In this document: in pieces, positions 1 through 64,000 of the stretch
How the letters are laid out: every line of letters begins with the position of its first letter
How positions within the stretch are numbered: the stretch's first letter is position 1
NCBI RefSeq assembly: GCF_017983445.1
Contig: NZ_JAGOBJ010000012.1
Coordinates: forward strand, 20,523 to 84,522
Direction: 5' to 3'
Length of the DNA stretch: 64,000 nt
Source of the DNA: Halomonas sp.
GTDB taxonomy: Bacteria > Pseudomonadota > Gammaproteobacteria > Pseudomonadales > Halomonadaceae
Notes under the pieces: model-generated
What the model was told of the DNA's origin: nothing
Database searches by the model: none
The model's input: only the letters and a program-made list of their open reading frames with translations
Position numbers and translations under genes: made by a program

Positions 1-2040
1 CAGCTGGGCCAGCCACCAGCTCATGGCCATAAGCCCTACGGTAATCAGCGCCATGGCGACAGGCCTCATCGCCAGAGGGGTTTCCATCTGCTCTGACATG
101 GCCGCAATGGCCACTACCGGCACTAACGCCAAACCTAGTCCACGGAGCAGCTCGCGAAGCCGAGCATTGTAATGGGCCGACCAGGTAAAATGCCGCTCGG
201 CCACGCCATCAGCCACTAACAGCCTGCGCCCCCACGCTACCACCGCCCAGCTTAAGGCCAACTGCAGCAACGCCGGCGAAACGCTATGGGACAATGCGCC
301 TTGCGTTGCGCTAAGCCCTACCCCTACGCCTGCCAGTGCTAACGGCCGGGGGATAGCCAGCAGCGCGTTTAGAAGCACCGCTTTTGGTGTGTGCAGCTGG
401 GTATCGCTTTTCAAACGACCAATCTGTGAATGAATTGCGGCAAGACCTGTCTTGATACGCCGTCGCAAGCCCACAAGCAGCAGGCTAATCAGTAGCAGAG
501 GGGCGCCGCTAAGCACCTCCCAGGAAACGCCCTGCCAGTGGCTGGGCAAAATGGCTCGCCACTCGCCTTCCCGCCATTCCAGACGCGCATTGTTGGGCAA
601 TTGTCGCACCCAGTTGAGATCCAGCGGCCGACTGTTAGCCACCCAGAATAACTGCTCATCGATAGTCGTGCGCAGTTCTCGCGTGGTGGTTAATAGCTGC
701 TGCTGGTTAAGCTGAAGTTCAATGGCAGCGCTGAGCAGACTGCCATAGGACTGCTCCAATTGCTCAACCAGCTCACGACGCGACTGGTAAAGCCGTGAAA
801 GCGAACTGACCAACCCAGGGGTAACCTCAAGACCAGCCTCTTCCAGCCGCTGAGTCGCCAGCCGCTCGCCCTGACGCAGCTGGTCGCGTTGGCGAATCAA
901 GTCAAACTGCTTTAATCGCAGGTCGGCAATTTCGTCCTGAAGGTCACGACGCGGCACAATAGGTGGCAACGATTGGCGCTGCTCACGCAGAATTCGCGAG
1001 AGTAACTGGCTGCCACGAATAGCATCAATCTGCTCGTTAAGACTGCGCTGCAGCTGGCGCACGTGATCCAGCAGACGCTGCGCTTCGATATTCTCACGTA
1101 CGATGCTATTGGAGCGATCGGTCGCACGTAGCAGCTCCAAACTAAGCTCTTGGTTGATTTGCTGGGCACGCAAGACAACCGGGTGTCCTTCAGCGATTAA
1201 AGGATCATCCCTGGCGGCATCGGCGATCGCCTGTTCCGACTGCAGGCGGCGCTGCCTATCAATCGCCCCCTGTAATAGATTTAAGCGCTGCTCCTGACGG
1301 TCGATTTGCATTGAGAGCAGATCACGCCGCTGTTGCGCCAGCTCACGTAGGCGGCTATTGGCGCTCAGCTCACGCTGATTGTAGGTTACCTCGCGTTCCG
1401 CCAATGCGCGCTCAAGCCGCAGCTGGATCAGCTGAGCATCGTTCAGGGCCGAGAGCTGCCGATCCGCCAGGAGCGCTTCGCGCTCATCATGCTGGCGGCG
1501 TAAAGTTTCAATACGCTGGAGCGACTCGGAAATCGCCTGCTGGGCTCGCTCGGGAAGAGTCTGGGCAGAGAGAAGCTGCGAATTCACTTCCGCCAGTTGA
1601 CTCTGCAGCTGTTGTAGCTCCACGACGGCGTCTGTCTGCTGTGCTTCAAGCGTATCAAGCGGCGTATCGGTTAGATCGGTAACCGTTAATTGCTGACTAC
1701 CATCGTTAATATCATTGAGCTCGCGCTCCAATAACTGCCGCTGTTCTGGCGCCTGCTCAACACGCTGAGTCAATGCTGACAGACGCTCATCAACCGCGCT
1801 TAACCGCTCATAGGCCTGCAGGGCCGCCGTGAGCGCATCTCTATCGCGGCCTTGTTGAGCCGTAAGTTCGCCCTCAACCGCATCTAGTTCGGCGAGCCGC
1901 TCGGCCAGCTCTTTTTGGAGAGGAACCCGATCAAGCGGGGAGTTATCTGCCGCGTGAACATGAACGCAAGCTACCAATACCCACACGATAAGCAGGCTTC
2001 TAACAAGCCAACTGCCAGCAAATCTCACCACGTTAATCAT
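1..2040 (-). CDS. mscK: KefA/MscK-type mechanosensitive channel, N-terminal 680 residues (runs off the window)
   Basis: The reading frame is open from the ATG at 2040 to the window edge, so only the first 680 codons are present. It starts with a signal peptide (about residues 1-30, ending VHVHA). A very long Gln/Glu/Arg-rich coiled-coil periplasmic region follows, then hydrophobic helices towards the window edge; the last 20 codons form a membrane segment. Large MscK/KefA channels (about 1,100 residues) have this order: periplasmic porin-like domain, extra transmembrane helices, then the MscS pore domain. The pore domain would lie outside the window. Role known from the family: release of solutes on hypo-osmotic shock. 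The exact subfamily (MscK, MscM/YjeP) cannot be settled without the C-terminus. It is divergent from pldA. Confidence 0.8.
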   Translation of the reverse strand, partial: MINVVRFAGSWLVRSLLIVWVLVACVHVHAADNSPLDRVPLQKELAERLAELDAVEGELTAQQGRDRDALTAALQAYERLSAVDERLSALTQRVEQAPEQRQLLERELNDINDGSQQLTVTDLTDTPLDTLEAQQTDAVVELQQLQSQLAEVNSQLLSAQTLPERAQQAISESLQRIETLRRQHDEREALLADRQLSALNDAQLIQLRLERALAEREVTYNQRELSANSRLRELAQQRRDLLSMQIDRQEQRLNLLQGAIDRQRRLQSEQAIADAARDDPLIAEGHPVVLRAQQINQELSLELLRATDRSNSIVRENIEAQRLLDHVRQLQRSLNEQIDAIRGSQLLSRILREQRQSLPPIVPRRDLQDEIADLRLKQFDLIRQRDQLRQGERLATQRLEEAGLEVTPGLVSSLSRLYQSRRELVEQLEQSYGSLLSAAIELQLNQQQLLTTTRELRTTIDEQLFWVANSRPLDLNWVRQLPNNARLEWREGEWRAILPSHWQGVSWEVLSGAPLLLISLLLVGLRRRIKTGLAAIHSQIGRLKSDTQLHTPKAVLLNALLAIPRPLALAGVGVGLSATQGALSHSVSPALLQLALSWAVVAWGRRLLVADGVAERHFTWSAHYNARLRELLRGLGLALVPVVAIAAMSEQMETPLAMRPVAMALITVGLMAMSWWLAQL

Positions 2041-2197
2041 GCCCTCACAGACATTATTAAAATCCGTCGATACGGAAGCAGCCGCCATTGTCAGGCGTTA
2101 TAATGATAAGCGCAATGAAGAGGAGTTGACTTACACCGGCCGCGTGTATAGAAACATCCTTGATAACTGTTTTTCCCTCTATTTGTGAGCCACCTAG

Positions 2198-3229
2198 ATG
2201 GTCATCCGAAAACTGATGTTGGTCAGCCTAACGGTATTGCTAAGCACTGAAATGCTCGGCAATACTGCATTAGCCGAATCTAAAGAAGCAATTGAAGCAC
2301 GTATCCGGGCACTTGATAACGAACGCTATCAGCTTAACCGGCAGTTGCAGCAAATTAATGCATCTGAAGACATATCAGGCGATATGGCCAATGAAACGCT
2401 ACCGGTGGAACAGGCGCGCGACGACCTTCTTGAGCGCCGTCTACTGGAACAAGAGTCCACTCGAAATCCCTTTTCGATCACCACGCACCGCACTAACTAC
2501 TTATTCCCGGTTAGCTACAATGCCAAGCAAAACAGTGAGAATTTTCGCAATATCACTACTGATGCGGGCCCCGATAGCAACGAAGTCAAGTTTCAGCTCA
2601 GCGTTAAGGTAAATTTAGCGGAAGATGTTTTTGGCAGTGTCGGGGATGTCTACTTCGGCTACACCCAGCGCAGCTGGTGGCAGGCCTATAACACTGATGC
2701 GTCATCACCGTTTCGGGAAACCAACTACGAGCCCGAAATATTTATCGACTTCGATAACGCCTGGAGTGCTTTAGGGTGGGTCAATACTCGCAATCGAGTG
2801 TCCTTTAATCATCAGTCCAACGGTCGCTCAGATCCACTTTCGCGAAGCTGGAACCGCGTGTATCTGGAAAGTATTTTTCAGCGTGGTGATTGGGCTTTGA
2901 CACTAGCTCCCCATTGGCGCGTGCCAGAATCAGAAAATGACGACGATAACCCTGATATCGAGCGGTATGTGGGTTACGGCGACATTCGGCTTGCCAAGCG
3001 ACTAAACAATAACCATGAAATCAGTGCTCAATGGCGCGGCAACCCCAGTGCCGGCCATGATGGTACCCAGATCGACTACAGCTGGCCCACGTTCAATAAT
3101 TTGCGTGCTCACGTGCAGTATTACTATGGCTACGGTGAAAGCATGATCGACTATGATAACCGGGTTCACCGCTTGAGCATTGGTTTTAGCTTAAATCCGC
3201 TATTTAGTGCAACTGGATTGAACCGTTAG
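2198..3229 (+). CDS. pldA: Outer-membrane phospholipase A (OMPLA)
   Basis: 343 residues. A signal peptide of about 26 residues (ending TALA) is followed by a short charged helical stretch and then a beta-barrel region rich in alternating aromatic residues. The OMPLA signature NHQSNGRSDPLSRSWNR is at about 204-220 and gives the catalytic triad His205, Ser207 and Asn219, spaced exactly as in E. coli PldA (H142, S144, N156). Family role: Ca-dependent dimeric hydrolysis of phospholipids misplaced in the outer leaflet of the outer membrane. The protein is slightly longer than the E. coli enzyme because of the helical N-terminal extension after the signal peptide. It stands alone between the channel gene (divergent) and the yqjD-like operon. 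Confidence 0.93.
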   Translation: MVIRKLMLVSLTVLLSTEMLGNTALAESKEAIEARIRALDNERYQLNRQLQQINASEDISGDMANETLPVEQARDDLLERRLLEQESTRNPFSITTHRTNYLFPVSYNAKQNSENFRNITTDAGPDSNEVKFQLSVKVNLAEDVFGSVGDVYFGYTQRSWWQAYNTDASSPFRETNYEPEIFIDFDNAWSALGWVNTRNRVSFNHQSNGRSDPLSRSWNRVYLESIFQRGDWALTLAPHWRVPESENDDDNPDIERYVGYGDIRLAKRLNNNHEISAQWRGNPSAGHDGTQIDYSWPTFNNLRAHVQYYYGYGESMIDYDNRVHRLSIGFSLNPLFSATGLNR

Positions 3230-3306
3230 CAAAACGAGCTTGTCTATCACGTATCGGCTGCTATGCTGATATAGGTTAAATAATTCATTCGTCAAAGGAA
3301 GACAAA

Positions 3307-3639
3307 ATGGCTAAGCGTCAATTCGGTACTGATAACAGCGCTGATCAATGGAAAGAAGATCTGCGTCATTTAAGCGACACGGTAGAAGAGCTGGTTAAAG
3401 CTACTTCAAAGGATGCCAGCAGCGAAATGCACGATCTTCGTACTCGTGCCGAGGGTCGTCTTAAAACTGCCCGTGCACGCCTGGAAGCACGTGGTGAACG
3501 TATTTATGACGACACCCGTGAAACGATTTCACAACAAGTGGATTGCTGTGACCGCTACGTACATGAAAACCCGTGGTCAAGCATCGGCATCGGCACTGCT
3601 GTCGGTGTACTGGTAGGTATGCTGCTCGGTCGCCGCTAA
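3307..3639 (+). CDS. yqjD: YqjD/ElaB family (DUF883) membrane-anchored protein
   Basis: 110 residues, mostly a charged amphipathic helix (Glu/Arg/Lys rich). A single C-terminal membrane segment with Gly repeats ends in LLGRR; the motif ENPWSSIGIGTAVGVLVG is typical of the DUF883 family. In E. coli the paralogues YqjD and ElaB are inner-membrane proteins that bind ribosomes in stationary phase through the soluble helix. A good Shine-Dalgarno (AGGAAG, about 3296-3301) precedes the ATG. The stop codon overlaps the next ATG by one base (TAATG). Together with the next two genes this reproduces the yqjD-yqjE-yqjK order, which supports the assignment. YqjD rather than ElaB is chosen on context only. 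Confidence 0.85.
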   Translation: MAKRQFGTDNSADQWKEDLRHLSDTVEELVKATSKDASSEMHDLRTRAEGRLKTARARLEARGERIYDDTRETISQQVDCCDRYVHENPWSSIGIGTAVGVLVGMLLGRR

Positions 3640-4043
3640 TGTCTTTGGGTCCAACCCAACGCGTATTCTCCGCCGCTAAACGCTTGCTGAAGTCACTGGT
3701 TGCTAACAGTGAAACCCGCCTGCGTTTGGCGGTTTTAGAGCTTGAAGAAGAGCGCTCCCGGCTGTTTACGCTGTTTCTTTTATTGGGTGCCAGTTTACTG
3801 CTACTGCTATTAGGCGTTGCTACATTAACGACCCTTATCGTAGTGATCTTCTGGGACTCTTACCGGCTATTGGCGATTGGTGGAAGTGCAGGCGCTCTCT
3901 TAGCGGCCAGCTTCTTGTTGGCAGCTATAGGGTTTCACCAAGCTAAGCGGCATACGCTATTAAAAGAAACGCTTAAACAACTTGCAGCCGATCGTGCTCT
4001 GCTTGAGGTGAACGGAGATGAAGCAAACCGACAAGAGCGTTGA
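3639..4043 (+). CDS. yqjE: YqjE-like phage-holin-superfamily inner-membrane protein
   Basis: 134 residues when started at the ATG that overlaps the yqjD stop codon. A longer frame extends 22 codons upstream, but that part lies inside yqjD in another frame and has no membrane or family character. Two strongly hydrophobic segments (about 43-65 and 73-97) are flanked by charged helices; this is the layout of the YqjE / putative Actinobacteria holin-X family. No enzymatic function is known. Translational coupling to yqjD is likely from the one-base overlap. The 3' end overlaps the next gene by 26 bases. Confidence 0.8.
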   Translation: MSLGPTQRVFSAAKRLLKSLVANSETRLRLAVLELEEERSRLFTLFLLLGASLLLLLLGVATLTTLIVVIFWDSYRLLAIGGSAGALLAASFLLAAIGFHQAKRHTLLKETLKQLAADRALLEVNGDEANRQER

Positions 4044-4317
4044 GCCGCCCAGCCGTGCTGAACGTAAAGCGGCGTTACTGGCTCAGCTTGAGCAGCAGCG
4101 TGTCGATATCTTGGTGTGTAGCGAATATCTGCAACGCTCAGCATCACCGCTTGACCAAAGTTGGCGCAGTATTAAGCTGCCGCTTTACGCTGCTGGCGGC
4201 CTGTTGGCATATAAGCTCGTACGGCGCCCAGGTGGAGTTATGGCGGCTGGCAGAAAAGGACTTGCAGGCTATATGCTATTTCGTAAACTGAAGTTGCTAG
4301 CTAAAATTGCCAGTTAA
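4018..4317 (+). CDS. yqjK: YqjK-like small protein
   Basis: 99 residues. It begins 26 bases inside yqjE, preceded by GGAG in the yqjE coding sequence (GTGAACGGAGATG). The N-terminal 45 residues are charged and helical, followed by SWRSIKLPLYAAGGLLAYKLVRRPGG with one hydrophobic stretch and a basic tail. Position and length match YqjK, the third gene of the yqjD-yqjE-yqjK set; sequence similarity to that family is loose by eye. No specific function is known for the family. The operon probably has a role at the inner membrane in stress or stationary phase (inference from E. coli YqjD). Confidence 0.65.
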   Translation: MKQTDKSVEPPSRAERKAALLAQLEQQRVDILVCSEYLQRSASPLDQSWRSIKLPLYAAGGLLAYKLVRRPGGVMAAGRKGLAGYMLFRKLKLLAKIAS

Positions 4318-4330
4318 GTGCTTGCTACAC

Positions 4331-4378
4331 GAGTTTATTACTGCCTGAGTTCGTTACTGCCTGGAATCGTTACTTGAG
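4331..4378. repeat. 16-bp tandem repeat, three copies, after yqjK
   Basis: Three consecutive 16-bp units: GAGTTTATTACTGCCT, GAGTTCGTTACTGCCT and GGAATCGTTACTTGAG. The first two differ at two positions; the third has diverged. They fill most of the 99-bp convergent gap between yqjK and the flavoprotein gene. No terminator hairpin is obvious here. One of about a dozen intergenic tandem repeats in the window with similar period but unrelated sequence. Confidence 0.8.
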
Positions 4379-4416
4379 CTTGTACTAACTAAGCTTGCCA
4401 GGTCGCAGCATGCGAT

Positions 4417-5601
4417 TTAGCAAGCTTGGCCACAGGCCACCCCACTTGCCCAAGCCCATTGAAAGTTATACCCGCCAAGCTCCCCCGTCACATCCAGCAC
4501 TTCCCCTATAAAGCGTAATTGAGGTAGATCTTTGACCTCAAACGTTTTAGATGACACTGCATTAGTATTAACTCCTCCCATGGTCACTTCAGCAGTACGC
4601 CACCCTTCTGTTCCGGCGGGCTTAAGCTGCCATTGATTAAGCCGACAGGCCCATTGATCCAACTCATCATTGCTGTATTGAGCTAATGGTTTGAGCTGGT
4701 TTGAGTCGGGATACCACTCCAGAAGCGCTTGAGCAAATCGTTTGGGGAAACGCTCACCCAGCCAGGTTGAGAGCTGACGTTTAGGGGTCATTTGGCGTGC
4801 ATCGCGTAGTGAATTTGCGGCACCTTCATTCGCCAGCAGATCGATTTCAATGGGCGAACCTGGGTGCCATACGCTGGATATTTGCAGTATGGAAGGCCCA
4901 GACAGTCCGCGGTGAGTAAACAGCATGGGTTCGACAAAACGTCGCCCGGCACAGCTAACCGCCACAGGTAAACTGACCCCAGAAAGATCTGCACAACGCG
5001 CCTTCCAGAAGTCACTCAGGGTAAATGGCACCAGCCCTGCCCGAGTAGGCAATACCTCCAGGCCAAACTGACGGGCGAGCTCATAGCCGAAACCGGTGGC
5101 GCCCATGGTCGGTATGGATAAACCACCACTTGCCACTACCACTACCCCGGCATCAATAACGCCCATTGAGGTAGAAAGACGCATACCCTCGCCTTGCCTC
5201 ACGACCTTCGTGATCTGGGTATTGAGCTTTACCTCGACGCCTGCCCACTCACATTCAGTCCATAATACACGCACGATTTCCTTGGCAGACGTTGCACAAA
5301 ACAGCTGGCCTGGTGCTTTCTCAATGTATTCCACGCCATGCCGGTCGACCAGCTCTACAAAGTGTTCAGGCCGGTAGCGTTTAAGCGCTGAAATACAAAA
5401 ATATGGATTTTCAGAGTAAAAGTGCTGAGGTGTTGTGCCAAGATTGGTAAAGTTGCAGCGGCCACCGCCTGACATGAGTATCTTTTTACCTGCTTTGTTG
5501 GCGTGGTCGAGCACCAGAACGCGTCGGCCTGCATAGCCAGCCTGTGCTGCACACATTAAGCCAGCCGCACCGGCGCCGATAACCACGACATCATAAACCA
5601 T
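4417..5601 (-). CDS. HI0933/BaiN-type FAD-dependent oxidoreductase
   Basis: 394 residues. The N-terminal dinucleotide-binding motif VVIGAGAAGLMCAAQAG (about 6-22) is followed by the hallmark KILMSGGGRCNFTN (about 40-53). A middle insert domain is followed by a C-terminal return to the Rossmann fold ending with FIGEVLDVTGELGGYNFQWA. This is the HI0933 / YhiN family of soluble flavoproteins, which includes the Clostridium enzyme BaiN; the physiological substrate in proteobacteria is unknown. Length matches the family. It is divergent from the RND pump genes with a 222-bp gap that contains a repeated 15-mer. Confidence 0.88.
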   Translation of the reverse strand: MVYDVVVIGAGAAGLMCAAQAGYAGRRVLVLDHANKAGKKILMSGGGRCNFTNLGTTPQHFYSENPYFCISALKRYRPEHFVELVDRHGVEYIEKAPGQLFCATSAKEIVRVLWTECEWAGVEVKLNTQITKVVRQGEGMRLSTSMGVIDAGVVVVASGGLSIPTMGATGFGYELARQFGLEVLPTRAGLVPFTLSDFWKARCADLSGVSLPVAVSCAGRRFVEPMLFTHRGLSGPSILQISSVWHPGSPIEIDLLANEGAANSLRDARQMTPKRQLSTWLGERFPKRFAQALLEWYPDSNQLKPLAQYSNDELDQWACRLNQWQLKPAGTEGWRTAEVTMGGVNTNAVSSKTFEVKDLPQLRFIGEVLDVTGELGGYNFQWAWASGVACGQAC

Positions 5602-5630
5602 AGAAAATAGCTCTTGGGAGGGTGAAAAGA

Positions 5631-5721
5631 ACCGTATTTTAACAGTTCAAGCCAGTAAGGAAATTTTTCTTCGCGCTTCATTACACCATACAAAAATCTA
5701 ACCAAAACCGTATTTTAATAG
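5631..5721. promoter_or_regulatory. Widely spaced 15-bp direct repeat in the efflux-pump promoter region
   Basis: ACCGTATTTTAACAG (5631-5645) and ACCGTATTTTAATAG (5707-5721) are identical except for one base and are 76 bp apart. They lie between divergent genes, the flavoprotein and the RND pump. The placement suggests paired binding sites for a regulator or duplicated promoter elements. This is inference; no regulator gene is adjacent. Confidence 0.4.
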
Positions 5722-5823
5722 CTACTGGAGAGCCTAGAGGGTGGCATCAAACGCACACCCGAGAGGAAGTATCGCTATTTCCTGGGTCAATAAACCGCCT
5801 CCCAGCCTAATACAGAGAAGCTT

Positions 5824-6903
5824 ATGTCTGCGTATTTCCGACCGTTTTTGCTTTTTTCACTCACTCTGATTTTTTCTGGGTCAGCGCTTGCACAAACATC
5901 CGGGCAGACAGCGTCTCCGGTCATAGGCAGCCGCGCTGAATTAACCACCTGGTCTGACCCGCTAGAAGCATTGGGCACCCTACGCGCTGATGAGAGCGTT
6001 ACACTTTCCGCCACGGTGACCGAGATTGTTGCCGAGATTAACTTTCAAGATGGCGAGCAGGTTGAACAGGGGCGATTGTTGGTGCGCCTGGAAGATACCG
6101 AAGAACAAGCGCTGCTGCGCTCGGCGCAGGCGATCAGTGACGAGCGGCGTAATGCGCTTGGTCGCGTCACCCAACTGCAGGATCGCAATCTGGCTGCTCG
6201 TGCGGACGTAGAAGACTTTCAAGCGCAGCTTCGCCAAGCACAGGCTGATATCCAGGCGCTGGAGGCCCGCCTCACCAATTACCAGATCAAGGCCCCGTTT
6301 AGTGGTCGGGTTGGCTTTCGAAATATCAGCTCGGGTACACTGGTGACGCCCGGTATGGAGCTGGTAACGCTCGACAAGCTCGACATCATGAAGCTCGACT
6401 TTAGCGTCCCTGAAAGCTTTCTAGGCCGCCTCTCAAACGGACTTGCACTAAGTGCAACAACAGCGGCCTACCCCGACGAAGTATTCAGCGGAGAAATCGC
6501 CAGTATCGGAACGCGTATTGATCCTGTCTCGCGAAGCGTCAGCGTACGCGCCGTGCTTGAAAACCCGGGCATGCGCCTGCGCCCTGGAATGCTGATGGAA
6601 GTAATCGTTCAGCAGCGCGTACGAGATGCGGTGGTATTGCCGGAAGCGGCACTCGAACCCAGTGGTGACCAACACTATGTGATGCTGATCGACCAAAGCG
6701 GTGATGCTCCACGCCTTGAAAGGCACCAGGTCGTCATTGGCGAGCGGCGTTATGGCCAGGTCGAAATTCTCGAAGGTATTAACGCAGGCGATCTGGTGGT
6801 CGTACATGGCCTGCAGCTCGCTAGAGACGGTCTCGAAGTACGCTTGTTAGGCATCATGGATGGTGAAACGGATATTCGCGCCCTGCTGGAGGCTGACCGC
6901 TGA
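5824..6903 (+). CDS. RND efflux periplasmic adaptor (membrane fusion protein)
   Basis: 359 residues. The signal peptide (about 1-23, ending GSALA) is followed by the usual adaptor order. A barrel-sandwich/lipoyl half motif (VTEIVAEINFQDGEQVEQGRL) leads into an alpha-helical hairpin (about 95-150). The second lipoyl half is IKAPFSGRVGFRNISSGTLV, then come a beta-barrel and a membrane-proximal domain. The adaptor bridges the inner-membrane pump and an outer-membrane channel. There is no N-terminal lipobox, so it is presumably held by the signal/anchor region or is soluble in the periplasm. The ATG follows AGAGAAG. Its TGA overlaps the ATG of the pump gene by one base, so the two are co-translated. 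Confidence 0.92.
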   Translation: MSAYFRPFLLFSLTLIFSGSALAQTSGQTASPVIGSRAELTTWSDPLEALGTLRADESVTLSATVTEIVAEINFQDGEQVEQGRLLVRLEDTEEQALLRSAQAISDERRNALGRVTQLQDRNLAARADVEDFQAQLRQAQADIQALEARLTNYQIKAPFSGRVGFRNISSGTLVTPGMELVTLDKLDIMKLDFSVPESFLGRLSNGLALSATTAAYPDEVFSGEIASIGTRIDPVSRSVSVRAVLENPGMRLRPGMLMEVIVQQRVRDAVVLPEAALEPSGDQHYVMLIDQSGDAPRLERHQVVIGERRYGQVEILEGINAGDLVVVHGLQLARDGLEVRLLGIMDGETDIRALLEADR

Positions 6904-9900
6904 TGCGCCTATCCGATATTTCCGTTCAGCGGCCCGTGCTCGCCATGGTGATTGCCGCGCTGATTATCGCGTTTGGTTTACTCGCGCTTAACCGGCTTCC
7001 ACTGCAGGAATACCCTACGGTGGATCCTCCTATTGTCAGTATTGATACCCGTTACCCTGGCGCCGCCGCCAATGTAGTCGAAACACGAATTACCCAGGTG
7101 TTGGAAGACCGGATTGCAGGTGTCGAAGGCATCGAGCTAATTACCTCTCAAAGCGAGGACGGTCGCTCACGCGTTGAGATCGAATTTGGCATTGAGATGG
7201 ATATCGACGCCGCCGCAAACGATATTCGGGATCGCATCTCAGGCGCCTTGGGCAACCTGCCGGATGATGCCGATACCCCGGAAGTCACCAAGGCGGACAG
7301 CAGCGAGGAAATTGTCGTCTGGCTGAGCCTTTCAGGCGCCGACTACTCGATTACCGAGCTTACCGATTACGCCAACCGCTTTCTGGTCGATAGCCTATCT
7401 GTTCAGCCGGGGGTCGCCCGCGTTCGCGTCGGCGGTGGCCGAGACTACGCCATGCGTGTATGGCTTGACCGTAACGCGCTTGCCGCCCGAGGCTTGACCG
7501 TGGGCGATATTGAGGATGCGTTACGCGCAGAGAACGTTGAGCTACCGGCAGGCTCAATCGAATCACAAGACCGCCAGTTTATCGTTCGCCTACCGCGCAG
7601 CTTCGTTACCGCCGATGACTTTAAAAGCCTGGCACTGACTCAGAGTGATAACGGCTATTTAGTACGTCTGGCGGACGTCGCACGGGTGGAAGTCGGCTCG
7701 GTCGAAGACCGCTCGGTGTTTCGGGCCAACGGCATCCCGATGGTCGGGCTGGGCATGATTATGCAATCGACGGCTAACGTCATCGAGCTTTCCAGCGCCG
7801 TTCAGCGAGAGCTTGAGCGCCTTCAGGGTACGCTGCCTGAGGGTATGACGCTTACCCTGAACTACGATGCGTCAGTGTTTGTTTCCGGTGCGATTGAACA
7901 GGTAGTGATGACCCTGTTTATCGCCATGGGCCTGGTGGTTATCGTTATTTTTCTGTTCCTGGGTAATTTACGCACCACTCTCGTGCCTGCCGTCACCGTG
8001 CCGATCGCCGTTATCGGAGCATTTACCGCGCTTGCCGCCATGAATTTTTCAATCAACCTGCTTACCCTACTGGCCCTGGTTCTGGCGATTGGGTTGATTG
8101 TCGATGACGCCATAGTGGTACTGGAAAATATTAATCGCCGTATGCACGACTACGGCGAAACGCCGCTGGTGGCGGCCTTTAAAGGCACACGGCAAATTGC
8201 GTTTGCGGTTATCGCCACCACCCTGGTGCTGGTCGCGGTATTTGTGCCATTAAGCATGCTGCAGGGCGATATCGGCCGCCTGTTCTCCGAGTTTGCGCTT
8301 ACCATGGCATCCGCCGTTGTGTTCTCGACGCTACTCGCCCTGACGTTAACCCCCATGATGGCATCCAAGATTCTTAAGCCAGGTATGCACGATAGCGTTA
8401 TTGGCCGAGGCGTACAGCGGCTACTTGACGGCACTCAGCAGCATTATCAGCACATACTTGAGTGGCTACTGGCACGCCGCTGGCTGGTGGTTGGGCTCTT
8501 CGCTGTGCTGATGGCCGGCACCGCCTGGCTTGCCACCCAGCTGCCGAGTGAGTACACGCCTCAAGAGGATCGCGGCAACTTCATTGTACTGGTGAATGGC
8601 CCTGAAGGGGCCACTTTCGATTACATGATGGATTACATGGATGAAATCGAAGCGCGCCTGACACCGCTTATAGACGCGGGTGAGCTTGAGCGTGTGGTGG
8701 TACGCGCCCCTCGCGGCTTTGGCAATATCGAAAATTTTAATAGCGGTTTCATCATTATCAACATGACCGACTGGGGCAGTCGCCGTAGTGCCTGGGAAGT
8801 AATGGATGATGTGCGCGAATTGCTGCGTTCACTGCCCGGTGTTCAGGCGTTCCCGGTAATGCGACAAGGGTTTGGGCAGCGCACTCAAAAGCCCGTACAG
8901 TTTGTTCTGGGCGGTGGCACTTACGAAGAGCTTGCTCGTTGGCGCACCGTCTTGATGGACCATGTGCGTGAAGATAATCCACGCCTTACCGCTCTGGAGA
9001 GTAACTATAACGAGACCCAGCCACAGCTTAGCGTCGAGATCAATTATGAGCGTGCCGCCGCCCTGGGCGTCACTGTCACCGAAATTGGCCGCACGCTGGA
9101 AGTACTTCTGGGCGGACGCAATGTGACTCGCTATGTGGATGACGGCGAAGAGTACGATGTGATTTTAGAAGGTGATCGCGGTCGCCAAAATAGCCCCCGT
9201 GCTCTGGATAATATACAGGTGCGCTCGGCACGCTCTGGCGAATTAATCCCGTTGGCAAGTTTGGTCACCCTCTCCGACTTTGCCGGGGCCAGTACGCTAA
9301 ACCGTTTTGATCGCATTCGGGCGATTACCATTGAGGCCAACCTGGTCGATGGCTATCCGCTCGGTGAAGCGCTGGCTTACTTGCAGGAGACCGCCGACAC
9401 TCTGCTACCTGAAGAAGCACAAACCAATGTAGCAGGCCCCTCTCGTGATTTTCAACAGGCAAGCGGAGCGACCACCTTCCTACTGGTATTGGGGGCAGTC
9501 GTGGTATTTCTGGTACTGGCGGCGCAGTTTGAAAGCCTTATCCACCCGTTTGTGATCATGCTGACGGTACCGCTTGCGATGAGCGGCGCCTTGCTGGCGC
9601 TGCTGCTGACCGGGCAGTCGCTTAATATTTATAGCCAGGTTGGTCTGGTGCTGCTGATTGGCTTGGCCGCGAAAAACGGCATACTGATTGTAGAGTTTGC
9701 CAACCAGCTTCGCGATGAAGGCAAAGCGTTTCGTATAGCGCTCATTGAGGCATCGGTTACCCGCCTTCGGCCTATTTTAATGACCGCAATTACCACCATG
9801 GCAGGCGCGATACCACTGATTATTTCCAGCGGCCCTGGCTCAGAGTCCCGGCTAGTGATTGGTACGGTGATTATGGCAGGCGTTGGCGCGGCCACGCTGT

Positions 9901-10013
9901 TTACGCTGTTCGTGGTTCCAGTTGCCTATGATCTACTGGCCCGTCATACTGGCTCGCCAGGTGCCGTTAAGCGTCGGCTGGAAGAGGAAATTGCCAACGC
10001 AACGGAGGAGTAA
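6903..10013 (+). CDS. RND multidrug efflux transporter (HAE-1 / AcrB-like)
   Basis: 1036 residues, the normal size for an AcrB/MexF-type permease. The N-terminus MRLSDISVQRPVLAMVIAAL is the first membrane helix. Two large periplasmic loops follow TM1 and TM7. The proton-relay motif GLIVDDAIVVLENI with two adjacent Asp is at about 401-414, and the second-half signature GLAAKNGILIVEFANQLRDEG is present. Family role: proton-driven export of hydrophobic compounds as a trimer with the adaptor encoded just upstream. No outer-membrane channel gene (TolC/OprM type) is adjacent, so an unlinked TolC is probably used. A hairpin terminator lies 60 bp downstream. The substrate cannot be told from sequence. 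Confidence 0.94.
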   Translation: MRLSDISVQRPVLAMVIAALIIAFGLLALNRLPLQEYPTVDPPIVSIDTRYPGAAANVVETRITQVLEDRIAGVEGIELITSQSEDGRSRVEIEFGIEMDIDAAANDIRDRISGALGNLPDDADTPEVTKADSSEEIVVWLSLSGADYSITELTDYANRFLVDSLSVQPGVARVRVGGGRDYAMRVWLDRNALAARGLTVGDIEDALRAENVELPAGSIESQDRQFIVRLPRSFVTADDFKSLALTQSDNGYLVRLADVARVEVGSVEDRSVFRANGIPMVGLGMIMQSTANVIELSSAVQRELERLQGTLPEGMTLTLNYDASVFVSGAIEQVVMTLFIAMGLVVIVIFLFLGNLRTTLVPAVTVPIAVIGAFTALAAMNFSINLLTLLALVLAIGLIVDDAIVVLENINRRMHDYGETPLVAAFKGTRQIAFAVIATTLVLVAVFVPLSMLQGDIGRLFSEFALTMASAVVFSTLLALTLTPMMASKILKPGMHDSVIGRGVQRLLDGTQQHYQHILEWLLARRWLVVGLFAVLMAGTAWLATQLPSEYTPQEDRGNFIVLVNGPEGATFDYMMDYMDEIEARLTPLIDAGELERVVVRAPRGFGNIENFNSGFIIINMTDWGSRRSAWEVMDDVRELLRSLPGVQAFPVMRQGFGQRTQKPVQFVLGGGTYEELARWRTVLMDHVREDNPRLTALESNYNETQPQLSVEINYERAAALGVTVTEIGRTLEVLLGGRNVTRYVDDGEEYDVILEGDRGRQNSPRALDNIQVRSARSGELIPLASLVTLSDFAGASTLNRFDRIRAITIEANLVDGYPLGEALAYLQETADTLLPEEAQTNVAGPSRDFQQASGATTFLLVLGAVVVFLVLAAQFESLIHPFVIMLTVPLAMSGALLALLLTGQSLNIYSQVGLVLLIGLAAKNGILIVEFANQLRDEGKAFRIALIEASVTRLRPILMTAITTMAGAIPLIISSGPGSESRLVIGTVIMAGVGAATLFTLFVVPVAYDLLARHTGSPGAVKRRLEEEIANATEE

Positions 10014-10071
10014 AGTAGCAACGCGTAAACTCGCAAGCACAGTCACAGCAGCACAAATCAAAGCAATATAA

Positions 10072-10102
10072 AAAAGGGCGCCTCTCAAAGAGGCGCCCTT
10101 TT
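10072..10102. terminator. Bidirectional intrinsic terminator after the RND pump
   Basis: Stem AAAAGGGCGCCTC / GAGGCGCCCTTTT with a five-base loop, A-rich before and T-rich after. It lies between convergent genes (pump +, DUF3617 -), so it can serve both strands. Confidence 0.9.
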
Positions 10103-10132
10103 CACTTACCAGGCAATATTTATAAGCGCTGA

Positions 10133-10561
10133 TTATTCACAGTCGCCTACACGCTCGCCTTCAATCGTAGTGTTCATGGTCAACTCGCCCATGGGCGATT
10201 GCGTCAGAATATCAACGCTACCGTTTATCTGCTCCCCCATAAAGCGCATATCGCCATCGATAGTGGCTTCACCACCTTCGGCGCGGCATACCATGCTGTA
10301 AGCAAGGCCATCGGCGTTCATATCCTGGTTGAGAAGCTCACAGCCTTCTTCTTCCTCGATAAAGCCAAACTCAGCGCCATCCAAGTCATCCTGAGTAATA
10401 CACTGACGCTCGGTTTCCGTTTGATCCGGAATATCCATATCGCCACTGATACTGGTCACGCTGACGAACTCCCACTCACCTGGCGTTACGTTGGGTGTTT
10501 CTGCCAAGGCGACCATCGGGAAGGCCAAAGCGGCCGCTACTGCCATGTTTCGTAACATCAT
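10133..10561 (-). CDS. DUF3617 family periplasmic protein
   Basis: 142 residues. A signal peptide (about 1-20, ending MVALA) is followed by TPNVTPGEWEFVSVTSI, the opening typical of DUF3617 proteins (PGxWE). Four Cys in the mature part (RQC, EGC, MVC, GDC) suggest two disulphides. The mature protein is very acidic, with an EEEEG run, as expected for exported proteins of a halophile. Function unknown. Monocistronic, with a terminator on its 3' side. Confidence 0.8.
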   Translation of the reverse strand: MMLRNMAVAAALAFPMVALAETPNVTPGEWEFVSVTSISGDMDIPDQTETERQCITQDDLDGAEFGFIEEEEGCELLNQDMNADGLAYSMVCRAEGGEATIDGDMRFMGEQINGSVDILTQSPMGELTMNTTIEGERVGDCE

Positions 10562-10572
10562 CGTTTCTCTCT

Positions 10573-10625
10573 ATAGCACTTAAAAAATAGTACTTGAAAT
10601 AGTACTTGAAAATAGCACGTGGAAA
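10573..10625. repeat. 12-14 bp tandem repeat, four copies, upstream of the DUF3617 gene
   Basis: Units ATAGCACTTAAAAA, ATAGTACTTGAA, ATAGTACTTGAAA and ATAGCACGTGGAAA follow one another immediately before the start of the minus-strand DUF3617 gene, so they occupy its 5' leader or promoter. The consensus is ATAGYACTTGAAA. Confidence 0.75.
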
Positions 10626-10736
10626 ACGGTAAGCAGAAAACCGTTTACATCCTACCTGATTCATCACCACGATGCCCGGCTTCGCGCCATGCTGCTACAC
10701 TGGCGTCGAGTTTCAAACTGTTAAAGGTAGCCTCTT

Positions 10737-10946
10737 ATGCACGATGACGCCTTAGTGAACCATGATTTTCACTGCCCCTATTGCGATGCACCTTTAACCT
10801 TTGTCATCGACACATCACAAGGTAGCCACGCCACATGGGAGGACTGCCATCAATGCTGTGCACCCATTCAGCTGGAAATCATCATCTCCCCCATGACCGG
10901 TGAGCTTGAAGCGGTGCTCACCGGCCGTGATGACGATGTCTTTTGA
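10737..10946 (+). CDS. CPXCG-motif zinc-ribbon protein
   Basis: 69 residues. Two Cys pairs, FHCPYCDAP (about residues 13-16) and DCHQCCAP (about 41-44), form a probable zinc ribbon. The rest matches the small cysteine-rich CPXCG family found across gammaproteobacteria (the ATWEDCHQCC region and the conserved PI.LEI strand). The first pair is CPYC, fitting the CPxC part of the name. The start ATG is preceded by AAAGGTAG. Function unknown. It is convergent with potI, separated only by a tandem repeat. Confidence 0.8.
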   Translation: MHDDALVNHDFHCPYCDAPLTFVIDTSQGSHATWEDCHQCCAPIQLEIIISPMTGELEAVLTGRDDDVF

Positions 10947-10950
10947 TGAC

Positions 10951-11010
10951 GACATTTTTAATGGCAATGTTTTTAATGGCCCTGTTTTGATAACCATGCT
11001 TTTAAGCGCT
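10951..11010. repeat. 15-bp tandem repeat, about four copies, between CPXCG gene and potI
   Basis: Units GACATTTTTAATGGC, AATGTTTTTAATGGC, CCTGTTTTGATAACC and ATGCTTTTAAGCGCT. The first two are nearly identical and the last two degenerate. They fill the convergent gap and touch the potI stop codon. No terminator is visible here. Confidence 0.7.
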
Positions 11011-11848
11011 ATGCAACGTCTTCTTGCCGTTGAGCGATTTGACGCCGTTCGTTACGCCGCATCATGTACCAGGCCAAGAACGTGGCCAGCGATACAGTCA
11101 AGATAATCAGCGTTGCCAAGGCGTTAATTTTAGGTGATACGCCCATGCGCACGGATGAAAATACGACCATGGGCAGTGTGTTGGCACCGGGGCCAGAAAC
11201 AAAGCTTGCGATTACCAGGTCATCCAGCGACAGCGTAAAGGCAAGTAGCCAGCCGGCCGCCAGAGCAGGTGCAATAATAGGCAGCGTCACAAAAAAGAAC
11301 GTTTTTAATGGCGGCGAGCCTAGGTCCATCGCGGCTTCTTCAATGGAGCTGTCTAATTCACGCAGCCGCGCGGCGACCACCACGGCAACGTAAGCACTAC
11401 AGAAGGTGGTATGCGCAATCCAGATAGTGCCCTCGCCCCGATCGGCGGGCCAGCCCGTCAGCTGCGCCATCTGTACAAATAGCAATAACAGCGACAGGCC
11501 GGTAATGACTTCTGGCATTACCAATGGGGCGGTCACCATGCTGGAAAGCGCCGTTTTACCGCGAAAATGACCAAATCGGGTCATGACAAAGGCAGCCACC
11601 GTGCCTAAGCATACCGCCATGCTCGCGGCAAAAAACGCGATTTTAAGACTTGTCCATACCGCCGAGAGAATCTGCTGATCCTGAAACAGCGCGCCGTACC
11701 ACTGCGTTGAAAAGCCTGCCCATACGGTAACCAACCGTGAGGAGTTGAAAGAGTACACCACCAACACTGCCATCGGGAGATAAAGAAACAGCAAGCCCAC
11801 TACCAGCATTACCGTTGAAAAATGGGGGCGCCGACGGACTGTGCTCAT
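11009..11848 (-). CDS. potI: Putrescine/polyamine ABC transporter permease PotI
   Basis: 279 residues with six predicted membrane helices. The EAA loop that docks on the ATPase is EEAAMDLGSPPLKTFFFVTL (about 178-197). It is the second permease of a PotFGHI-type importer. The start ATG overlaps the last base of the potH stop codon (TAATG). In E. coli, PotFGHI is the putrescine-specific system; related SpuDEFGH systems take spermidine. It is the last gene of the operon, which reads leftwards. Confidence 0.93.
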   Translation of the reverse strand: MSTVRRRPHFSTVMLVVGLLFLYLPMAVLVVYSFNSSRLVTVWAGFSTQWYGALFQDQQILSAVWTSLKIAFFAASMAVCLGTVAAFVMTRFGHFRGKTALSSMVTAPLVMPEVITGLSLLLLFVQMAQLTGWPADRGEGTIWIAHTTFCSAYVAVVVAARLRELDSSIEEAAMDLGSPPLKTFFFVTLPIIAPALAAGWLLAFTLSLDDLVIASFVSGPGANTLPMVVFSSVRMGVSPKINALATLIILTVSLATFLAWYMMRRNERRQIAQRQEDVA

Positions 11849-12756
11849 TATTCAAGCTCCCGAGACTGATAACGATGAAACCAAACGATCGGTATAAGCA
11901 GCATTAGCAACATGACCATTGCCAGCGCCGAGGCCACTGGCCAATCGCGGTTAAGGAAAAACTCTTCCCATAATACCTTGCCGATCATCAGCGTATCTGG
12001 TCCACCCAGCAGTTCAGGGATAACGAACTCCCCCACCGAGGGAATAAATACCAGCATGGAGCCTGCGATAATCCCGCCCATTGAAAGAGGCAATGTCACC
12101 TTGATAAACGTATTGATCTTACGTGACCCAAGGTCAGAAGCTGCCTCCAGAAGCGAGTTATCCAGCCGGGTCAGGTGGGCATAAAGGGGCAGCACCATAA
12201 AGGGCAAATAGGCATAGACGATGCCAATCACGACGGCAAACTGCGTATTCATCATACGTAGAGGCGAGTCGATCAGGCCAAGCCCTATCAGCAGGTTATT
12301 GATTAAACCGCTGTTGCTCAGAATCCCCATCCAGGCGTAGACCCGGATCAGAAAAGATGTCCAGGAAGGCAGCATCACCAACAGCAGCAGAAGAAGCTGC
12401 CAGCGCGCCGGCGCGCGCGCCATAGCGTAGGCCATGGGATAGCCAAGCAGTAAACAGGCTGCAGTCGCGATAAACGCCGTTTTCACCGACCCCCAATACG
12501 CAGCTATATACAGCGAATCGGAAAGCAGGAAAAGGTAGTTACCCAGGTTTAAAAAGACATGCAGGGTTTGGTCAGCATATTCAAGCAGCGGCCCGTAAGG
12601 GGGAATCGCCACAGCCCCTTGGGACAAGCTGATCTTCAATACCAGCGCAAATGGCAACAAAAAGAACAGCAAAAGCCATACAAGCGGAAAGGCAATGACC
12701 GCTCGACGCCCTAACTGACAACGCTTGAGCAGAGCGACAACCTGAGATGGCATCAT
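11848..12756 (-). CDS. potH: Putrescine/polyamine ABC transporter permease PotH
   Basis: 302 residues. An N-terminal helix is followed by the permease core; the EAA loop is LLEAASDLGSRKINTFIKVT (about 204-223). It pairs with PotI to form the membrane channel. The gene lies 35 bp after the ATPase gene and overlaps potI by one base, so the three are one transcription unit. The length and the long first periplasmic loop fit PotH rather than PotB. Confidence 0.92.
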   Translation of the reverse strand: MMPSQVVALLKRCQLGRRAVIAFPLVWLLLFFLLPFALVLKISLSQGAVAIPPYGPLLEYADQTLHVFLNLGNYLFLLSDSLYIAAYWGSVKTAFIATAACLLLGYPMAYAMARAPARWQLLLLLLVMLPSWTSFLIRVYAWMGILSNSGLINNLLIGLGLIDSPLRMMNTQFAVVIGIVYAYLPFMVLPLYAHLTRLDNSLLEAASDLGSRKINTFIKVTLPLSMGGIIAGSMLVFIPSVGEFVIPELLGGPDTLMIGKVLWEEFFLNRDWPVASALAMVMLLMLLIPIVWFHRYQSRELE

Positions 12757-12791
12757 CTAAAGCAATCTCCTAATAGCCAGAGTAGGCAGCA

Positions 12792-13973
12792 TCAGCGGTT
12801 CAACACGATGGCACTATGGTCTTCCCAGTAGACATATACGCTGTCTTCCCAGGTTGGCCGGTCTCCCCGCCGCTCGGTATTCGCCATACTGGCCTTGATC
12901 AACTGACCTTTGGTCGTGCGTACGTAGTAAAGCGAAAAACCGCCCAGGTAGGCGATGTCGTCGACTTTACCTTCCGCCCAGTTATAGTCTCCCGTGGGCT
13001 TTTCACGGGTTAGCCAGATTTTTTCAGGGCGCAACGCCGCCCATACCCGCCGGTCAACCGCTTGGGTGGTAATCCCATGATCGATATAGATGGGGCGTTC
13101 AAGCTCAGGGGATACAATCTGGCAATGGTCGGCGGCATCTTCCACAATCTCGCCTTCAAACAGATTCACCGTTCCCACAAACTCCGCCACCATGCGACTA
13201 GCCGGGCTTTCGTAAACATCCACGGGTGAGCCGACCTGCTCAATCCAGCCGTCGGCCATAATCGCCACACGGTCTGCCATGGTCATGGCTTCTTCCTGAT
13301 CGTGAGTCACCATAATGCAGGTTACGCCTACCTGCTCAATGATCTCGACCACTTCCAGCTGCATTTCGGTACGCAGCTTTTTATCCAGTGCTCCCATGGG
13401 TTCATCGAGCAGCAGTAGTTTTGGCCGTTTAGCGAGAGAACGCGCAAGTGCCACCCGCTGGCGCTGGCCGCCCGAAAGCTGATGCGGTTTGCGTTTGGCA
13501 AAGCGTTCCATATGAACCAGCTTCAGCATCTGCGCAACGCGCGCTTCCACTTCGGCCTTAGCAAGCTTGTCCTGCTTTAGCCCGAATGCAATATTTTGCG
13601 CCACGGTCATATGCGGAAATAACGCATAGGATTGAAACATCATATTAATCGGGCGCTTGTAAGGCGGCATCGCAGTAATATCGTTACCGCCGAGCAAAAT
13701 ACTGCCTTCTGTGGGGGTTTCAAATCCTGCCAGCATACGCAGAAGCGTCGATTTACCCGAACCCGACCCGCCTAAGAGCGCAAAAATTTCACCACGCTTT
13801 ACCTGTAAATTTACATTATCTACCGCCAAGGCATCGTCAAAGCGCTTACATAAGCCCTTAACCTCAAGCACGATGTCTTCTGCAAACCGTGGCGTTTTCC
13901 CTTGAGGGCGCTGTACTGATGAAGCGGCCGGGGAAGACGCTAACGGTTCGTTCGATAGGGGCGTAGTGACCAT
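12792..13973 (-). CDS. potG: Putrescine/polyamine ABC transporter ATPase PotG
   Basis: 393 residues. Walker A GGSGSGKST is at about 68-76 and the ABC signature LSGGQRQR at about 166-173. Walker B LLLLDEPMGALD follows, with the switch His in MVTHDQEEAM. The C-terminal 120 residues form the TOBE-type regulatory domain typical of PotA/PotG (RPEKIWL and following). The N-terminal 30 residues are a low-complexity Ser/Pro/Ala extension before the ATPase domain. It energises polyamine import with PotH and PotI. Confidence 0.94.
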   Translation of the reverse strand: MVTTPLSNEPLASSPAASSVQRPQGKTPRFAEDIVLEVKGLCKRFDDALAVDNVNLQVKRGEIFALLGGSGSGKSTLLRMLAGFETPTEGSILLGGNDITAMPPYKRPINMMFQSYALFPHMTVAQNIAFGLKQDKLAKAEVEARVAQMLKLVHMERFAKRKPHQLSGGQRQRVALARSLAKRPKLLLLDEPMGALDKKLRTEMQLEVVEIIEQVGVTCIMVTHDQEEAMTMADRVAIMADGWIEQVGSPVDVYESPASRMVAEFVGTVNLFEGEIVEDAADHCQIVSPELERPIYIDHGITTQAVDRRVWAALRPEKIWLTREKPTGDYNWAEGKVDDIAYLGGFSLYYVRTTKGQLIKASMANTERRGDRPTWEDSVYVYWEDHSAIVLNR

Positions 13974-13989
13974 TCGCCACTCCCATCAA

Positions 13990-14053
13990 AAGGCCCGAAA
14001 AACCGGGCATTAAAAGATGAACAGCGAGTCAGGCGCATAGGCCTGACTCGCTG
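13990..14053 (-). terminator. Two hairpins between potF and potG
   Basis: A 13-bp perfect stem, CAGCGAGTCAGGC / GCCTGACTCGCTG (14022-14053), lies just past the potF stop codon. A second stem (GCCCG / CGGGC, 13992-14008) is followed on the minus strand by CTTTT. Hairpins at this point in binding-protein operons usually stabilise or partly terminate the message, so that PotF exceeds the membrane components (known principle; inferred here). Confidence 0.75.
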
Positions 14054-14069
14054 TCGGGTGAAGTTTGAC

Positions 14070-15176
14070 TTAACGGCCAGACTTTACGCGGTTCCAGATA
14101 CGCGTACGAACCCGCTGGACCGGCTGCGGCATATCAGTGGCCACGTACAGGTTCTGCATGACCTCGGTTTCCGGATACACCGCCGGATTATTCAGAATTT
14201 CTTCTGGCAGGTAAGCATCCGCCGCTGCGTTGGGGTTGGCGTAGCTTACGAAGTCCGTAATTTCAGCGGCAATTTCAGGGTCTAGAATAAAATTGATAAA
14301 GGCGTGGGCGTTTTCTGCGTTGGGCGCATCGGCTGGGATCGCCATCACGTCAAACCACAAGGCAGCGCCTTCCTTGGGAATGCTATAACCGATTTCAAAA
14401 TCGCGGCCCGCTTCTTCCGCACGCTCAGCAGCCTGGAAAACATCGCCAGAATAGCCGCCCGCGACACAAATATTGCCATTGGCAAGATCGGATACGTAGC
14501 GTGAAGAGTGGAAATAGGTAATATCGTCGCGAATAGCCGCAATTACCTCACCACCCGCTTCAAGGTCTTCGGTCTTTTGGCTCAGCGGGTCCAGACCCAG
14601 ATAAGCCATTGCGGCCGGGATCATTTCTTCGCCGGTATCCAGCATCGAAATGCCGCAGCCTGCTTCATTCAAGGCGGAGGTGATTTCTGGATCAAACAGC
14701 ATTGCCCAGCTATCTACCGGCGCATCGTCGCCAAGAATTTCTTCAATACGCTCAACGTTATATCCGAACCCGTTGGTACCCCACATATAAGGCACGGAGT
14801 ATTCGCCATCGGGATCAATAGCTTCAAGATTATCGGTTAACTCGGTATTAAGGTTTTCCAGATTAGGCAACTGTTCTTTATTCAGCGCCTGGTACACGCC
14901 CGCATTGCGTTGACGCGTAAAAAAGTGTGTTGAAGGGACAACAACGTCATAGCCTGAGCGACCAGCCAGTAGGGCAGCGTCGAGCGTTTCATTGCTGTCA
15001 TAAACATCATAAATAACATCAATACCCGTACGCTCAGTAAATTTTTCAAGCGTTTCCGGGGCAATATAATCAGACCAGTTATAAACCCGCACCTCATCGG
15101 CATGAGCGAATGTCGCCGCTGCGGCAAAAGAAACGGCCGCAACGGCCCCAGAAAGTTTGTGAATGTTCCCCATCAT
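14070..15176 (-). CDS. potF: Polyamine-binding periplasmic protein PotF
   Basis: An ATG four codons upstream (15188) is in frame, but the Shine-Dalgarno GAGGAG overlaps it. The ATG at 15176 (or 15173) is therefore preferred, giving 368 residues. The signal peptide is about residues 1-26 (ending FAHA), and the mature protein starts DEVRVYNWSDYIAPETLEKF. This is the classic PotD/PotF opening in which Trp and the following residues line the polyamine pocket; the acidic residues YDSNETLDAALLAGRSGYD follow. Solute-binding fold of about 345 residues. First gene of the operon, divergent from ahpC with a 333-bp regulatory gap. Confidence 0.93.
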   Translation of the reverse strand: MMGNIHKLSGAVAAVSFAAAATFAHADEVRVYNWSDYIAPETLEKFTERTGIDVIYDVYDSNETLDAALLAGRSGYDVVVPSTHFFTRQRNAGVYQALNKEQLPNLENLNTELTDNLEAIDPDGEYSVPYMWGTNGFGYNVERIEEILGDDAPVDSWAMLFDPEITSALNEAGCGISMLDTGEEMIPAAMAYLGLDPLSQKTEDLEAGGEVIAAIRDDITYFHSSRYVSDLANGNICVAGGYSGDVFQAAERAEEAGRDFEIGYSIPKEGAALWFDVMAIPADAPNAENAHAFINFILDPEIAAEITDFVSYANPNAAADAYLPEEILNNPAVYPETEVMQNLYVATDMPQPVQRVRTRIWNRVKSGR

Positions 15177-15396
15177 CCTGCTCCTCATTATTCAAAAACA
15201 ATATCATCTAGATTGACGCCAGCCATTAGCCACTCGCATTAGCGTAGGCCTTTCTACCGAACGTGCGAATTTTGCGTCGCAGCGACCTCTATCGCAAGTC
15301 AATGTGAAAGATTCTTGCATTATAATGGCTTCGCCCCCACTTCAAGGGCAGCGGAGCGAGTTTATCTACATAATTAATGATCTGACCAACGCAATT

Positions 15397-15433
15397 ATAG
15401 TAGAATCCTATCGAACATATGGCATTTTCCAAT
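15397..15433 (+). promoter_or_regulatory. OxyR operator upstream of ahpC
   Basis: ATAG-N7-CTAT-N7-ATGG-N7-CAAT is present at 15397-15400, 15408-15411, 15419-15422 and 15430-15433. The OxyR consensus is ATAGnnnnnnnCTATnnnnnnnATAGnnnnnnnCTAT. The first half-site pair is perfect and the second has one mismatch in each element, with exact spacing throughout. It ends 77 bp before the ahpC start, where an activator would contact RNA polymerase. Confidence 0.8.
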
Positions 15434-15509
15434 TTTAGCTATTAATCAAAACCGCCTACCATAGGCAACATCTTTTCACCTTCACTCAACAAACCCGGAG
15501 ATAACCTGA

Positions 15510-16073
15510 ATGTCTTTGATCAACACCGAAGTAAAACCGTTTAAAGCGACTGCCTATCTTAATGGCGAATTCATTGATGTCACCGAAGCTGATCTGAAAG
15601 GTAAATGGTCAATCTTCTTCTTCTACCCCGCTGATTTTACGTTTGTTTGCCCCACAGAGCTGGGTGACTTGGCTGACAACTACGACGCTTTCAAAAAGCT
15701 GGGCGTAGAAATTTACAGCGTATCCACTGATACCCACTTCACGCATAAAGCATGGCACGACAGCTCTGAAACTATCGGCAAACTGCAGTATCCGATGCTG
15801 GCTGACCCGACGCTTCAGATTTCACGCAACTTTGAAGTGCTGATCGAAGAAGCTGGCCTTGCCGAGCGCGGCACCTTCGTTGTAGACCCGGACGGTAAGG
15901 TTCAGATCGTCGAAATCAATGCGGGTAACATCGGCCGTAATGCTGAAGAACTGCTGCGCAAGGTTAAAGCCGCTCAGTACGTTCGTGAAAACCCCAATGA
16001 AGTTTGCCCAGCCAAATGGAAAGAAGGTGAAGAAACACTCGCACCGTCTTTAGACCTCGTTGGCAAAATCTAA
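15510..16073 (+). CDS. ahpC: Alkyl hydroperoxide reductase, peroxiredoxin subunit
   Basis: 187 residues, the same length as E. coli AhpC. The peroxidatic Cys47 is in [13 protein letters not shown] and the resolving Cys166 in NEVCPAKW, so this is a typical two-Cys Prx1/AhpC. The C-terminus ends LDLVGKI. It reduces H2O2, organic peroxides and peroxynitrite and is re-reduced by AhpF, whose gene follows. CCCGGAG precedes the ATG. The OxyR site upstream predicts peroxide induction. It is separated from ahpF by an attenuator-like hairpin. Confidence 0.97.
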
Positions 16074-16140
16074 ACGGCGAACACTGCCGCTGATGCTTAA
16101 CAGCCACTCATGATGGGTGTCGATTAAGAAGGTGGCAGCC

Positions 16141-16167
16141 ACACCCGGGCAGTTCTTGCCCGGGTGT
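16141..16167 (+). terminator. Attenuator-like hairpin between ahpC and ahpF
   Basis: Perfect 11-bp stem ACACCCGGGCA / TGCCCGGGTGT with a five-base loop and only a weak T tract. A partial terminator here would give more AhpC than AhpF, as is usual for this pair. Confidence 0.7.
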
Positions 16168-16288
16168 TCTAGAAAAACGCTTATTGCTCTCCCTCTAGAA
16201 GGCCTCCGGCGCTGTGGTATTTACCCACGCAGGTTAAGCGCGCCTATTGGTTGAGAGCCATTTTACAGATTACGAGGAAACCACTGTC

Positions 16289-17845
16289 ATGTTGGACGCT
16301 AATTTAAAAAACCAGTTGAAAGCTTATTTGGAAAAAGTGACTCAACCGTTCGAGATCGTTGCGTCCCTCGATGACGGTGCCAAGTCACGTGAACTGCTGG
16401 GCCTGTTGGAAGATATCAACGGCCTAAGCGACAAAATCACGCTAAAAACTGATGGTCAGGATAGCCGTGCTCCTTCGTTTGCCCTCAACCGTCCCGGCGA
16501 AGACACCGGCGTGGTGTTTGCAGGCATCCCCATGGGACACGAGTTTACCTCTCTGGTCCTAGCACTACTGCAGGTCGGTGGTCATCCGCCGAAAACCTCT
16601 GATGAGGTGCTTAACCAAATCAAAGCGCTCGAAGGCGATATGCTGTTCGAGACCTATTACTCGCTTTCCTGCCAGAATTGCCCCGATGTAGTTCAGGCAC
16701 TTAATCTCATGGCGATCTTTAACCCCAACGTTCGCCATGTGGCGATCGATGGAGCGCTTTTCCAGGATGAAGTGGAAGAGCGGGAAATCATGTCGGTGCC
16801 GAGCATTTACTTAAACGGCAAACCGTTTGACCAGGGCCGCATGACCCTTGAGAAAATTCTGGCTAAAGTAGATACCGGTGCTGCCGAGCGCGACGCGAAA
16901 AAGCTTAGCGAAATAGCCGCTTTCGATACGCTGGTGATCGGAGGTGGCCCGGCAGGTTCAGCGGCCGCAATCTACTCGGCACGTAAAGGGATCAACACGG
17001 GCATTGCTGCAGAACGCTTCGGTGGTCAGGTAGCCGATACCATGGGTATCGAAAACTTTATTTCAGTAACCCATACCGAAGGACCGAAGCTGGTTAGCGC
17101 ACTTGAAGAGCACGTCAAAGAGTACGAAGTCGACGTGATGAATCTACAGCTAGCCAACGCCTTCAAAGCGGCAGAAGCTGAAGGCGGGCTCCATGAAGTA
17201 ACGTTTGCGTCGGGCGCCAAACTTAAAAGCAAAACCCTGGTACTGGCAACCGGTGCGCGCTGGCGTGAAATGAATGTCCCCGGCGAGCAGCAGTACCGTA
17301 ACAAAGGCGTTGCTTACTGCCCGCACTGCGATGGCCCCTTGTTCAAAGGCAAGCGCGTGGCGGTCATCGGCGGCGGTAACTCCGGCGTTGAAGCGGCGAT
17401 TGATCTGGCCGGTATCGTTGGTCACGTTACCCTGGTCGAGTTCATGGGCGAAATGCGTGCCGACGCGGTACTGCAGAAGAAGCTTAAAAGCCTGTCCAAC
17501 GTAGATGTTATCTTGAATGCTCAAACCACTGAAGTAACGGGCGATGGCAGCCGCGTTAACGGCTTGACCTATAAAGACCGTAACACTGACGAGACCAAGA
17601 ATATCCCGCTGGAAGGGATCTTTGTTCAGATTGGCTTGGTACCCAATACCGAGTGGCTGAAAGACTCGCCGATCGAAATGACACCGCGCGGAGAGATCAT
17701 TGTCGATGCCCACGGCATGACGTCGGTTCCCGGCGTATTTGCCGCAGGCGACGTCACCACGGTGCCTTACAAGCAGATCATTATCGCCATGGGCGAAGGT
17801 GCTAAAGCATCACTTGGTGCGTTTGATTACCTGATTCGCAACTGA
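16289..17845 (+). CDS. ahpF: Alkyl hydroperoxide reductase, flavoprotein subunit
   Basis: 518 residues from the ATG at 16289, which is preceded by GAGGAA at nine bases; an in-frame upstream ATG lacks a ribosome-binding site. The N-terminal tandem thioredoxin-fold domain carries C128-QN-C131, and the thioredoxin-reductase-like part has FAD motif [19 protein letters not shown]. The second redox pair is C344-PH-C347 in YCPHCDGP, and the NAD-binding motif is [12 protein letters not shown]. Cys spacing matches E. coli AhpF (129/132 and 345/348). It passes electrons from NADH to AhpC. The ATA-box FAD motif [15 protein letters not shown] is near the C-terminus. Confidence 0.97.
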
Positions 17846-17868
17846 TCGTTAAAAACAGGCACTAAAAA

Positions 17869-17892
17869 CGGGTAGTGGTTACCCACTACCCG
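17869..17892 (+). terminator. Hairpin after ahpF
   Basis: Ten-base-pair stem CGGGTAGTGG / CCACTACCCG with a four-base loop, followed by a pyrimidine-rich stretch. A stronger terminator follows 50 bp later. Confidence 0.6.
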
Positions 17893-17945
17893 CTCCCCTA
17901 TCTTTTAAACATAAGTTTATTTGACGTAAAAGGCCGTGACGTCAC

Positions 17946-17970
17946 GCCCGCTGCAAAGCGGGCTTTTTTT
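17946..17970 (+). terminator. Intrinsic terminator of the ahpCF unit
   Basis: Stem GCCCGCT / AGCGGGC with a GCAA loop followed by seven T. It is oriented for the plus strand and sits just before the convergent stop codon of the MurF-like gene at 17994. Confidence 0.9.
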
Positions 17971-17993
17971 ATGTCCGCCTGCTAAAAAATCCT

Positions 17994-20900
17994 TCACGTA
18001 GCCAGTGTTTGTGCCACTTGGCTTAGCCCAAACTTGTTAGATCCTTTAAATGCTACCCAATCGCCTGGTGTTAACGCTTTAGCCAGTGAGGCTTTTAACG
18101 CCTCTGTCTCATTAAAGCACTCAACTTGAGCAATGCTTTTTCTCAATTCTGGCGCTAGTGCCTGCATCTGCTCGCCAAAAAGCCATATTGTCTGAGCACC
18201 GGTTTCTATAATCTGTGCTATAAGCGCTTGGTGATAGCGCTGGCTGTCAGGGCCTAGCTCCAGCATATCAGCAAGAATCAGATGCTTTTTACCCGTAGGC
18301 TTAGCCTTAGCTGCCTGAGAAAGCATGGCTGCCATAGAAAGCGGATTAGCGTTATAGGCATCGTCAAGAAGCGTGATTTCGCCCGTTTGCCAATTGACCA
18401 GACGCTTCTCTCCGCGCCCTTCGGGAGTTACAGCAAGCTCTAAAAACGGCAGTGAAGCCTGAACAGGCACTTTTAGAGCGTGAAGCACGCCAAGAGCTGC
18501 CAGCACATTCATTACCCAATGGCTGCCCTGACCTTTATAGTCAACCTCAATGAACGAACCCAGCAGCTTTATACGCAGAGATCCTTCTATACCGGGGTTG
18601 ATCCACTGAATATCCGCCTCCGGGCGCTGCCCAAACGAGAGTATTTTTAATGAACGTTTTTTTGCCGCCGCCGACACAACGGGCCACATCGCCATATCAC
18701 GATTGATAACGGCATATGCCCCAGGCTGCATACTCTCAAATATGCGGCTTTTTCTAAGTGCTACGTTCTCGACCGTACCGTGATACTCCAGATGGCTTGG
18801 CCCAGCATTCAAAAACACGGCGACATCTGGGCGCACCAGCGCAGTGTTCTGATGCATACGCCCTATAGCCATCTCGATAACTTGAAAAGGCGCCTGCCAG
18901 GGTACCGAGGCTAATGTCCAGGCAATACCGTGAGGCAGATTAGCGCTATGCGTAGTTACCCCCACCTGCCCCCAAGGGTTAAGCAAGGATTTCAACAAAC
19001 TGATACTGGTCGTTTTACCCGCACTGCCCGTAATGCCAACCACCTTACCGGTTAGCTGCTTTCGTGCGTAACGCCCCAAATCCAATATGGCATCATGGAT
19101 ATCCGGAACCTGGTAAATGGGTATGGCCAATGCGTCTAATTGATTTTCGTCGTACGGGGTTTGCGCTAGCAATAGCTGAGGTTTAAAGGGGAGCCTGCTT
19201 ATATAAGAAGCGGGTATCCCTCTTTTGCTGCCTTGCTGGGTATCTCTGACGGCCACCATATGACCAGGCGACATCGTTTGAGCAGTAAAACTTAATCCTG
19301 TAGCCCTCCAGCTTTTCGTGGCTGGCTTTATAATCCACTCCCCTTGGGTAGCTTGCTGTATATCTTCGAGCGTCCAATTAGCAGCACTAACATACGTGGG
19401 CTGCACTACTTTATTAGTCGGCATTTCATAAGATACTGGCACTACCCCACCCTGTGGCTTTAACAAATAATGCTGCAAATAAGCCACAAAGCCCGATAAA
19501 TAATGCTCAACATCATCGATACGCACACGAAAACTGTGATGGCGAATAAAAAAGCTGCCTAAGATGCGCCGGGGGTTTTGAAAGTACATGGCATATTCAG
19601 GCCAAAAATGCCCGTTGAGCAGATAGTGCGCACGGGTTTCTAGTGCGTGATAGAAACGTTTTAGGTCGATCAGCTCGAGCAGATGGCGATACTCCGTCTG
19701 CTGCTGCAAGCGGCTGATCATCTTATGCGCGGCCATCATGAGTTCAAGCAGAGTGGGAAAGGTGGTAATTCGCTCTTCTACAAACGCCAGATACCCGGCC
19801 ACGTTTTGAATACCAAATCGATAATAACGCTCTTCAGGCCGGTAAAGCGTCAGTTCATTAACGCAGTAACTCAACCAGTGATCGTGGGCTTTCCAATGCT
19901 GTTTAGCGATAAAATATTCGAAGGCTTTTTCCACCACTGCAAGCCAGCGATCATCCTTGGTTAAACCGTATAAACGCATTAAACCAAACGCGGCTTCGCC
20001 ATCGTAATAAATGATGCGAAAGGTATCTTTAACGCTTAAGTCGGTTGCGTTAAGTACATGTGTAAAACCACCCATGACGGGGTCTTGCAACTGACGGATG
20101 CCTAATGCTAATTGTTCCATTAAAGGTACATAGCGTTCGTCTGCGGTTAGCTCAGTGTATTTACTTAGCGCCAGCAGCGCGACTCCACTACCACCTAGCT
20201 TGATTTCATCATTAACTTCGACCAGATAGGTAACGCTTTCGCCCTTATGCTTTAAGGTACGCAGCAGCTGTGTCGTTAGGTAATTCAGCGCTTTATCAAT
20301 GGCTCGTTTAAGCGTTTCGCTGCGCGTTACTTCCCAGGCTTCCAGCATGCTATAAATACTGCTGGTATGACGAAGGGTATTATAGGTATTGATTTCACGG
20401 TCAAAACACGGGTGCAGTCCATAAATAAACGAGCCATTTTCCTGCACTTGGGCAGCCAGAAACTGGCTAGCATCGTCGATTAGCGTATGCGCTGTCGGTG
20501 CGTCCAAGGGCTCAAGCATTCGCCGACCGGTATGACGCCCCTCTTTTCCTCCCGTATGCTCGTAAAGTCGCAGCGGCTTCTGCCCTGCTTCTAAGAAGAG
20601 TGCCTGCGTGGTAAACGTATACACGGGATGCTCGGGCGCAAAATCAAGCGCCACGTTCTTTCCATAGCGTTTTCTTGCATAGCGGGAAAAGTTGTTTTCG
20701 TTGATGCGCGCATGGGCCACCTGGCTGCCAGCATAAAGCATCGCGTTTGCATTTAGTTCTTGCTCAAGGAAGGCGATGTTCCCCTGCGAATCTAAAGCGA
20801 TGCCTTGACGAAAATAGTTACGCTTATACTGCTTAAGCACTCCCGCTAACGTCTGCCACGTATGCGCTTCAAGTTGGCTGGCCCAGTCAACTCTTAACCA

Positions 20901-21254
20901 GCGCACATTTTGGGTGTTTGTCGCGTAACGCTGTAACTGCTGCGTCAGGGCTAACCAGATATCCTCCAGCTTATCTCCGCTTGCATTCACAACGCTGGCA
21001 CGCTGAGTGCCATCCGTCAGCGATATAAACACATGCAACGTTTGGCCGGGCGGCTCGTCGTTTAACGCCTCAACCAATGCATGACGGGCAGCTAACAGGC
21101 TTTCGCTTAGAGGCATTGTGGGTACGTTGGCTGGCTCGAGGGAAAGCGCCGATGCTTTAGGCACCTGCAACGCAGGTTTAGCTGCAACCTTGTTATGTCT
21201 GCGCTGTGCACGCTTCGCTAGTTTTAAGCTTTTCGAGCCGAACGATTTGGCCAT
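17994..21254 (-). CDS. Large fusion: alpha-helical toroid-like region joined to a complete MurF-like Mur ligase
   Basis: 1086 residues, start ATG preceded by AAGGA. Residues 1-45 are basic and low in complexity. Residues 60-230 form a domain I do not recognise. Residues 255-600 are built of helical hairpins with aromatic/Gly-rich turns (NTYNTLRHTSSIYSMLEAW, KLGGSGVALLALSKY, IIYYDGEAAFGLMRLYG), which resembles the (alpha/alpha)6 toroid of glycosidase/epimerase-like proteins. Residues 620-1086 are a full MurF-like enzyme. It has an N-terminal substrate domain, the ATP-binding loop GITGSAGKTT (740-749), the catalytic Glu region VIEMAIGRMHQ (792-802), DDAYNANPLSM (964-974) and KGSNKFG near the end. 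It has no signal peptide, so it is presumably cytosolic. It is not in a division/cell-wall cluster, so it is not the housekeeping murF. The substrate is unknown; a cell-surface or storage polymer is possible. It lies downstream of moeB in the same direction. Confidence 0.75.
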   Translation of the reverse strand: MAKSFGSKSLKLAKRAQRRHNKVAAKPALQVPKASALSLEPANVPTMPLSESLLAARHALVEALNDEPPGQTLHVFISLTDGTQRASVVNASGDKLEDIWLALTQQLQRYATNTQNVRWLRVDWASQLEAHTWQTLAGVLKQYKRNYFRQGIALDSQGNIAFLEQELNANAMLYAGSQVAHARINENNFSRYARKRYGKNVALDFAPEHPVYTFTTQALFLEAGQKPLRLYEHTGGKEGRHTGRRMLEPLDAPTAHTLIDDASQFLAAQVQENGSFIYGLHPCFDREINTYNTLRHTSSIYSMLEAWEVTRSETLKRAIDKALNYLTTQLLRTLKHKGESVTYLVEVNDEIKLGGSGVALLALSKYTELTADERYVPLMEQLALGIRQLQDPVMGGFTHVLNATDLSVKDTFRIIYYDGEAAFGLMRLYGLTKDDRWLAVVEKAFEYFIAKQHWKAHDHWLSYCVNELTLYRPEERYYRFGIQNVAGYLAFVEERITTFPTLLELMMAAHKMISRLQQQTEYRHLLELIDLKRFYHALETRAHYLLNGHFWPEYAMYFQNPRRILGSFFIRHHSFRVRIDDVEHYLSGFVAYLQHYLLKPQGGVVPVSYEMPTNKVVQPTYVSAANWTLEDIQQATQGEWIIKPATKSWRATGLSFTAQTMSPGHMVAVRDTQQGSKRGIPASYISRLPFKPQLLLAQTPYDENQLDALAIPIYQVPDIHDAILDLGRYARKQLTGKVVGITGSAGKTTSISLLKSLLNPWGQVGVTTHSANLPHGIAWTLASVPWQAPFQVIEMAIGRMHQNTALVRPDVAVFLNAGPSHLEYHGTVENVALRKSRIFESMQPGAYAVINRDMAMWPVVSAAAKKRSLKILSFGQRPEADIQWINPGIEGSLRIKLLGSFIEVDYKGQGSHWVMNVLAALGVLHALKVPVQASLPFLELAVTPEGRGEKRLVNWQTGEITLLDDAYNANPLSMAAMLSQAAKAKPTGKKHLILADMLELGPDSQRYHQALIAQIIETGAQTIWLFGEQMQALAPELRKSIAQVECFNETEALKASLAKALTPGDWVAFKGSNKFGLSQVAQTLAT

Positions 21255-21454
21255 CTGACGTTCCTTATTGCTTGCCGTTTACACCGTTAGTAGAGCACAA
21301 AGGCCTCGCCTTATAGTCAGGCAAAGCGAACAGCTTAACAGCAGAATACTACATCATGACTAACTAAGAAGAGGCGCCACAACGATTGGTGAGCACTTTA
21401 AAAGAGAGGATAAGACAATCAATAAAACACGAACGTGAAAGTTAGATCATCATG

Positions 21455-22204
21455 TCAAGGCGTACAAACCAAGCATGCAGGGTCACGCGGTACTTTAAAA
21501 TGCCGCCACTGGCCACGCAGGCCATCAAAGGTAGAAAGCCCTTGGTGGGTTTGCCCTGCTCCACTAAGAAGCTTGAAAGCTTCCACAGCCTGAAAACAGC
21601 CAATCAACCCAACCAGCGGCGCCATTACCCCGCTTTCAGCACAGCTAAGCGCCTCGTCCCCCATATCGTCGGGTGGATAAAGGCAGGCATAGCAGGGGCA
21701 GTCAGGGTCACGCGGATCGAATACGGCTAGCTGTCCCGAAAAACGAATGGCGGCACCGGAGACTAAGGGAACCCCCGCTTTTTGCGCAGCGGCATTAATA
21801 GCGTAGCGGCTGGAAAAGCGATCAGTGCAATCCAAGACCACATCGGCAGAAGCTACTAGCTGCGCCAACTTATCACCGTCGGCGTATTCCTCAATCGCCG
21901 TAATATGGCATTCGGGGTTAAGCGCCTGCATGCTCGCTTTGGCGGACGCCGCCTTATTATGTCCAATGCTTGTCTGCTGATGGGCAATCTGGCGCTGCAG
22001 GTTCGATAGCTCGACCGTATCGGCATCGGCAATCGTAATCCGCCCAACGCCTGCCGCCGCTAAATAAAGCGCTACCGGGGAGCCTAGCCCGCCCGCCCCA
22101 ATAATCAGTGCATGGGCGTGACGCAGGCGCTCCTGCCCCTCAATATCCACTTCCGGAAGCATGATCTGGCGGCTATAGCGCAGCAGCGCCTGGTCGTCCA
22201 TCAT
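21455..22204 (-). CDS. moeB: MoeB/HesA-type adenylyltransferase
   Basis: 249 residues if started at the ATG five bases after the lrp stop codon; the open frame extends 33 codons further but that part overlaps lrp. The N-terminus DDQALLRYSRQIMLPEVDIEGQ is typical of MoeB/ThiF. The nucleotide loop GAGGLGSPVALYLAAAGVG, the Arg finger region LSNLQRQ and zinc-binding pairs CPCYAC and CLVC are all visible. MoeB adenylates the C-terminal Gly of MoaD for molybdopterin synthesis; ThiF does the same for ThiS. Context (hemA-prfA-prmC upstream) fits moeB, the usual next gene in Pseudomonas-type genomes. Confidence 0.85.
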   Translation of the reverse strand: MMDDQALLRYSRQIMLPEVDIEGQERLRHAHALIIGAGGLGSPVALYLAAAGVGRITIADADTVELSNLQRQIAHQQTSIGHNKAASAKASMQALNPECHITAIEEYADGDKLAQLVASADVVLDCTDRFSSRYAINAAAQKAGVPLVSGAAIRFSGQLAVFDPRDPDCPCYACLYPPDDMGDEALSCAESGVMAPLVGLIGCFQAVEAFKLLSGAGQTHQGLSTFDGLRGQWRHFKVPRDPACLVCTP

Positions 22205-22208
22205 CGGA

Positions 22209-22721
22209 TTATTTATCCTCAAATTCATCGAATTCAGGCACATGCAGGCTAAAGCTTTCTTTAACTTCCTCCATGACCACATAACTCTTGGATTCTTTAA
22301 CACCTGGGAGAGTCAGCACTACATCCCCCAACAGCTGGCGATAAGCGGCCATTTCAGGAATGCGGCATTTCAGAATGTAGTCAAACTGACCGGAGACCAG
22401 ATGGCACTCCTGAATTTGCGGCAGTTTTTCCACGGCACGCCGAAATTCATCAAACACAGCGGGCGATTGGGTTTCCAGACTGATTTCCACAAAGACCAGT
22501 AAATTGGCCTTCAGCGCCTGCGGATCAAGTATCGCCTGATAGCCCCGAATAACGCCCGCCCGCTCCAGCCGTTTCACACGCTCCAGGCAAGGGGTTGTGG
22601 ATAACCCAACCTCAGATGCCAGATCCACATAGGAAATTCGCGCATTCTCCTGCAGGCAACGCAGTATTTTAAGATCGATTCGGTCCAGCGTTCTATTCTT
22701 AGGTTTCATGGCAGGATCCAT
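22209..22721 (-). CDS. lrp: Leucine-responsive regulatory protein
   Basis: 170 residues. The N-terminal winged helix-turn-helix is LDRIDLKILRCLQENARISY with the recognition helix region STTPCLERVKRLERAGVI. The C-terminal RAM domain contains FVEISLETQSP, IQECHLVSGQFDYILKCRIP and LPGVKESKSYVVMEEVKES. The last is almost identical to E. coli Lrp, so this is global Lrp rather than a specialised AsnC paralogue. The acidic tail (PEFDEFEDK) is longer than in E. coli. It is inserted between prmC and moeB, which are usually adjacent; moeB starts five bases after its stop, so they are probably co-transcribed. Confidence 0.92.
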   Translation of the reverse strand: MDPAMKPKNRTLDRIDLKILRCLQENARISYVDLASEVGLSTTPCLERVKRLERAGVIRGYQAILDPQALKANLLVFVEISLETQSPAVFDEFRRAVEKLPQIQECHLVSGQFDYILKCRIPEMAAYRQLLGDVVLTLPGVKESKSYVVMEEVKESFSLHVPEFDEFEDK

Positions 22722-22784
22722 TGCTGATGAATCAGGCGATTAATGAAGGCGTATCAGACACGGCTTTATTCAATAATAACCGAG

Positions 22785-23633
22785 TTAAATCTTTCCCAGC
22801 GTAATCCGCTCGTTCCCACCCAGGTCGCGCACACTTTCAACGTTTTGATAGCCCGCCTGGCTAAGCGCTGCGCGCACCTCTGCCGCCTGGCGGTAGCCAT
22901 GCTCCAATAATAGCCATCCCGAGGGTGCCAGATACTGCGGCGCTGTGGCTATTAAATGCGCCAGATCCGCCAAACCACCGGCATCGGCCACTAATGCGCT
23001 GGTCGGCTCAAAGCGCACATCGCCAAGACGCAGGTGCGGGTCATCAGCCGCGATATAAGGTGGATTACTGACAATCAGGTCAAACCGTTCAGCGGGGGCA
23101 TCCAATTGTTCAAAAACGCTGAACCAATCGCTCTGCATAAACTGCGCGTTGGCAATATTCAACTGCGCAGCGTTGGTTTGGGCCAGGGCAACGGCCTCGG
23201 GGCGCAGGTCGACGCCCACTACCTGCCACTCTGGCTGCTCACTCGCAAAGGCAAGCGCAATGGCGCCGGTACCGGCGCCTAAGTCCAGCAGCCGCCCGGT
23301 TTTCGAGGTGACGCGGTTGAGAGCCGCTTCTACCAGTGTTTCCGTATCCGGCCGGGGGATTAGCGTATCGGGCGAGGTCGCCAACCGCAGCCCCCAGAAT
23401 TCGCGCTCACCGGTCAGGTAAGCCACCGGCTGGCCCTGAGCACGCGCCGCCACCAGGGCATCAAAGCGGGCATGCTCCCACGGCGGGCAGTCACGATCAC
23501 CCCAGGTATAGAGCCATGTGCGGTTACGCGCAATGACATACCCAAGCAGCACTTCGGCATCCAGACGAGGAGACGTCGATCCGGCAGTTTTTAGACGCGC
23601 GGCCGCTGCCTGCAATAGTGCATCAAAGGTCAT
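22785..23633 (-). CDS. prmC: Peptide chain release factor N5-glutamine methyltransferase
   Basis: 282 residues. The N-terminal helical bundle is followed by a SAM-binding Rossmann domain. Motif I is LLDLGAGTGAIALAFASE (about 115-132) and the catalytic NPPY motif sits in VSNPPYIAADD. A proline/acid motif near PDTLIPRPDTE completes the HemK family signature. It methylates the Gln of the GGQ motif in release factors RF1 and RF2. The ATG overlaps the last base of the prfA stop (TAATG), so it is translated with its substrate, RF1. Confidence 0.95.
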   Translation of the reverse strand: MTFDALLQAAAARLKTAGSTSPRLDAEVLLGYVIARNRTWLYTWGDRDCPPWEHARFDALVAARAQGQPVAYLTGEREFWGLRLATSPDTLIPRPDTETLVEAALNRVTSKTGRLLDLGAGTGAIALAFASEQPEWQVVGVDLRPEAVALAQTNAAQLNIANAQFMQSDWFSVFEQLDAPAERFDLIVSNPPYIAADDPHLRLGDVRFEPTSALVADAGGLADLAHLIATAPQYLAPSGWLLLEHGYRQAAEVRAALSQAGYQNVESVRDLGGNERITLGKI

Positions 23634-24721
23634 TACGCGTCCTGAAGCGCCGAAAGCTGTTCAGCTTGATACTCATGAATCAAAGGTTCGATGACGTCAT
23701 CCAACTGCTCGCCGCTAACCACTTCATTGAGCTTATAAAGCGTCAGGTTGATGCGGTGATCGGTAATCCGCCCTTGCGGGAAGTTATAGGTACGGATACG
23801 TTCGCTGCGGTCTCCCGAGCCCACCAGCGAGCGTCGGGCATCGGCCTGCTCCTGGCGCTGGGTGTCCACGGCATTACGTTTCAGCTTGGCAGCCAGCAGC
23901 GACATGGCTTTCGCGCGGTTTTTATGCTGGCTACGTTCTTCCTGGCACTCAACCACAACGCCGGTGGGCAGGTGGGTAATCCGGATAGCCGAATCGGTGG
24001 TGTTAACGTGCTGACCACCGGCACCGCTTGAGCGGTAGGTATCAACGCGCAGATCCGATGATTTGATATCGATATCGCTGACGTCATCGACTTCCGGCAT
24101 CACCGCCACCGTGCACGCCGAGGTATGAATACGCCCCTGAGACTCCGTCGCCGGTACGCGCTGCACCCGATGCGCGCCGGACTCAAACTTCAAACGCGCA
24201 TAAACGCTATCGCCCTTCACACGGGAGATAACCTCTTTATAGCCGCCATGCTCGCCGTGGTTAGCGCTGACGATTTCCACGCGCCAGCCGCGCTTTTCAG
24301 CGTAGCGGGAGTACATACGAAATAAGTCACCGGCAAAAATAGCCGCTTCATCGCCTCCGGTGCCTGCGCGCACTTCCAAAAATACGCCGCGGCCGTCGTC
24401 GGGGTCTTTAGGTACTAGCAAGCGTTTTAGCTCAGCGTCCAGCGTCTCGAGTTGCTCGCGGCCTTCGCTAATTTCCATTTCAGCCAATTCGCGCATGTCA
24501 GGATCATCATCCCGACTTAGCTGCTCCGCCGCCTCAATGTCGTTTTCTACACCACGATAGCGCTGCCAGGCCGCCACAAGCTCGTCGAGCTCGGCGTATT
24601 CACGTGAATAGTCGCGAAAGCGCTGCTGATTATTAATGACCTCGGGTTCAGACAGCAGCATCGCCAGCTCTTCAAAACGTTCGGTAAAGCTGTCGAGGCG
24701 TTGGCGCAAGGTATCTTTCAT
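23633..24721 (-). CDS. prfA: Peptide chain release factor 1
   Basis: 362 residues. The codon-recognition tripeptide PAT is in [18 protein letters not shown] (PxT is diagnostic of RF1, which reads UAA/UAG). The peptidyl-tRNA hydrolysis motif GGQ is in [18 protein letters not shown]. Length and ends match E. coli RF1. The start overlaps the hemA stop by four bases (ATGA) and the end overlaps prmC, giving a tightly coupled hemA-prfA-prmC unit. Confidence 0.97.
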
Positions 24722-26028
24722 GCGGGCGTATTATCCTTCTGACGGTTAGCCTTGGGCGCGGTTTTTTCAAAGGCAGGTTTAACAGGCAATAGCAGGCGTG
24801 GTGCGGCGTCTAGCAGTTCATGGTGCTCTTGTGAGGCCGCATCGCGTATCGCCTGGGTAGGCTCGTGCATCAAGCGGTTGGCCAATTGATGGGCCAGGCG
24901 CTCAATCACTTTGGTCGGATCCTCGCCACGAGCCAGACGCTCTAGCGCCTGATCACGCGATTGATCGCGCAGGCTTTCACCGTGCTGGCGGTAATCACGA
25001 ATCAGTTCACCGCCGTTGCGAATACGTTTTTCATGCTGCCAACTGCCAACGCCGTGTTCAATCAGCGACTCGGCCTGATCAGCAGCGACCTGACGATAGC
25101 GCATGTTCTCTTCGATGACTTCTTCCAGATCATCGACCGTATAGAGAAACACATCGGCCAGCTCGCCTACTTCGGGCTCGATATCGCGTGGCACGGCGAT
25201 ATCCACCATAAACACCGGGCGGTGGCGGCGCTTCTTGAGTGCGCGTTCCACCATCCCCTTGCCCAGAATCGGCAGTGGCGATGCGGTAGAAGAAATAACG
25301 ATATCGGCCTCTTCCAACGCGGTCGGAATTTCAGGCAGCGTAATCGCCTTACCACCCAGTTTGGCGGAAACCAGCTCGGCACGCTCGCGCGTCCGGTTAG
25401 CGACGGTGAGTTCACGCACGCCGGCTTCGTGTAAATGACGAGCTACCAGCTCGATAGTTTCACCTGCGCCGATCAATAGCGCCCGGGCACGGCTAAAGTC
25501 ATCAAAAATCCGGCTGGCCATACTTACCGCGGCATAGGCTATAGATACCGGGTTCTTGCCGATCCCGGTTTCTGTGCGCACCTGCTTGGCAACAGCAAAC
25601 GTGTGCTGAAACAGTCGCTCAAGCTCGCCACCCAGCCCTTGCATTTGGCGGGCCTGCTGATAAGCGTCCTTCAATTGCCCGAGGATTTGCGGCTCGCCGA
25701 GCACCATGGAGTCAAGCCCAACGGCCACACGCATTAAATGGCGCGCGGCGTCGTTGTCTAGATAGTGGTATGCACAGCGTGTCAGCTCATCAATACTTAA
25801 ATTGTGAAAGCGGCTCAGCCATTCAAGAACAGCTCGCTCACCGGCAGCATCCGTTACACAATAGAGTTCCGTGCGGTTGCACGTTGAGAGCACCGCAGCT
25901 TCACTAATTTGTGGCAAGCCACGCAGTTGCTCCAGCGCGTTTTGTAACTGCGCCGGTGTAAAGGCTACCTGCTCGCGTACATCTACGCTTGCAGTACGAT
26001 GATTGATTCCCAGGGCAAGAAGCGTCAT
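24718..26028 (-). CDS. hemA: Glutamyl-tRNA reductase
   Basis: 436 residues. The N-terminal catalytic domain has the nucleophilic Cys in [12 protein letters not shown] (about residue 50). The NADPH-binding domain ([30 protein letters not shown]) is followed by the dimerisation helices. It catalyses the first committed step of C5-pathway tetrapyrrole synthesis. The C-terminus has an extra Lys/Pro-rich tail ([17 protein letters not shown]). First gene of the operon, divergent from the TPR lipoprotein gene across a 244-bp gap in which nothing beyond likely promoters was recognised. Confidence 0.96.
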
Positions 26029-26272
26029 GCGGTATGCGTCTTCGCTAGTGGTTCGGTCGTCACGTCGCTATCGGTCTTGAAGTCTCGGTGTTTTACGTCT
26101 TACGCTGGCGAACGTAAGTCTTGGCAGCGGCTCTGAATACTCAATTGCGCTTACCTGCCTGCCTTTCAAGGCCAACTATTCTATCACAGCACACTAACAT
26201 CTGGCGCACACCACTTTGCCGCAGCCAGTCAAGCCGCTATGCTGAGCATTCGGCCACTTAAATGAGAGACGC

Positions 26273-28066
26273 ATGCCCCTTCGCTCACTAATATCGGGTT
26301 CGCCCCTGCTGCCCCTGGCCGCCACCGTGGTACTTCTGAGCGGCTGCCAGTCATCGTCCATTTTCCAAGGTGGCTCGCCAAGCCTGTTGTCAGACGATCC
26401 TATGCGTTCGGCGCCGCCCATTACGCGTGGACTGGATGCGGAGGGGTTACGCACCCTGCTCGCCGCAGAGCTTGCGGGCCAGCGTGGTGATTACCGCTAC
26501 GCCAGCCAAGGTTATTTACAGGCATCACAGCGCTACAGCGTGCCAGCATTGGCAGAGCGGGCGGCGTTTGCGGCGCGTTTTGGCGAGGATGTGGCGCTAA
26601 TGGAGGCGTCTGCCCTGCGCTGGCGTGAACTGGCGCCCCAGGCAGAAACGCCCAACCGGCTGCTAGCATCAATCTCTCTTCAGCGGGGTGATTGGCTGGA
26701 TAGCCTGGAGCAGCGCCTGGCGATTACCCAAGGGGGAGGCAATGGCGAACTAACCGTTTTTGCCGAGTTGGCCGTGACCGAAAGTGGCACTAACAGCAAT
26801 ACTGCTCCGCTGAGCTTACTGGCGGGGCTATTGCGTGAACATCTCGCTCAGCCAGGCGCCGAGCAGCTTGAATACCATAGCGATGCTTTACTGGCCACTG
26901 CCCTGCTTGAGGCAGCGCTGGGCAATACCCGCCAAGCGCAAATGTATCTGGACGACGTTGCCCAACGTGAGCCGGAATCCGCCGCGCTGTGGCTTGCCCA
27001 GGCACGTCTGGCACTTGAAGTGGATGATGTGCAGACCGCCAGACGAGCTGCTCAAAAGGGCCTCAGCATCGCTCCTGACGAAGTGCGCTTTATCTTGCTG
27101 CTGGCTCAGGCCGAAATTCGTTTAAACAACATTGCCGCGGCAGAAGTTCAAACCAATGCGCTGCTGGAAAGCCACGGCGGCAATCAGGAGCTACGTCTGG
27201 CGCTTGCCCAGCTCTATCTGGAAGAAGGCCACAGCGACCCCGCGTATCGCCTGCTGCAGCCGCTTATTGGTCAGGATAACGTTCCCAACTTTGCCTATTA
27301 CTTGCTGGGCGGCATCGCCCAGTCGCAAGGCGATATTGATAACGCCCTACTTTACTATCGCCAGGTAAGCGAGGGCAGCGAGTTCTTACCTGCCCGAGCC
27401 ACCGCCGCTAAAATGCTCATTGAAGATAACCGACTGATCGATGCGCGGGCTTTTTTACGCATCGAGCGTATGCGTTATGAAAATTATTTTGGCGATCTGG
27501 TGGCCCTTGAGGTTCAACTGCTTGATGAAATGAATCAGCAGGAAGAAGCATCAACGCTGCTCGACCGCGAGCTGACTCGTACACCCGATGATATCAACCT
27601 GCTTTATTTGCGGGCGATGCGGTCCTGGGAAACCGGTAATCTTGCAGGCATGGAGCAGGACCTACGTAAGCTATTAGGCATTGAGCCCAATAACGCCAAT
27701 GCGTTAAATGCCTTGGGCTATACCCTGGCGGACCTTAATCTGCCCGGCCGCCTTGATGAGGCCCGCATGCTGATCGAGCGCGCCTACGAAGTAGCTCCCA
27801 ACAATCCCGCCGTACTCGACAGCATGGGCTGGGTTCACTTTCGACTAGGCAAACCCGATGAAGCGCTTGCCTGGTTAGAAAGCGCCTACCAGCAAATGCC
27901 CGATCAGGAAATTGCCGCGCATCTGGCGGAAGTCTTACACGCCCTGGAGCGTAGCGATGAAGCTCGCGATATAATCAGCCGCATTATGCAAAGAACCTCC
28001 CAGCACCCGTTGATTGATGACTTACTTGAGCGCCACCCTGAACTAATGCCTGTAGTCGCGCCCTAA
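26273..28066 (+). CDS. TPR-repeat outer-membrane lipoprotein (PA4667-like by position)
   Basis: 597 residues. A lipoprotein signal peptide has the lipobox LLSGC (acylated Cys25). The rest is helical with many TPR units; the clearest are ALNALGYTLADLNLPGRLDEARMLIERAYEVAP and NPAVLDSMGWVHFRLGKPDEALAWLESAY near the end. Position +2 after the lipid Cys is Gln, not Asp, so sorting to the outer membrane is expected. It is the positional equivalent of the Pseudomonas TPR protein between hemA and lolB; its molecular function is unknown but likely scaffolding of envelope proteins. A terminator overlaps its stop codon. Confidence 0.85.
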   Translation: MPLRSLISGSPLLPLAATVVLLSGCQSSSIFQGGSPSLLSDDPMRSAPPITRGLDAEGLRTLLAAELAGQRGDYRYASQGYLQASQRYSVPALAERAAFAARFGEDVALMEASALRWRELAPQAETPNRLLASISLQRGDWLDSLEQRLAITQGGGNGELTVFAELAVTESGTNSNTAPLSLLAGLLREHLAQPGAEQLEYHSDALLATALLEAALGNTRQAQMYLDDVAQREPESAALWLAQARLALEVDDVQTARRAAQKGLSIAPDEVRFILLLAQAEIRLNNIAAAEVQTNALLESHGGNQELRLALAQLYLEEGHSDPAYRLLQPLIGQDNVPNFAYYLLGGIAQSQGDIDNALLYYRQVSEGSEFLPARATAAKMLIEDNRLIDARAFLRIERMRYENYFGDLVALEVQLLDEMNQQEEASTLLDRELTRTPDDINLLYLRAMRSWETGNLAGMEQDLRKLLGIEPNNANALNALGYTLADLNLPGRLDEARMLIERAYEVAPNNPAVLDSMGWVHFRLGKPDEALAWLESAYQQMPDQEIAAHLAEVLHALERSDEARDIISRIMQRTSQHPLIDDLLERHPELMPVVAP

Positions 28067-28083
28067 ACCGGGCGCGCCTTTTT
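28057..28083 (+). terminator. Terminator hairpin with the TPR-gene stop codon in its loop
   Basis: CGCGCCC / GGGCGCG stem, loop TAAACC in which TAA is the stop codon, then CCTTTTT. Such an overlap means translating ribosomes would disrupt the stem until release. Confidence 0.75.
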
Positions 28084-28093
28084 ACGATCCATG

Positions 28094-28167
28094 ATCCTGT
28101 TTGAAATAATGTTTTAAGAAATATTGTTTCAAGAACTCTTGCTTTGAGAAATATTGCTTTAATACGC
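28094..28167. repeat. 14-15 bp tandem repeat, five copies, upstream of lolB
   Basis: Five consecutive degenerate units: ATCCTGTTTGAAATA, ATGTTTTAAGAAAT, ATTGTTTCAAGAACT, CTTGCTTTGAGAAAT and ATTGCTTTAATACGC, with consensus ATTGTTTYAAGAAAT. They occupy almost the whole space between the terminator and the lolB ribosome-binding site. Confidence 0.8.
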
Positions 28168-28207
28168 TTATTCACCACTTCCTCAACACATTGACATGGA
28201 GCCAGTT

Positions 28208-28846
28208 ATGTTGACCAGAATGCCTACTTTCAAACGCCTTACCGTTGCCGCACACGTTTCACGGCTATGGATTGCAAGCCTGACCCTACTGCTGCTCGCG
28301 GGCTGCGCCGCCCAAGCCCCCATGGAAGAAGGTGGCCGTCAGGCAGGTCAGTGGGAGCGCCAGCAGGCGGATGTAGAAGCCTTTGACACTTGGACACTGA
28401 TTGGTAAAGCGGGCCTTCGCACACCGCAAGAGAGCCAGAGCGCCAATTTGGACTGGAGCCAGCACCCGCACTATTTCCGCATGTTGATTAGCGGCCCCTT
28501 TGGCGGTGGACGCAGCGTGCTTGAAGGCCGTGAAGGTCGCTTCTCACTCACCACCGGTGAAGGCCGCTTTGAGGCAGAAACGCCCGAAGCCCTAATGGAA
28601 GAACAGCTCGGCTGGTCATTGCCGGTTAGCGCCATGCCCGACTGGGTACGCGGCCTGCCGGGTGATCACGCAAGCTATCAGCTGGAAACCGATGAGCTGG
28701 GCTACCCGCTTCATTTAGAGCAGGACGGCTGGGAAATCGACTACCGCGACTGGAACGAAGTTGAAGGACTGTGGCTACCGCGTCGCCTGATCATGAACTA
28801 TGACGATGTGCGCATTACCCTGGTGGTTAACGAGTGGCGTTCTTAG
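28208..28846 (+). CDS. lolB: Outer-membrane lipoprotein receptor LolB
   Basis: The ATG at 28208 is preferred over the in-frame ATG at 28196 because GGAG (28198-28201) lies seven bases before it and overlaps the upstream ATG. This gives 212 residues. The lipobox LLLLAGC has its acylated Cys at residue 33. The mature protein contains the LolB landmarks AFDTWTLIGKAGLRTP and SANLDWSQHPHYFRMLISGPFGGG. The middle part has PEALMEEQLGWSLPVSAMPDWVRGLPG, and the C-terminus has strands WEIDYRDWNEVEGLWLPRRL. It accepts lipoproteins from LolA and inserts them in the outer membrane. It is upstream of ispE, as in many gammaproteobacteria. Confidence 0.93.
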   Translation: MLTRMPTFKRLTVAAHVSRLWIASLTLLLLAGCAAQAPMEEGGRQAGQWERQQADVEAFDTWTLIGKAGLRTPQESQSANLDWSQHPHYFRMLISGPFGGGRSVLEGREGRFSLTTGEGRFEAETPEALMEEQLGWSLPVSAMPDWVRGLPGDHASYQLETDELGYPLHLEQDGWEIDYRDWNEVEGLWLPRRLIMNYDDVRITLVVNEWRS

Positions 28847-28862
28847 ACCTTCTATGCCTATC

Positions 28863-28894
28863 GCATTTAGCCCAAGTAGCGATTAGCCCAAGTC
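28863..28894. repeat. 16-bp tandem repeat, two copies, between lolB and ispE
   Basis: GCATTTAGCCCAAGTA and GCGATTAGCCCAAGTC sit back to back in the short gap 18 bp before the ispE start. Confidence 0.75.
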
Positions 28895-28911
28895 ACCGTG
28901 AGCGAGCTTGA

Positions 28912-29763
28912 ATGTCTGTTTCCTTAACACTGCCAGCCCCTGCGAAGCTTAACCGCATGCTGCATATCGTGGGCCGTCGTGATGACGGCTATCACGAGCT
29001 TCAAACGCTGTTTCAAATAATCGACGTATGCGATCAGCTTACGCTAACCCTGCGTGAAGATAGCGAGATTTCACTCATCACGCCGGTTCATGGCGTGGCT
29101 CATGAGGATAATTTAATCGTTCGCGCCGCCCGTCTGTTGCAACGTTCAAGCGGCACCTCCCATGGGGTAAATCTGGCGATTGAAAAGCAGCTTCCCATGG
29201 GGGGCGGGCTGGGCGGAGGAAGTTCTAACGCGGCAACCGTCCTGCTTGGTTTGAACAAACTGTGGCAGCTAGGGCTAACGCGAGAAGCACTAGCCAAGCT
29301 GGGGCTGCAGCTAGGCGCGGATGTCCCGGTATTCATTCATGGGCATAGCGCCTGGGCGGAGGGTATTGGGGAGAAGCTCACATCGGTCACTATCGACGCT
29401 CCCTGGTTTGTGATTATCCATCCGCAGGTTAGCGTCTCGACCCCCCTGATCTTCCAAGACCCGGAATTGACACGCGACAGCCGCCCCATTACTATGGCGC
29501 GCGCACTGCAGGGGGGAGTGCCTGAGTGGCGTAACGACTGTGAAGCTATTGTTCGAAAACGCTATCCGCCTATCGCGGAAGCGCTTGACTGGCTCGCACA
29601 GTATGCACCTAGTCGGCTGACCGGTACTGGCGCCTGTTTGTTCGCCGCTTTCGAGTCTGAAGAAGCAGCACAAGCAATCGCTGAATTGGCAGGTCAACGC
29701 TGGCCGACGTGGGTCGCACGCGGACTTAACACCTCTCCCCTACAAGATGCTCTGGGCTGCTGA
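28912..29763 (+). CDS. ispE: 4-diphosphocytidyl-2-C-methyl-D-erythritol kinase
   Basis: 283 residues, GHMP kinase family. PAPAKLNRMLHIVGRRDDGYHELQT is at the N-terminus, with the catalytic Asp/Lys region. The ATP-binding glycine loop is PMGGGLGGGSSNAATVLLG (about 97-115), and motif 3 is PSRLTGTGACLFAAF near the C-terminus. It is the fourth enzyme of the MEP isoprenoid pathway. The ispE start is preceded by GAGCTTGA only, so initiation may depend on coupling with lolB 65 bp upstream. The order lolB-ispE-tRNA-Gln-prs is conserved in Pseudomonas and relatives. Confidence 0.95.
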   Translation: MSVSLTLPAPAKLNRMLHIVGRRDDGYHELQTLFQIIDVCDQLTLTLREDSEISLITPVHGVAHEDNLIVRAARLLQRSSGTSHGVNLAIEKQLPMGGGLGGGSSNAATVLLGLNKLWQLGLTREALAKLGLQLGADVPVFIHGHSAWAEGIGEKLTSVTIDAPWFVIIHPQVSVSTPLIFQDPELTRDSRPITMARALQGGVPEWRNDCEAIVRKRYPPIAEALDWLAQYAPSRLTGTGACLFAAFESEEAAQAIAELAGQRWPTWVARGLNTSPLQDALGC

Positions 29764-29793
29764 AAGCGCCCGGTCATCGCATTAGGTTATTGC

Positions 29794-29868
29794 TGGGGTA
29801 TCGCCAAGTGGTAAGGCACCGGTTTTTGGTATCGGCATTCCCAGGTTCGAATCCTGGTACCCCAGCCA
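29794..29868 (+). tRNA. tRNA-Gln (anticodon TTG)
   Basis: 75 nt including an encoded CCA. The acceptor stem is TGGGGTA / TACCCCA with discriminator G. The anticodon stem is CCGGT / ATCGG with loop TTTTGGT, giving anticodon TTG, and the T arm is CCAGGTTCGAATCCTGG. The first acceptor base T is typical of tRNA-Gln. It lies between ispE and prs. Confidence 0.97.
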
Positions 29869-29959
29869 ACTTAGTCATTAGAAACCTAGTTGTCAGATAT
29901 GGCCTAAGTATGATCTGCGTTTTCTCCCCTGATCCCAAACACTGCAAAGGTGGCTGCGC

Positions 29960-30901
29960 GTGTCAAAATTGATGGTTTTCACCGGGAATGCCAATCCCGA
30001 ACTCGCTCAAAAGATTGCCGAGAGCTTAGACAGCCGCATGGGTAATGCCACGGTTGGTCAATTTAGCGACGGCGAAATCGCAGTCGAGATCAATGAGAAC
30101 GTGCGCGGTAAGGACGTGTTTATCCTCCAGTCCACCTGTGCACCGACGAATGACAACCTGATGGAGCTGATCCTGATGGTCGACGCGCTGCGTCGTGCCT
30201 CAGCGGCTCGCATCACGGCAGTGGTGCCGTACTTTGGCTATGCCCGCCAGGATCGTCGCGTTCGCTCCGCCCGCGTCCCCATTTCCGCTAAAGTGGTTGC
30301 GGACATGATGGTAAAAGCCGGCGTTGACCGCGTGATGACCATGGACCTGCATGCCGATCAAATCCAGGGCTTCTTCGACGTACCGGTAGACAACGTCTAC
30401 GGCTCACCGATTCTTCTGGATGATATCGAACGTCAAAACTATGCTGACCTGGTCGTGGTATCCCCCGACGTAGGCGGCGTAGTACGTGCTCGCGCCATCG
30501 CCAAGCAGCTTAATGCTGATCTTGCGATCATCGACAAGCGTCGACCCCAGGCCAACCAGGCCCAGGTAATGCATATCATCGGTGAAATCGAAGGCCGCAC
30601 CTGCGTCGTTGTCGACGATATGATCGACACCGCCGGCACGCTTTGCAAAGCCGGTGAAGCACTTAAAGATCATGGCGCTGCACGCGTTGTGGCCTATGCT
30701 ACACACCCGATCTTGTCCGGCCCAGCCGTTGACAACATCACCAACTCTGTACTGGACGAAGTTGTCGTGACCGACACTATTCCGCTTGCCGACCATGCGC
30801 GTCGTAGTGGAAAAATTCGCCAGTTGAGCGTTGCCGGCCTGATTGCGGAAGCTATCCGCCGGGTCAGCAATGAAGAATCTGTCAGCGCGATGTTCCACTA
30901 A
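29960..30901 (+). CDS. prs: Ribose-phosphate pyrophosphokinase
   Basis: 313 residues starting with GTG at 29960, preceded by AAAGGTGG. The ATP-site motif is [19 protein letters not shown], and the catalytic flexible-loop region is [18 protein letters not shown]. The PRPP signature loop is [19 protein letters not shown]. It makes PRPP from ribose-5-phosphate and ATP for nucleotide, His and Trp synthesis. The length matches class I bacterial enzymes. It precedes rplY, as in Pseudomonas. Confidence 0.97.
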
Positions 30902-30916
30902 ACGCCTGACGATATA

Positions 30917-30931
30917 GCCCCCTTCTGGGGC
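30917..30931 (+). terminator. Small GC hairpin between prs and rplY
   Basis: GCCCC / GGGGC with a five-base loop 15 bp after the prs stop, no long T tract. Possibly a weak attenuator or RNA-processing signal that separates expression of prs from the ribosomal protein gene. Confidence 0.4.
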
Positions 30932-30997
30932 CTTGGGAACGTCGTCGTCTGGTCGCGGTCGGCGGCGTTTCCTTACTTAAACCAAGAGGCAAATTAC

Positions 30998-31633
30998 ATG
31001 TCTGATTTTATCCTGAAAGCCAGCGTTCGTAACGACCTGGGGAAAGGTGCGAGCCGCCGCCTGCGTCGTGCGAACCAACAAGTACCGGCCGTTATTTACG
31101 GCGGTGAAAAAGGCGCGCAATCAATCTCTGTAGAAAAGACTGCTTTCTACAAGGCGATTGAAGACGAAGCCTTCTTCTCCTCAGTAATCAAGCTGGTTAT
31201 TGATGGTAAAGAAGAGCAGGTAGTGGTACGTGATCTTCAGCGTCACCCCTACAAGCCGCTTCTGACTCACGCTGACTTCCTGCGTGTTGATGCCACTCAT
31301 GAAATCACCATGAACGTACCGCTTCACGTGACTGGCGAAGAAAAATGTGTGGGCATCAAAGACCAGGGCGGCGAACTGCACGTACTGGCCAACGAAGTTG
31401 CCATCAGCTGCTTGCCAAAAGACCTGCCTGACTACCTGGAAGTTGATATTTCAGCGGTTGAGCTGGGCACGACACTGCACCTGTCCGACCTGACCCTGCC
31501 GAAAGGCGTCACCTCCGTTGACTTATCGCACGGCAAAGAGCACGACAACGCCGTTCTGAGCATCACTAAAGTAAAAGTACGTAGTGAAGAAGAAGACGAA
31601 GGTGAAGGCGAAGAAGGTACCAGCGCTGAATAA
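30998..31633 (+). CDS. rplY: 50S ribosomal protein L25, long (CTC) form
   Basis: 211 residues: an N-terminal 5S rRNA-binding L25 domain (about 1-92) plus a C-terminal TL5/CTC beta domain and a very acidic tail ([16 protein letters not shown]). This is the long form found in Pseudomonas and Thermus (TL5), unlike the 94-residue E. coli L25. [12 protein letters not shown]-type basic motifs at the N-terminus contact 5S rRNA. AGAGG precedes the ATG. A strong terminator follows. Confidence 0.95.
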
Positions 31634-31713
31634 GCCTGATATCAGTACGCAAAGCCATAACGGCTAACACGTACTTGGCTTGGGCCATGCCTGCATGGCC
31701 CAAGAATGATAAG

Positions 31714-31742
31714 ATCAAGCGCTTCGGCGCTTGATTTTTTTT
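31714..31742 (+). terminator. Intrinsic terminator after rplY
   Basis: Nine-base-pair stem ATCAAGCGC / GCGCTTGAT closed by a TTCG tetraloop and followed by eight T. A second hairpin (CTTGGGCCATGC / GCATGGCCCAAG) lies just upstream. Confidence 0.93.
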
Positions 31743-31817
31743 GCGGTTTGCCTTCCTGGCAACCGCCCTTCAAGCCACTTTTGATGCAACGCCAAAAATT
31801 CTACCGAAAACTTTTTA

Positions 31818-31862
31818 GAGGTAGGTAATTTGGAGGTAGGTAATTTGGAGGCAGCTAAATGA
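31818..31862. repeat. 15-bp tandem repeat, three copies, carrying the pth ribosome-binding site and start
   Basis: GAGGTAGGTAATTTG occurs twice without mismatch (31818-31832, 31833-31847). It is followed by GAGGCAGCTAAATGA (31848-31862), which contains the Shine-Dalgarno GGAGG and the ATG of pth. The ribosome-binding site is therefore present three times in register. Confidence 0.85.
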
Positions 31863-32440
31863 GCCAGGTAACGGCCCTGATAGGTCTAGGCAATCCCGGC
31901 GCCGAATATGACGCCACCCGACATAATGCGGGCTTTTGGCTGGTTGACGCCATTGCGCGCAGCGCCCATACCGAACTACGCCCGGAAAAGAAGTTCCTTG
32001 GCCTTTATGTCAAGGCACGCATTGGCGACCATGAGCTTCATCTGCTCAACCCGACTACCTTTATGAACCGCAGCGGTGCAGCGGTAGCAGCACTTACCCA
32101 GTTTTTTAAACTTGCCCCTGAAAATCTGCTGGTCGCTCACGATGAGCTCGACCTCCCACCGGGGCAAGGACGCTATAAAACAGGCGGAGGCCACGGCGGC
32201 CACAACGGCTTGCGCGATATCATCAGCGCGCTGGGCGATCAAAAGCAGTTTCATCGCATCCGTATTGGCATCGGCCACCCCGGTGAGGCGCGCCAGGTTA
32301 CCAACTATGTACTTGGCCGCCCCGGCAAAGCCGAACAGGAAGCGATTGACCGCACTCTTGACGAGTGCCAGGCAACGCTCCCTCTTGTCTTGGAAGGCGA
32401 ATGGGCGAAAGCCATGAACCGCCTGCATAGCGTAAAATAG
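31859..32440 (+). CDS. pth: Peptidyl-tRNA hydrolase
   Basis: 193 residues. GLGNPGAEYDATRHNAGFWLVD (about 9-30) contains the catalytic His and the conserved Asn. NPTTFMNRSG, the catalytic Asp in VAHDELDLPPG, and the GGGHGGHNGLRDI tRNA-binding loop are all present. It recycles peptidyl-tRNAs dropped from ribosomes and is essential in most bacteria. It stands between the L25 gene and ychF, the conserved order. Its translation start is embedded in a triplicated 15-bp repeat. Confidence 0.96.
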   Translation: MSQVTALIGLGNPGAEYDATRHNAGFWLVDAIARSAHTELRPEKKFLGLYVKARIGDHELHLLNPTTFMNRSGAAVAALTQFFKLAPENLLVAHDELDLPPGQGRYKTGGGHGGHNGLRDIISALGDQKQFHRIRIGIGHPGEARQVTNYVLGRPGKAEQEAIDRTLDECQATLPLVLEGEWAKAMNRLHSVK

Positions 32441-32522
32441 TTAACACTGATCTTTTTTCACTTTAGGCAGGCGCTGGATAAGGCATTTAGGCGGCGTTTG
32501 CTTAGCGGCTAGGAATGAATTT

Positions 32523-33614
32523 ATGGGCTTTAACTGCGGTATCGTCGGCCTACCCAACGTAGGCAAATCCACGCTTTTCAATGCGCTGACCAAATCAGGC
32601 ATTGATGCCGAAAACTTCCCTTTCTGCACCATCGAGCCCAACGTGGGCATCGTTCCCATGCCTGACCCACGCCTGGACAAGCTATCTGCCATTGTAAAAC
32701 CCCAGAAAATCCTGCCTACGACCATGGAATTCGTGGATATCGCAGGCCTGGTGGCGGGTGCTTCCAAAGGCGAAGGGCTGGGCAACAAGTTCCTGGCCAA
32801 TATCCGCGAAACCCAGGCGATTGCCCACGTGGTGCGCTGCTTTGATAACGACAACGTTATTCACGTAGCCAACCAGGTTGATCCGCGTGCGGATATCGAA
32901 ACGATCAATCTTGAGCTTGCACTTGCCGATCTGGATACTGTTGAGAAAGCCAGCCAGCGCTTGTTACGCTCAGTGAAAGGCGGCGATAAAGATGCCATCG
33001 CCACCAAAACCATTCTGGATAAAATCGAGCCACACCTGGCTGAAGGCATGCCGCTTAGAAGCTTTGGTCTGGATGAAGACGAAAAGCGTCAGGTAAAAAG
33101 CTTTGGCTTCTTGACCTTGAAGCCGACCATGTACATCGCCAACGTCAATGAAGACGGCTTTGAAAACAATCCTTACCTTGAGATTGTCAGAGAGATCGCC
33201 GCTGAAGAAGGTGCCGTCGTGGTGCCGGTCTGCAATCAGCTGGAAGCTGAAATTGCCGAGCTTGAAGACGAAGAACGCGCCATGTTCCTGGGTGAAATGG
33301 GCATGGATGAACCCGGCCTGGATCGCGTGATTCGCGCAGGTTATGCCCTGCTTGGCCTACAGACCTACTTCACCGCCGGCGTCAAGGAAGTCCGCGCCTG
33401 GACTGTCAAGCAAGGCGCGACAGCCCCCGAAGCTGCGGGTGCCATTCACACCGATTTCCAGAAAGGCTTTATTCGTGCAGAAGTCATCGCCTATGACGAT
33501 TTTGTTTCACTAGGCGGTGAGCAAGGCGCGAAAGATGCAGGCAAATGGCGCCTGGAAGGCAAAGAGTACATCGTCAAAGACGGCGACGTAGTGCATTTCC
33601 GGTTCAACGTGTAA
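32523..33614 (+). CDS. ychF: Redox-regulated P-loop ATPase YchF/OLA1
   Basis: 363 residues. The P loop is [14 protein letters not shown] and switch regions include [22 protein letters not shown]. In place of the NKxD of GTPases the YchF-type NxxE is seen (ANVNED), explaining the ATP preference known for the family. The helical insertion is followed by a C-terminal TGS domain ([25 protein letters not shown]). It binds ribosomes and is involved in stress responses in other bacteria. 82 bp after pth. Confidence 0.96.
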
Positions 33615-33634
33615 GCGCTTCCAACAATAAGTGC

Positions 33635-33663
33635 TTGACGGACAATGGCTCACTGAGTAACAT
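33635..33663 (+). promoter_or_regulatory. Sigma-70 promoter of the tRNA-Met gene
   Basis: TTGACG (33635-33640), 17-bp spacer, TAACAT (33658-33663), then a C-rich discriminator ACGCCCCCG before the tRNA at 33679. GC-rich discriminators are the hallmark of ppGpp-controlled stable-RNA promoters. Confidence 0.75.
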
Positions 33664-33678
33664 ACGCCCCCGTTGAAA

Positions 33679-33755
33679 GGCTACGTAGCTCAGCTGGTTA
33701 GAGCACATCACTCATAATGATGGGGTCCCCTGTTCAAATCAGGGCGTAGCCACCA
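33679..33755 (+). tRNA. tRNA-Met, elongator (anticodon CAT)
   Basis: 77 nt with encoded CCA. Acceptor stem GGCTACG / CGTAGCC, anticodon loop CTCATAA with anticodon CAT, T arm CCCTGTTCAAATCAGGG. The paired first acceptor base and sequence match elongator tRNA-Met (E. coli metT), not initiator tRNA, which has an unpaired first base and GGG/CCC in the anticodon stem. A tRNA-Ile2 with modified CAT is less likely given the close match. Confidence 0.95.
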
Positions 33756-33780
33756 ACACCGATTTAAGCTAGCAATAGCT

Positions 33781-33813
33781 AAAAGCCCGCTGACTCGTCA
33801 GCGGGCTTTTTTT
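33781..33813. terminator. Bidirectional terminator between tRNA-Met and the M18 peptidase gene
   Basis: AAAAGCCCGCTGAC / GTCAGCGGGCTTTT with a minimal loop, T7 on the plus strand and A4 before it. It serves both converging transcripts. Confidence 0.9.
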
Positions 33814-33843
33814 ATGTTCAGCGATGAACCTAATTGCCAGACA

Positions 33844-35148
33844 TCAGCCCAACGTTGGCCGATTTAAAAACACCGTAAGCGCCCGGGTAAGATATTCCAC
33901 ATCGCGTGTACCGGCCGTCTCACGGATGGAGTGCATCGCCCACTGCGGCACGCCGATATCCAACGTAGGCACGCCCACTTCAGTGGCGGTAATCGGGCCA
34001 ATGGTGCTGCCACAGCCCATATCGGCACGCGTCACGAACGACTGAACCGGCACATCCGCCTCACGGCACACATCGCGAAATAGCGCACCCGTCACGCTAT
34101 TGGTGGCATAACGCTGACTGGCATTTACCTTGATAACCGGGCCGCCATTCAGTGCCGGGCCGTGGCGCTCGTCGTGCTTATCTTTAAAGTTGGGATGCAG
34201 GCCGTGGGCGTTATCACAGGAGATCATCAGCGACGACTGAATCAACTGAATCAGCGACTCCTCGGTTTTGCCACCGACCTGCCCATTGATGCGCTTGAGC
34301 ACGTCACCCAAGAAAGGCCCCTGCGCACCACAAGCGCTAGCACTACCCACCTCTTCGTGGTCATTGGCCACTAACAGCGCACCTTGACTGCCGTCGCTTT
34401 CAAGCAGAGCTTCCAGGCCCATAAAGCACGAAAGCAGATTATCCAGGCGTGCGCTGGCAATCAGCTCTTGCTTGACCCCGACAAGCGAAGGGGGCTGCAC
34501 GTCATAAAAACCCAGCTCGAAATCCACTACTTCGACCGCGCGCATGCCGTGCTGCTCTTCAAGCCATACGGCCAGCAGATCTGAAAGCTTGGCACTATCG
34601 CTTTGCAGCAATACTGGCGCCATCTGCGTTTGCGGGTTAATCGCCCGGCCCGTATTCACCTCACGGTCCATATGGATCGCCAAACTCGGCACCATGGCGA
34701 CCGGGCGGTCAACATTGAGCAGCAGGCTTTCCAGTTGGCCGTCGGCATGACGCACGTGCACCCGCCCGGCTAAGCCTAAATCGCGGTCAAACCAGGGTGC
34801 CAGCAATACCCCGCCATACACCTGCACACCCAGCTGTAACCAGCCAGCGGAATGCTGTGTCGCGTTAGGCTTTAAGCGCAGACTTGGGCTATCGGTATGC
34901 GCGCCCAGCATGCGCAGGCTTTTAAGCGTATCGCTGGGCAATTGAAAGGCTATAATCGAGGAATCATTGCGCGTAACGTAGTAGCGCTTCCCAGGCGTAA
35001 GCTGCCAGTTAGCCGTTTCCTTCAGGCGCTGAAAACCCGCTTTCTCTAAACGCTCGGCCATTGTCTTCGTAGCATGCCACGGCGTAGGCGACTGGCGCAG
35101 AAAATCACATAACCGCATTAAACGATCGGCGTTGAAGGCTTCGGACAT
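33844..35148 (-). CDS. apeB: M18 family aminopeptidase (aspartyl-aminopeptidase type)
   Basis: 434 residues from the ATG at 35148; an ATG four codons upstream overlaps the GAGGA ribosome-binding site and is rejected. Metal ligands and motifs of M18 are visible: GAHTDSPSLRLKP with the first His/Asp, the catalytic Glu pair in NDHEEVGSASACGAQGP, SCDNAHGLHPN, and the last His-containing region near MGCGSTIGPITATEVGVP. These enzymes are large homododecameric, two-metal cytosolic aminopeptidases that remove N-terminal acidic residues. Symbol by family (apeB); not in an operon. Confidence 0.9.
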   Translation of the reverse strand: MSEAFNADRLMRLCDFLRQSPTPWHATKTMAERLEKAGFQRLKETANWQLTPGKRYYVTRNDSSIIAFQLPSDTLKSLRMLGAHTDSPSLRLKPNATQHSAGWLQLGVQVYGGVLLAPWFDRDLGLAGRVHVRHADGQLESLLLNVDRPVAMVPSLAIHMDREVNTGRAINPQTQMAPVLLQSDSAKLSDLLAVWLEEQHGMRAVEVVDFELGFYDVQPPSLVGVKQELIASARLDNLLSCFMGLEALLESDGSQGALLVANDHEEVGSASACGAQGPFLGDVLKRINGQVGGKTEESLIQLIQSSLMISCDNAHGLHPNFKDKHDERHGPALNGGPVIKVNASQRYATNSVTGALFRDVCREADVPVQSFVTRADMGCGSTIGPITATEVGVPTLDIGVPQWAMHSIRETAGTRDVEYLTRALTVFLNRPTLG

Positions 35149-35286
35149 GGAAATCCTCATAACAGTAATGATTGAGTCTCATAGAGCAGACGACCTGCTA
35201 CAATGCTCCCCTGACCTACGCAACTCATAGGTCACCTGCGGGTCTAGGGAAGAATGAGTGTACACAAATCCGGGAGAGCTTGACTG

Positions 35287-37377
35287 ATGAGCTTGTTTGC
35301 AACGCTTTCGCGCTCGGTCGTCCTTGCCGTCATGCTGGTTGTTACCAGCCAGGCTGCGATGGCACAAATTGCGCCGACCGACGAACAACGCCAAGCGGCA
35401 GAAGAAATTGCGGACGCACTCCGCTACGGCCACTACGCGAATATTACGTTTGATGAGCAGTGGTCACAGGAAGCCTTTCAACGCTACCTGGACTTTCTTG
35501 ATGGCCAGCGGGCTTATCTACTAAGCCGTGATATTGAACCCTACCGTCATTTAGAAAACACCATGGCCGAGGCGCTGTTTAGCGGTGACCTGGACGACGC
35601 TTTCAAGCTTTACGATCAGCTCAGCGAGCGCCATATAGCGCGCACCGAGTGGCTGCTGGCACGTCTTGACGAAGGGTTGTCGTTTGATTTCGATAGCGAT
35701 GAGCGCCTTGAAATCGACCGTGAAGACGCTGCCTGGGCGACCCGCGAAAGCGAGCTGGACGAAGTGTGGCGCAAGCGTCTGAAAAATGATGCGTTAACGC
35801 TAGCACTTACTGATCAAGACGAAGAGCAAATAGTAGACAACCTGCGCCAACGCTATGAAGGCCAGCTGTCCCGCCTGAAACAAACAGAATCCGAAGATGT
35901 ATTTGGCCTGTTAATGGCTGCCGTCACCAGCACCATTGATCCGCATACTGGCTATCTGTCCCCCCGCCAGAGCGAATCCTTTGACATCCAGATGAGCCTG
36001 TCGCTTGAAGGCATCGGCGCACTGTTACAGGCGGATGGTGAATACGTCAAAGTGGCAAGCCTGGTAACTGGTGGCCCCGCCGATCGCGCTGACGTACTGG
36101 AGCCTGCCGACCGCATTATCGCCGTTGGTCAGGAAGATGGCGAAATGGTCAATGTGGTGGGCATGCGCCTGGATAACGTGGTCGACCTGATTCGCGGCCC
36201 CAAAGGCTCGGTGGTGCGTCTGGACATTGTCCCCGCTCAGGCTGTTGACATGACCCGCTCGCATATCGTCGAAATTACCCGCGATACGGTAAGCCTTGAA
36301 GACCAGGCTGCCCACGGCGAAGTAATCGATGTTGAGCGTGATGGCGAACCTCACCCGGTCGGGGTAATCAACATCCCTACTTTCTACGTTGATTTCGATG
36401 CATGGCAGGCAGGTGAAGAAGAGTACCGCAGCACCACGCGCGACGTAGCCCGTGAAATCGAGCGCCTGAAGGAAGAAGGCGTTGAAGGTATCGTGCTGGA
36501 CCTGCGCAATAACGGCGGCGGCGCCCTACAGGAAGCCAACTCGCTTATTGGCCTGTTTATTGACCGCGGCCCCACCGTCCAGGTGCGCGATGCCCAAGGC
36601 CGTATTCAGCTTTATGGCGATACGGATGCAGGCACCACTTACGATGGCCCGCTGACCGTTCTGGTGAACCGCCTCTCTGCCTCTGCCTCGGAAATATTCG
36701 CGGGCGCCATTCAGGATTACGGCCGTGGCCTGGTGGTTGGCTCCTCAACCTTTGGCAAAGGTACCGTTCAAACCTTGAATGACCTAAGCCATGGGCAAAT
36801 AAAGCTGACCCGCGCCAAGTTTTATCGCATTTCCGGCGAGAGTACGCAAAATCGCGGGGTTGATCCAGACATCAGCTTCCCAAGCCTGATCGACCCGGAG
36901 CGCATTGGTGAAAGCAGCCTGGATAACGCTTTGGGCTGGGATACGGTTCAAAATGTCCAGTACCGTCGTTATGGCACTCCGGAAATCTTTATTGATGCAC
37001 TGGCGGCCGAGCATACGGCACGCGCCAAAACGAACCCCAACTTCCGTTACCTTGAAAGTCAGTCTGCGCTGGCTCGTCAGCTGCGCGAACAGCACACGAC
37101 AGTCAGCCTGAACCGCGAGCAGCGCCAGCGCGAGCTTGAGGCCCAGGAAGCCGAGCAGCTTTCGCTTGAAAACCAGCGCCGTCGGGCCCTGAAGCTTCCC
37201 GAGCTTGACGAGTGGATGGACGCACGCATTGACAGCGGTGAGCCCGAGGAAGGCACCGAGACGGACGAGAACGAAGATGAAGACATGCCGGTTGATCGCG
37301 CACCGGTATTAGAAGCAGCAGAAATTCTGCTCGACTACGCCCATATGCAGAAAACCCAGCGGATGGCCGCGCGCTAA
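35287..37377 (+). CDS. prc: Tail-specific (C-terminal processing) protease Prc
   Basis: 696 residues. The signal peptide is about 1-26 (ending AAMA). A long helical N-terminal domain leads to a PDZ domain (about 240-325, LEGIGALLQADGEYVKVASLVTGGPADRADVL) and the S41 catalytic core. The catalytic dyad is Ser466 in SASASEIFAGA and Lys491 in TFGKGTVQT, 25 residues apart as in E. coli Prc. A C-terminal DUF3340-like region is rich in Glu/Arg. In E. coli it degrades MepS with the adaptor NlpI and trims FtsI in the periplasm. Monocistronic, with a terminator 21 bp after the stop. Confidence 0.95.
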   Translation: MSLFATLSRSVVLAVMLVVTSQAAMAQIAPTDEQRQAAEEIADALRYGHYANITFDEQWSQEAFQRYLDFLDGQRAYLLSRDIEPYRHLENTMAEALFSGDLDDAFKLYDQLSERHIARTEWLLARLDEGLSFDFDSDERLEIDREDAAWATRESELDEVWRKRLKNDALTLALTDQDEEQIVDNLRQRYEGQLSRLKQTESEDVFGLLMAAVTSTIDPHTGYLSPRQSESFDIQMSLSLEGIGALLQADGEYVKVASLVTGGPADRADVLEPADRIIAVGQEDGEMVNVVGMRLDNVVDLIRGPKGSVVRLDIVPAQAVDMTRSHIVEITRDTVSLEDQAAHGEVIDVERDGEPHPVGVINIPTFYVDFDAWQAGEEEYRSTTRDVAREIERLKEEGVEGIVLDLRNNGGGALQEANSLIGLFIDRGPTVQVRDAQGRIQLYGDTDAGTTYDGPLTVLVNRLSASASEIFAGAIQDYGRGLVVGSSTFGKGTVQTLNDLSHGQIKLTRAKFYRISGESTQNRGVDPDISFPSLIDPERIGESSLDNALGWDTVQNVQYRRYGTPEIFIDALAAEHTARAKTNPNFRYLESQSALARQLREQHTTVSLNREQRQRELEAQEAEQLSLENQRRRALKLPELDEWMDARIDSGEPEEGTETDENEDEDMPVDRAPVLEAAEILLDYAHMQKTQRMAAR

Positions 37378-37397
37378 GCGCCAAGCCTCTGCCCTGC

Positions 37398-37426
37398 AAC
37401 GCCGGCCTGAAGGTCGGCGTTTTTTT
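37398..37426 (+). terminator. Intrinsic terminator after prc
   Basis: AACGCCGGCC / GGTCGGCGTT stem with a short loop and T7 tail. Confidence 0.9.
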
Positions 37427-37502
37427 ATAACGCAGCATTTTTCCAATTACCAGACACGCAAAATTACCCAAAATGCAGCTAGGCAGCGGGCGTTAAGGCA
37501 AT

Positions 37503-37542
37503 AACTGAGAGATGTAAATAAGAACTGAGAGATTTAAATAAG
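37503..37542. repeat. 20-bp tandem repeat, two copies
   Basis: AACTGAGAGATGTAAATAAG and AACTGAGAGATTTAAATAAG are adjacent and differ at one base. They lie between the prc terminator and the first tRNA-Asn copy. Confidence 0.8.
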
Positions 37543-37606
37543 GCAGGCACATCATTCCAGAATCGCACATGAAGAAATGCACAAAACATCTAGAAAGATA
37601 AGAAGA

Positions 37607-37682
37607 TGGCTCCTCGAACAGGACTCGAACCTGTGACCCAATGATTAACAGTCATTTGCTCTACCAACTGAGCTATCGAGGA
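37607..37682 (-). tRNA. tRNA-Asn (anticodon GTT), promoter-distal copy
   Basis: 76 nt including CCA. Minus-strand acceptor TCCTCGA / TCGAGGA with discriminator G, D arm AGCTCAGTTGGTAGAGC, anticodon loop CTGTTAA (GTT), T arm ACAGGTTCGAGTCCTGT. Identical to the two copies to its right; probably one transcript. Confidence 0.97.
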
Positions 37683-37734
37683 ATAACGCGCTACCTGGTA
37701 CGACTGACCAAACAGGTAGTGAAATAGAAAAGCT

Positions 37735-37810
37735 TGGCTCCTCGAACAGGACTCGAACCTGTGACCCAATGATTAACAGTCATTTGCTCTACCAACTGAG
37801 CTATCGAGGA
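37735..37810 (-). tRNA. tRNA-Asn (anticodon GTT), middle copy
   Basis: Same 76-nt sequence as the neighbouring copies, separated by 52 and 46 bp. The spacers are not alike, so the array is not a very recent exact duplication or the spacers diverged quickly. Confidence 0.97.
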
Positions 37811-37856
37811 ACATCTTAAGCTATTGTGTTTCAAGCAGAACCAATCTTTAAAGTGT

Positions 37857-37932
37857 TGGCTCCTCGAACAGGACTCGAACCTGTGACCCAATGATTAACA
37901 GTCATTTGCTCTACCAACTGAGCTATCGAGGA
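37857..37932 (-). tRNA. tRNA-Asn (anticodon GTT), promoter-proximal copy
   Basis: Same 76-nt sequence as the other two. It is closest to the promoter at 37953-37980 and heads the presumed three-tRNA transcript. Confidence 0.97.
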
Positions 37933-37952
37933 ACTGCTCAAACACGGTGCGT

Positions 37953-37980
37953 AGTATACTGATTGAGACGCGAAGGTCAA
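37953..37980 (-). promoter_or_regulatory. Promoter of the tRNA-Asn array
   Basis: On the minus strand: -35 TTGACC (37980-37975), 16-bp spacer, -10 TATACT (37958-37953), then ACGCACCG before the first tRNA. A strong stable-RNA type promoter. Confidence 0.75.
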
Positions 37981-38114
37981 GTATCGATTATAGCTGAACG
38001 CTAGCCCCGGGTTTCTTGTGTCCGTATAATAGGGTTATTCAACAGTGGCCTAAGCCACTACACGACATTTCATTCATCCCTCGTCTCCCGACGACTCATA
38101 GATGACAGGTACCG

Positions 38115-39458
38115 ATGGCGAAGAAGCTCTTCATCAAAACGCACGGCTGCCAAATGAACGAGTACGACTCCTCCCGTATGGCGGATCTGCTCGGTGAATC
38201 TCATCAGCTTGAACTAACCGACAACGAGAAGGAAGCCGACGTTATCCTTCTCAACACCTGCTCGATTCGTGAGAAGGCGCAGGAGAAGGTGTTTCATCAG
38301 CTGGGACGCTGGAAAAAGCTTAAAGATGCCAATCCCGATCTGGTGATTGGCGTAGGCGGCTGCGTAGCGAGCCAGGAAGGCGAAGCGCTGCGCAAGCGCG
38401 CACCCTTCGTAGATATGGTTTTCGGCCCGCAAACGCTGCACCGTGTGCCCTCCATGCTGGATGCACGCAGCAACAACCAAATTGCCGCGGTAGATGTAAC
38501 GTTCCCGGAAATCGAGAAGTTCGATCATCTGCCCCAGCCCAAGTCGGATGGCGCGACGGCCTTTGTCTCGATCATGGAAGGCTGCTCCAAGTACTGTACC
38601 TTCTGCGTGGTGCCCTATACCCGCGGAGAAGAGGTCTCGCGCCCGTTTGAAAAGGTCATGGATGAAGTTATCCATCTGGCCGATCAAGGGGTGCGTGAAG
38701 TCAACCTGCTGGGCCAAAACGTTAATGCCTATCGGGGCGATAACGACGATGGCGATGAAATTGATCTTGCTGAACTGATTGCCTGCATCGCCGCGGTGGA
38801 TGGTATTGACCGCATTCGCTTTACCACCTCACACCCGGTTGAGTTTACCGATAGTCTGGTTGATGCCTTCGCGGAAATCCCCGAGCTTGTCAGCCATCTG
38901 CATTTGCCGGTTCAATCAGGCTCCGATCGCATTCTGAGCGCCATGAAACGTGGCCATACGGCAGAAGAGTACATTGAGAAGATGGAGCGCGTTCGCGCCA
39001 ATCGCCCGGATATCAGCTTCTCATCTGACTTTATTATCGGCTTCCCCGGCGAGACTGAGGAAGACTTTGAAGCCACGATGAACCTGATCCACCGGATTGG
39101 CTTTGATCACTCGTTTAGCTTTGTGTACTCAGCGCGCCCTGGCACCCCTGCCTCAGGCTTGCCGGATGACACACCGGAAAGCGTCAAGAAGCAGCGCCTG
39201 GCGATTCTGCAGGAACGCATTCTGCAGAATGTGGCCCAGATCAGCCGCCGCATGGTAGGTTCTACCCAGCGTATTCTGGTCACCGGCTTCTCGCCGAAAG
39301 ACCCAGGACAGCTCTCCGGGCGTACCGAGAATAACCGCGTGGTGAACTTCCGCGCGGCCAATCCGACCGAGCTGATTGGCTACTTTGTGGATGTCGAAAT
39401 TACCGAGGCATTCCCCAATTCCCTTCGCGGCGAGCTTGCTTCCTCAGAACGTTATTGA
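38115..39458 (+). CDS. miaB: tRNA-2-methylthio-N6-dimethylallyladenosine synthase
   Basis: 447 residues. The N-terminal UPF0004 domain binds one 4Fe-4S cluster through Cys in [21 protein letters not shown] and GVGGCVAS. The radical-SAM CxxxCxxC is in [16 protein letters not shown] (about 154-169), and a C-terminal TRAM domain follows. It methylthiolates i6A37 in tRNAs reading UNN codons. Start preceded by GACAGGTACC. First gene of the miaB-phoH-ybeY-corC-lnt series, which is conserved in E. coli and Pseudomonas. Confidence 0.97.
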
Positions 39459-39480
39459 ACGCTCTCTTATCTTAGGTAAT

Positions 39481-39502
39481 TGCCCCGGCACCCGTCGGGG
39501 CA
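39481..39502 (+). terminator. Hairpin between miaB and phoH
   Basis: TGCCCCG / CGGGGCA stem, eight-base loop, no T tract. More likely an mRNA stability or attenuation element than a full terminator, since the operon continues. Confidence 0.5.
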
Positions 39503-39545
39503 GTAAGCTGAGACCTACATACATCAACTGACGGGTTTCCTACTC

Positions 39546-40625
39546 TTGAGCCAACCATCAACTCAGGCCAATCGCATCATTACCCTAAGCCTTGAACCCA
39601 ATGATCCGCAGCGTCTTGCGAGCCTTTGCGGCCAGCAGGATGAGCACTTGAAGTTGATTGAAAGCCGACTGGATGTGACGTTACGCAACCGGGGCAATGT
39701 TTTTCAGCTTGCAGGGCCAGCTAACCGCATCAAGGCAGCGGCGAACGTACTTGAACACCTTTATCGTGAAACGGCAGCTGACGAGCTTTCTGCCGACACC
39801 GTGCACCTGTTCCTTCAGGAATCTGGCCTGGAAGCGTTAGAGGACGAAGAGGATGGTGAAGGCGGCAGCGATGAAGTGATCATGCGCACCCCGCGCACCA
39901 TGATCAAACCCCGCGGCCTGAACCAGCAACGCTATGTGTCCAGCATTCGCGAGCACGATATCAACTTCGGTATTGGGCCAGCGGGTACCGGTAAAACCTA
40001 CCTTGCCGTTGCGGCTGCCGTGGAAGCGCTTAATCAGCAGGAAGTTCGTCGTATTCTGCTGGTACGCCCAGCGGTTGAAGCGGGTGAAAAGCTCGGCTTC
40101 CTGCCAGGCGACCTGGCCCAAAAGATCGATCCGTACCTGCGCCCGCTGTATGACGCGCTGTACGAGATGATCGGCTTTGAACAAGTGGCCAAGCTTATCG
40201 AGCGCCAGGTGATTGAAATAGCGCCGCTGGCCTATATGCGTGGCCGCACGCTCAACAATTCGTACATCATTTTGGATGAGAGCCAGAACACCACGCCGGA
40301 GCAGATGAAGATGTTTCTGACCCGGATCGGCTTTGGCTCTACGGCGGTGATCACCGGGGATATTACTCAGGTCGACCTACCCCGTGGGCAGCGTTCAGGC
40401 CTGTCTCAGGTGCTTGACGTATTGAAAGATACGCCAGGGATCGGCGTCACCCACTTTGCTGCTAAAGACGTGGTGCGCCACCCATTGGTACAGCGTATTA
40501 TCGAAGCGTACGACGACTTTGAATCACAGCAGGAAGTCGAAGAGCGTGCCCGTCGCGACGCCCGCCAGCAAGAGCGCGAAGCACGCCTTCAGGCCCAGGA
40601 ACGCTGGGGAGATACGTCACGTTGA
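39546..40625 (+). CDS. ybeZ: PhoH-like ATPase (YbeZ)
   Basis: 359 residues starting at TTG (39546) with no strong Shine-Dalgarno, so the exact start is uncertain. The P loop is [17 protein letters not shown] (about 137-153) and the Walker B-like motif is [20 protein letters not shown]. An N-terminal KH-like region precedes the ATPase, which is the usual YbeZ layout, and the C-terminal tail is charged. It acts with the endoribonuclease YbeY, encoded next, in ribosome/rRNA maintenance (known association). The stop overlaps the ybeY TTG start by three bases. Confidence 0.93.
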
Positions 40626-41086
40626 ACGCTATCGTGATTGATCGCCAAGCCGCGATTGATGAGCCGACACTGCCCACCCTTGAACAGCTCACCCACTGGG
40701 TGGGCTGTGTGTTTGCGCATCACCCCGATGATGAACGTAAAGAGCTCACCATTCGATTTGTCGATGAGCAGGAAAGTCAGACTCTGAACCGTGATTATCG
40801 CGGTAAGGACAAGCCCACCAACGTTTTATCGTTTCCGTTTGAAAATCCGCCCGGCATGACGTTACCACTGCTGGGAGATTTGATTATCTGTCATGCGGTA
40901 GTGTTAAACGAGGCAGATGAACAGCAAAAGCCGTTGGCCAACCACTACGCACATATGGTCGTTCATGGCACGCTCCATTTAATGGGCTATGACCATATTG
41001 AGGACCAGGAGGCGGAAGAGATGGAACAGCTTGAGCGAACACTACTTGCCGAGCTTGCAATCCCCGACCCTTATCACGTCGTTTGA
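40622..41086 (+). CDS. ybeY: Endoribonuclease YbeY (rRNA maturation)
   Basis: 154 residues, start TTG overlapping the phoH stop (TTGA). The zinc-binding [11 protein letters not shown] (about 118-128) gives the H-x3-H-x5-H triad, and [12 protein letters not shown] is the second family signature. Needed for 16S rRNA 3'-end maturation and 70S quality control. Both this gene and its upstream partner start with TTG, suggesting low, coupled translation. Confidence 0.95.
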
Positions 41087-41216
41087 ACAAGCGCCGCAAC
41101 ATTGGCTCAAAGCGGCTGGCATAGAGCCCTGAGTCAGTGATAAAACGTTGGCTTGCGATGTGGCTTTTTATGCACGCCAAGGCAGTTATCTGCCCCATAA
41201 ACAAGAGATTTGACGC

Positions 41217-42104
41217 ATGAGCGAAGACCGATCGAGCAACCCTAATCAAAAATCCTGGCTCGAGAAACTCTTTGGCGCCCTAACCGGAGACAGTGACGAA
41301 CCCAGCTCACGCGATGAGCTGATGACGTTTTTACGCCACACTGCAGGGAAGTTGAAGCTGGATCAGGACGCCATCATGATTATCGAGGGCGCGCTTGAGA
41401 TTAGCGATCAGCAGGTTCGTGAGGTCCTGATTCCCCGCTCCCAGGTCTCCGCCATTACCCTGGATCAAACCAGCGACGGCTATCTGCCGCTTATTCAGGA
41501 AACCGGCCACTCCCGTTACCCTGTGATCGGCGAAAATCTGGACGATATAAAAGGCATTCTGCTGGTTAAAGACCTGCTACCTCTACTTTCGCAAACCCAG
41601 GAAAGCCGTGACGCTTTCAAGCTTGAAGACATCCTCCGACCGGCCATGTTCATCCCCGAGTCCAAGCGTCTGAACAGCCTGTTGAAAGAGTTTCGTGACA
41701 CCCACAACCATATGGCGATTGTGGTGGATGAGTACGGCGGTACGGCAGGTATTATCACCATCGAAGATATCCTTGAGCAAATCGTAGGTGATATTGAAGA
41801 TGAGCACGACACCGACGAAGAAGACGATATCCGTACGCTTGAAAACGGCCATTTTGCCATTCGCGCCCTCACCCCCATCGAAGATTTTAACGATCGTTTT
41901 GGCACCGAGTTTTCCGATGACGAATTCGATACGGTTGGCGGTCTGGTGATGCAGCAGTTTGGCCACTTGCCCGGTCGCGGTGAACATACCCGTTTCGGCG
42001 GCTGGCGTTTCGTTATCCTGAATGCCGATAACCGACGTATTCGTTTGCTGGAAGCCTACCGCGATGACAACACCGAGAGTACCGACGACAAAGACGGTGA
42101 TTAA
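41217..42104 (+). CDS. corC: CorC/YbeX family protein with CBS pair
   Basis: 295 residues, no membrane helices. Two CBS domains (LIPRSQVSAITLDQTSDGYLP onward, and FIPESKRLNSLLKEF onward) cover about 65-185. A C-terminal CorC/HlyC transporter-associated domain (TPIEDFNDRFGTEFSDDEFDTVGGLVMQQFGHLP) completes it. In Salmonella CorC affects Mg/Co efflux; E. coli YbeX is linked to ribosome assembly. 130 bp after ybeY, 51 bp before lnt. Confidence 0.93.
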   Translation: MSEDRSSNPNQKSWLEKLFGALTGDSDEPSSRDELMTFLRHTAGKLKLDQDAIMIIEGALEISDQQVREVLIPRSQVSAITLDQTSDGYLPLIQETGHSRYPVIGENLDDIKGILLVKDLLPLLSQTQESRDAFKLEDILRPAMFIPESKRLNSLLKEFRDTHNHMAIVVDEYGGTAGIITIEDILEQIVGDIEDEHDTDEEDDIRTLENGHFAIRALTPIEDFNDRFGTEFSDDEFDTVGGLVMQQFGHLPGRGEHTRFGGWRFVILNADNRRIRLLEAYRDDNTESTDDKDGD

Positions 42105-42155
42105 TACGTTGTTCGCCCATAGACTTGCTAAATGATTAGCCGACAGGACATCACC

Positions 42156-43628
42156 ATGGGGCCGACGCCCATTTTTATGCTGCAACTGCTACTCGCCCTC
42201 GTGGCGGGCGGTTTCACCACGCTCACGGCCTCACCGTTTGAATTATGGTGGCTTGGCCCGATCGCGATCGCATTGCTTTACATGGGCCTGCATACCCTGA
42301 CGCCTGCCCAGGCAGCGCTTAAAGGCTGGCTGTATGGTGTGGCGCTTTTCGCAAGCGGCACTTCATGGGTATATGTTTCTATCCATGACTATGGCTACAC
42401 CGGCGTACCGCTGGCCGTCTTTCTGACGGCCCTGTTTGTGGGTGTATTAGCGCTTTTTTATGCGGGTATCTTTTGGCTTTATCGACGTTTTTTTACGCCC
42501 AAACTGGCGCTGCTTACCTTTGCAGGTATTTGGGTATTGGGCGAAGTGCTGCGCACCTATCTGTTTACGGGCTTTCCCTGGCTGCTGCTGGGTTCAGGCT
42601 ATGTCGACTCGCCGCTGGCCAGTTGGGCACCCATCGGTGGTGTGTACCTGCTCTCGCTGCTGGTGATGCTTAGCGGCACGCTCGCCGCTGAAGCCGTACT
42701 ACGTCGCCAATGGTGGGCGCTCGCGCCACTTGCGGCTATCTGGCTTATTCCCCTGGCGCTTCCTCAGCAGTGGACGACCTCCGCCGAGACGCCTACCCGC
42801 GTTGCCCTGCTTCAAGGCAACCTGCCCCAGCTTTTAAAGTGGACGCCCGAAGGCCAGCGTACCGCTGCCAATACGTATAGTCGTTTGACCGCTGACGTGG
42901 CCGATGAAGTGGATATCGTGATCTGGCCGGAAACGGCGCTGCCCATGATGGAAGCCCAGGCACGCCCGGTGCTGGAGCGGGTGCAGTCCAACCTGCCGCC
43001 AGGTGTTGCGCTGGTAACCGGGATCGTTCAGCTGGATGAGGCCAACCGCTACTATAATGGAGTGATTGGCGTCGGCAGTGTCGAAGGCAGCTATCAAAAA
43101 GAGCACTTGGTGCCCTTTGGCGAATACCTGCCCCTGGAAAGCGTGCTGCGCGGTGCTATCAACTTTTTTGACCTGCCGATGTCAAGCTTTACCAAAGGCG
43201 CTTCTGAGCAGACGCCAATGCTTGCGGCAGGCGTAAGCCTTGGCAATGCGATTTGCTATGAAATCATTTACCCACAGCTTGTCGCCCGCCGCGCTCAAGA
43301 AAGCGATGTGCTGCTTACCGTTTCCAATGACACCTGGTTTGGCGCCTCGATCGGCCCTCATCAGCATTTGCAGATGGCCAGGCTTAGAGCACTGGAAAAC
43401 GGCCGCTACGTGATACGCGCTACCAGCAATGGCATTACTGCCATTATTGATGCACGCGGTGAGATCGTGGCACGTGCTCCGCAGTTTGAAACGACGGCGC
43501 TGGTAGGCGAATTTTATGCGATGGAAGGCCTCACACCGTTTACCCGTACCGGCAGCTGGCCTGCTTGGTTGTTGGCAGCGCTTATGCTGCTTCCCGGCCT
43601 TCGCTTGACACGTTGTCGCAGTGAGTAG
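42156..43628 (+). CDS. lnt: Apolipoprotein N-acyltransferase
   Basis: 490 residues from ATG 42156, preceded by AGGA at eight bases; an ATG eight codons upstream lacks a ribosome-binding site. Seven or so membrane helices fill the first 200 residues, followed by a periplasmic nitrilase domain and a final helix. The catalytic triad is visible: Glu in IVIWPETALPM (about 258), Lys in YQKEHLVPFGEYLP (about 315) and Cys in GNAICYEIIYP (about 367). It adds the third acyl chain to lipoproteins in the inner membrane. Last gene of the series. Confidence 0.95.
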   Translation: MGPTPIFMLQLLLALVAGGFTTLTASPFELWWLGPIAIALLYMGLHTLTPAQAALKGWLYGVALFASGTSWVYVSIHDYGYTGVPLAVFLTALFVGVLALFYAGIFWLYRRFFTPKLALLTFAGIWVLGEVLRTYLFTGFPWLLLGSGYVDSPLASWAPIGGVYLLSLLVMLSGTLAAEAVLRRQWWALAPLAAIWLIPLALPQQWTTSAETPTRVALLQGNLPQLLKWTPEGQRTAANTYSRLTADVADEVDIVIWPETALPMMEAQARPVLERVQSNLPPGVALVTGIVQLDEANRYYNGVIGVGSVEGSYQKEHLVPFGEYLPLESVLRGAINFFDLPMSSFTKGASEQTPMLAAGVSLGNAICYEIIYPQLVARRAQESDVLLTVSNDTWFGASIGPHQHLQMARLRALENGRYVIRATSNGITAIIDARGEIVARAPQFETTALVGEFYAMEGLTPFTRTGSWPAWLLAALMLLPGLRLTRCRSE

Positions 43629-43699
43629 GCGGCGTAATCGAGTAGCGCTACAATACTACTCTTTTAACGCATTTATTCAGGCTGACAGAGGGTAACGCC

Positions 43700-44038
43700 A
43701 TGCTTAAATCTCGGCCTTTCTTACTGCTTGTCGTGCTTCCGCTGGCGCTGATTGTCGTTCTGGGGGTCGCTATTTTTGGTGGTCAGGCCATGTCTGACAG
43801 CAACGTTGGCAGCGATATTCAACACGCCCTGGCCAAAGAGCTTGATACCTCCAGTGACATCGAGCTTTCGCAGCTACAAGAAGTGCAGTACGGCTATGGC
43901 ATCTGTGGCTTATACCGCACCGCCTCCTCTGAAAGCGGCTACGCGTCTTTCTTTTACGATAAAGACAGCGAGAACATTGAACTAGACATTAACTCTCGGC
44001 TGTATAAGTCGCGCTGCGGTCTTTCATCGGTTTGTTAA
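43700..44038 (+). CDS. Small membrane-anchored or secreted protein, unknown family
   Basis: 112 residues with AGAGGGTAACGCC before the ATG. The N-terminal hydrophobic segment (about 6-29, LLLVVLPLALIVVLGVAIFGG) is a membrane anchor or uncleaved signal. The rest is a hydrophilic acidic domain with three Cys (GYGICGLY, KSRCGL, SVC), probably periplasmic. YGICGLYRTASSESGYASFFYDKDS may form a beta sheet. I do not recognise the family. It is followed by a run of 15-bp repeats and a terminator and stands alone. Confidence 0.65.
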   Translation: MLKSRPFLLLVVLPLALIVVLGVAIFGGQAMSDSNVGSDIQHALAKELDTSSDIELSQLQEVQYGYGICGLYRTASSESGYASFFYDKDSENIELDINSRLYKSRCGLSSVC

Positions 44039-44085
44039 ACCGACTTACCTAGCCTGCTCATAAGGATGCCATAAGCCATACGCGT

Positions 44086-44160
44086 AAACGATGTTCGTAT
44101 GAACGATGTCTTTATGAGCTATGTCTTTATGAACAATGTCTTTATGAGCGATGTTTATAT
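44086..44160. repeat. 15-bp tandem repeat, five copies
   Basis: Units AAACGATGTTCGTAT, GAACGATGTCTTTAT, GAGCTATGTCTTTAT, GAACAATGTCTTTAT and GAGCGATGTTTATAT run without a gap up to the terminator hairpin. Each unit contains ATG but the frame carries stops or is non-coding in character, so it is not a coding repeat. Confidence 0.85.
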
Positions 44161-44195
44161 AAAAAGGGGCGACTGATATTCAGTCGCCCCTTTTT
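44160..44195. terminator. Bidirectional terminator between the small membrane protein gene and sco
   Basis: AAAAAGGGGCGACTGA / TCAGTCGCCCCTTTTT, a 16-bp perfect stem with a three-base loop, between convergent genes. Confidence 0.93.
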
Positions 44196-44222
44196 GTGTC
44201 GTCAGTAGCTTTTTAAATGGCT

Positions 44223-44801
44223 TTAACCTTGGGCCACCAGGCGTTTGATATCGGCTTCAACGTCGGTGATTGGGTGGCTGTCGCGTACCAGGAATTGCGC
44301 CTGGCCTTCCCGGTCAAAGGCAAAAACGGCACTGGAGTGAGTTACCAGATAATCGCCGTTTTCATTCTCTTCGCCATACTCGTAAGCTACCCGATAACGG
44401 TTGGTGACGGCATCGATGGCCGCTTTATCACCGCTTAAACCGACAAACTCAGGCCCAAAGGCATCCGTATACCGCTTTAATACTTCAGGCGTATCGCGGG
44501 CAGGGTCGACCGAGATAAACAGCACTTGGATCTCATCGCGCGTTTCATCATCAAGCTTTCTTATCGCATCGCCCAGCCTTGCAAGAGTAATCGGGCAGAC
44601 ATCGGGGCAGTAGGTATAGCCGAAATAGACGAGCGTCGGTTTACCCAGATACTCCTCGGCCTGCACGCCGTCACCATTTTCATCCACCAGTGAAAAATCC
44701 AGCGGTGGCATGATATCTGCGACATCCGTGGTGCGCCAACTTTGATCACTACAGCCTACCAGCAGCAGCGTGGTTAGCGTTGCAAGCAACACTTTATACA
44801 T
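44223..44801 (-). CDS. SCO1/SenC copper chaperone (lipoprotein)
   Basis: 192 residues from the ATG at 44801, preceded by AGGA at nine bases; an ATG six codons upstream overlaps that site. The signal peptide has lipobox LLLVGC (Cys 17). The thioredoxin-fold core has the copper ligands CPDVC in GYTYCPDVCPITLAR and the distal His in YLVTHSSAVFAF. These proteins deliver Cu(I) to, or reduce, the CuA site of cytochrome c oxidase. It starts just after the PCuAC gene stop, so the two form a copper-delivery operon. Confidence 0.93.
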   Translation of the reverse strand: MYKVLLATLTTLLLVGCSDQSWRTTDVADIMPPLDFSLVDENGDGVQAEEYLGKPTLVYFGYTYCPDVCPITLARLGDAIRKLDDETRDEIQVLFISVDPARDTPEVLKRYTDAFGPEFVGLSGDKAAIDAVTNRYRVAYEYGEENENGDYLVTHSSAVFAFDREGQAQFLVRDSHPITDVEADIKRLVAQG

Positions 44802-44824
44802 GCGTAGTCGTCCTATCATTGCTT

Positions 44825-45268
44825 TTACAGGGATGCCGGGGAGACAACATTGAAGGTCACGGGCAGGCGCTGCTCATCGCCAAACATAAGCACCACTTCC
44901 ACCTCATCACCTTCATTTAAAGGCGCTACGCGACGCATAAACATTAAGTGCTGACCCTTGGGCGCGAATTCGATACGCTCATCAGGGCCGATATCCAGCG
45001 ATTCAAAGGCGTGCATATGTGCCATGCCGTCATGCTCGGAGCTTATATGCATTTCAACACTTTCAAAAGCCGGGCTTTCCGCACCCACCAACGTCACGCT
45101 TTCATCGCCACTATTATGCAGCTCAAAATATCCAGCCCCCGGGGTGTTACCGGGCAACAGGCTCAGCCTCGCGTTGGTGACGTCTAATGATTGCGCCTGG
45201 GCAACGCCTGCGGTTAATAACAGCGCGCACGTTGTGAATGCTAATTGGCGGCAGGTTCGCTTGATCAT
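44825..45268 (-). CDS. PCuAC-type periplasmic copper chaperone
   Basis: 147 residues from ATG 45268, which gives a compact signal peptide (MIKRTCRQLAF to VAQA); in-frame ATGs at 45280 and 45292 are also possible. The mature domain has the PCuAC copper-binding set: the His/Met cluster MHISSEHDGMAHMHAF and, after about 20 residues, PKGQHLMFM. The family motif is H(M)x10Mx21HxM. PCuAC hands Cu(I) to the CuA centre of cytochrome oxidase together with Sco, whose gene follows at once. Confidence 0.9.
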   Translation of the reverse strand: MIKRTCRQLAFTTCALLLTAGVAQAQSLDVTNARLSLLPGNTPGAGYFELHNSGDESVTLVGAESPAFESVEMHISSEHDGMAHMHAFESLDIGPDERIEFAPKGQHLMFMRRVAPLNEGDEVEVVLMFGDEQRLPVTFNVVSPASL

Positions 45269-45525
45269 CGTTTCGTGCATTAGGTACGCCATATCAATTC
45301 TCGTCAGAGGGAAGGTAATGATGCAGGCGCGCGCATAGCTCACACATAAAGCCAGCCCGTGGCGTGCTGCGCCCGTTATTAATCGTTGGCCTACCATAGC
45401 TCTATTACGTGTTTCTACAAACCACCTGCGACATTATGTCAGCCGCTAGAGGGCAACCCCCCACGCCGCTCCTGAGTACCGTCCTTCAATTTTTTATTAC
45501 GCTTTTTATAAACCCCAGAAAACCC

Positions 45526-45555
45526 CAAAGCCCTGAACAACAATTCAGGGCTTTG
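45526..45555 (-). terminator. Terminator downstream of phaC
   Basis: Stem CAAAGCCCTGAA / TTCAGGGCTTTG with a six-base loop. On the minus strand it is followed by GGGGTTTTC, and it lies 40 bp past the phaC stop. Confidence 0.75.
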
Positions 45556-45595
45556 TACGCTCAAGACATGCATTTCAAACGGTGCTGATCCAGGA

Positions 45596-47440
45596 TCAGG
45601 AAAGCTCACCGGATAGCTGAGAGATGGTGGCCTTTACATAGCGGCCCGGGGCGGGCTCAATAGCACTAAGTTTACCCTCGCCGGGTTTACGTGCCGACAC
45701 CATTTTTTGACTATCGGCATAGCCATTCTGTGTCATCCATGCCTGCCAATGTGGCCACCAAGAGCCTTCAATAAACGTGGCTTGCTCCAGCCACTCCTCG
45801 TGTGTTTCAGGCAGCGCGTCGTTACTCCAGTAGCCATATTTGTTCTTATGGGGCGGATTAACGATCCCCGCGATATGCCCTGAACCACCGAGTACAAAAG
45901 TAACGGGCCCTTTAGGTAAAAGCGCTCCGTAATACGTGCTGTTCCATTTAGCGATATGATCGTCTTTGGTAGAGACAAAATAGCTGGGGGTCGAGACTTT
46001 ACGCAGGTCGATTTTCACCCCGTCCAACTCAATGCCACCAGGCTGTACCAAACGGTTCTCAAGGTACATATGGCGCAAGTACCAGGCATGAGTCGCCGCA
46101 GGCAGATTGGTACCATCGGTATTCCAGTGCAGAAGATCAAAGGCGGCAGGCATCTCACCTTTCAAGTAATTATTGATATAAAACGACCAGAAAAGATCAT
46201 TTTCACGCAGCAGGTTAAAGGTATAGGCCATGGAACGGCCATCCAGGTAACCTTTGAGCTTCATGCTCTGCTCCAGCCCCTGCAGAACGCCTTCATTAAG
46301 AAAGACGCCAATGTCACCAGGGTCACGGAAATCCTGCAGCGTGGCCATATAGGTCACCGATTTTACTTTGCGCCCCTGGCGTGTGCTCGCAAGATAGGCA
46401 ACCGTCGAGGCGGTCAGCGTGCCCCCAACACAATAACTTACCAGGTTAACCGACTTCTCCCCGCAGGCCTGCTCGATTGCACCGATCGCGCTAATCGGCC
46501 CCATCTGCATATAGTCGGCCCAGGTAATATCATGCTGTTCAGAATCAGGATTGCGCCACGAAATCAAGAATACAGTATGGCCTTGATCGACCATCCACTT
46601 GACCATGGAGTTGTCCTGGCGCAGATCCAGGATGTAATACTTGTTGATCCATGGCGGTACGATCAGCAGGGGCGTTTTAAAGGTTTTCTCGGTGGAGGGA
46701 GTGTACTGAATAAGCTGGATAAGCTCGTTTTCATAAATCACCGCACCGGGGGTAACGGCAATATTTTCGCCGATATCAAACGCGTTGCGCTCAGTCATGC
46801 ACACGTTGATGCCTTCGGCGGAGTTGGCCAGGTCTTCACGTAGCCGGGCCAGACCTTCTACCAGGTTTTGTCCGCGCGTTTCCAGCGTTCGCCGCATGAC
46901 TTCCGGATTAGTGGAAACGAAATTGGTCGGTGACATGGCACTGACTAACTGGCGGGCATAGAACTCAAGATTGCGCTTTTGCGTGCTATCCATGCCTTCA
47001 AGGTGCTCAATCAACTCCTCCACCATCTGAGAAAACAGCAGGTACTGCTGCATGATGGCCGTGTAGTGAGGGTCATTGGTCCAGGCTTCATCTTTAAAGC
47101 GACGGTCGCTTTTGGAAGGCGTAATGAGCAGAGCTACCTGCTCGCCCGCGAAGGCGCGCATACTCTGCTGCCAGAGCAGCCACTGATCTTGCAGCAGGCG
47201 CGCCTGGGTTTGCCATAGCAAGGTCGGGTTGTTCATTAATGACTGCGCGCCCGCTTCGAAACTTTTGCGCATATCATCCTGTATCGAATCGGCGGCTTCG
47301 CTAGGCGCCATCCGCGCGAGCAGATCCTGCATCAGGCCCTGATACTGCCCGCCCATCTCTTTTAGCTGCTCATGCCATGCCTCAATTTCCTCTTGAGACA
47401 TGCCCTGTGGCGCCAAACTGTCTGATGTCCACCTTTGCAT
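45596..47440 (-). CDS. phaC: Class I poly(3-hydroxyalkanoate) synthase
   Basis: 614 residues; GGGGAG lies before the ATG. The lipase-like box is SYCVGGTLTAST with the catalytic Cys (about 336) in place of Ser. The C-terminal partners are Asp in SYFVSTKDDHIAKW and His in LGGSGHIAGIVNPP. The N-terminal PhaC domain (from about 100) has the typical PLLIVPPWINKYYILDL and FLISWRNPD stretches. It polymerises 3-hydroxyacyl-CoA at the granule surface. No phaA/phaB genes are nearby, so precursors come from elsewhere. Preceded by the phasin gene with a hairpin between them. Confidence 0.96.
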   Translation of the reverse strand: MQRWTSDSLAPQGMSQEEIEAWHEQLKEMGGQYQGLMQDLLARMAPSEAADSIQDDMRKSFEAGAQSLMNNPTLLWQTQARLLQDQWLLWQQSMRAFAGEQVALLITPSKSDRRFKDEAWTNDPHYTAIMQQYLLFSQMVEELIEHLEGMDSTQKRNLEFYARQLVSAMSPTNFVSTNPEVMRRTLETRGQNLVEGLARLREDLANSAEGINVCMTERNAFDIGENIAVTPGAVIYENELIQLIQYTPSTEKTFKTPLLIVPPWINKYYILDLRQDNSMVKWMVDQGHTVFLISWRNPDSEQHDITWADYMQMGPISAIGAIEQACGEKSVNLVSYCVGGTLTASTVAYLASTRQGRKVKSVTYMATLQDFRDPGDIGVFLNEGVLQGLEQSMKLKGYLDGRSMAYTFNLLRENDLFWSFYINNYLKGEMPAAFDLLHWNTDGTNLPAATHAWYLRHMYLENRLVQPGGIELDGVKIDLRKVSTPSYFVSTKDDHIAKWNSTYYGALLPKGPVTFVLGGSGHIAGIVNPPHKNKYGYWSNDALPETHEEWLEQATFIEGSWWPHWQAWMTQNGYADSQKMVSARKPGEGKLSAIEPAPGRYVKATISQLSGELS

Positions 47441-47496
47441 ACTGACTCCCCTCTACTCGCAGGCGCCTTCACGCCTAACCGCATCGACATGAAAAT

Positions 47497-47516
47497 ACGG
47501 CGCCATCAGGCGCCGT
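47497..47516 (-). terminator. Attenuator hairpin between phasin gene and phaC
   Basis: ACGGCGCC / GGCGCCGT with a four-base loop, followed on the minus strand by ATTTTC. Partial termination here would make phasin far more abundant than the synthase, as is usual for PHA granules. Confidence 0.7.
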
Positions 47517-47531
47517 GAGTCAGCCAACGTT

Positions 47532-47942
47532 TTATTTTTTACGTGAAGACTGGCTGGATGCGGTACCCGGCTTTTCACCTTGGGCCGCAGAGGTTGCCTG
47601 CTCGGTCATTTTTTGGCCGGCGTCGCTAAACAGCTTCTCCATTTCAGATTTGAACTGAAGGCTCATTTCGCTCATGGCGCGAGCGTCTTCCTGCATCTGC
47701 TGCGAAATCTCATTCATCATTTCGGCTTGCTGAGTACCGAAATCACGCAGGCTTTCCGCATCCTGAATGCTAGTGGCGCTACGAATACGCTCTGTTCCCA
47801 TCTGGCTATAGCGTTTCATCGCTTCCAGCTGGTATTGAGTCATTTTTTCCATGTTGGTGAGCATCAGCGAATTGATCTTGCGCATCGGCTCGAACATTTG
47901 GCGGGTTTGGGCGTTAAAGGCGTCCGTCATCTTGTCTTGCAT
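47532..47942 (-). CDS. phaP: Phasin family protein
   Basis: 136 residues from the ATG at 47942, preceded by AGGAG at seven bases; the longer open frame (to 48077) runs through the promoter region and is rejected. All-helical and Met/Gln-rich: FEPMRKINSLMLTNMEKMTQYQLEAM and the heptad-like MNEISQQMQEDARAMSEMSLQFKSEMEK, then a Ser/Lys-rich tail. This matches Phasin_2-type granule proteins that coat PHA and control granule size. Immediately upstream of phaC. Confidence 0.9.
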   Translation of the reverse strand: MQDKMTDAFNAQTRQMFEPMRKINSLMLTNMEKMTQYQLEAMKRYSQMGTERIRSATSIQDAESLRDFGTQQAEMMNEISQQMQEDARAMSEMSLQFKSEMEKLFSDAGQKMTEQATSAAQGEKPGTASSQSSRKK

Positions 47943-48021
47943 GGTGTCTGCTCCTATTGCGTTTCCAAGGTGAGCCCGAAGGCCCTTATGAACGTAATAT
48001 GCTGCACTGTACGTTGTATTT

Positions 48022-48082
48022 TTGTTGCACTCTTTGTTGCACTGCAAAAAAAAAGAGTAAGCGCTAGTATGGTGCATTGCAA
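48022..48082. promoter_or_regulatory. TGCA-rich repeats upstream of phasin, candidate PhaR operator
   Basis: TTGTTGCACT occurs at 48022-48031 and again at 48034-48043, a 12-bp period. The second merges into the palindrome TTGCACTGCAA (48037-48047), and GTGCATTGCAA lies at 48072-48082. PhaR repressors of PHA-forming bacteria bind TGC-rich palindromes ahead of phasin genes; the assignment here is by analogy. No phaR gene is in the window. Confidence 0.5.
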
Positions 48083-48133
48083 TAATACTTAGATGACGGC
48101 CGTGATCTTTTGGCCGCTACACACCCTGTTGCG

Positions 48134-48511
48134 TTACTCGGTTTTTCCCTTATCACGCGAGCGTGAGGACGCCGGTCCTTTTGCCTTGGCGCCTTCCCGG
48201 CTCGATGTGTCATTGTCCGCCGCCTGGTTATTGGTTGCGGTGCTGCTGGCGCTGCCTGCTTGACGCAGCATATCCAGCATCATTTGCTGGTAGGTCCCAA
48301 AATTGGCCAGCCCCTGAGAAAGCCCCTGCTGCATCATCGGCTGCTGCAAGAAAGGTCGCATCAGGCTCATGGGGTCATAGCCTTCAACACCCGACTCCAT
48401 TTGGCGCTGGATGTTTTCCAGCAGACTTTGCTGAAACGCCTCGATGTCAGGCAGCCCAAGCGCCTGGCGGAACTCGTCCGGGGTCAGATCAAACTCAACG
48501 TTAATCTTCAT
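48134..48511 (-). CDS. DUF6489-like protein next to the PHA genes
   Basis: 125 residues; AGGAG lies upstream of the ATG. The N-terminus MKINVEFDLTPDEFRQALGLP with DIEAFQQSLLENIQRQME resembles the small DUF6489 family (acidic start, TPEE..LGLPD). A Met/Gln-rich helical middle (MQQGLSQGLANFGTYQQMMLDML) recalls phasins. The tail is low-complexity Ser/Lys/Asp. A granule-associated role is plausible from position and composition but unproven. Family recognition is from memory and moderate. Confidence 0.6.
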   Translation of the reverse strand: MKINVEFDLTPDEFRQALGLPDIEAFQQSLLENIQRQMESGVEGYDPMSLMRPFLQQPMMQQGLSQGLANFGTYQQMMLDMLRQAGSASSTATNNQAADNDTSSREGAKAKGPASSRSRDKGKTE

Positions 48512-48545
48512 GGGGTTACTCCTTAACCATCTCCTTTTGAGTGTA

Positions 48546-48605
48546 GCAGCGTTAAACGAACCGTATATGGCTTTAACGCTGCGTTAACTCCACGTTAAAT
48601 CTGCG
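48546..48605. repeat. Inverted repeat and 11-bp tandem repeat after aroC
   Basis: GCAGCGTTAAA (48546-48556) pairs with TTTAACGCTGC (48572-48582) across 15 bases. From 48573 three 11-bp units follow, TTAACGCTGCG, TTAACTCCACG and TTAAATCTGCG, ending at the aroC stop codon. The hairpin may end the aroC transcript. Confidence 0.65.
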
Positions 48606-49697
48606 CTAAACCTGTTTAAGGCGCGGCGTATTAACGCTTACCTCGCCGTTCTGGCCCCGCTGGCGTAACCAATGGTCTAATAACGTGATGGCCATCATGG
48701 CTTCGGCAATGGGGGTTGCGCGAATGCCTACGCACGGGTCGTGGCGCCCTTTGGTAATCACTTCGACCGGTTGGCCATCGACATCGATGGAGCGCCCCGG
48801 CGTGGTAATGCTGGACGTCGGTTTGAGGGCAAGCCTTGCCACGATGGGCTGTCCACTGGAAATCCCGCCCAAGATGCCACCGGCATGGTTGGACAAAAAG
48901 CCTTCCGGCGTCATCTCATCGCGGTGTTCGCTGCCCCGCTGAGCCACCGAACCAAACCCTGCACCAATCTCAATGCCTTTTACCGCATTAATGCTCATCA
49001 ACCCGTGCGCCAGCTCAGCATCCAGGCGGTCGAATACCGGCTCGCCCAAACCTACCGGCACGCCTTCGGCCACTACGGTAATTTCTGCGCCCACGGAATC
49101 CTGATCGCGGCGCAGCTGATCCATATAGGCCTCAAGCTCGGCCACCTTGGCGGGGTCAGGGCAGAAAAAGGCGTTCTGCTCGACAGATTCCCACTCCTTG
49201 AAATCGATCTTGATGGGGCCAAGCTGGCTCATGTAACCGCGGATCTGTACGCCTTGGGAGGCCAGATACTTCTTGGCAATTGCGCCTGCCGCCACGCGCA
49301 TGGCGGTTTCGCGAGCGCTTGAACGGCCACCACCGCGATAGTCGCGATGGCCATATTTATGGTGATAGGTATAGTCCGCGTGCGCCGGGCGGAACTGGTC
49401 CTTGATTTTCGAGTAATCGTTGGAGCGCTGATCGGTATTCTCGATCAACAGGCCAATTGAGGTGCCGGTAGTTTTACCCTCAAACACACCGGATAAAATC
49501 CTCACCTGATCCGGCTCTTTGCGCTGCGTGGTATGGCGAGAGCTACCCGGGCGACGGCGGTCCAGGTCGCGCTGCAGATCCTCTTCACACAGCGCAAGCC
49601 CCGGCGGGCAGCCATCGACGATGGCGCCCAGCGCAATGCCGTGGCTCTCGCCAAAGGTGGTTACGGTAAACAGTTTGCCAAAGCTATTGCCAGACAT
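48606..49697 (-). CDS. aroC: Chorismate synthase
   Basis: 363 residues. All three family signatures are visible: [19 protein letters not shown] near the N-terminus, [23 protein letters not shown] in the middle, and [19 protein letters not shown] near the C-terminus. FMN-dependent; the last common step of aromatic amino-acid synthesis. It lies 13 bp after prmB, in the same order as in E. coli (prmB-aroC). Confidence 0.98.
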
Positions 49698-49710
49698 GGG
49701 CGTTCATTCC

Positions 49711-50670
49711 TTACACAAAAGACGCCGCATGGGCGTCGAGTTCAGCAGCGCTCAAGACAAAGACGCCTTGGCCGCCACGCTCGAAGTCAAGCCACATAAA
49801 AGGTACGTCAGGAAACGCAGCTTCCACATGACGGTCAGAATTGCCCACTTCCACAATCAGCCAGCCTGAATCGCTTAAATGGCTGCGCGCTTCACGCAGA
49901 ATGCGCCGCACGATATCCAGGCCGTCTTTACCGGCGCCCAGCGCAAGCGCTGGCTCATGACGGAACTCCGCGGGCATGGTGGCCAAGTCGCGCGCATCCA
50001 CGTAGGGCGGGTTGGAAACGATCAGATCAAAACGCTGACCTTCAAGGCCATCAAACACATCGGATGCAACTGCCCGTACCCGGTCCCCCACATCGTGACG
50101 GGTAATATTTTCCCGGGCGACGGCCAGCGCATCCTGGCTGATATCGGCAAGCGTGACTTCACAGGTAGGCAGATAAAGGCCAGCGGCAATCCCGATACAG
50201 CCAGAGCCGGTGCATAGATCCAGCACGCTGGCCGGGGGTTCTTCAGGGAACCATGCACTAAAGCCGTCTTCGATCAGCTCGGCAATCGGCGAGCGTGGAA
50301 TCAACACCCGCTCATCAACATTAAAGGGATGACCGGCAAAAAAGGCCTCGCCCAGCAGATACGGCAGCGGCTGTCGGGTAGTAACCCGCTGACGCGCCAG
50401 ATTGATAATACGCTGGCGCTCAACCGGCAGAAGCCGGGCCTCCAGCACGCTGGGGTCGACGTTCCAGGGCAGGTGCAGGGCGCCTAAGCAGAGCGCTACC
50501 GCCTCATCCCAGGCGGACTGCGTGCCGTGGCCATAGTGCAACCCGGCCAGATAGAACTCGCTGGATACCCAGCGCAGATAGTCGCGTAGCGTAAACAGAT
50601 CGCTCATCAACGCCGTATCCGGCAACGAAAGGGTTGATTGAGAGGTCTCAGCTTTGAGGGGCGTAGTCAC
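49711..50670 (-). CDS. prmB: Ribosomal protein L3 N5-glutamine methyltransferase
   Basis: GTG start at 50670 is preferred: AGGAG lies five bases upstream. The ATG-started frame (50700) is ten codons longer with no such site; the length is 319 residues. SAM motif I is [20 protein letters not shown] and the catalytic motif is [11 protein letters not shown]. The N-terminal helical part ([18 protein letters not shown]) is typical of PrmB rather than PrmC. It methylates Gln150 of L3. Divergent from smrB, as in E. coli. Confidence 0.94.
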
Positions 50671-50735
50671 AGCGACTCCTGATAAACGAAAATCATCCAT
50701 GCAGCCATTATGAAGCTACACTCGGTTGATAAAGA

Positions 50736-50765
50736 AAAGATTGTACCTTTAAAGATTGTACCTTT
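50736..50765. repeat. 15-bp perfect tandem repeat, two copies
   Basis: AAAGATTGTACCTTT is repeated exactly at 50736-50750 and 50751-50765, between divergent prmB and smrB. The unit is itself close to palindromic (AAAG..CTTT). Confidence 0.85.
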
Positions 50766-50864
50766 GACGCTGCCCGGTTCACAGCGGCGCTCAGCCCGCT
50801 ATACTGTCGCCTCTTTCTAGTGTTTCTGACCAGCATTTCCTACTTTTCACACGTTGAGCCTGAC

Positions 50865-51431
50865 ATGACGCGACGCCACCTGCCCAATGATGACGATATC
50901 AGTGCCTTTCGCCAGGCACTGCAAGCAGCGGGTGTGCGCCGTATTGCGGCCAACCAGGCAGACCCCGGCAAGCCCAAGCGTGATAATGACGCCCACCAGG
51001 CAAGGCGCAATGCCGCGGTTGAGAGCAACACCCTTCAAACCAGTGGGCGCACCTCGGATGGCCGGGTGGAAGCCGTACGCCCTTCCGAGTACCTGGAATT
51101 CAGCGTGCCCGATTTACCCTGGCGCACCTTTAGCCAGCTTAAGCGCGGCCAAACCGAGTGGCAGGCGGGACTCGATCTGCACGGCTACACCCTGGAAGAA
51201 GCCCGCGCGGAGCTTGAAAGCTTTCTGCGCGATGCGGCAAGCCAGGGGTTACGCTGTGTTCTGGTAGTTCATGGCAAGGCGTGGGGCAGCACCTCTGACT
51301 TCCCCGTGCTTAAAAGCCATACCAATACCTGGCTGCGTGAATGGCCGGGGGTGCTGGCATTCTGCTCCGCGATTGATATTGATGGTGGCACCGGAGCGGT
51401 CTATATATTGCTGCGTAAGCGGAGCTCCTAA
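50865..51431 (+). CDS. smrB: Smr-domain protein (SmrB-like ribosome-rescue nuclease)
   Basis: 188 residues from the ATG at 50865, chosen because the family begins close to DDISAFRQAL; the 15 codons upstream are non-conserved in character. The C-terminal Smr domain has LDLHGYTLEEARAELESFL, LVVHGKAWGS and a final GGTGAVYILLRK. E. coli SmrB cleaves mRNA between collided ribosomes and its gene is likewise divergent from prmB. The HGK variant in place of HGxG and the SPVLK-like SDFPVLKSHTNTWL also resemble SmrA, so the exact subgroup is uncertain. Confidence 0.8.
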   Translation: MTRRHLPNDDDISAFRQALQAAGVRRIAANQADPGKPKRDNDAHQARRNAAVESNTLQTSGRTSDGRVEAVRPSEYLEFSVPDLPWRTFSQLKRGQTEWQAGLDLHGYTLEEARAELESFLRDAASQGLRCVLVVHGKAWGSTSDFPVLKSHTNTWLREWPGVLAFCSAIDIDGGTGAVYILLRKRSS

Positions 51432-51442
51432 GCTCCAGCGGC

Positions 51443-52456
51443 TTAATCCGTAGCGTCCGACGCGATACTCGGCATGCGCCGCTCTAACGCTTCATCGGCC
51501 AAATGCCGACCCAAACGAATCAATTCCTTGGCGCGATGAAACTCGTGCGTGCTGCACACCGTTTTGGGTATCTCGATCAGTACATCCGGCGGGTAGCCAG
51601 CAATCTTGTACTTGGCCAACGCCGCCTGGGTGATATCGAACGATTCCAGAATCATGCCGAGCCGGCTCCACTCGCGCTTGCCACGGGTTTCGGGCGTCTC
51701 CTCTTCACTATCGTCTTCCTCCCCGTTACCCCCCAGGCCGTCCCATAAGCGCCTGGTGGCTTCGCGCACATCGCTTATCCAGCCACCCATATTGGCGTCG
51801 CGCTCGCGCTCCGAGACCGTGCGGCTATCATTATCCTCATGCTCCTTGGGCAGCAGTTCTTCCAATAACACCGGCTGCGGGCTATGGGCCGTCACGTTAA
51901 CAGCAATCACTAGATCAGCACTGTGCGCCGCGACGATCGGCATGATCGGCAAGGGATTGAGCAGCCCGCCATCGACCAGCATTTGATCGCCCATACTGAC
52001 TGGGGTAATCACGCCAGGGATAGCGATGGATGCCCGTATAGCACGCAGCAGCGGGCCATTTTGAAACCACACCTCACGCTGGCGAACCAGGTCGGTGGCC
52101 ACCGTGGTTACAGGAATCGGCAGATCTTCGATCAGCACATCGCCTACCAGCGCTTTTAGCTTGTGCATGACCTTAGCAGCGCGCATGGCGCCCATGGGGC
52201 TCCAGGTCATATCGACAAGCCTCAGCACATCGAGATAATCCAGGTTACACACCCACTCCCGATATTCGGGCAGCTTTCCCGAGGCGTAAATACCACCAAT
52301 CAGTGCACCCATTGAGCACCCGGCAATTGAGATAATCTCAAAACCGCGTGCTTCCAGCGCTTCAATCACGCCAATATGTGCGTAGCCACGTGCCCCACCG
52401 CTTCCCAATACCAGGGCGACCTTTTTGCCATTGCCCGCGCGCGTCAGTTGGTTCAT
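51443..52456 (-). CDS. rssA: Patatin-like phospholipase/esterase (RssA-like)
   Basis: 337 residues. The oxyanion hole motif is LGSGGARGYAHIGVIEAL (about 17-34). The nucleophile is Ser in AGCSMGALIGG and the catalytic Asp is in MLVDGGLLNPLP, together the Ser-Asp dyad of patatins. The Glu/Asp-rich insert (GNGEEDDSEEETPETRGK) is unusual and consistent with a salt-adapted proteome. The C-terminal part has FHRAKELIRLGRHLADEAL, seen in RssA/YchK/NTE-type bacterial proteins. Substrate unknown. Confidence 0.9.
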   Translation of the reverse strand: MNQLTRAGNGKKVALVLGSGGARGYAHIGVIEALEARGFEIISIAGCSMGALIGGIYASGKLPEYREWVCNLDYLDVLRLVDMTWSPMGAMRAAKVMHKLKALVGDVLIEDLPIPVTTVATDLVRQREVWFQNGPLLRAIRASIAIPGVITPVSMGDQMLVDGGLLNPLPIMPIVAAHSADLVIAVNVTAHSPQPVLLEELLPKEHEDNDSRTVSERERDANMGGWISDVREATRRLWDGLGGNGEEDDSEEETPETRGKREWSRLGMILESFDITQAALAKYKIAGYPPDVLIEIPKTVCSTHEFHRAKELIRLGRHLADEALERRMPSIASDATD

Positions 52457-52518
52457 TGCTTGTCCTTATCTTTCTTGTGCCTACCTACTACCTCTTTGCC
52501 TGAATAACGTACCCTGTG

Positions 52519-53421
52519 CTAGACCGCGGCCCTTTGCCAGTGGCCAGCAACTACTTCCGCCACGGCGGCAACGCCCTTGGGTTCCAGATGCAGGTGATGC
52601 CCACCTGGAAGCACGTGGCGCGTAAGATACTTAACCGTCTGGCGCGCCTGCCCCGCCCACGCACGCTCGCCTAAAATGCCCCGCTCACCTTCGATCAAAA
52701 GCACCGGCGCCTGAATGCAGGCTAACTGAGCCAGCACCTGTTCTGGCGTAAAGCGTACCAGCGAGGGTTTCAGCAATCGGCTATCGGTGCGCATTTGTAC
52801 ATAACCGTCGGCGGTAGCTTCGGTATTACGTTCAACCAGCGGCATCGCCGTTACGCTATCCAGCGTGGTGACTCCGCCAGCGACGCGAGCGGCAACTGCG
52901 CTTTCGATATCGGCATAGCGCGGCGGGCGGGAAGGCGGCCGCCGGTAGGCAATCAAGCCTTTGCGTAGCTGGTTGGCAGTTTCTTCTGCTGGCGTATTCA
53001 ACGCGCCCAGCCCGTCAATCAGTGTTAGCCGAGCAACGCGCTCCGGCATGGCGGCCGCTATCAAACAGGCGACGGCCGCACCCATTGAGTGGGCCAACAG
53101 TGACGCCTGCTCGATCCCCAGCGAGTCCATCGCATCAAGCACGTCATGGCAGTAATCCCACAGCGCATAGTCATTGCCCGCCGGGGCATGTTTTGAATGC
53201 CCATGGCCACGGAAATCGATTGCCACAATGCGGATATCCAGCACTTCAGCCAATAGCGGCGCCAGGCGGGTAAAGCTTGCCGCGTTATCCAGCCAGCCAT
53301 GTAGCGCCAACCACATTGGGGCATCCTGGCGGCCCCAGCTAAGCGCCGTCAGGCGGTCTTGAGCAAGCACTAGCGCTTGCCCAGCACGGCGATTCGTCCA
53401 CGCAGACGTTGTTTCAGACAT
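52519..53421 (-). CDS. Alpha/beta-fold hydrolase
   Basis: 300 residues. The HGW oxyanion motif is LALHGWLDNAASFTRLAP, and the nucleophile elbow is LLAHSMGAAVAC (Ser about 90s). The acid is in VLLIEGERGILGER and the catalytic His in VLPGGHHLHLEPK. Related to serine hydrolases such as MhpC/Hydrolase_4 and eukaryotic serine hydrolase-like (SERHL) proteins. The substrate is not inferable. Monocistronic. Confidence 0.88.
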   Translation of the reverse strand: MSETTSAWTNRRAGQALVLAQDRLTALSWGRQDAPMWLALHGWLDNAASFTRLAPLLAEVLDIRIVAIDFRGHGHSKHAPAGNDYALWDYCHDVLDAMDSLGIEQASLLAHSMGAAVACLIAAAMPERVARLTLIDGLGALNTPAEETANQLRKGLIAYRRPPSRPPRYADIESAVAARVAGGVTTLDSVTAMPLVERNTEATADGYVQMRTDSRLLKPSLVRFTPEQVLAQLACIQAPVLLIEGERGILGERAWAGQARQTVKYLTRHVLPGGHHLHLEPKGVAAVAEVVAGHWQRAAV

Positions 53422-53606
53422 AAGTCATTTCCTGGCGAAGCGATAGTCTTGCGAGTGAGCAAGCATGGCCTGGCCGTTTTCCGATATAGGAGAAGCGTCG
53501 CGCATTTTCGAGCAATGCATAGATGACGGTCTAAGCGACAAACGTTACCATGCCAAGCGCAATTCTTCCGCCGCTTTATATCCTTCTATCGATTAATGGT
53601 GACCCT

Positions 53607-53699
53607 ATGAAACCTCGTCGCGATACGCGCTCCCGCAACCTTGTTTTCCTGATTGCGGTGGTTAGCGCGGTGGTCGTTGGCCTGTGGCTGGCACGCTAA
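53607..53699 (+). CDS. 30-residue single-span membrane protein candidate
   Basis: ATG with GGTGA four to five bases upstream, reading MKPRRDTRSRN then a 19-residue hydrophobic helix ending GLWLAR and a stop. The positive-inside N-terminus (KPRRDTRSR) and the single span are typical of small bacterial membrane proteins, which gene callers miss because of length. It lies between the hydrolase and the SOS genes. The function is unknown, and expression is not shown by sequence alone. Confidence 0.5.
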   Translation: MKPRRDTRSRNLVFLIAVVSAVVVGLWLAR

Positions 53700-53708
53700 G
53701 CCAAATCT

Positions 53709-53738
53709 ATTAAAGCTCAGCCTATCAACGCTCAGCGC
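53709..53738. repeat. 15-bp tandem repeat, two copies, after the 30-residue ORF
   Basis: ATTAAAGCTCAGCCT and ATCAACGCTCAGCGC are adjacent, 11 of 15 identical. Confidence 0.6.
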
Positions 53739-53765
53739 TTGCAATTTATGCCTCACGAATAAATA

Positions 53766-53781
53766 CTGTATATAAATACAT
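53766..53781 (+). promoter_or_regulatory. LexA (SOS) box upstream of umuD
   Basis: CTGTATATAAATACAT matches CTG-N10-CAG except for the last base and keeps the alternating AT core (TACTGTATATAAATACA) of gammaproteobacterial SOS boxes. It lies 26 bp before the umuD ATG, where bound LexA would block transcription. Confidence 0.85.
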
Positions 53782-53806
53782 ATTAAATTCAGTGAGGATG
53801 CCGACG

Positions 53807-54250
53807 ATGCCGTTTCCGCCATCGCCTGTCGTGCCAGCCTTGCCGTTAACCTTTCAGCCGCTGCCTTACTCCTCTTTGCAAGGCCGCGCTGGCTTTAGCG
53901 GCTTTCCATCGCCAGCGCAGGATTACGAACCACGTACGCTCGACCTTAATACGCGGTTGATCAAAAATCCTACCCAGACGTTTTACCTCTCCGCAACTGG
54001 CGACAGCATGGAAGGCTGGGGGATTTTTGACGGCGATTTACTGGTCGTTGACCGCAGCATCAAGCCCCGCCTGGGGCATATTCTGGTGGCCATGTTCGAA
54101 GACGAAGTGCTGATCAAACGCTATGCGCTGTACCTAGGCACGCCCCACCTCTGCTCTGCACATCCTCACTACCCGCCGCTTCCCCTGGAAGGTACCAATT
54201 GTCAGCTATGGGGCGTGGTGCGCGCGGTTATCCATGAGTACGTCCGATGA
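53807..54250 (+). CDS. umuD: UmuD-like Pol V subunit (LexA-fold protease)
   Basis: 147 residues from ATG 53807; GAGGA at eight bases upstream decides against the in-frame GTG 53792 and ATG 53798. The catalytic dyad is Ser67 in ATGDSMEGWG and Lys104 in EVLIKRYAL, 37 residues apart exactly as in E. coli UmuD (S60/K97). The self-cleavage site should be in SGFPSPAQDY, i.e. Ser31-Gly32 instead of the usual Cys-Gly or Ala-Gly. The N-terminal arm is Pro-rich. Cleaved UmuD' activates UmuC for translesion synthesis. ATGA overlap with umuC. Confidence 0.95.
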   Translation: MPFPPSPVVPALPLTFQPLPYSSLQGRAGFSGFPSPAQDYEPRTLDLNTRLIKNPTQTFYLSATGDSMEGWGIFDGDLLVVDRSIKPRLGHILVAMFEDEVLIKRYALYLGTPHLCSAHPHYPPLPLEGTNCQLWGVVRAVIHEYVR

Positions 54251-55548
54251 TCGGCCTGGTGGATGCCAACAATTTTTACGTCAGCTGTGAGCGTGTGTTT
54301 GATCCGGCCCTGGAAAGCAGGGCAGTGGGCGTCATGTCGAACAACGATGGTTGTATCATCGCCCGCTCCGCTGAGATGAAAGCCCTGGGCATCCCGATGG
54401 GTATTCCGTCTTTCAAGCTTGAAAGCTTGCGCAGGCGTGGCGACATCTATCTGAAGTCATCCAACTACGAGCTGTATGGTGACATGTCGGCAAGGCTGTG
54501 CCAGCTGCTGCGCGATACGTGCCCTGCGGTATCGCCCTACTCCATCGATGAAATGTTCATCTATCTGGAGGCGTTCACTGATAAACAGTGCCAAATATTG
54601 GGCGAATGGCTGCGGCGGCGTATCCGACGCCATTTAGGCTTACCGGTATGCGTCGGACTTGCGCCGACTCATACGCTGGCCAAACTGGCAAACCACCTGG
54701 CCAAAGAGTCACTTCACTATCAAGGCGTTTGCCTGCTGAGTGCTCAAAGCGCGACCACCATGGCACTGCTTAAACAAACGCCAGTGGGCAGCGTTTGGGG
54801 AATCGGTCGCAAGCTTGCCGAGCGCCTGGCTATCAACGATATACATACTGCCTGGGATTTGCGCGAAGCGGATATTCAGCAGTTGCGTAAACGCTACTCT
54901 GTGGTAATCGCCCGCACAGCACTTGAGCTGCGCGGCACGCCCTGCCTGCATATGAATGCGCTCGACCAGCCGCGCCACCGCATCATGACCTCACGCTCGT
55001 TCGGGCAGCCAACCGGCGTCAAAACTGAAGTGCATAATGCCTTGCGCCGTCATGCCCAGCGCAGTGCAGAAAAACTTCGTGAACAGCGCAGCCTGACCCG
55101 TGCGGTAATGATATTTTTAAACACCAACCGTCACCGCCGCGACCAGCCGCAGTACTTTCCCCATGCCATGGTGCCGCTACCCTCACCCAGCGATGACACG
55201 CGCACCATTCTTGAAGCCATCCACCAAGGGCTTGAGCAGATTTATCGACCAGGCTACCGGTTCATGAAAGCAGGCGTGGTCCTGCTTGATTTAGTCGACG
55301 CTGAGCAGTATCAGCTCTCGCTGCTGCATCAACCACCACGCAACCGTCACCCACACTTGATGGCCACGCTAGATACTATCAACCAGCGGATGGGACAAGG
55401 CACGATCAGTTTTGGCATGACGGATGCGAACGCTGCCTGGCAGTTGCGCTGCGCGCATCGCTCAAACCGCTACACCACCCGCTGGGACGAGCTGATGCAG
55501 GCTGGCACCCACCCTGGTGCTATTCAAGAGTGCGCTGCACGCAAGTAG
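54247..55548 (+). CDS. umuC: DNA polymerase V catalytic subunit UmuC
   Basis: 433 residues, Y-family polymerase. It starts IGLVDANNFYVSCERVFDP (catalytic Asp in the first strand). SNNDGCIIARSAEMKALGIPMG contains the nucleotide-binding Arg, YSIDEMFI the catalytic Asp-Glu pair, and PVGSVWGIGRKLAERLAIND the helix-hairpin-helix thumb. The C-terminal little finger and the DUF4113-like tail (FGMTDANAAWQLRCAHRSNRYTTRWDEL) are present. The start overlaps umuD by four bases, so they are co-translated under LexA control. Confidence 0.96.
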   Translation: MIGLVDANNFYVSCERVFDPALESRAVGVMSNNDGCIIARSAEMKALGIPMGIPSFKLESLRRRGDIYLKSSNYELYGDMSARLCQLLRDTCPAVSPYSIDEMFIYLEAFTDKQCQILGEWLRRRIRRHLGLPVCVGLAPTHTLAKLANHLAKESLHYQGVCLLSAQSATTMALLKQTPVGSVWGIGRKLAERLAINDIHTAWDLREADIQQLRKRYSVVIARTALELRGTPCLHMNALDQPRHRIMTSRSFGQPTGVKTEVHNALRRHAQRSAEKLREQRSLTRAVMIFLNTNRHRRDQPQYFPHAMVPLPSPSDDTRTILEAIHQGLEQIYRPGYRFMKAGVVLLDLVDAEQYQLSLLHQPPRNRHPHLMATLDTINQRMGQGTISFGMTDANAAWQLRCAHRSNRYTTRWDELMQAGTHPGAIQECAARK

Positions 55549-55590
55549 CCGTTACCCTAGGGAGACTTAAACTAAGGAAATCTTGCTGTT

Positions 55591-56757
55591 ATGCCATTGG
55601 AAAGGCCCGATCAAGAATACGCTCCCTCTCCGGACCTGGCTCAACGCCTAGCCCACCGCTATATCAGCTACCTGCTGACGCGCAAAGCGTCTCTGTCTGC
55701 GCCCAACCCTCACGCTATCAAGCGGATCAAGCGCTGGACGATAGTGTGGGCCGCTGTTGCGGGGATTATTTCCGGCACGCTGATTGGGGGTGGTGAGTGG
55801 TGGATGAAGCGCATCGCTATTGATGGGTGGTCCGAGATGAGCTTTGGCGAACAGATACCTTATTGGATCGCCTACTACGCCGTCGTAGGTGTCATCACCG
55901 CGATTGAGATCGGCTTTTTGTACTGGAATTCACTGCGTGGGGTTACCCATATTACCCGCCTGGCCGGGTTAGCATACTCACAGCAGAATGCGTTCACTCC
56001 CTCTCTGCAGCTAACCGTTCACGGTGTTGCACGTGCTGCACTTGAATACCCCAGTTCAGGAAATACCATTTACGGTATTAATCCTCATGCGTACCTGAAT
56101 GGCTGGAAACTTACGCTGAAAGCGTTGCTGTACCGCTTAAAAATTAGCTTGAGCAGTTTTATTCTGCGCGTGGTGATGCGGCGCGTCTTGGGCCGCCTGG
56201 CATTACGCGGGTTTATTCCCATACTGATGGGGCCGTTATACGCTATCTGGAATGCCTGGATTGCCTGGCGCGTATTGCATCAAGCCCATCTGATGGCCTA
56301 TGGCCCGCCACGTATCGACGCGCTGATGCATGAGTTGAACGCTTTATCGTGTGCTCAGCGCCAGCTGATAGTTCAAGGCATTGGCGAGCTGATGATGCGT
56401 AACCGTCATCCTCATCCCAATCTGGTGCTGTTACTGTCGCAGCTTTTAGCGTCGCTACCTGAACAGCCGCAAAGTGTGGATATCGATTGGCAGCAGGCGT
56501 TGGGCGATTATGCGCAGCTAGACACACATGAGCGCTCAGTGGTACTTGAAAGCCTGACCCAGGCCGCAATGCTTAGCGGCCCTTACCGCGGGGCGCGGAA
56601 GGCGTTTTTACGGGAAGTGTATGCGCGTTGCCAGACGCCGCTGCATGAACAATCAGTTATCGCTCAGCAGCAGCGCTGGCTGTCGGGAGAAGAGGTTAGC
56701 GTGTCGTTAACGCCTGCTTCAAACGCGGGCTCAAAATCTCACCCAGCACCATCATGA
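55591..56757 (+). CDS. Membrane protein of unknown function
   Basis: 388 residues; AAGGAAATC lies upstream of the ATG. Two clear membrane helices in the N-terminal third (about 51-71 and 90-110) and a hydrophobic region about 185-232 flank a soluble part. The C-terminal 150 residues are helical and soluble (RQLIVQGIGELMMRNRHPHPNLVLLLSQLL). No catalytic motif is visible and I do not recognise the family with confidence. It follows umuC after 42 bp in the same direction and could be part of the SOS transcript. Its last 62 bases overlap the 3' end of the convergent NSS transporter gene. Confidence 0.7.
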   Translation: MPLERPDQEYAPSPDLAQRLAHRYISYLLTRKASLSAPNPHAIKRIKRWTIVWAAVAGIISGTLIGGGEWWMKRIAIDGWSEMSFGEQIPYWIAYYAVVGVITAIEIGFLYWNSLRGVTHITRLAGLAYSQQNAFTPSLQLTVHGVARAALEYPSSGNTIYGINPHAYLNGWKLTLKALLYRLKISLSSFILRVVMRRVLGRLALRGFIPILMGPLYAIWNAWIAWRVLHQAHLMAYGPPRIDALMHELNALSCAQRQLIVQGIGELMMRNRHPHPNLVLLLSQLLASLPEQPQSVDIDWQQALGDYAQLDTHERSVVLESLTQAAMLSGPYRGARKAFLREVYARCQTPLHEQSVIAQQQRWLSGEEVSVSLTPASNAGSKSHPAPS

Positions 56758-58159
56758 TCAGCAATATCGCCAGCAGCCATGGCCAGTGCGCAGAGAAGGT
56801 AACGGTATAAAAGCCTAATGCATCGGCAAAAATAACTAAAATGCCCAGCGGGCTGACGTAGCGCACCATGGCAAGCCACAGCGTATAAGGCAGCGGTGAC
56901 AGCCCCAGCTCAGCGCGAAACGTTTCGTTCTTGAGTATAAAGCCTGCCAGCACCACCGTGCCCAAACCGCCCAGCGGCATCATCCAGCGTGAGGTGATGT
57001 AGTCCAGCCAATCAAAGAAGGTTTTACCCGCCAGCGTCCAGTCCGCCCCCAGGTTAAATGACAACATGGCGGCGGTGCTGATCAACCACAGCACAATCCC
57101 CGTACTCCACGCGGCGCTGCGACGCGAGAACCCTTTGTTATCACATAGCCAGGAAACGGTCGCTTCGACCATCGAGATGGAAGACGTCAGCGCCGCCATC
57201 GACAGCATGGCAAAGAACAATATCCCGAACAGCGTTCCCAACGGCATCGCCTGGAAGGCCAGCGGCAGGCTCATAAAGATCAACCCCGGGCCTTCGCCTG
57301 GGTCCATACCGTTGGCAAAAATCACCGGGAAGATAGCAAGCCCGGCCATCAGGGCAACCGCCGTATCCGCAATCGCTACGCTGATAGTGGTGCGCCCAAT
57401 AGAAGCGCTCTTGGGCAGGTAGCTTCCGTAGGTAAGGATTGCGCCGGAAGCAAGCGACAGGGTAAAGAACGCATGGCCAAGGGCGGCCAACATGCCCTCA
57501 CTTGAAAGACTGCCCGCCTTAAAGGAGAACAAAAAGCTGACAGCATCACCAAAGCCACCAGAAAATATGCCAAACACAATCAGCAACAGCAGCATGATGA
57601 CCAGGCCCGGCATCATCCAACCGACGTTTTTTTCGATACCTTCCTGAACGCCCTTACCTACGATCACCATGGTGATCAACGTTACCAGGGTGCTCCAGAA
57701 GCCCAGGTTGAGCGGATTGGCGTTGTTGGCCCCAAAAGCGGCGGCCATGTCATCGACGCTGGTGCCGGCAAGCCCACCGGTCAGCATCTTCCATAGATAG
57801 GAAAACGACCAGCCCGCTACCACTACGTAAAACGATAGAATCAAAAATCCGCATAGCATGGCCATCCAGCCAAGCAGTGACCACGCTGATGAACGCCCGG
57901 ACTCATTCACCACCCGGCGAATCGCATCAACGGGGCTACCGCGCCCGCGCCGCCCAAAGGCAATCTCGCTCATCATTACCGGCACGCCCACGGCAAAAAT
58001 GCACGCCAGATACACCAGCACAAACGCGCCGCCGCCATACTCGCCGGTGATATACGGAAATTTCCAGATATTGCCTAGCCCAACGGCGGAACCCGTTGCC
58101 GCTAGCATAAATCCCCAACGGCCTAGCCACTGGATGCGTGGTTGCTCGAAAGACGCCAT
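56696..58159 (-). CDS. Sodium-dependent neurotransmitter-symporter (NSS) family transporter
   Basis: 487 residues, about 11-12 helices. The N-terminus RWGFMLAATGSAVGLGNIWKFPYITGEYGGGAF is the LeuT-fold TM1 with the unwound GLGN stretch that binds Na and substrate. TM6 (FFTLSLASGAILTYGSYLPK) has the second unwound segment. Bacterial homologues are Na-coupled amino-acid importers (Leu, Trp, Tyr); the substrate cannot be assigned. The 3' end overlaps the convergent membrane-protein gene by 62 bases. Confidence 0.93.
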   Translation of the reverse strand: MASFEQPRIQWLGRWGFMLAATGSAVGLGNIWKFPYITGEYGGGAFVLVYLACIFAVGVPVMMSEIAFGRRGRGSPVDAIRRVVNESGRSSAWSLLGWMAMLCGFLILSFYVVVAGWSFSYLWKMLTGGLAGTSVDDMAAAFGANNANPLNLGFWSTLVTLITMVIVGKGVQEGIEKNVGWMMPGLVIMLLLLIVFGIFSGGFGDAVSFLFSFKAGSLSSEGMLAALGHAFFTLSLASGAILTYGSYLPKSASIGRTTISVAIADTAVALMAGLAIFPVIFANGMDPGEGPGLIFMSLPLAFQAMPLGTLFGILFFAMLSMAALTSSISMVEATVSWLCDNKGFSRRSAAWSTGIVLWLISTAAMLSFNLGADWTLAGKTFFDWLDYITSRWMMPLGGLGTVVLAGFILKNETFRAELGLSPLPYTLWLAMVRYVSPLGILVIFADALGFYTVTFSAHWPWLLAILLIMMVLGEILSPRLKQALTTR

Positions 58160-58224
58160 GACTATCCTTCTGGTGTGAAAAAAGCGCTTATCCTAGAGGA
58201 TTTTGGCAAAAAAGCACAAAACTC

Positions 58225-58308
58225 TTGTTAACAGTTTTTTATTAATAGTTTTTAAAAGCGGTTTTTATAAATAGTTCTTATAAACAGTTCTTATAAAAAG
58301 TTTTAAAA
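58225..58308. repeat. 13-15 bp AT-rich tandem repeat, about six copies
   Basis: Units TTGTTAACAGTTTTT, TATTAATAGTTTTTA, AAAGCGGTTTTTATA, AATAGTTCTTATA, AACAGTTCTTATA and AAAAGTTTTAAAA fill the space between the MFS gene's stop side and the NSS gene promoter. The fourth and fifth differ at one base. Core AGTTYTTATAA. Confidence 0.75.
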
Positions 58309-58349
58309 CTTTCGCCCAGCCTCTGTGCCAGCGACCCTGCCTGCTTTCA

Positions 58350-59576
58350 CTAGCTTCTCACTGAGAGTGCCTTTGCTTCGGCGTCCAGGCGCTGGGCGGT
58401 TTGATCTACCCGCCGCAGCCACATCAACAGCAGCACCCCTAAAGCCACAAAGCCCCCGGCCAGCCAAAGGCCCACGGTATAGTGGCCCGAAGCCTCGGCC
58501 AGTACGCCGGTTAACGCCGGTGCAAAAATCTGCGCAACGCCATAGGCTAACGTCATCTGACCCATCAGGCGTGCTGGGCTTGCCGGGTACAGCCTGCCGG
58601 CCATGGTCAGCACCAAACTCACACAACCTAAAAATGTGCCGCCATAGAGCACCGCACTAAGCAGCACGATCGCAAGGCTTGAAGACATGGCAGGTAATAC
58701 GATCCCCACGGTCTGTATCGACATGGCCACAATCAGCGCGCCTAAGTAACCAATTCGCCGGGCCACCAGATCCCATAGCATGACGGCGGGCGCGGCCGCC
58801 AAGCCGATCACCGCAAAGGTCCAGTTACCGGCTCCCGAAAGCAGTGGTTCGCGCTCAACGATGGTGACGATAAACGTGGCGTTAATCACATAGCCGTATC
58901 CGGCACAAAAATAGGCAGGCAACATTAAGCGCATAAAGGTACGCGAAGGCGGCATGGCGGCAGGCAACTCACTCTGGCGAGCACCTGGAACCGGTTTGAT
59001 CGGGCGAGGCAGCCAGCGCCAAGCGGGCACCAGTAACACAGCCCCCAACAAGCCAAAAATCCACCACTGGGCCTGCCAGTCAAGCGAGAACGCAAGCATT
59101 AGCTCTACCCCCACGGCGGCCAACACAATGCCCAACCCCAGCCCGGCAAAATGAATGCCCAGCTCGCCGCGCTGCTGGTGATGCATTAGCCAATGAAGGA
59201 TTAGCCCGGACGCCAGAAGCATGGCGGCGCTGCTGGAAAGGCCCGCGAAAAAGCGCAGCCCCGCCCATAGCCAGAAGTGATCAGTAAGCGCCATGCCTAT
59301 GGTCGTCAACACCGCGAGCACCAGACCAATACGATACAGGGTGTCTTTGATATAGATGCTGCGGATAGAGGCCGCCAGCACTGCGCCAAGCATATAGCCT
59401 GCATAGTTAAGCGCCGCCAGCCAACCGCCATCCGCATCGCCCATCCAAGTGTGCTGCTGCATGACCGGCAGTAGCGGCGTATAGGCAAAGCGGGCGATCC
59501 CCACACACAAAAGCTGACTGAAGACGCCCGCCAGTAAGACCTTAAATCGTTGGGAACCTAGCGTGGCTGGGGTCAT
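58350..59576 (-). CDS. YbfB/YjiJ family MFS transporter
   Basis: 408 residues from the ATG at 59576; AGGAG lies inside the five extra codons of the longer frame, so that upstream ATG is rejected. Twelve membrane helices; the N-terminus VLLAGVFSQLLCVGIARFAYTPLLPVMQ is the YbfB/YjiJ hallmark (GIARFAYTPLLP). The second helix pair is ADGGWLAALNYAGYMLGAVLAA. Substrate unknown for the family; some members export aromatic or amino compounds. A tandem-repeat tract lies on its 3' side. Confidence 0.88.
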   Translation of the reverse strand: MTPATLGSQRFKVLLAGVFSQLLCVGIARFAYTPLLPVMQQHTWMGDADGGWLAALNYAGYMLGAVLAASIRSIYIKDTLYRIGLVLAVLTTIGMALTDHFWLWAGLRFFAGLSSSAAMLLASGLILHWLMHHQQRGELGIHFAGLGLGIVLAAVGVELMLAFSLDWQAQWWIFGLLGAVLLVPAWRWLPRPIKPVPGARQSELPAAMPPSRTFMRLMLPAYFCAGYGYVINATFIVTIVEREPLLSGAGNWTFAVIGLAAAPAVMLWDLVARRIGYLGALIVAMSIQTVGIVLPAMSSSLAIVLLSAVLYGGTFLGCVSLVLTMAGRLYPASPARLMGQMTLAYGVAQIFAPALTGVLAEASGHYTVGLWLAGGFVALGVLLLMWLRRVDQTAQRLDAEAKALSVRS

Positions 59577-59731
59577 GCTCTCTCCTGTCACTATTGTATT
59601 TTCCGGGCTGTTGTTTCTAAATGATTAGCCTGCATATTACGTGCACAAGATCACACCTACATCGTCTAATAGTGGAAGACACGCCTTAATCTGGCAGACT
59701 AGTCATACGCATAATCACATGGAGAGTTTAG

Positions 59732-61000
59732 ATGAGCGATACTGCAAAACCCTGGACGCAAACCATGCCGGAAGCACAGTTCAAGCTGATGCGCGATATT
59801 CTGGCCGCACCCAGCCCGGTGGGTCTGGAAGGGGCAATGACCTACGGCGTCTTAAAGCCTTACTTTGAGACGTTTGCCCCTGACAGCTGGCATCTTCACC
59901 AGTTCAAGGGCAACGCAGGCGTGGTTTTGGATACTCACCCTGACCGTCATGATATGTTCAAGGTCATGATTATCGGCCATGCGGACAAGATCCGCATGCA
60001 GGTACGCTCAATTGGCGAAGACGGTAAAATCTGGATCAACACCGATTCGTTTTTGCCTTCCGTACTGATCGGTCATGAAGTGAAGCTTTTCAGTGAAGAC
60101 CCTGAAAAACCCGGCAGCTACCGTTCGATTGAAGGCGGTACCGTTGAAGCGCTAGGCGCCATACACTTTTCCGATCCGGCGGCGCGCACCGGCGACAAGG
60201 GCATCAAGAAAGAGCAGATCTATCTGGATCTGCAGATTCACGGCGAGAACAAGAAGCAGCAAGTGCTTAATCTAGGGGTGCGCCCGGGTGACTCGATTAT
60301 TTTTGATCGCCCTATTCGGCCCGGCTTCAGCCCCGATACCTTCTACGGCGCTTATCTTGATAACGGCCTGGGCTGCTTTGTGACCGCTGAAGTCGCGCGG
60401 TTGATTGCCGAAGCAGGCGGTACTGACAAGGTGCGCGTCATGTTTGCCATTGCAAGCTACGAAGAGATTGGCCGTTTTGGTAGCCGAGTCATGGCCGGTG
60501 AGCTAAAACCCGACGCGTTGATTGGTGTGGACGTGAACCACGACTACGTAGCCGCTCCGGGTATCGGCGATAAGCGTATGCAGCCGCTGGAAATGGGCAA
60601 AGGCTTTACGATGTCGGTCGGCTCCATTGCCAGCGAGCAGTTGAATCGCATTATCGCCAGCGCCGCTAAAGAGCAGGATATTCCTATTCAGCGCGATATG
60701 GTGGGTGTGGATACGGGTACTGACGGTATGGCGGGCGTATTGGCCTCTATTGATAGCGCCGCCACCTCTATCGGCTTCCCGATTCGTAACATGCACACCA
60801 TCTCGGAAACCGGCAACACGAAAGATGTACTGGCGGCGATCCATGCGCTTACCCATACCCTGCTGGCGCTGGATAAACTGCCTAACCTTGAGCGTGAATT
60901 TTTAGATAATCACCCGCGTCTGGATCAGGCAAGCCCGCTTGGTCATCAGGGCCATGCAAAGCCTGAGAACGTAATGTCTGAAAACAGTGATGAAAAATAA
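59732..61000 (+). CDS. M42-type metallo-aminopeptidase
   Basis: 422 residues; TGGAGAG lies upstream of the ATG. Two-metal peptidase residues are visible: His and Asp in IIGHADKIRMQV, the bridging Asp in FYGAYLDNGLGCF, the catalytic Glu pair in ASYEEIGRFGSR, Asp in IGVDVNHDY and the last His in RNMHTISETGN. The order is that of the M42 (glutamyl aminopeptidase / TET) family. The first metal motif is GHADKI rather than the usual AHMDEIG, and the C-terminal 40-residue tail is polar. Cytosolic. It is followed on the opposite strand by a candidate regulatory RNA. Confidence 0.88.
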   Translation: MSDTAKPWTQTMPEAQFKLMRDILAAPSPVGLEGAMTYGVLKPYFETFAPDSWHLHQFKGNAGVVLDTHPDRHDMFKVMIIGHADKIRMQVRSIGEDGKIWINTDSFLPSVLIGHEVKLFSEDPEKPGSYRSIEGGTVEALGAIHFSDPAARTGDKGIKKEQIYLDLQIHGENKKQQVLNLGVRPGDSIIFDRPIRPGFSPDTFYGAYLDNGLGCFVTAEVARLIAEAGGTDKVRVMFAIASYEEIGRFGSRVMAGELKPDALIGVDVNHDYVAAPGIGDKRMQPLEMGKGFTMSVGSIASEQLNRIIASAAKEQDIPIQRDMVGVDTGTDGMAGVLASIDSAATSIGFPIRNMHTISETGNTKDVLAAIHALTHTLLALDKLPNLEREFLDNHPRLDQASPLGHQGHAKPENVMSENSDEK

Positions 61001-61047
61001 GCATTTTATGTTGAATAAGAATGCTTTGGCGTCAGTACTGCTGGCAT

Positions 61048-61207
61048 AAAAAAAGCCCCGGCCAATGCTCGGCCGGGGCTTTATCAGGTCCTCCGTAATA
61101 TTTCCTCACAAACATCCTGTTCGTGCATCCCTGGGCAACTCAAGCACTCCTTGCTTGTTCTTCCTGGCCACCTTCCCTGTGGTACTGCCTACCTTGAACC
61201 TTAAATA
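61048..61207 (-). ncRNA. CsrB/RsmZ-like CsrA-sequestering small RNA, copy 1
   Basis: About 160 nt on the minus strand, ends approximate. It carries eight GGA motifs. Three are in hairpin loops: CACGAAC-AGGAT-GTTTGTG (61125-61107), CAAGCA-AGGAG-TGCTTG (61157-61141) and CCAC-AGGGAAG-GTGG (61182-61168). It ends with an intrinsic terminator, AAGCCCCGGCC / GGCCGGGGCTT plus T7 (61084-61048). The first hairpin pairs fully only as a minus-strand RNA (a G-U wobble; A-C mismatch on plus), which supports the strand. A -10-like element is at 61219-61214. The repeated GGA-loop design is that of CsrB, CsrC, RsmY and RsmZ, which bind and inhibit CsrA/RsmA. It is homologous in layout and partly in sequence to the RNA at 62939-63100. 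Confidence 0.7.
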
Positions 61208-61453
61208 TGTCAGATACATTAATTCAGGATAATAAATTTGAAAAAAATCCAACAGGCAGGCCATACATTGAGCCAGCTAAGTTGGCTTTATTATCCTCAC
61301 GTCTGCTGAAAAAAGAAGGCGATTAAGGCGCCAGCCCTCATACCAAAGTCTACCCTTTGCGACCAACGGCGTATAAACGAAAGTGGTAGCATGCTCTCTC
61401 CTTATGGTTAGCAGATTGCTAATAAATTCATGCTGTAGCGCCAGGAGAGGCGG

Positions 61454-62908
61454 ATGGGAATGTCATTATCGAATTGGCGCCACTGGGTGCCATTACTAGC
61501 AGGGCCACTCCTTTTTATATTGATTCAATTATTACTGCCCGACACGTTGATTGATCCAGCGCCCCGGACGGTTCTCGCCTTGACGGTTTGGATGGGCACC
61601 TGGTGGGTAACCGAGCCCGTACCTATTCCCATTACGTCTTTCCTGCCTATGTTAGTGCTGCCCTTAAGCGGCGTGATGGTGCTGGATGAAGCCGTGGTGG
61701 GCTACGCCAACCCGGTTATCTATATGTACATGGGCGGGTTTATTCTGGCGATTGCCATTGAGCGCTGGAACCTGCACCGGCGTATTGCGCTGGCCATTGT
61801 TAATCGCATTGGCAATAGCCTGCGCAGCATCGTGCTGGGGGTTTTGATTGCCTCGGCGTTTCTATCCATGTGGATCTCAAATGCCGCCACGGCACTTATG
61901 ATGTTGCCCATTGCCGTCGCGCTTACCAGTGAGCTGGACGAACGCGACCAGTTTGATCGCAATCAGCGCGATAGCTTTGCGCGTATTTTGCTCCTAACCG
62001 TTGCTTACTCGGCCTCTATAGGCGGGCTGGCAACGATTATCGGCTCGGTACCCAACGCTATTGTAGTCGCGATGATTCCCCAGTTTTTTGAAGGCGTGGA
62101 AATCAGCTTCCTGCAGTGGATGATTTTTGCGCTGCCGTTAACCCTGATTCTGCTGGCGGTGCTGTATGTTTACCTCACCCGAATCTATGCCAAGGTACCC
62201 AATACACCGCTTGAAATTGATTTTGTCGCTCAGGAGCTAGCGTCTTTAGGCCCCATGAGCCAGGAAGAAAAGCGTGTTTTAGGTGTGTTTGTGGTGACCG
62301 CCCTGGCCTGGGCATTACGCGGCTGGCTGGCACCATTTTTCGATCTCCCCATTAACGATACGCTGATTGCGGTAACCGCCGCCATTGCGCTGTTCGTGAT
62401 TCCCGCTCACAACGAGAAACGGGCCCTGCTGGTGTGGGACGATATGAAAAGCTTGCCGTGGGGGCTGTTCATTCTCTGGGGTGGCGGCATGACGCTGGCC
62501 GCGGCATTTGTCGCAAGCGACTTAACCGGCTGGATCAGCAATCAACTCCAACTTCTGGATGGCGTGAACTACTTCTGGCTGCTATTGATTATGGTGCTAT
62601 TGATGCTGTTCTTGACCGAGATTATCTCGAATACAGCGACGGCCAATATGGCGCTACCTATTACTGCAGGCATGGCCGCAGCGATCACTACTGGCAACCC
62701 GCTAGGATTGATGGTGGCCGTCGCGCTGGCGACAACGTGTGCATTTATGCTGCCGATTTCCACGCCACCCAACGCGGCCGTCTTTTCAACAGGGCGTATT
62801 ACCATCAAGCAAATGGCCAAAGCAGGCTTTGCCATGAATATCGTAAGCGCAATTGCCATTACGCTATTTGTTTATTTTATTATGCCGCTGCTCTTACCTT
62901 CGCTTTAA
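61454..62908 (+). CDS. SLC13/DASS family sodium-coupled anion symporter
   Basis: 484 residues; AGGAG lies before the ATG. About 11-12 membrane helices. Family marks are WWVTEPVPIPITSFLPMLVLP near the N-terminus, SMWISNAATALMMLPI (first SNT-type Na/substrate motif) and FLTEIISNTATANMALPI (second SNT motif). The C-terminus is FMLPISTPPNAAVFSTGRI with the conserved PPNA. Homologues move C4-dicarboxylates, citrate or sulfate with Na+; the substrate is not assignable. It is flanked on both sides by the two related minus-strand GGA-loop RNAs. Confidence 0.93.
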   Translation: MGMSLSNWRHWVPLLAGPLLFILIQLLLPDTLIDPAPRTVLALTVWMGTWWVTEPVPIPITSFLPMLVLPLSGVMVLDEAVVGYANPVIYMYMGGFILAIAIERWNLHRRIALAIVNRIGNSLRSIVLGVLIASAFLSMWISNAATALMMLPIAVALTSELDERDQFDRNQRDSFARILLLTVAYSASIGGLATIIGSVPNAIVVAMIPQFFEGVEISFLQWMIFALPLTLILLAVLYVYLTRIYAKVPNTPLEIDFVAQELASLGPMSQEEKRVLGVFVVTALAWALRGWLAPFFDLPINDTLIAVTAAIALFVIPAHNEKRALLVWDDMKSLPWGLFILWGGGMTLAAAFVASDLTGWISNQLQLLDGVNYFWLLLIMVLLMLFLTEIISNTATANMALPITAGMAAAITTGNPLGLMVAVALATTCAFMLPISTPPNAAVFSTGRITIKQMAKAGFAMNIVSAIAITLFVYFIMPLLLPSL

Positions 62909-62938
62909 ATAAATATAAGGTTTCATAAATTTAAACGC

Positions 62939-63100
62939 AAAAAAACCCCCGACTATTACTGGCCGGGGGTGATTTAGTTCGTCCTTAATCTTGCTTCATG
63001 AACATCCTGTTCATGCTTCCTTGTATACCGCAAATATCCTTATTTGCTCTTCCTTGCTGCGCTGTCCTTGCGCCATGTCGCTACAATGGACCTTAAAGCG
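62939..63100 (-). ncRNA. CsrB/RsmZ-like CsrA-sequestering small RNA, copy 2
   Basis: About 160 nt on the minus strand, ends approximate. It carries six AGGA motifs. Three are in hairpin loops: CATGAAC-AGGAT-GTTCATG (63015-62997), GCAAATA-AGGA-TATTTGC (63047-63030) and GCGC-AAGGACA-GCGC (63073-63059). It ends in an intrinsic terminator, CCCCCGGCC / GTCGGGGG plus T7 (down to 62939). The -10 is GATAAT (63111-63106). The 5' end TTTAAGGTCC, the CTTG/AAGGAA spacers and the ACAGGATGTT hairpin line up with the copy at 61048-61207, so the two look like diverged duplicates around the symporter gene. Confidence 0.75.
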
Positions 63101-63119
63101 TCTGAATTATCTAACCCAG

Positions 63120-63737
63120 GTTATGAAAAGTTAAAAATAATAATTTTTTATAAAAATATAATTCACATTCTAACTAATTAAATTCTAAAATTTAAAATCA
63201 ATAGTTAAATAGATATTGGAAATATTAGTTAAATAAAAAAAGATATCTCCATCTTATATCTTTTTGGCCTTAAAGGCTGCAAAAATAATCGATTAATGTT
63301 TTTTACTAGGTAAAGCTAATATAAAACGTGCCATATAGTTACATATTAAAAACTAATCGATAGAAGTCAATAGGTATTAAATTTAATCATAAAAAATCGT
63401 TCAATCAATTGATTAGCTCAAAATCACCACTTGAAAGCTAATCATAATGAGCATTTATAATATAGTTAGGTATCGGCCTACTAATTTCAGTAGATTATCT
63501 TTCTCTCTTTCAGACTCACCCGCCCACCTTTACTCGAAAGCATCCCACACATTTTCAAACGACAGATGCTTGTAACCGCGCCCTCATATTATACTTTTGT
63601 ATAACAAGGCATTTTAAACCTGAATAAAAAATAAGCAGATACTCCCCATATCAGGGATTTTAACCGCAAAAATACGCTTCATTATCGCTTTAATTCAGTA
63701 TCGCAACGCTTTCGTACAATAACGTTACAATTTTTAC
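63120..63737. other. AT-rich stretch without a gene
   Basis: About 620 bp with no supported ORF and much lower GC than the rest of the window. It holds several inverted repeats. AAAAAGATAT / ATATCTTTTT is at 63237-63265, GATTAGCT / AGCTAATC at 63411-63443 and CTACT / AGTAG near 63478-63493; AATCGATTA-like words also recur. It lies between two candidate regulatory RNAs and probably contains their upstream control regions. Nothing further is recognised. Confidence 0.6.
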
Positions 63738-63766
63738 TTGTACATTGCTTAACGATTCTCTATTAT
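63738..63766 (+). promoter_or_regulatory. Promoter of the third GGA-loop RNA
   Basis: TTGTAC (63738-63743), 17-bp spacer, TATTAT (63761-63766), with the RNA predicted to start about 63773. GTACAA at 63714-63719 and TTGTAC at 63738-63743 form an inverted repeat around the -35 region that could be an activator site. Confidence 0.65.
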
Positions 63767-63772
63767 TTGTAT

Positions 63773-63908
63773 TGTTCGCGGCAAGGAAACCGCACACAAG
63801 GGAATGATGGCTCAGGATGAGCAACGCAACATCATGGAAGAGCAAGGAAACAAAAAAGCGTCCTCAGTTGAGGGTAATGCCAGTCAGTTAAGCCTGACTG
63901 GCTTTTTT
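63773..63908 (+). ncRNA. RsmY/RsmZ-like CsrA-sequestering small RNA, third
   Basis: About 136 nt on the plus strand. It carries five GGA motifs. GCGG-CAAGGAAA-CCGC (63778-63793) and GCTC-AGGAT-GAGC (63810-63822) place two in hairpin loops; GGGA, TGGA and AAGGA lie in single-stranded stretches. It ends with the intrinsic terminator GCCAGTCAG / CTGACTGGC (63879-63902) plus T6. It has a good sigma-70 promoter. It is not an obvious sequence copy of the two minus-strand RNAs but has the same design. The family role would be titration of CsrA/RsmA under a GacS/GacA-type system; neither csrA nor gac genes are in the window. Confidence 0.68.
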
Positions 63909-64000
63909 CTGACCGTATATTTTTGTGGGCGTGCCCGAACAACACGCGGGTACGACCTTTCTCGTCTATCGGGTAGTAAGAACGAAGGCGCCATCTCCAG

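Follow-up and report, generated by a model that had tools for sequence, protein, structure and literature searches.

Marinomonas mediterranea belongs to the same order as the bacterium whose DNA is described here. Its CsrB and CsrC RNAs, which are GGA-rich, stand under a system of the BarA/UvrY type and were detected by RNA-seq, measure about 456 and 655 nt from their printed positions and have GacA boxes, a site given as TGTAAGN6CTTACA (PMC8523701). GGA motifs in hairpin loops and linkers are described as the signature of CsrA in a 2020 review, which presents RsmW and RsmV as Gac-independent members and whose table credits Azotobacter vinelandii with RsmZ1-7 and RsmY1-2 (PMC7366521). The number of these sponge RNAs was correlated with the number of CsrA by Moll et al., according to PMC7911923. 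The same review table gives the sponge RNA of Halomonas anticariensis as 'Unknown' (PMC7366521), and the literature searched with the genus names Halomonas and Vreelandella, mostly without subscription papers and supplements, names no Csr/Rsm sponge RNA for either genus.

We analyzed a 64-kb window of DNA from Halomonas sp. (assembly GCF_017983445.1, contig NZ_JAGOBJ010000012.1, positions 20,523 to 84,522 of the forward strand), in which two loci very probably encode CsrA-sequestering small RNAs of the Csr/Rsm kind, as judged from sequence and genome comparison. The genus of the source and of the same-genus genomes is Vreelandella, the records being titled Vreelandella or Halomonas. A preliminary description of this DNA had proposed one such RNA at 61048..61207 on the minus strand. 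The locus holds, but its extent and number were revised: the likely transcript, here called copy b, covers 61048..61195 (minus strand), with a start placed by the invariant CA of the alignment, and it is one of two in the window; a third, divergent one lies on another contig of the genome. An own-genome search with copy b recovered a related stretch at 62939-63057 (minus strand; 72% identity, E 1.1e-9), which is part of copy a (62939..63087, minus strand, start likewise inferred). Between the copies lies a DASS/SLC13 symporter gene (61454..62908, plus strand; TIGR00785, 276.8 bits), and convergent to copy b is an M42-type aminopeptidase gene (59732..61000, plus strand), whose name relies on NCBIfam matches below cut-off and on the preliminary description. 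Both copies are intergenic and non-coding, and each has its own terminator.

The features attributed to copy b in the preliminary description were all recovered. A recount over 61047-61207 gave the eight GGA motifs on the minus strand, and the three hairpins with GGA in their loops are present as hairpin 1, CCAC(AGGGAAG)GTGG (61168..61182), hairpin 2, CAAGCA(AGGAG)TGCTTG (61141..61157), and hairpin 3, CACGAAC(AGGAT)GTTTGTG (61107..61125), all on the minus strand. The described GC stem and T7 correspond to an intrinsic terminator of 14 pairs and seven T (61052..61082, minus strand), in which the first three of the seven T pair within the stem. One hairpin was said to pair perfectly only as minus-strand RNA, and this is hairpin 3, whose G-U pair becomes A-C on the plus strand. 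Copy a likewise presents three GGA hairpin loops, GCGC(AAGGACA)GCGC, GCAAATA(AGGA)TATTTGC and CATGAAC(AGGAT)GTTCATG, before its terminator.

Eight GGA in 125 nt occur in 38 of the 127,752 segments on both strands of the 64-kb window, and all 38 are at copy b. The number itself is unexceptional, being reached by 179 of 2000 dinucleotide shuffles of copy b; the placement of GGA in hairpin loops is exceptional, since only 6 of 2000 shuffles reach six by a permissive count in which some alternative hairpins are also taken. Copy a taken alone is unremarkable for both GGA number and loop GGA (197 and 144 of 2000 shuffles). Both strands of copy b fold better than shuffles, so that the strand was chosen from the GGA motifs, the T-run and the promoter-like motif rather than from folding energy.

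Of 58 genomes sampled with blastn, 25 carry copies, counting the own genome, and all 25 belong to the 37 genomes of the same genus; at least two copies are present in 19 of the 25 and three in two of them (G019 and G020). Across 16 examined gaps between neighboring copies, the symporter gene intervenes as in the window in three (G022, V. zhanjiangensis; G026, V. populi; G034, V. songnenensis), a 71-codon ORF intervenes in 11, and the copies almost touch in two (G021 and G004). One such ORF gave no Pfam match at E 0.01. The 71-codon ORF contains cysteines, as at L056:2742-2957 (minus strand), between copies a and b of that locus.

The alignment of 44 of the 46 copies (A1, which leaves out the expanded copies G026a and G034a) provided evidence for a conserved RNA structure. 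Its RNAalifold consensus is made up of hairpin 2, hairpin 3 and the terminator hairpin, with 22 pairs in all; 96.0% of the cells are paired, and changes on both sides occur in 19 of the 22 pairs, including 10 of the 12 outside the terminator. The covariation totals were not equaled by any of 500 shuffles, and sliding the structure by 1-3 columns lowered pairing to 31-46%. A second alignment, A2, agreed in this test, A2 having been fitted to the covariance model R1. Hairpin 1 is absent from the A1 consensus, and at its site a GGA loop is closed by at least four pairs in 34 of the 44 copies. The GGA motifs are retained from the 5' side at hairpin 1 (42/44), the following linker (37/44), hairpin 2 (37/44), the linker after it (44/44), hairpin 3 (44/44) and the next linker (42/44), and the terminator loop carries GGA in 23/44. 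The preliminary description had expected conserved GGA loops among homologues, and this expectation was borne out: the loops of hairpins 3, 1 and 2 keep GGA in 44, 42 and 37 of 44 copies, with compensatory pairs in stems 2 and 3.

At the Rfam gathering score the 64-kb window yielded five tRNAs only; at 37610-37932 (minus strand), three consecutive tRNA genes share the same covariance score. In the permissive mode of Rfam, copy a matched PrrB_RsmZ (RF00166; 24.6 bits, E 0.0012, gathering 44) and copy b matched RsmY (RF00195; 17.3 bits, E 0.057, gathering 57), so the Rfam comparison suggested in the preliminary description was weakly positive, with both matches below gathering. For copy b unrelated families outscore RsmY, all sub-threshold, and we read these higher-scoring matches as terminator-driven. 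One locus of the sister-genus genome G171 matched CsrB (RF00018; 33.2 bits, E 6.9e-6, gathering 71), and across the tested loci no family of clan CL00106 (RsmY, PrrB_RsmZ, CsrB) reached its gathering score. By score, the window RNAs belong to no single Rfam family.

These results allow other readings of the locus to be weighed. If the terminator alone were functional, possibly serving the convergent peptidase gene as well, the GGA motifs would be chance occurrences in a purine-rich spacer, a reading favored by GGA numbers within the range of shuffles in both copies (179 and 197 of 2000) and by the terminator-driven look of copy b's highest-scoring Rfam matches below threshold. Against it, GGA persists at six positions in 37-44 of the 44 copies, stems outside the terminator covary, and copy a adjoins a different gene; the covarying stems of hairpins 2 and 3, together with the GGA conservation, were our grounds for rejecting it, and we consider it extremely improbable. 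We give just as little credence to the idea that the locus acts as leader or attenuator for a minus-strand gene downstream, or codes for a small protein, even with a His_leader match (25.9 bits, E 0.039, gathering 49) and a 52-aa minus-strand ORF overlapping copy b in its favor. The genes downstream are convergent (the peptidase for copy b, the symporter for copy a), a Pfam search with the ORF returned nothing at E 0.01, and across the initial 110 nt its frame stays open in 6 of the 44 copies, with all three frames closed in 25; the missing Pfam match and the frame not being kept among copies led us to reject this reading.

A conserved RNA whose main mode of action is base pairing with mRNA or binding of another protein is scarcely more probable than these. 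Such a function would lead one to expect conservation beyond the GGA sites too, and the 44 aligned copies do show it in places, but the best-kept features are the GGA motifs in loops and linkers that characterize CsrA targets in the review cited above (PMC7366521), and the CsrA of the same genome is close to solved chains of the CsrA family. The CsrA-sequestering function put forward in the preliminary description is thus supported, at the level of sequence, by conservation of the GGA loops and by the compensatory stems, with Rfam weakly positive.

As proposed, free-standing small RNAs of about 148 nt would be transcribed from both loci and end at the intrinsic terminator. Each would offer 6-8 GGA sites, placed by turns in hairpin loops and in the single-stranded linkers, and its accumulation would draw CsrA dimers off their mRNA targets. 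GacS/GacA or another regulator may switch both RNAs.

Both presumed partners are encoded in the same genome. CsrA was identified with NF002469 (119 bits, cut-off 73), and GacA, located directly before uvrC, with NF007018 (293 bits, cut-off 280). With a GacA presence limit of E 1e-50, the RNA is present in 140 of 252 family genomes with GacA and in 4 of 23 without it (Fisher p 0.0007, kinship ignored). As the genomes are related, this association lends weak support to a connection between the RNA and GacA. A strict link is opposed by same-genus genomes that lack an RNA match, in which GacA is present in 13 of 14, and by two genomes (G191 and G291) with the RNA and no full GacA match.

Start positions in the alignment were set by the invariant CA, which places the palindrome TAACCTAGGTTA at -36 to -25. 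Copy a is preceded by the promoter-like motif TAACCTGGGTTA and then GATAAT (63106..63123, minus strand), with no mismatches to the motif and 11 of 12 letters of the palindrome. In copy b, TATCCTGAATTA (61220..61231, minus strand) occupies -36 to -25 of the inferred start as a degenerate form of the palindrome (8/12), with three mismatches to the longer motif. At 9 or more of 12 letters, TAACCTAGGTTA was found before 38 of 46 copies in Vreelandella and before 38 of 60 loci of a dispersed set from sister genera, against 4.8% of shuffles, a control covering the dispersed set only. Half of the dispersed loci (30 of 60, against 5.4% of shuffles) have an upstream GacA-box-like site with at least 9 of 12 letters, and 29 of the 60 have their best-scoring site exactly 8 nt ahead of the palindrome. 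The corresponding count in Vreelandella is 4 of 46 copies, with the 8-nt spacing in none of the four. Beside copies a and b no GacA box within three mismatches was found, the nearest being about 480 nt away and at chance level. Several of the 'a' copies (G001a, G010a, G021a) also have a conserved palindrome-like element, AAACGTGCATGATTGTATGTTT, about 60 nt before the promoter motif, which is possibly an operator of the neighboring gene.

The window RNAs fit the Csr/Rsm functional kind in every tested feature except the GacA box, a usual but not strictly defining site that known Gac-independent members lack too. They resemble RsmZ, RsmY and RsmX of Pseudomonas in their size range, in GGA motifs placed in loops and linkers, in the terminator, in a GacA-type regulator in the genome, in the presence of more than one copy and in weak model matches; they differ in scoring below gathering, in the TAACCTAGGTTA palindrome and in having no recognizable GacA box. 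The principle is the same as in enterobacterial CsrB/RsmB (RF00018, model length 356), but the window copies are short, and the CsrB match of the G171 locus remains below gathering. The M. mediterranea RNAs differ from them in their greater length and in their GacA boxes (PMC8523701).

The third locus of the genome (G000:C4:69838-69984, plus strand; L086:1501-1647) is a divergent GGA-rich RNA that scored 51.2 bits (E 3e-10) with R1, a model in whose construction it had no part; copies b and a, which scored 158 and 142.9 bits, are themselves R1 training sequences. The third copy has no match to Rfam clan CL00106 and folds no better than shuffles (z -0.89). Two weaker matches occur in the same genome (E 0.07 and 0.17). 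A match at L087 (26.9 bits) and plus-strand model matches inside the window (24.6 bits and lower) were judged to be terminator matches and dropped.

Covariance models were used to evaluate how widely these RNAs are distributed. R1, built from own-genus copies only and run on whole genomes, finds loci in sister genera and matched 132 of 250 family genomes at E 1e-3. The wider model R2, built from A2 and thus from an alignment fitted to R1, matched 144 of 275 family genomes in 11 of 24 genera at E 1e-5, including 68 of 82 Vreelandella genomes (own genome included), with 10 candidates scored per genome. Outside the family, seven of 293 genomes sampled from the order matched, the best at 3.8e-10.

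Copy number varies greatly within the family. Four sister genera (g35, g40, g41 and g44) include some genomes with many loci, and many other family genomes have one locus or none. In a recount of high-copy genomes with R2, in which 150 candidates were scored, G171 gave 21 matches (19 non-overlapping), G174 gave 14, G164 gave 14 (13 non-overlapping), G183, G199 and G172 gave 11 each, G242 and G273 gave 10, and G193 and G156 gave 9. Three of the nine in G156 lie close together, and G199 is a single contig. R1 matches numbered nine in G070 (Litchfieldella xinjiangensis), eight in G079, eight in G094 and seven in G218 (Halomonas korlensis). The 60 inspected matches of the dispersed set (six genomes, two overlapping pairs) contain 6-13 GGA each. 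Neighboring matches could be parts of one longer transcript. A guanidine-II riboswitch match above gathering (41 bits; L177:141-191, minus strand) was observed near an Rsm-type RNA of G172.

CsrA is present in 270 of the 275 family genomes and is a single gene in 261. The 14 high-copy genomes have one CsrA in ten cases, two in G164 and G079, and three in G171 and G174. G171 and G174 are among the genomes with the highest match counts, and their three CsrA genes fit the correlation of Moll et al. In g41, six genomes (G183, G199, G242, G273, G193 and G172) combine 9-11 matches with one CsrA each, so sponge number does not track CsrA number there. At G171:C12:20918-22014 and G174:C23:225923-226984, a csrA gene and an Rsm-type RNA match are separated by about 0.7-0.8 kb.

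In two Vreelandella species the upstream copy is greatly expanded. The V. populi copy (L034, about 1290-1690, plus strand) has about 400 nt and 22 GGA, and the V. songnenensis copy (L035, about 4170-4598, minus strand) about 424 nt and 23 GGA, lengths that depend on script-set boundaries. In both, repeated hairpin-linker units are found between an unchanged promoter motif and ends, and the spacing of the GGA loops is 33-34 nt in V. songnenensis and less regular for V. populi. These long forms are similar in length to CsrB/RsmB but keep the promoter motif and ends of the short forms, and neither matches CsrB or clan CL00106 at E 0.05.

What the sequence shows for the window RNAs is a GGA-based design with covarying hairpins and terminators, conservation within the family, a promoter motif common to the copies, and a genome that also encodes csrA and gacA. 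A broader proposal, which we hold tentatively and would sooner doubt than accept, is that CsrA sponging in Halomonadaceae is an open-ended gene family. Some sister-genus genomes would hold 7-19 loci, mostly for one CsrA; one gene would have grown to about 400 nt in two Vreelandella species by repetition of a hairpin-linker unit; and the Vreelandella genes would have been freed from the GacA box, with the palindrome at about -30 kept and perhaps another regulator in command. The spread in copy number, the hairpin-multiplied forms and the change of promoter are the aspects that would surprise specialists.

Halomonas species are used for the production of bioplastics (PMC13414033), and the RNAs described here are candidates for the sponge RNA listed as 'Unknown' for Halomonas anticariensis (PMC7366521). 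The family makes it possible to test why many sponges are maintained for a single protein, whether hairpin repetition turns RsmZ-sized RNAs into CsrB-sized ones, and which factor reads the TAACCTAGGTTA element.
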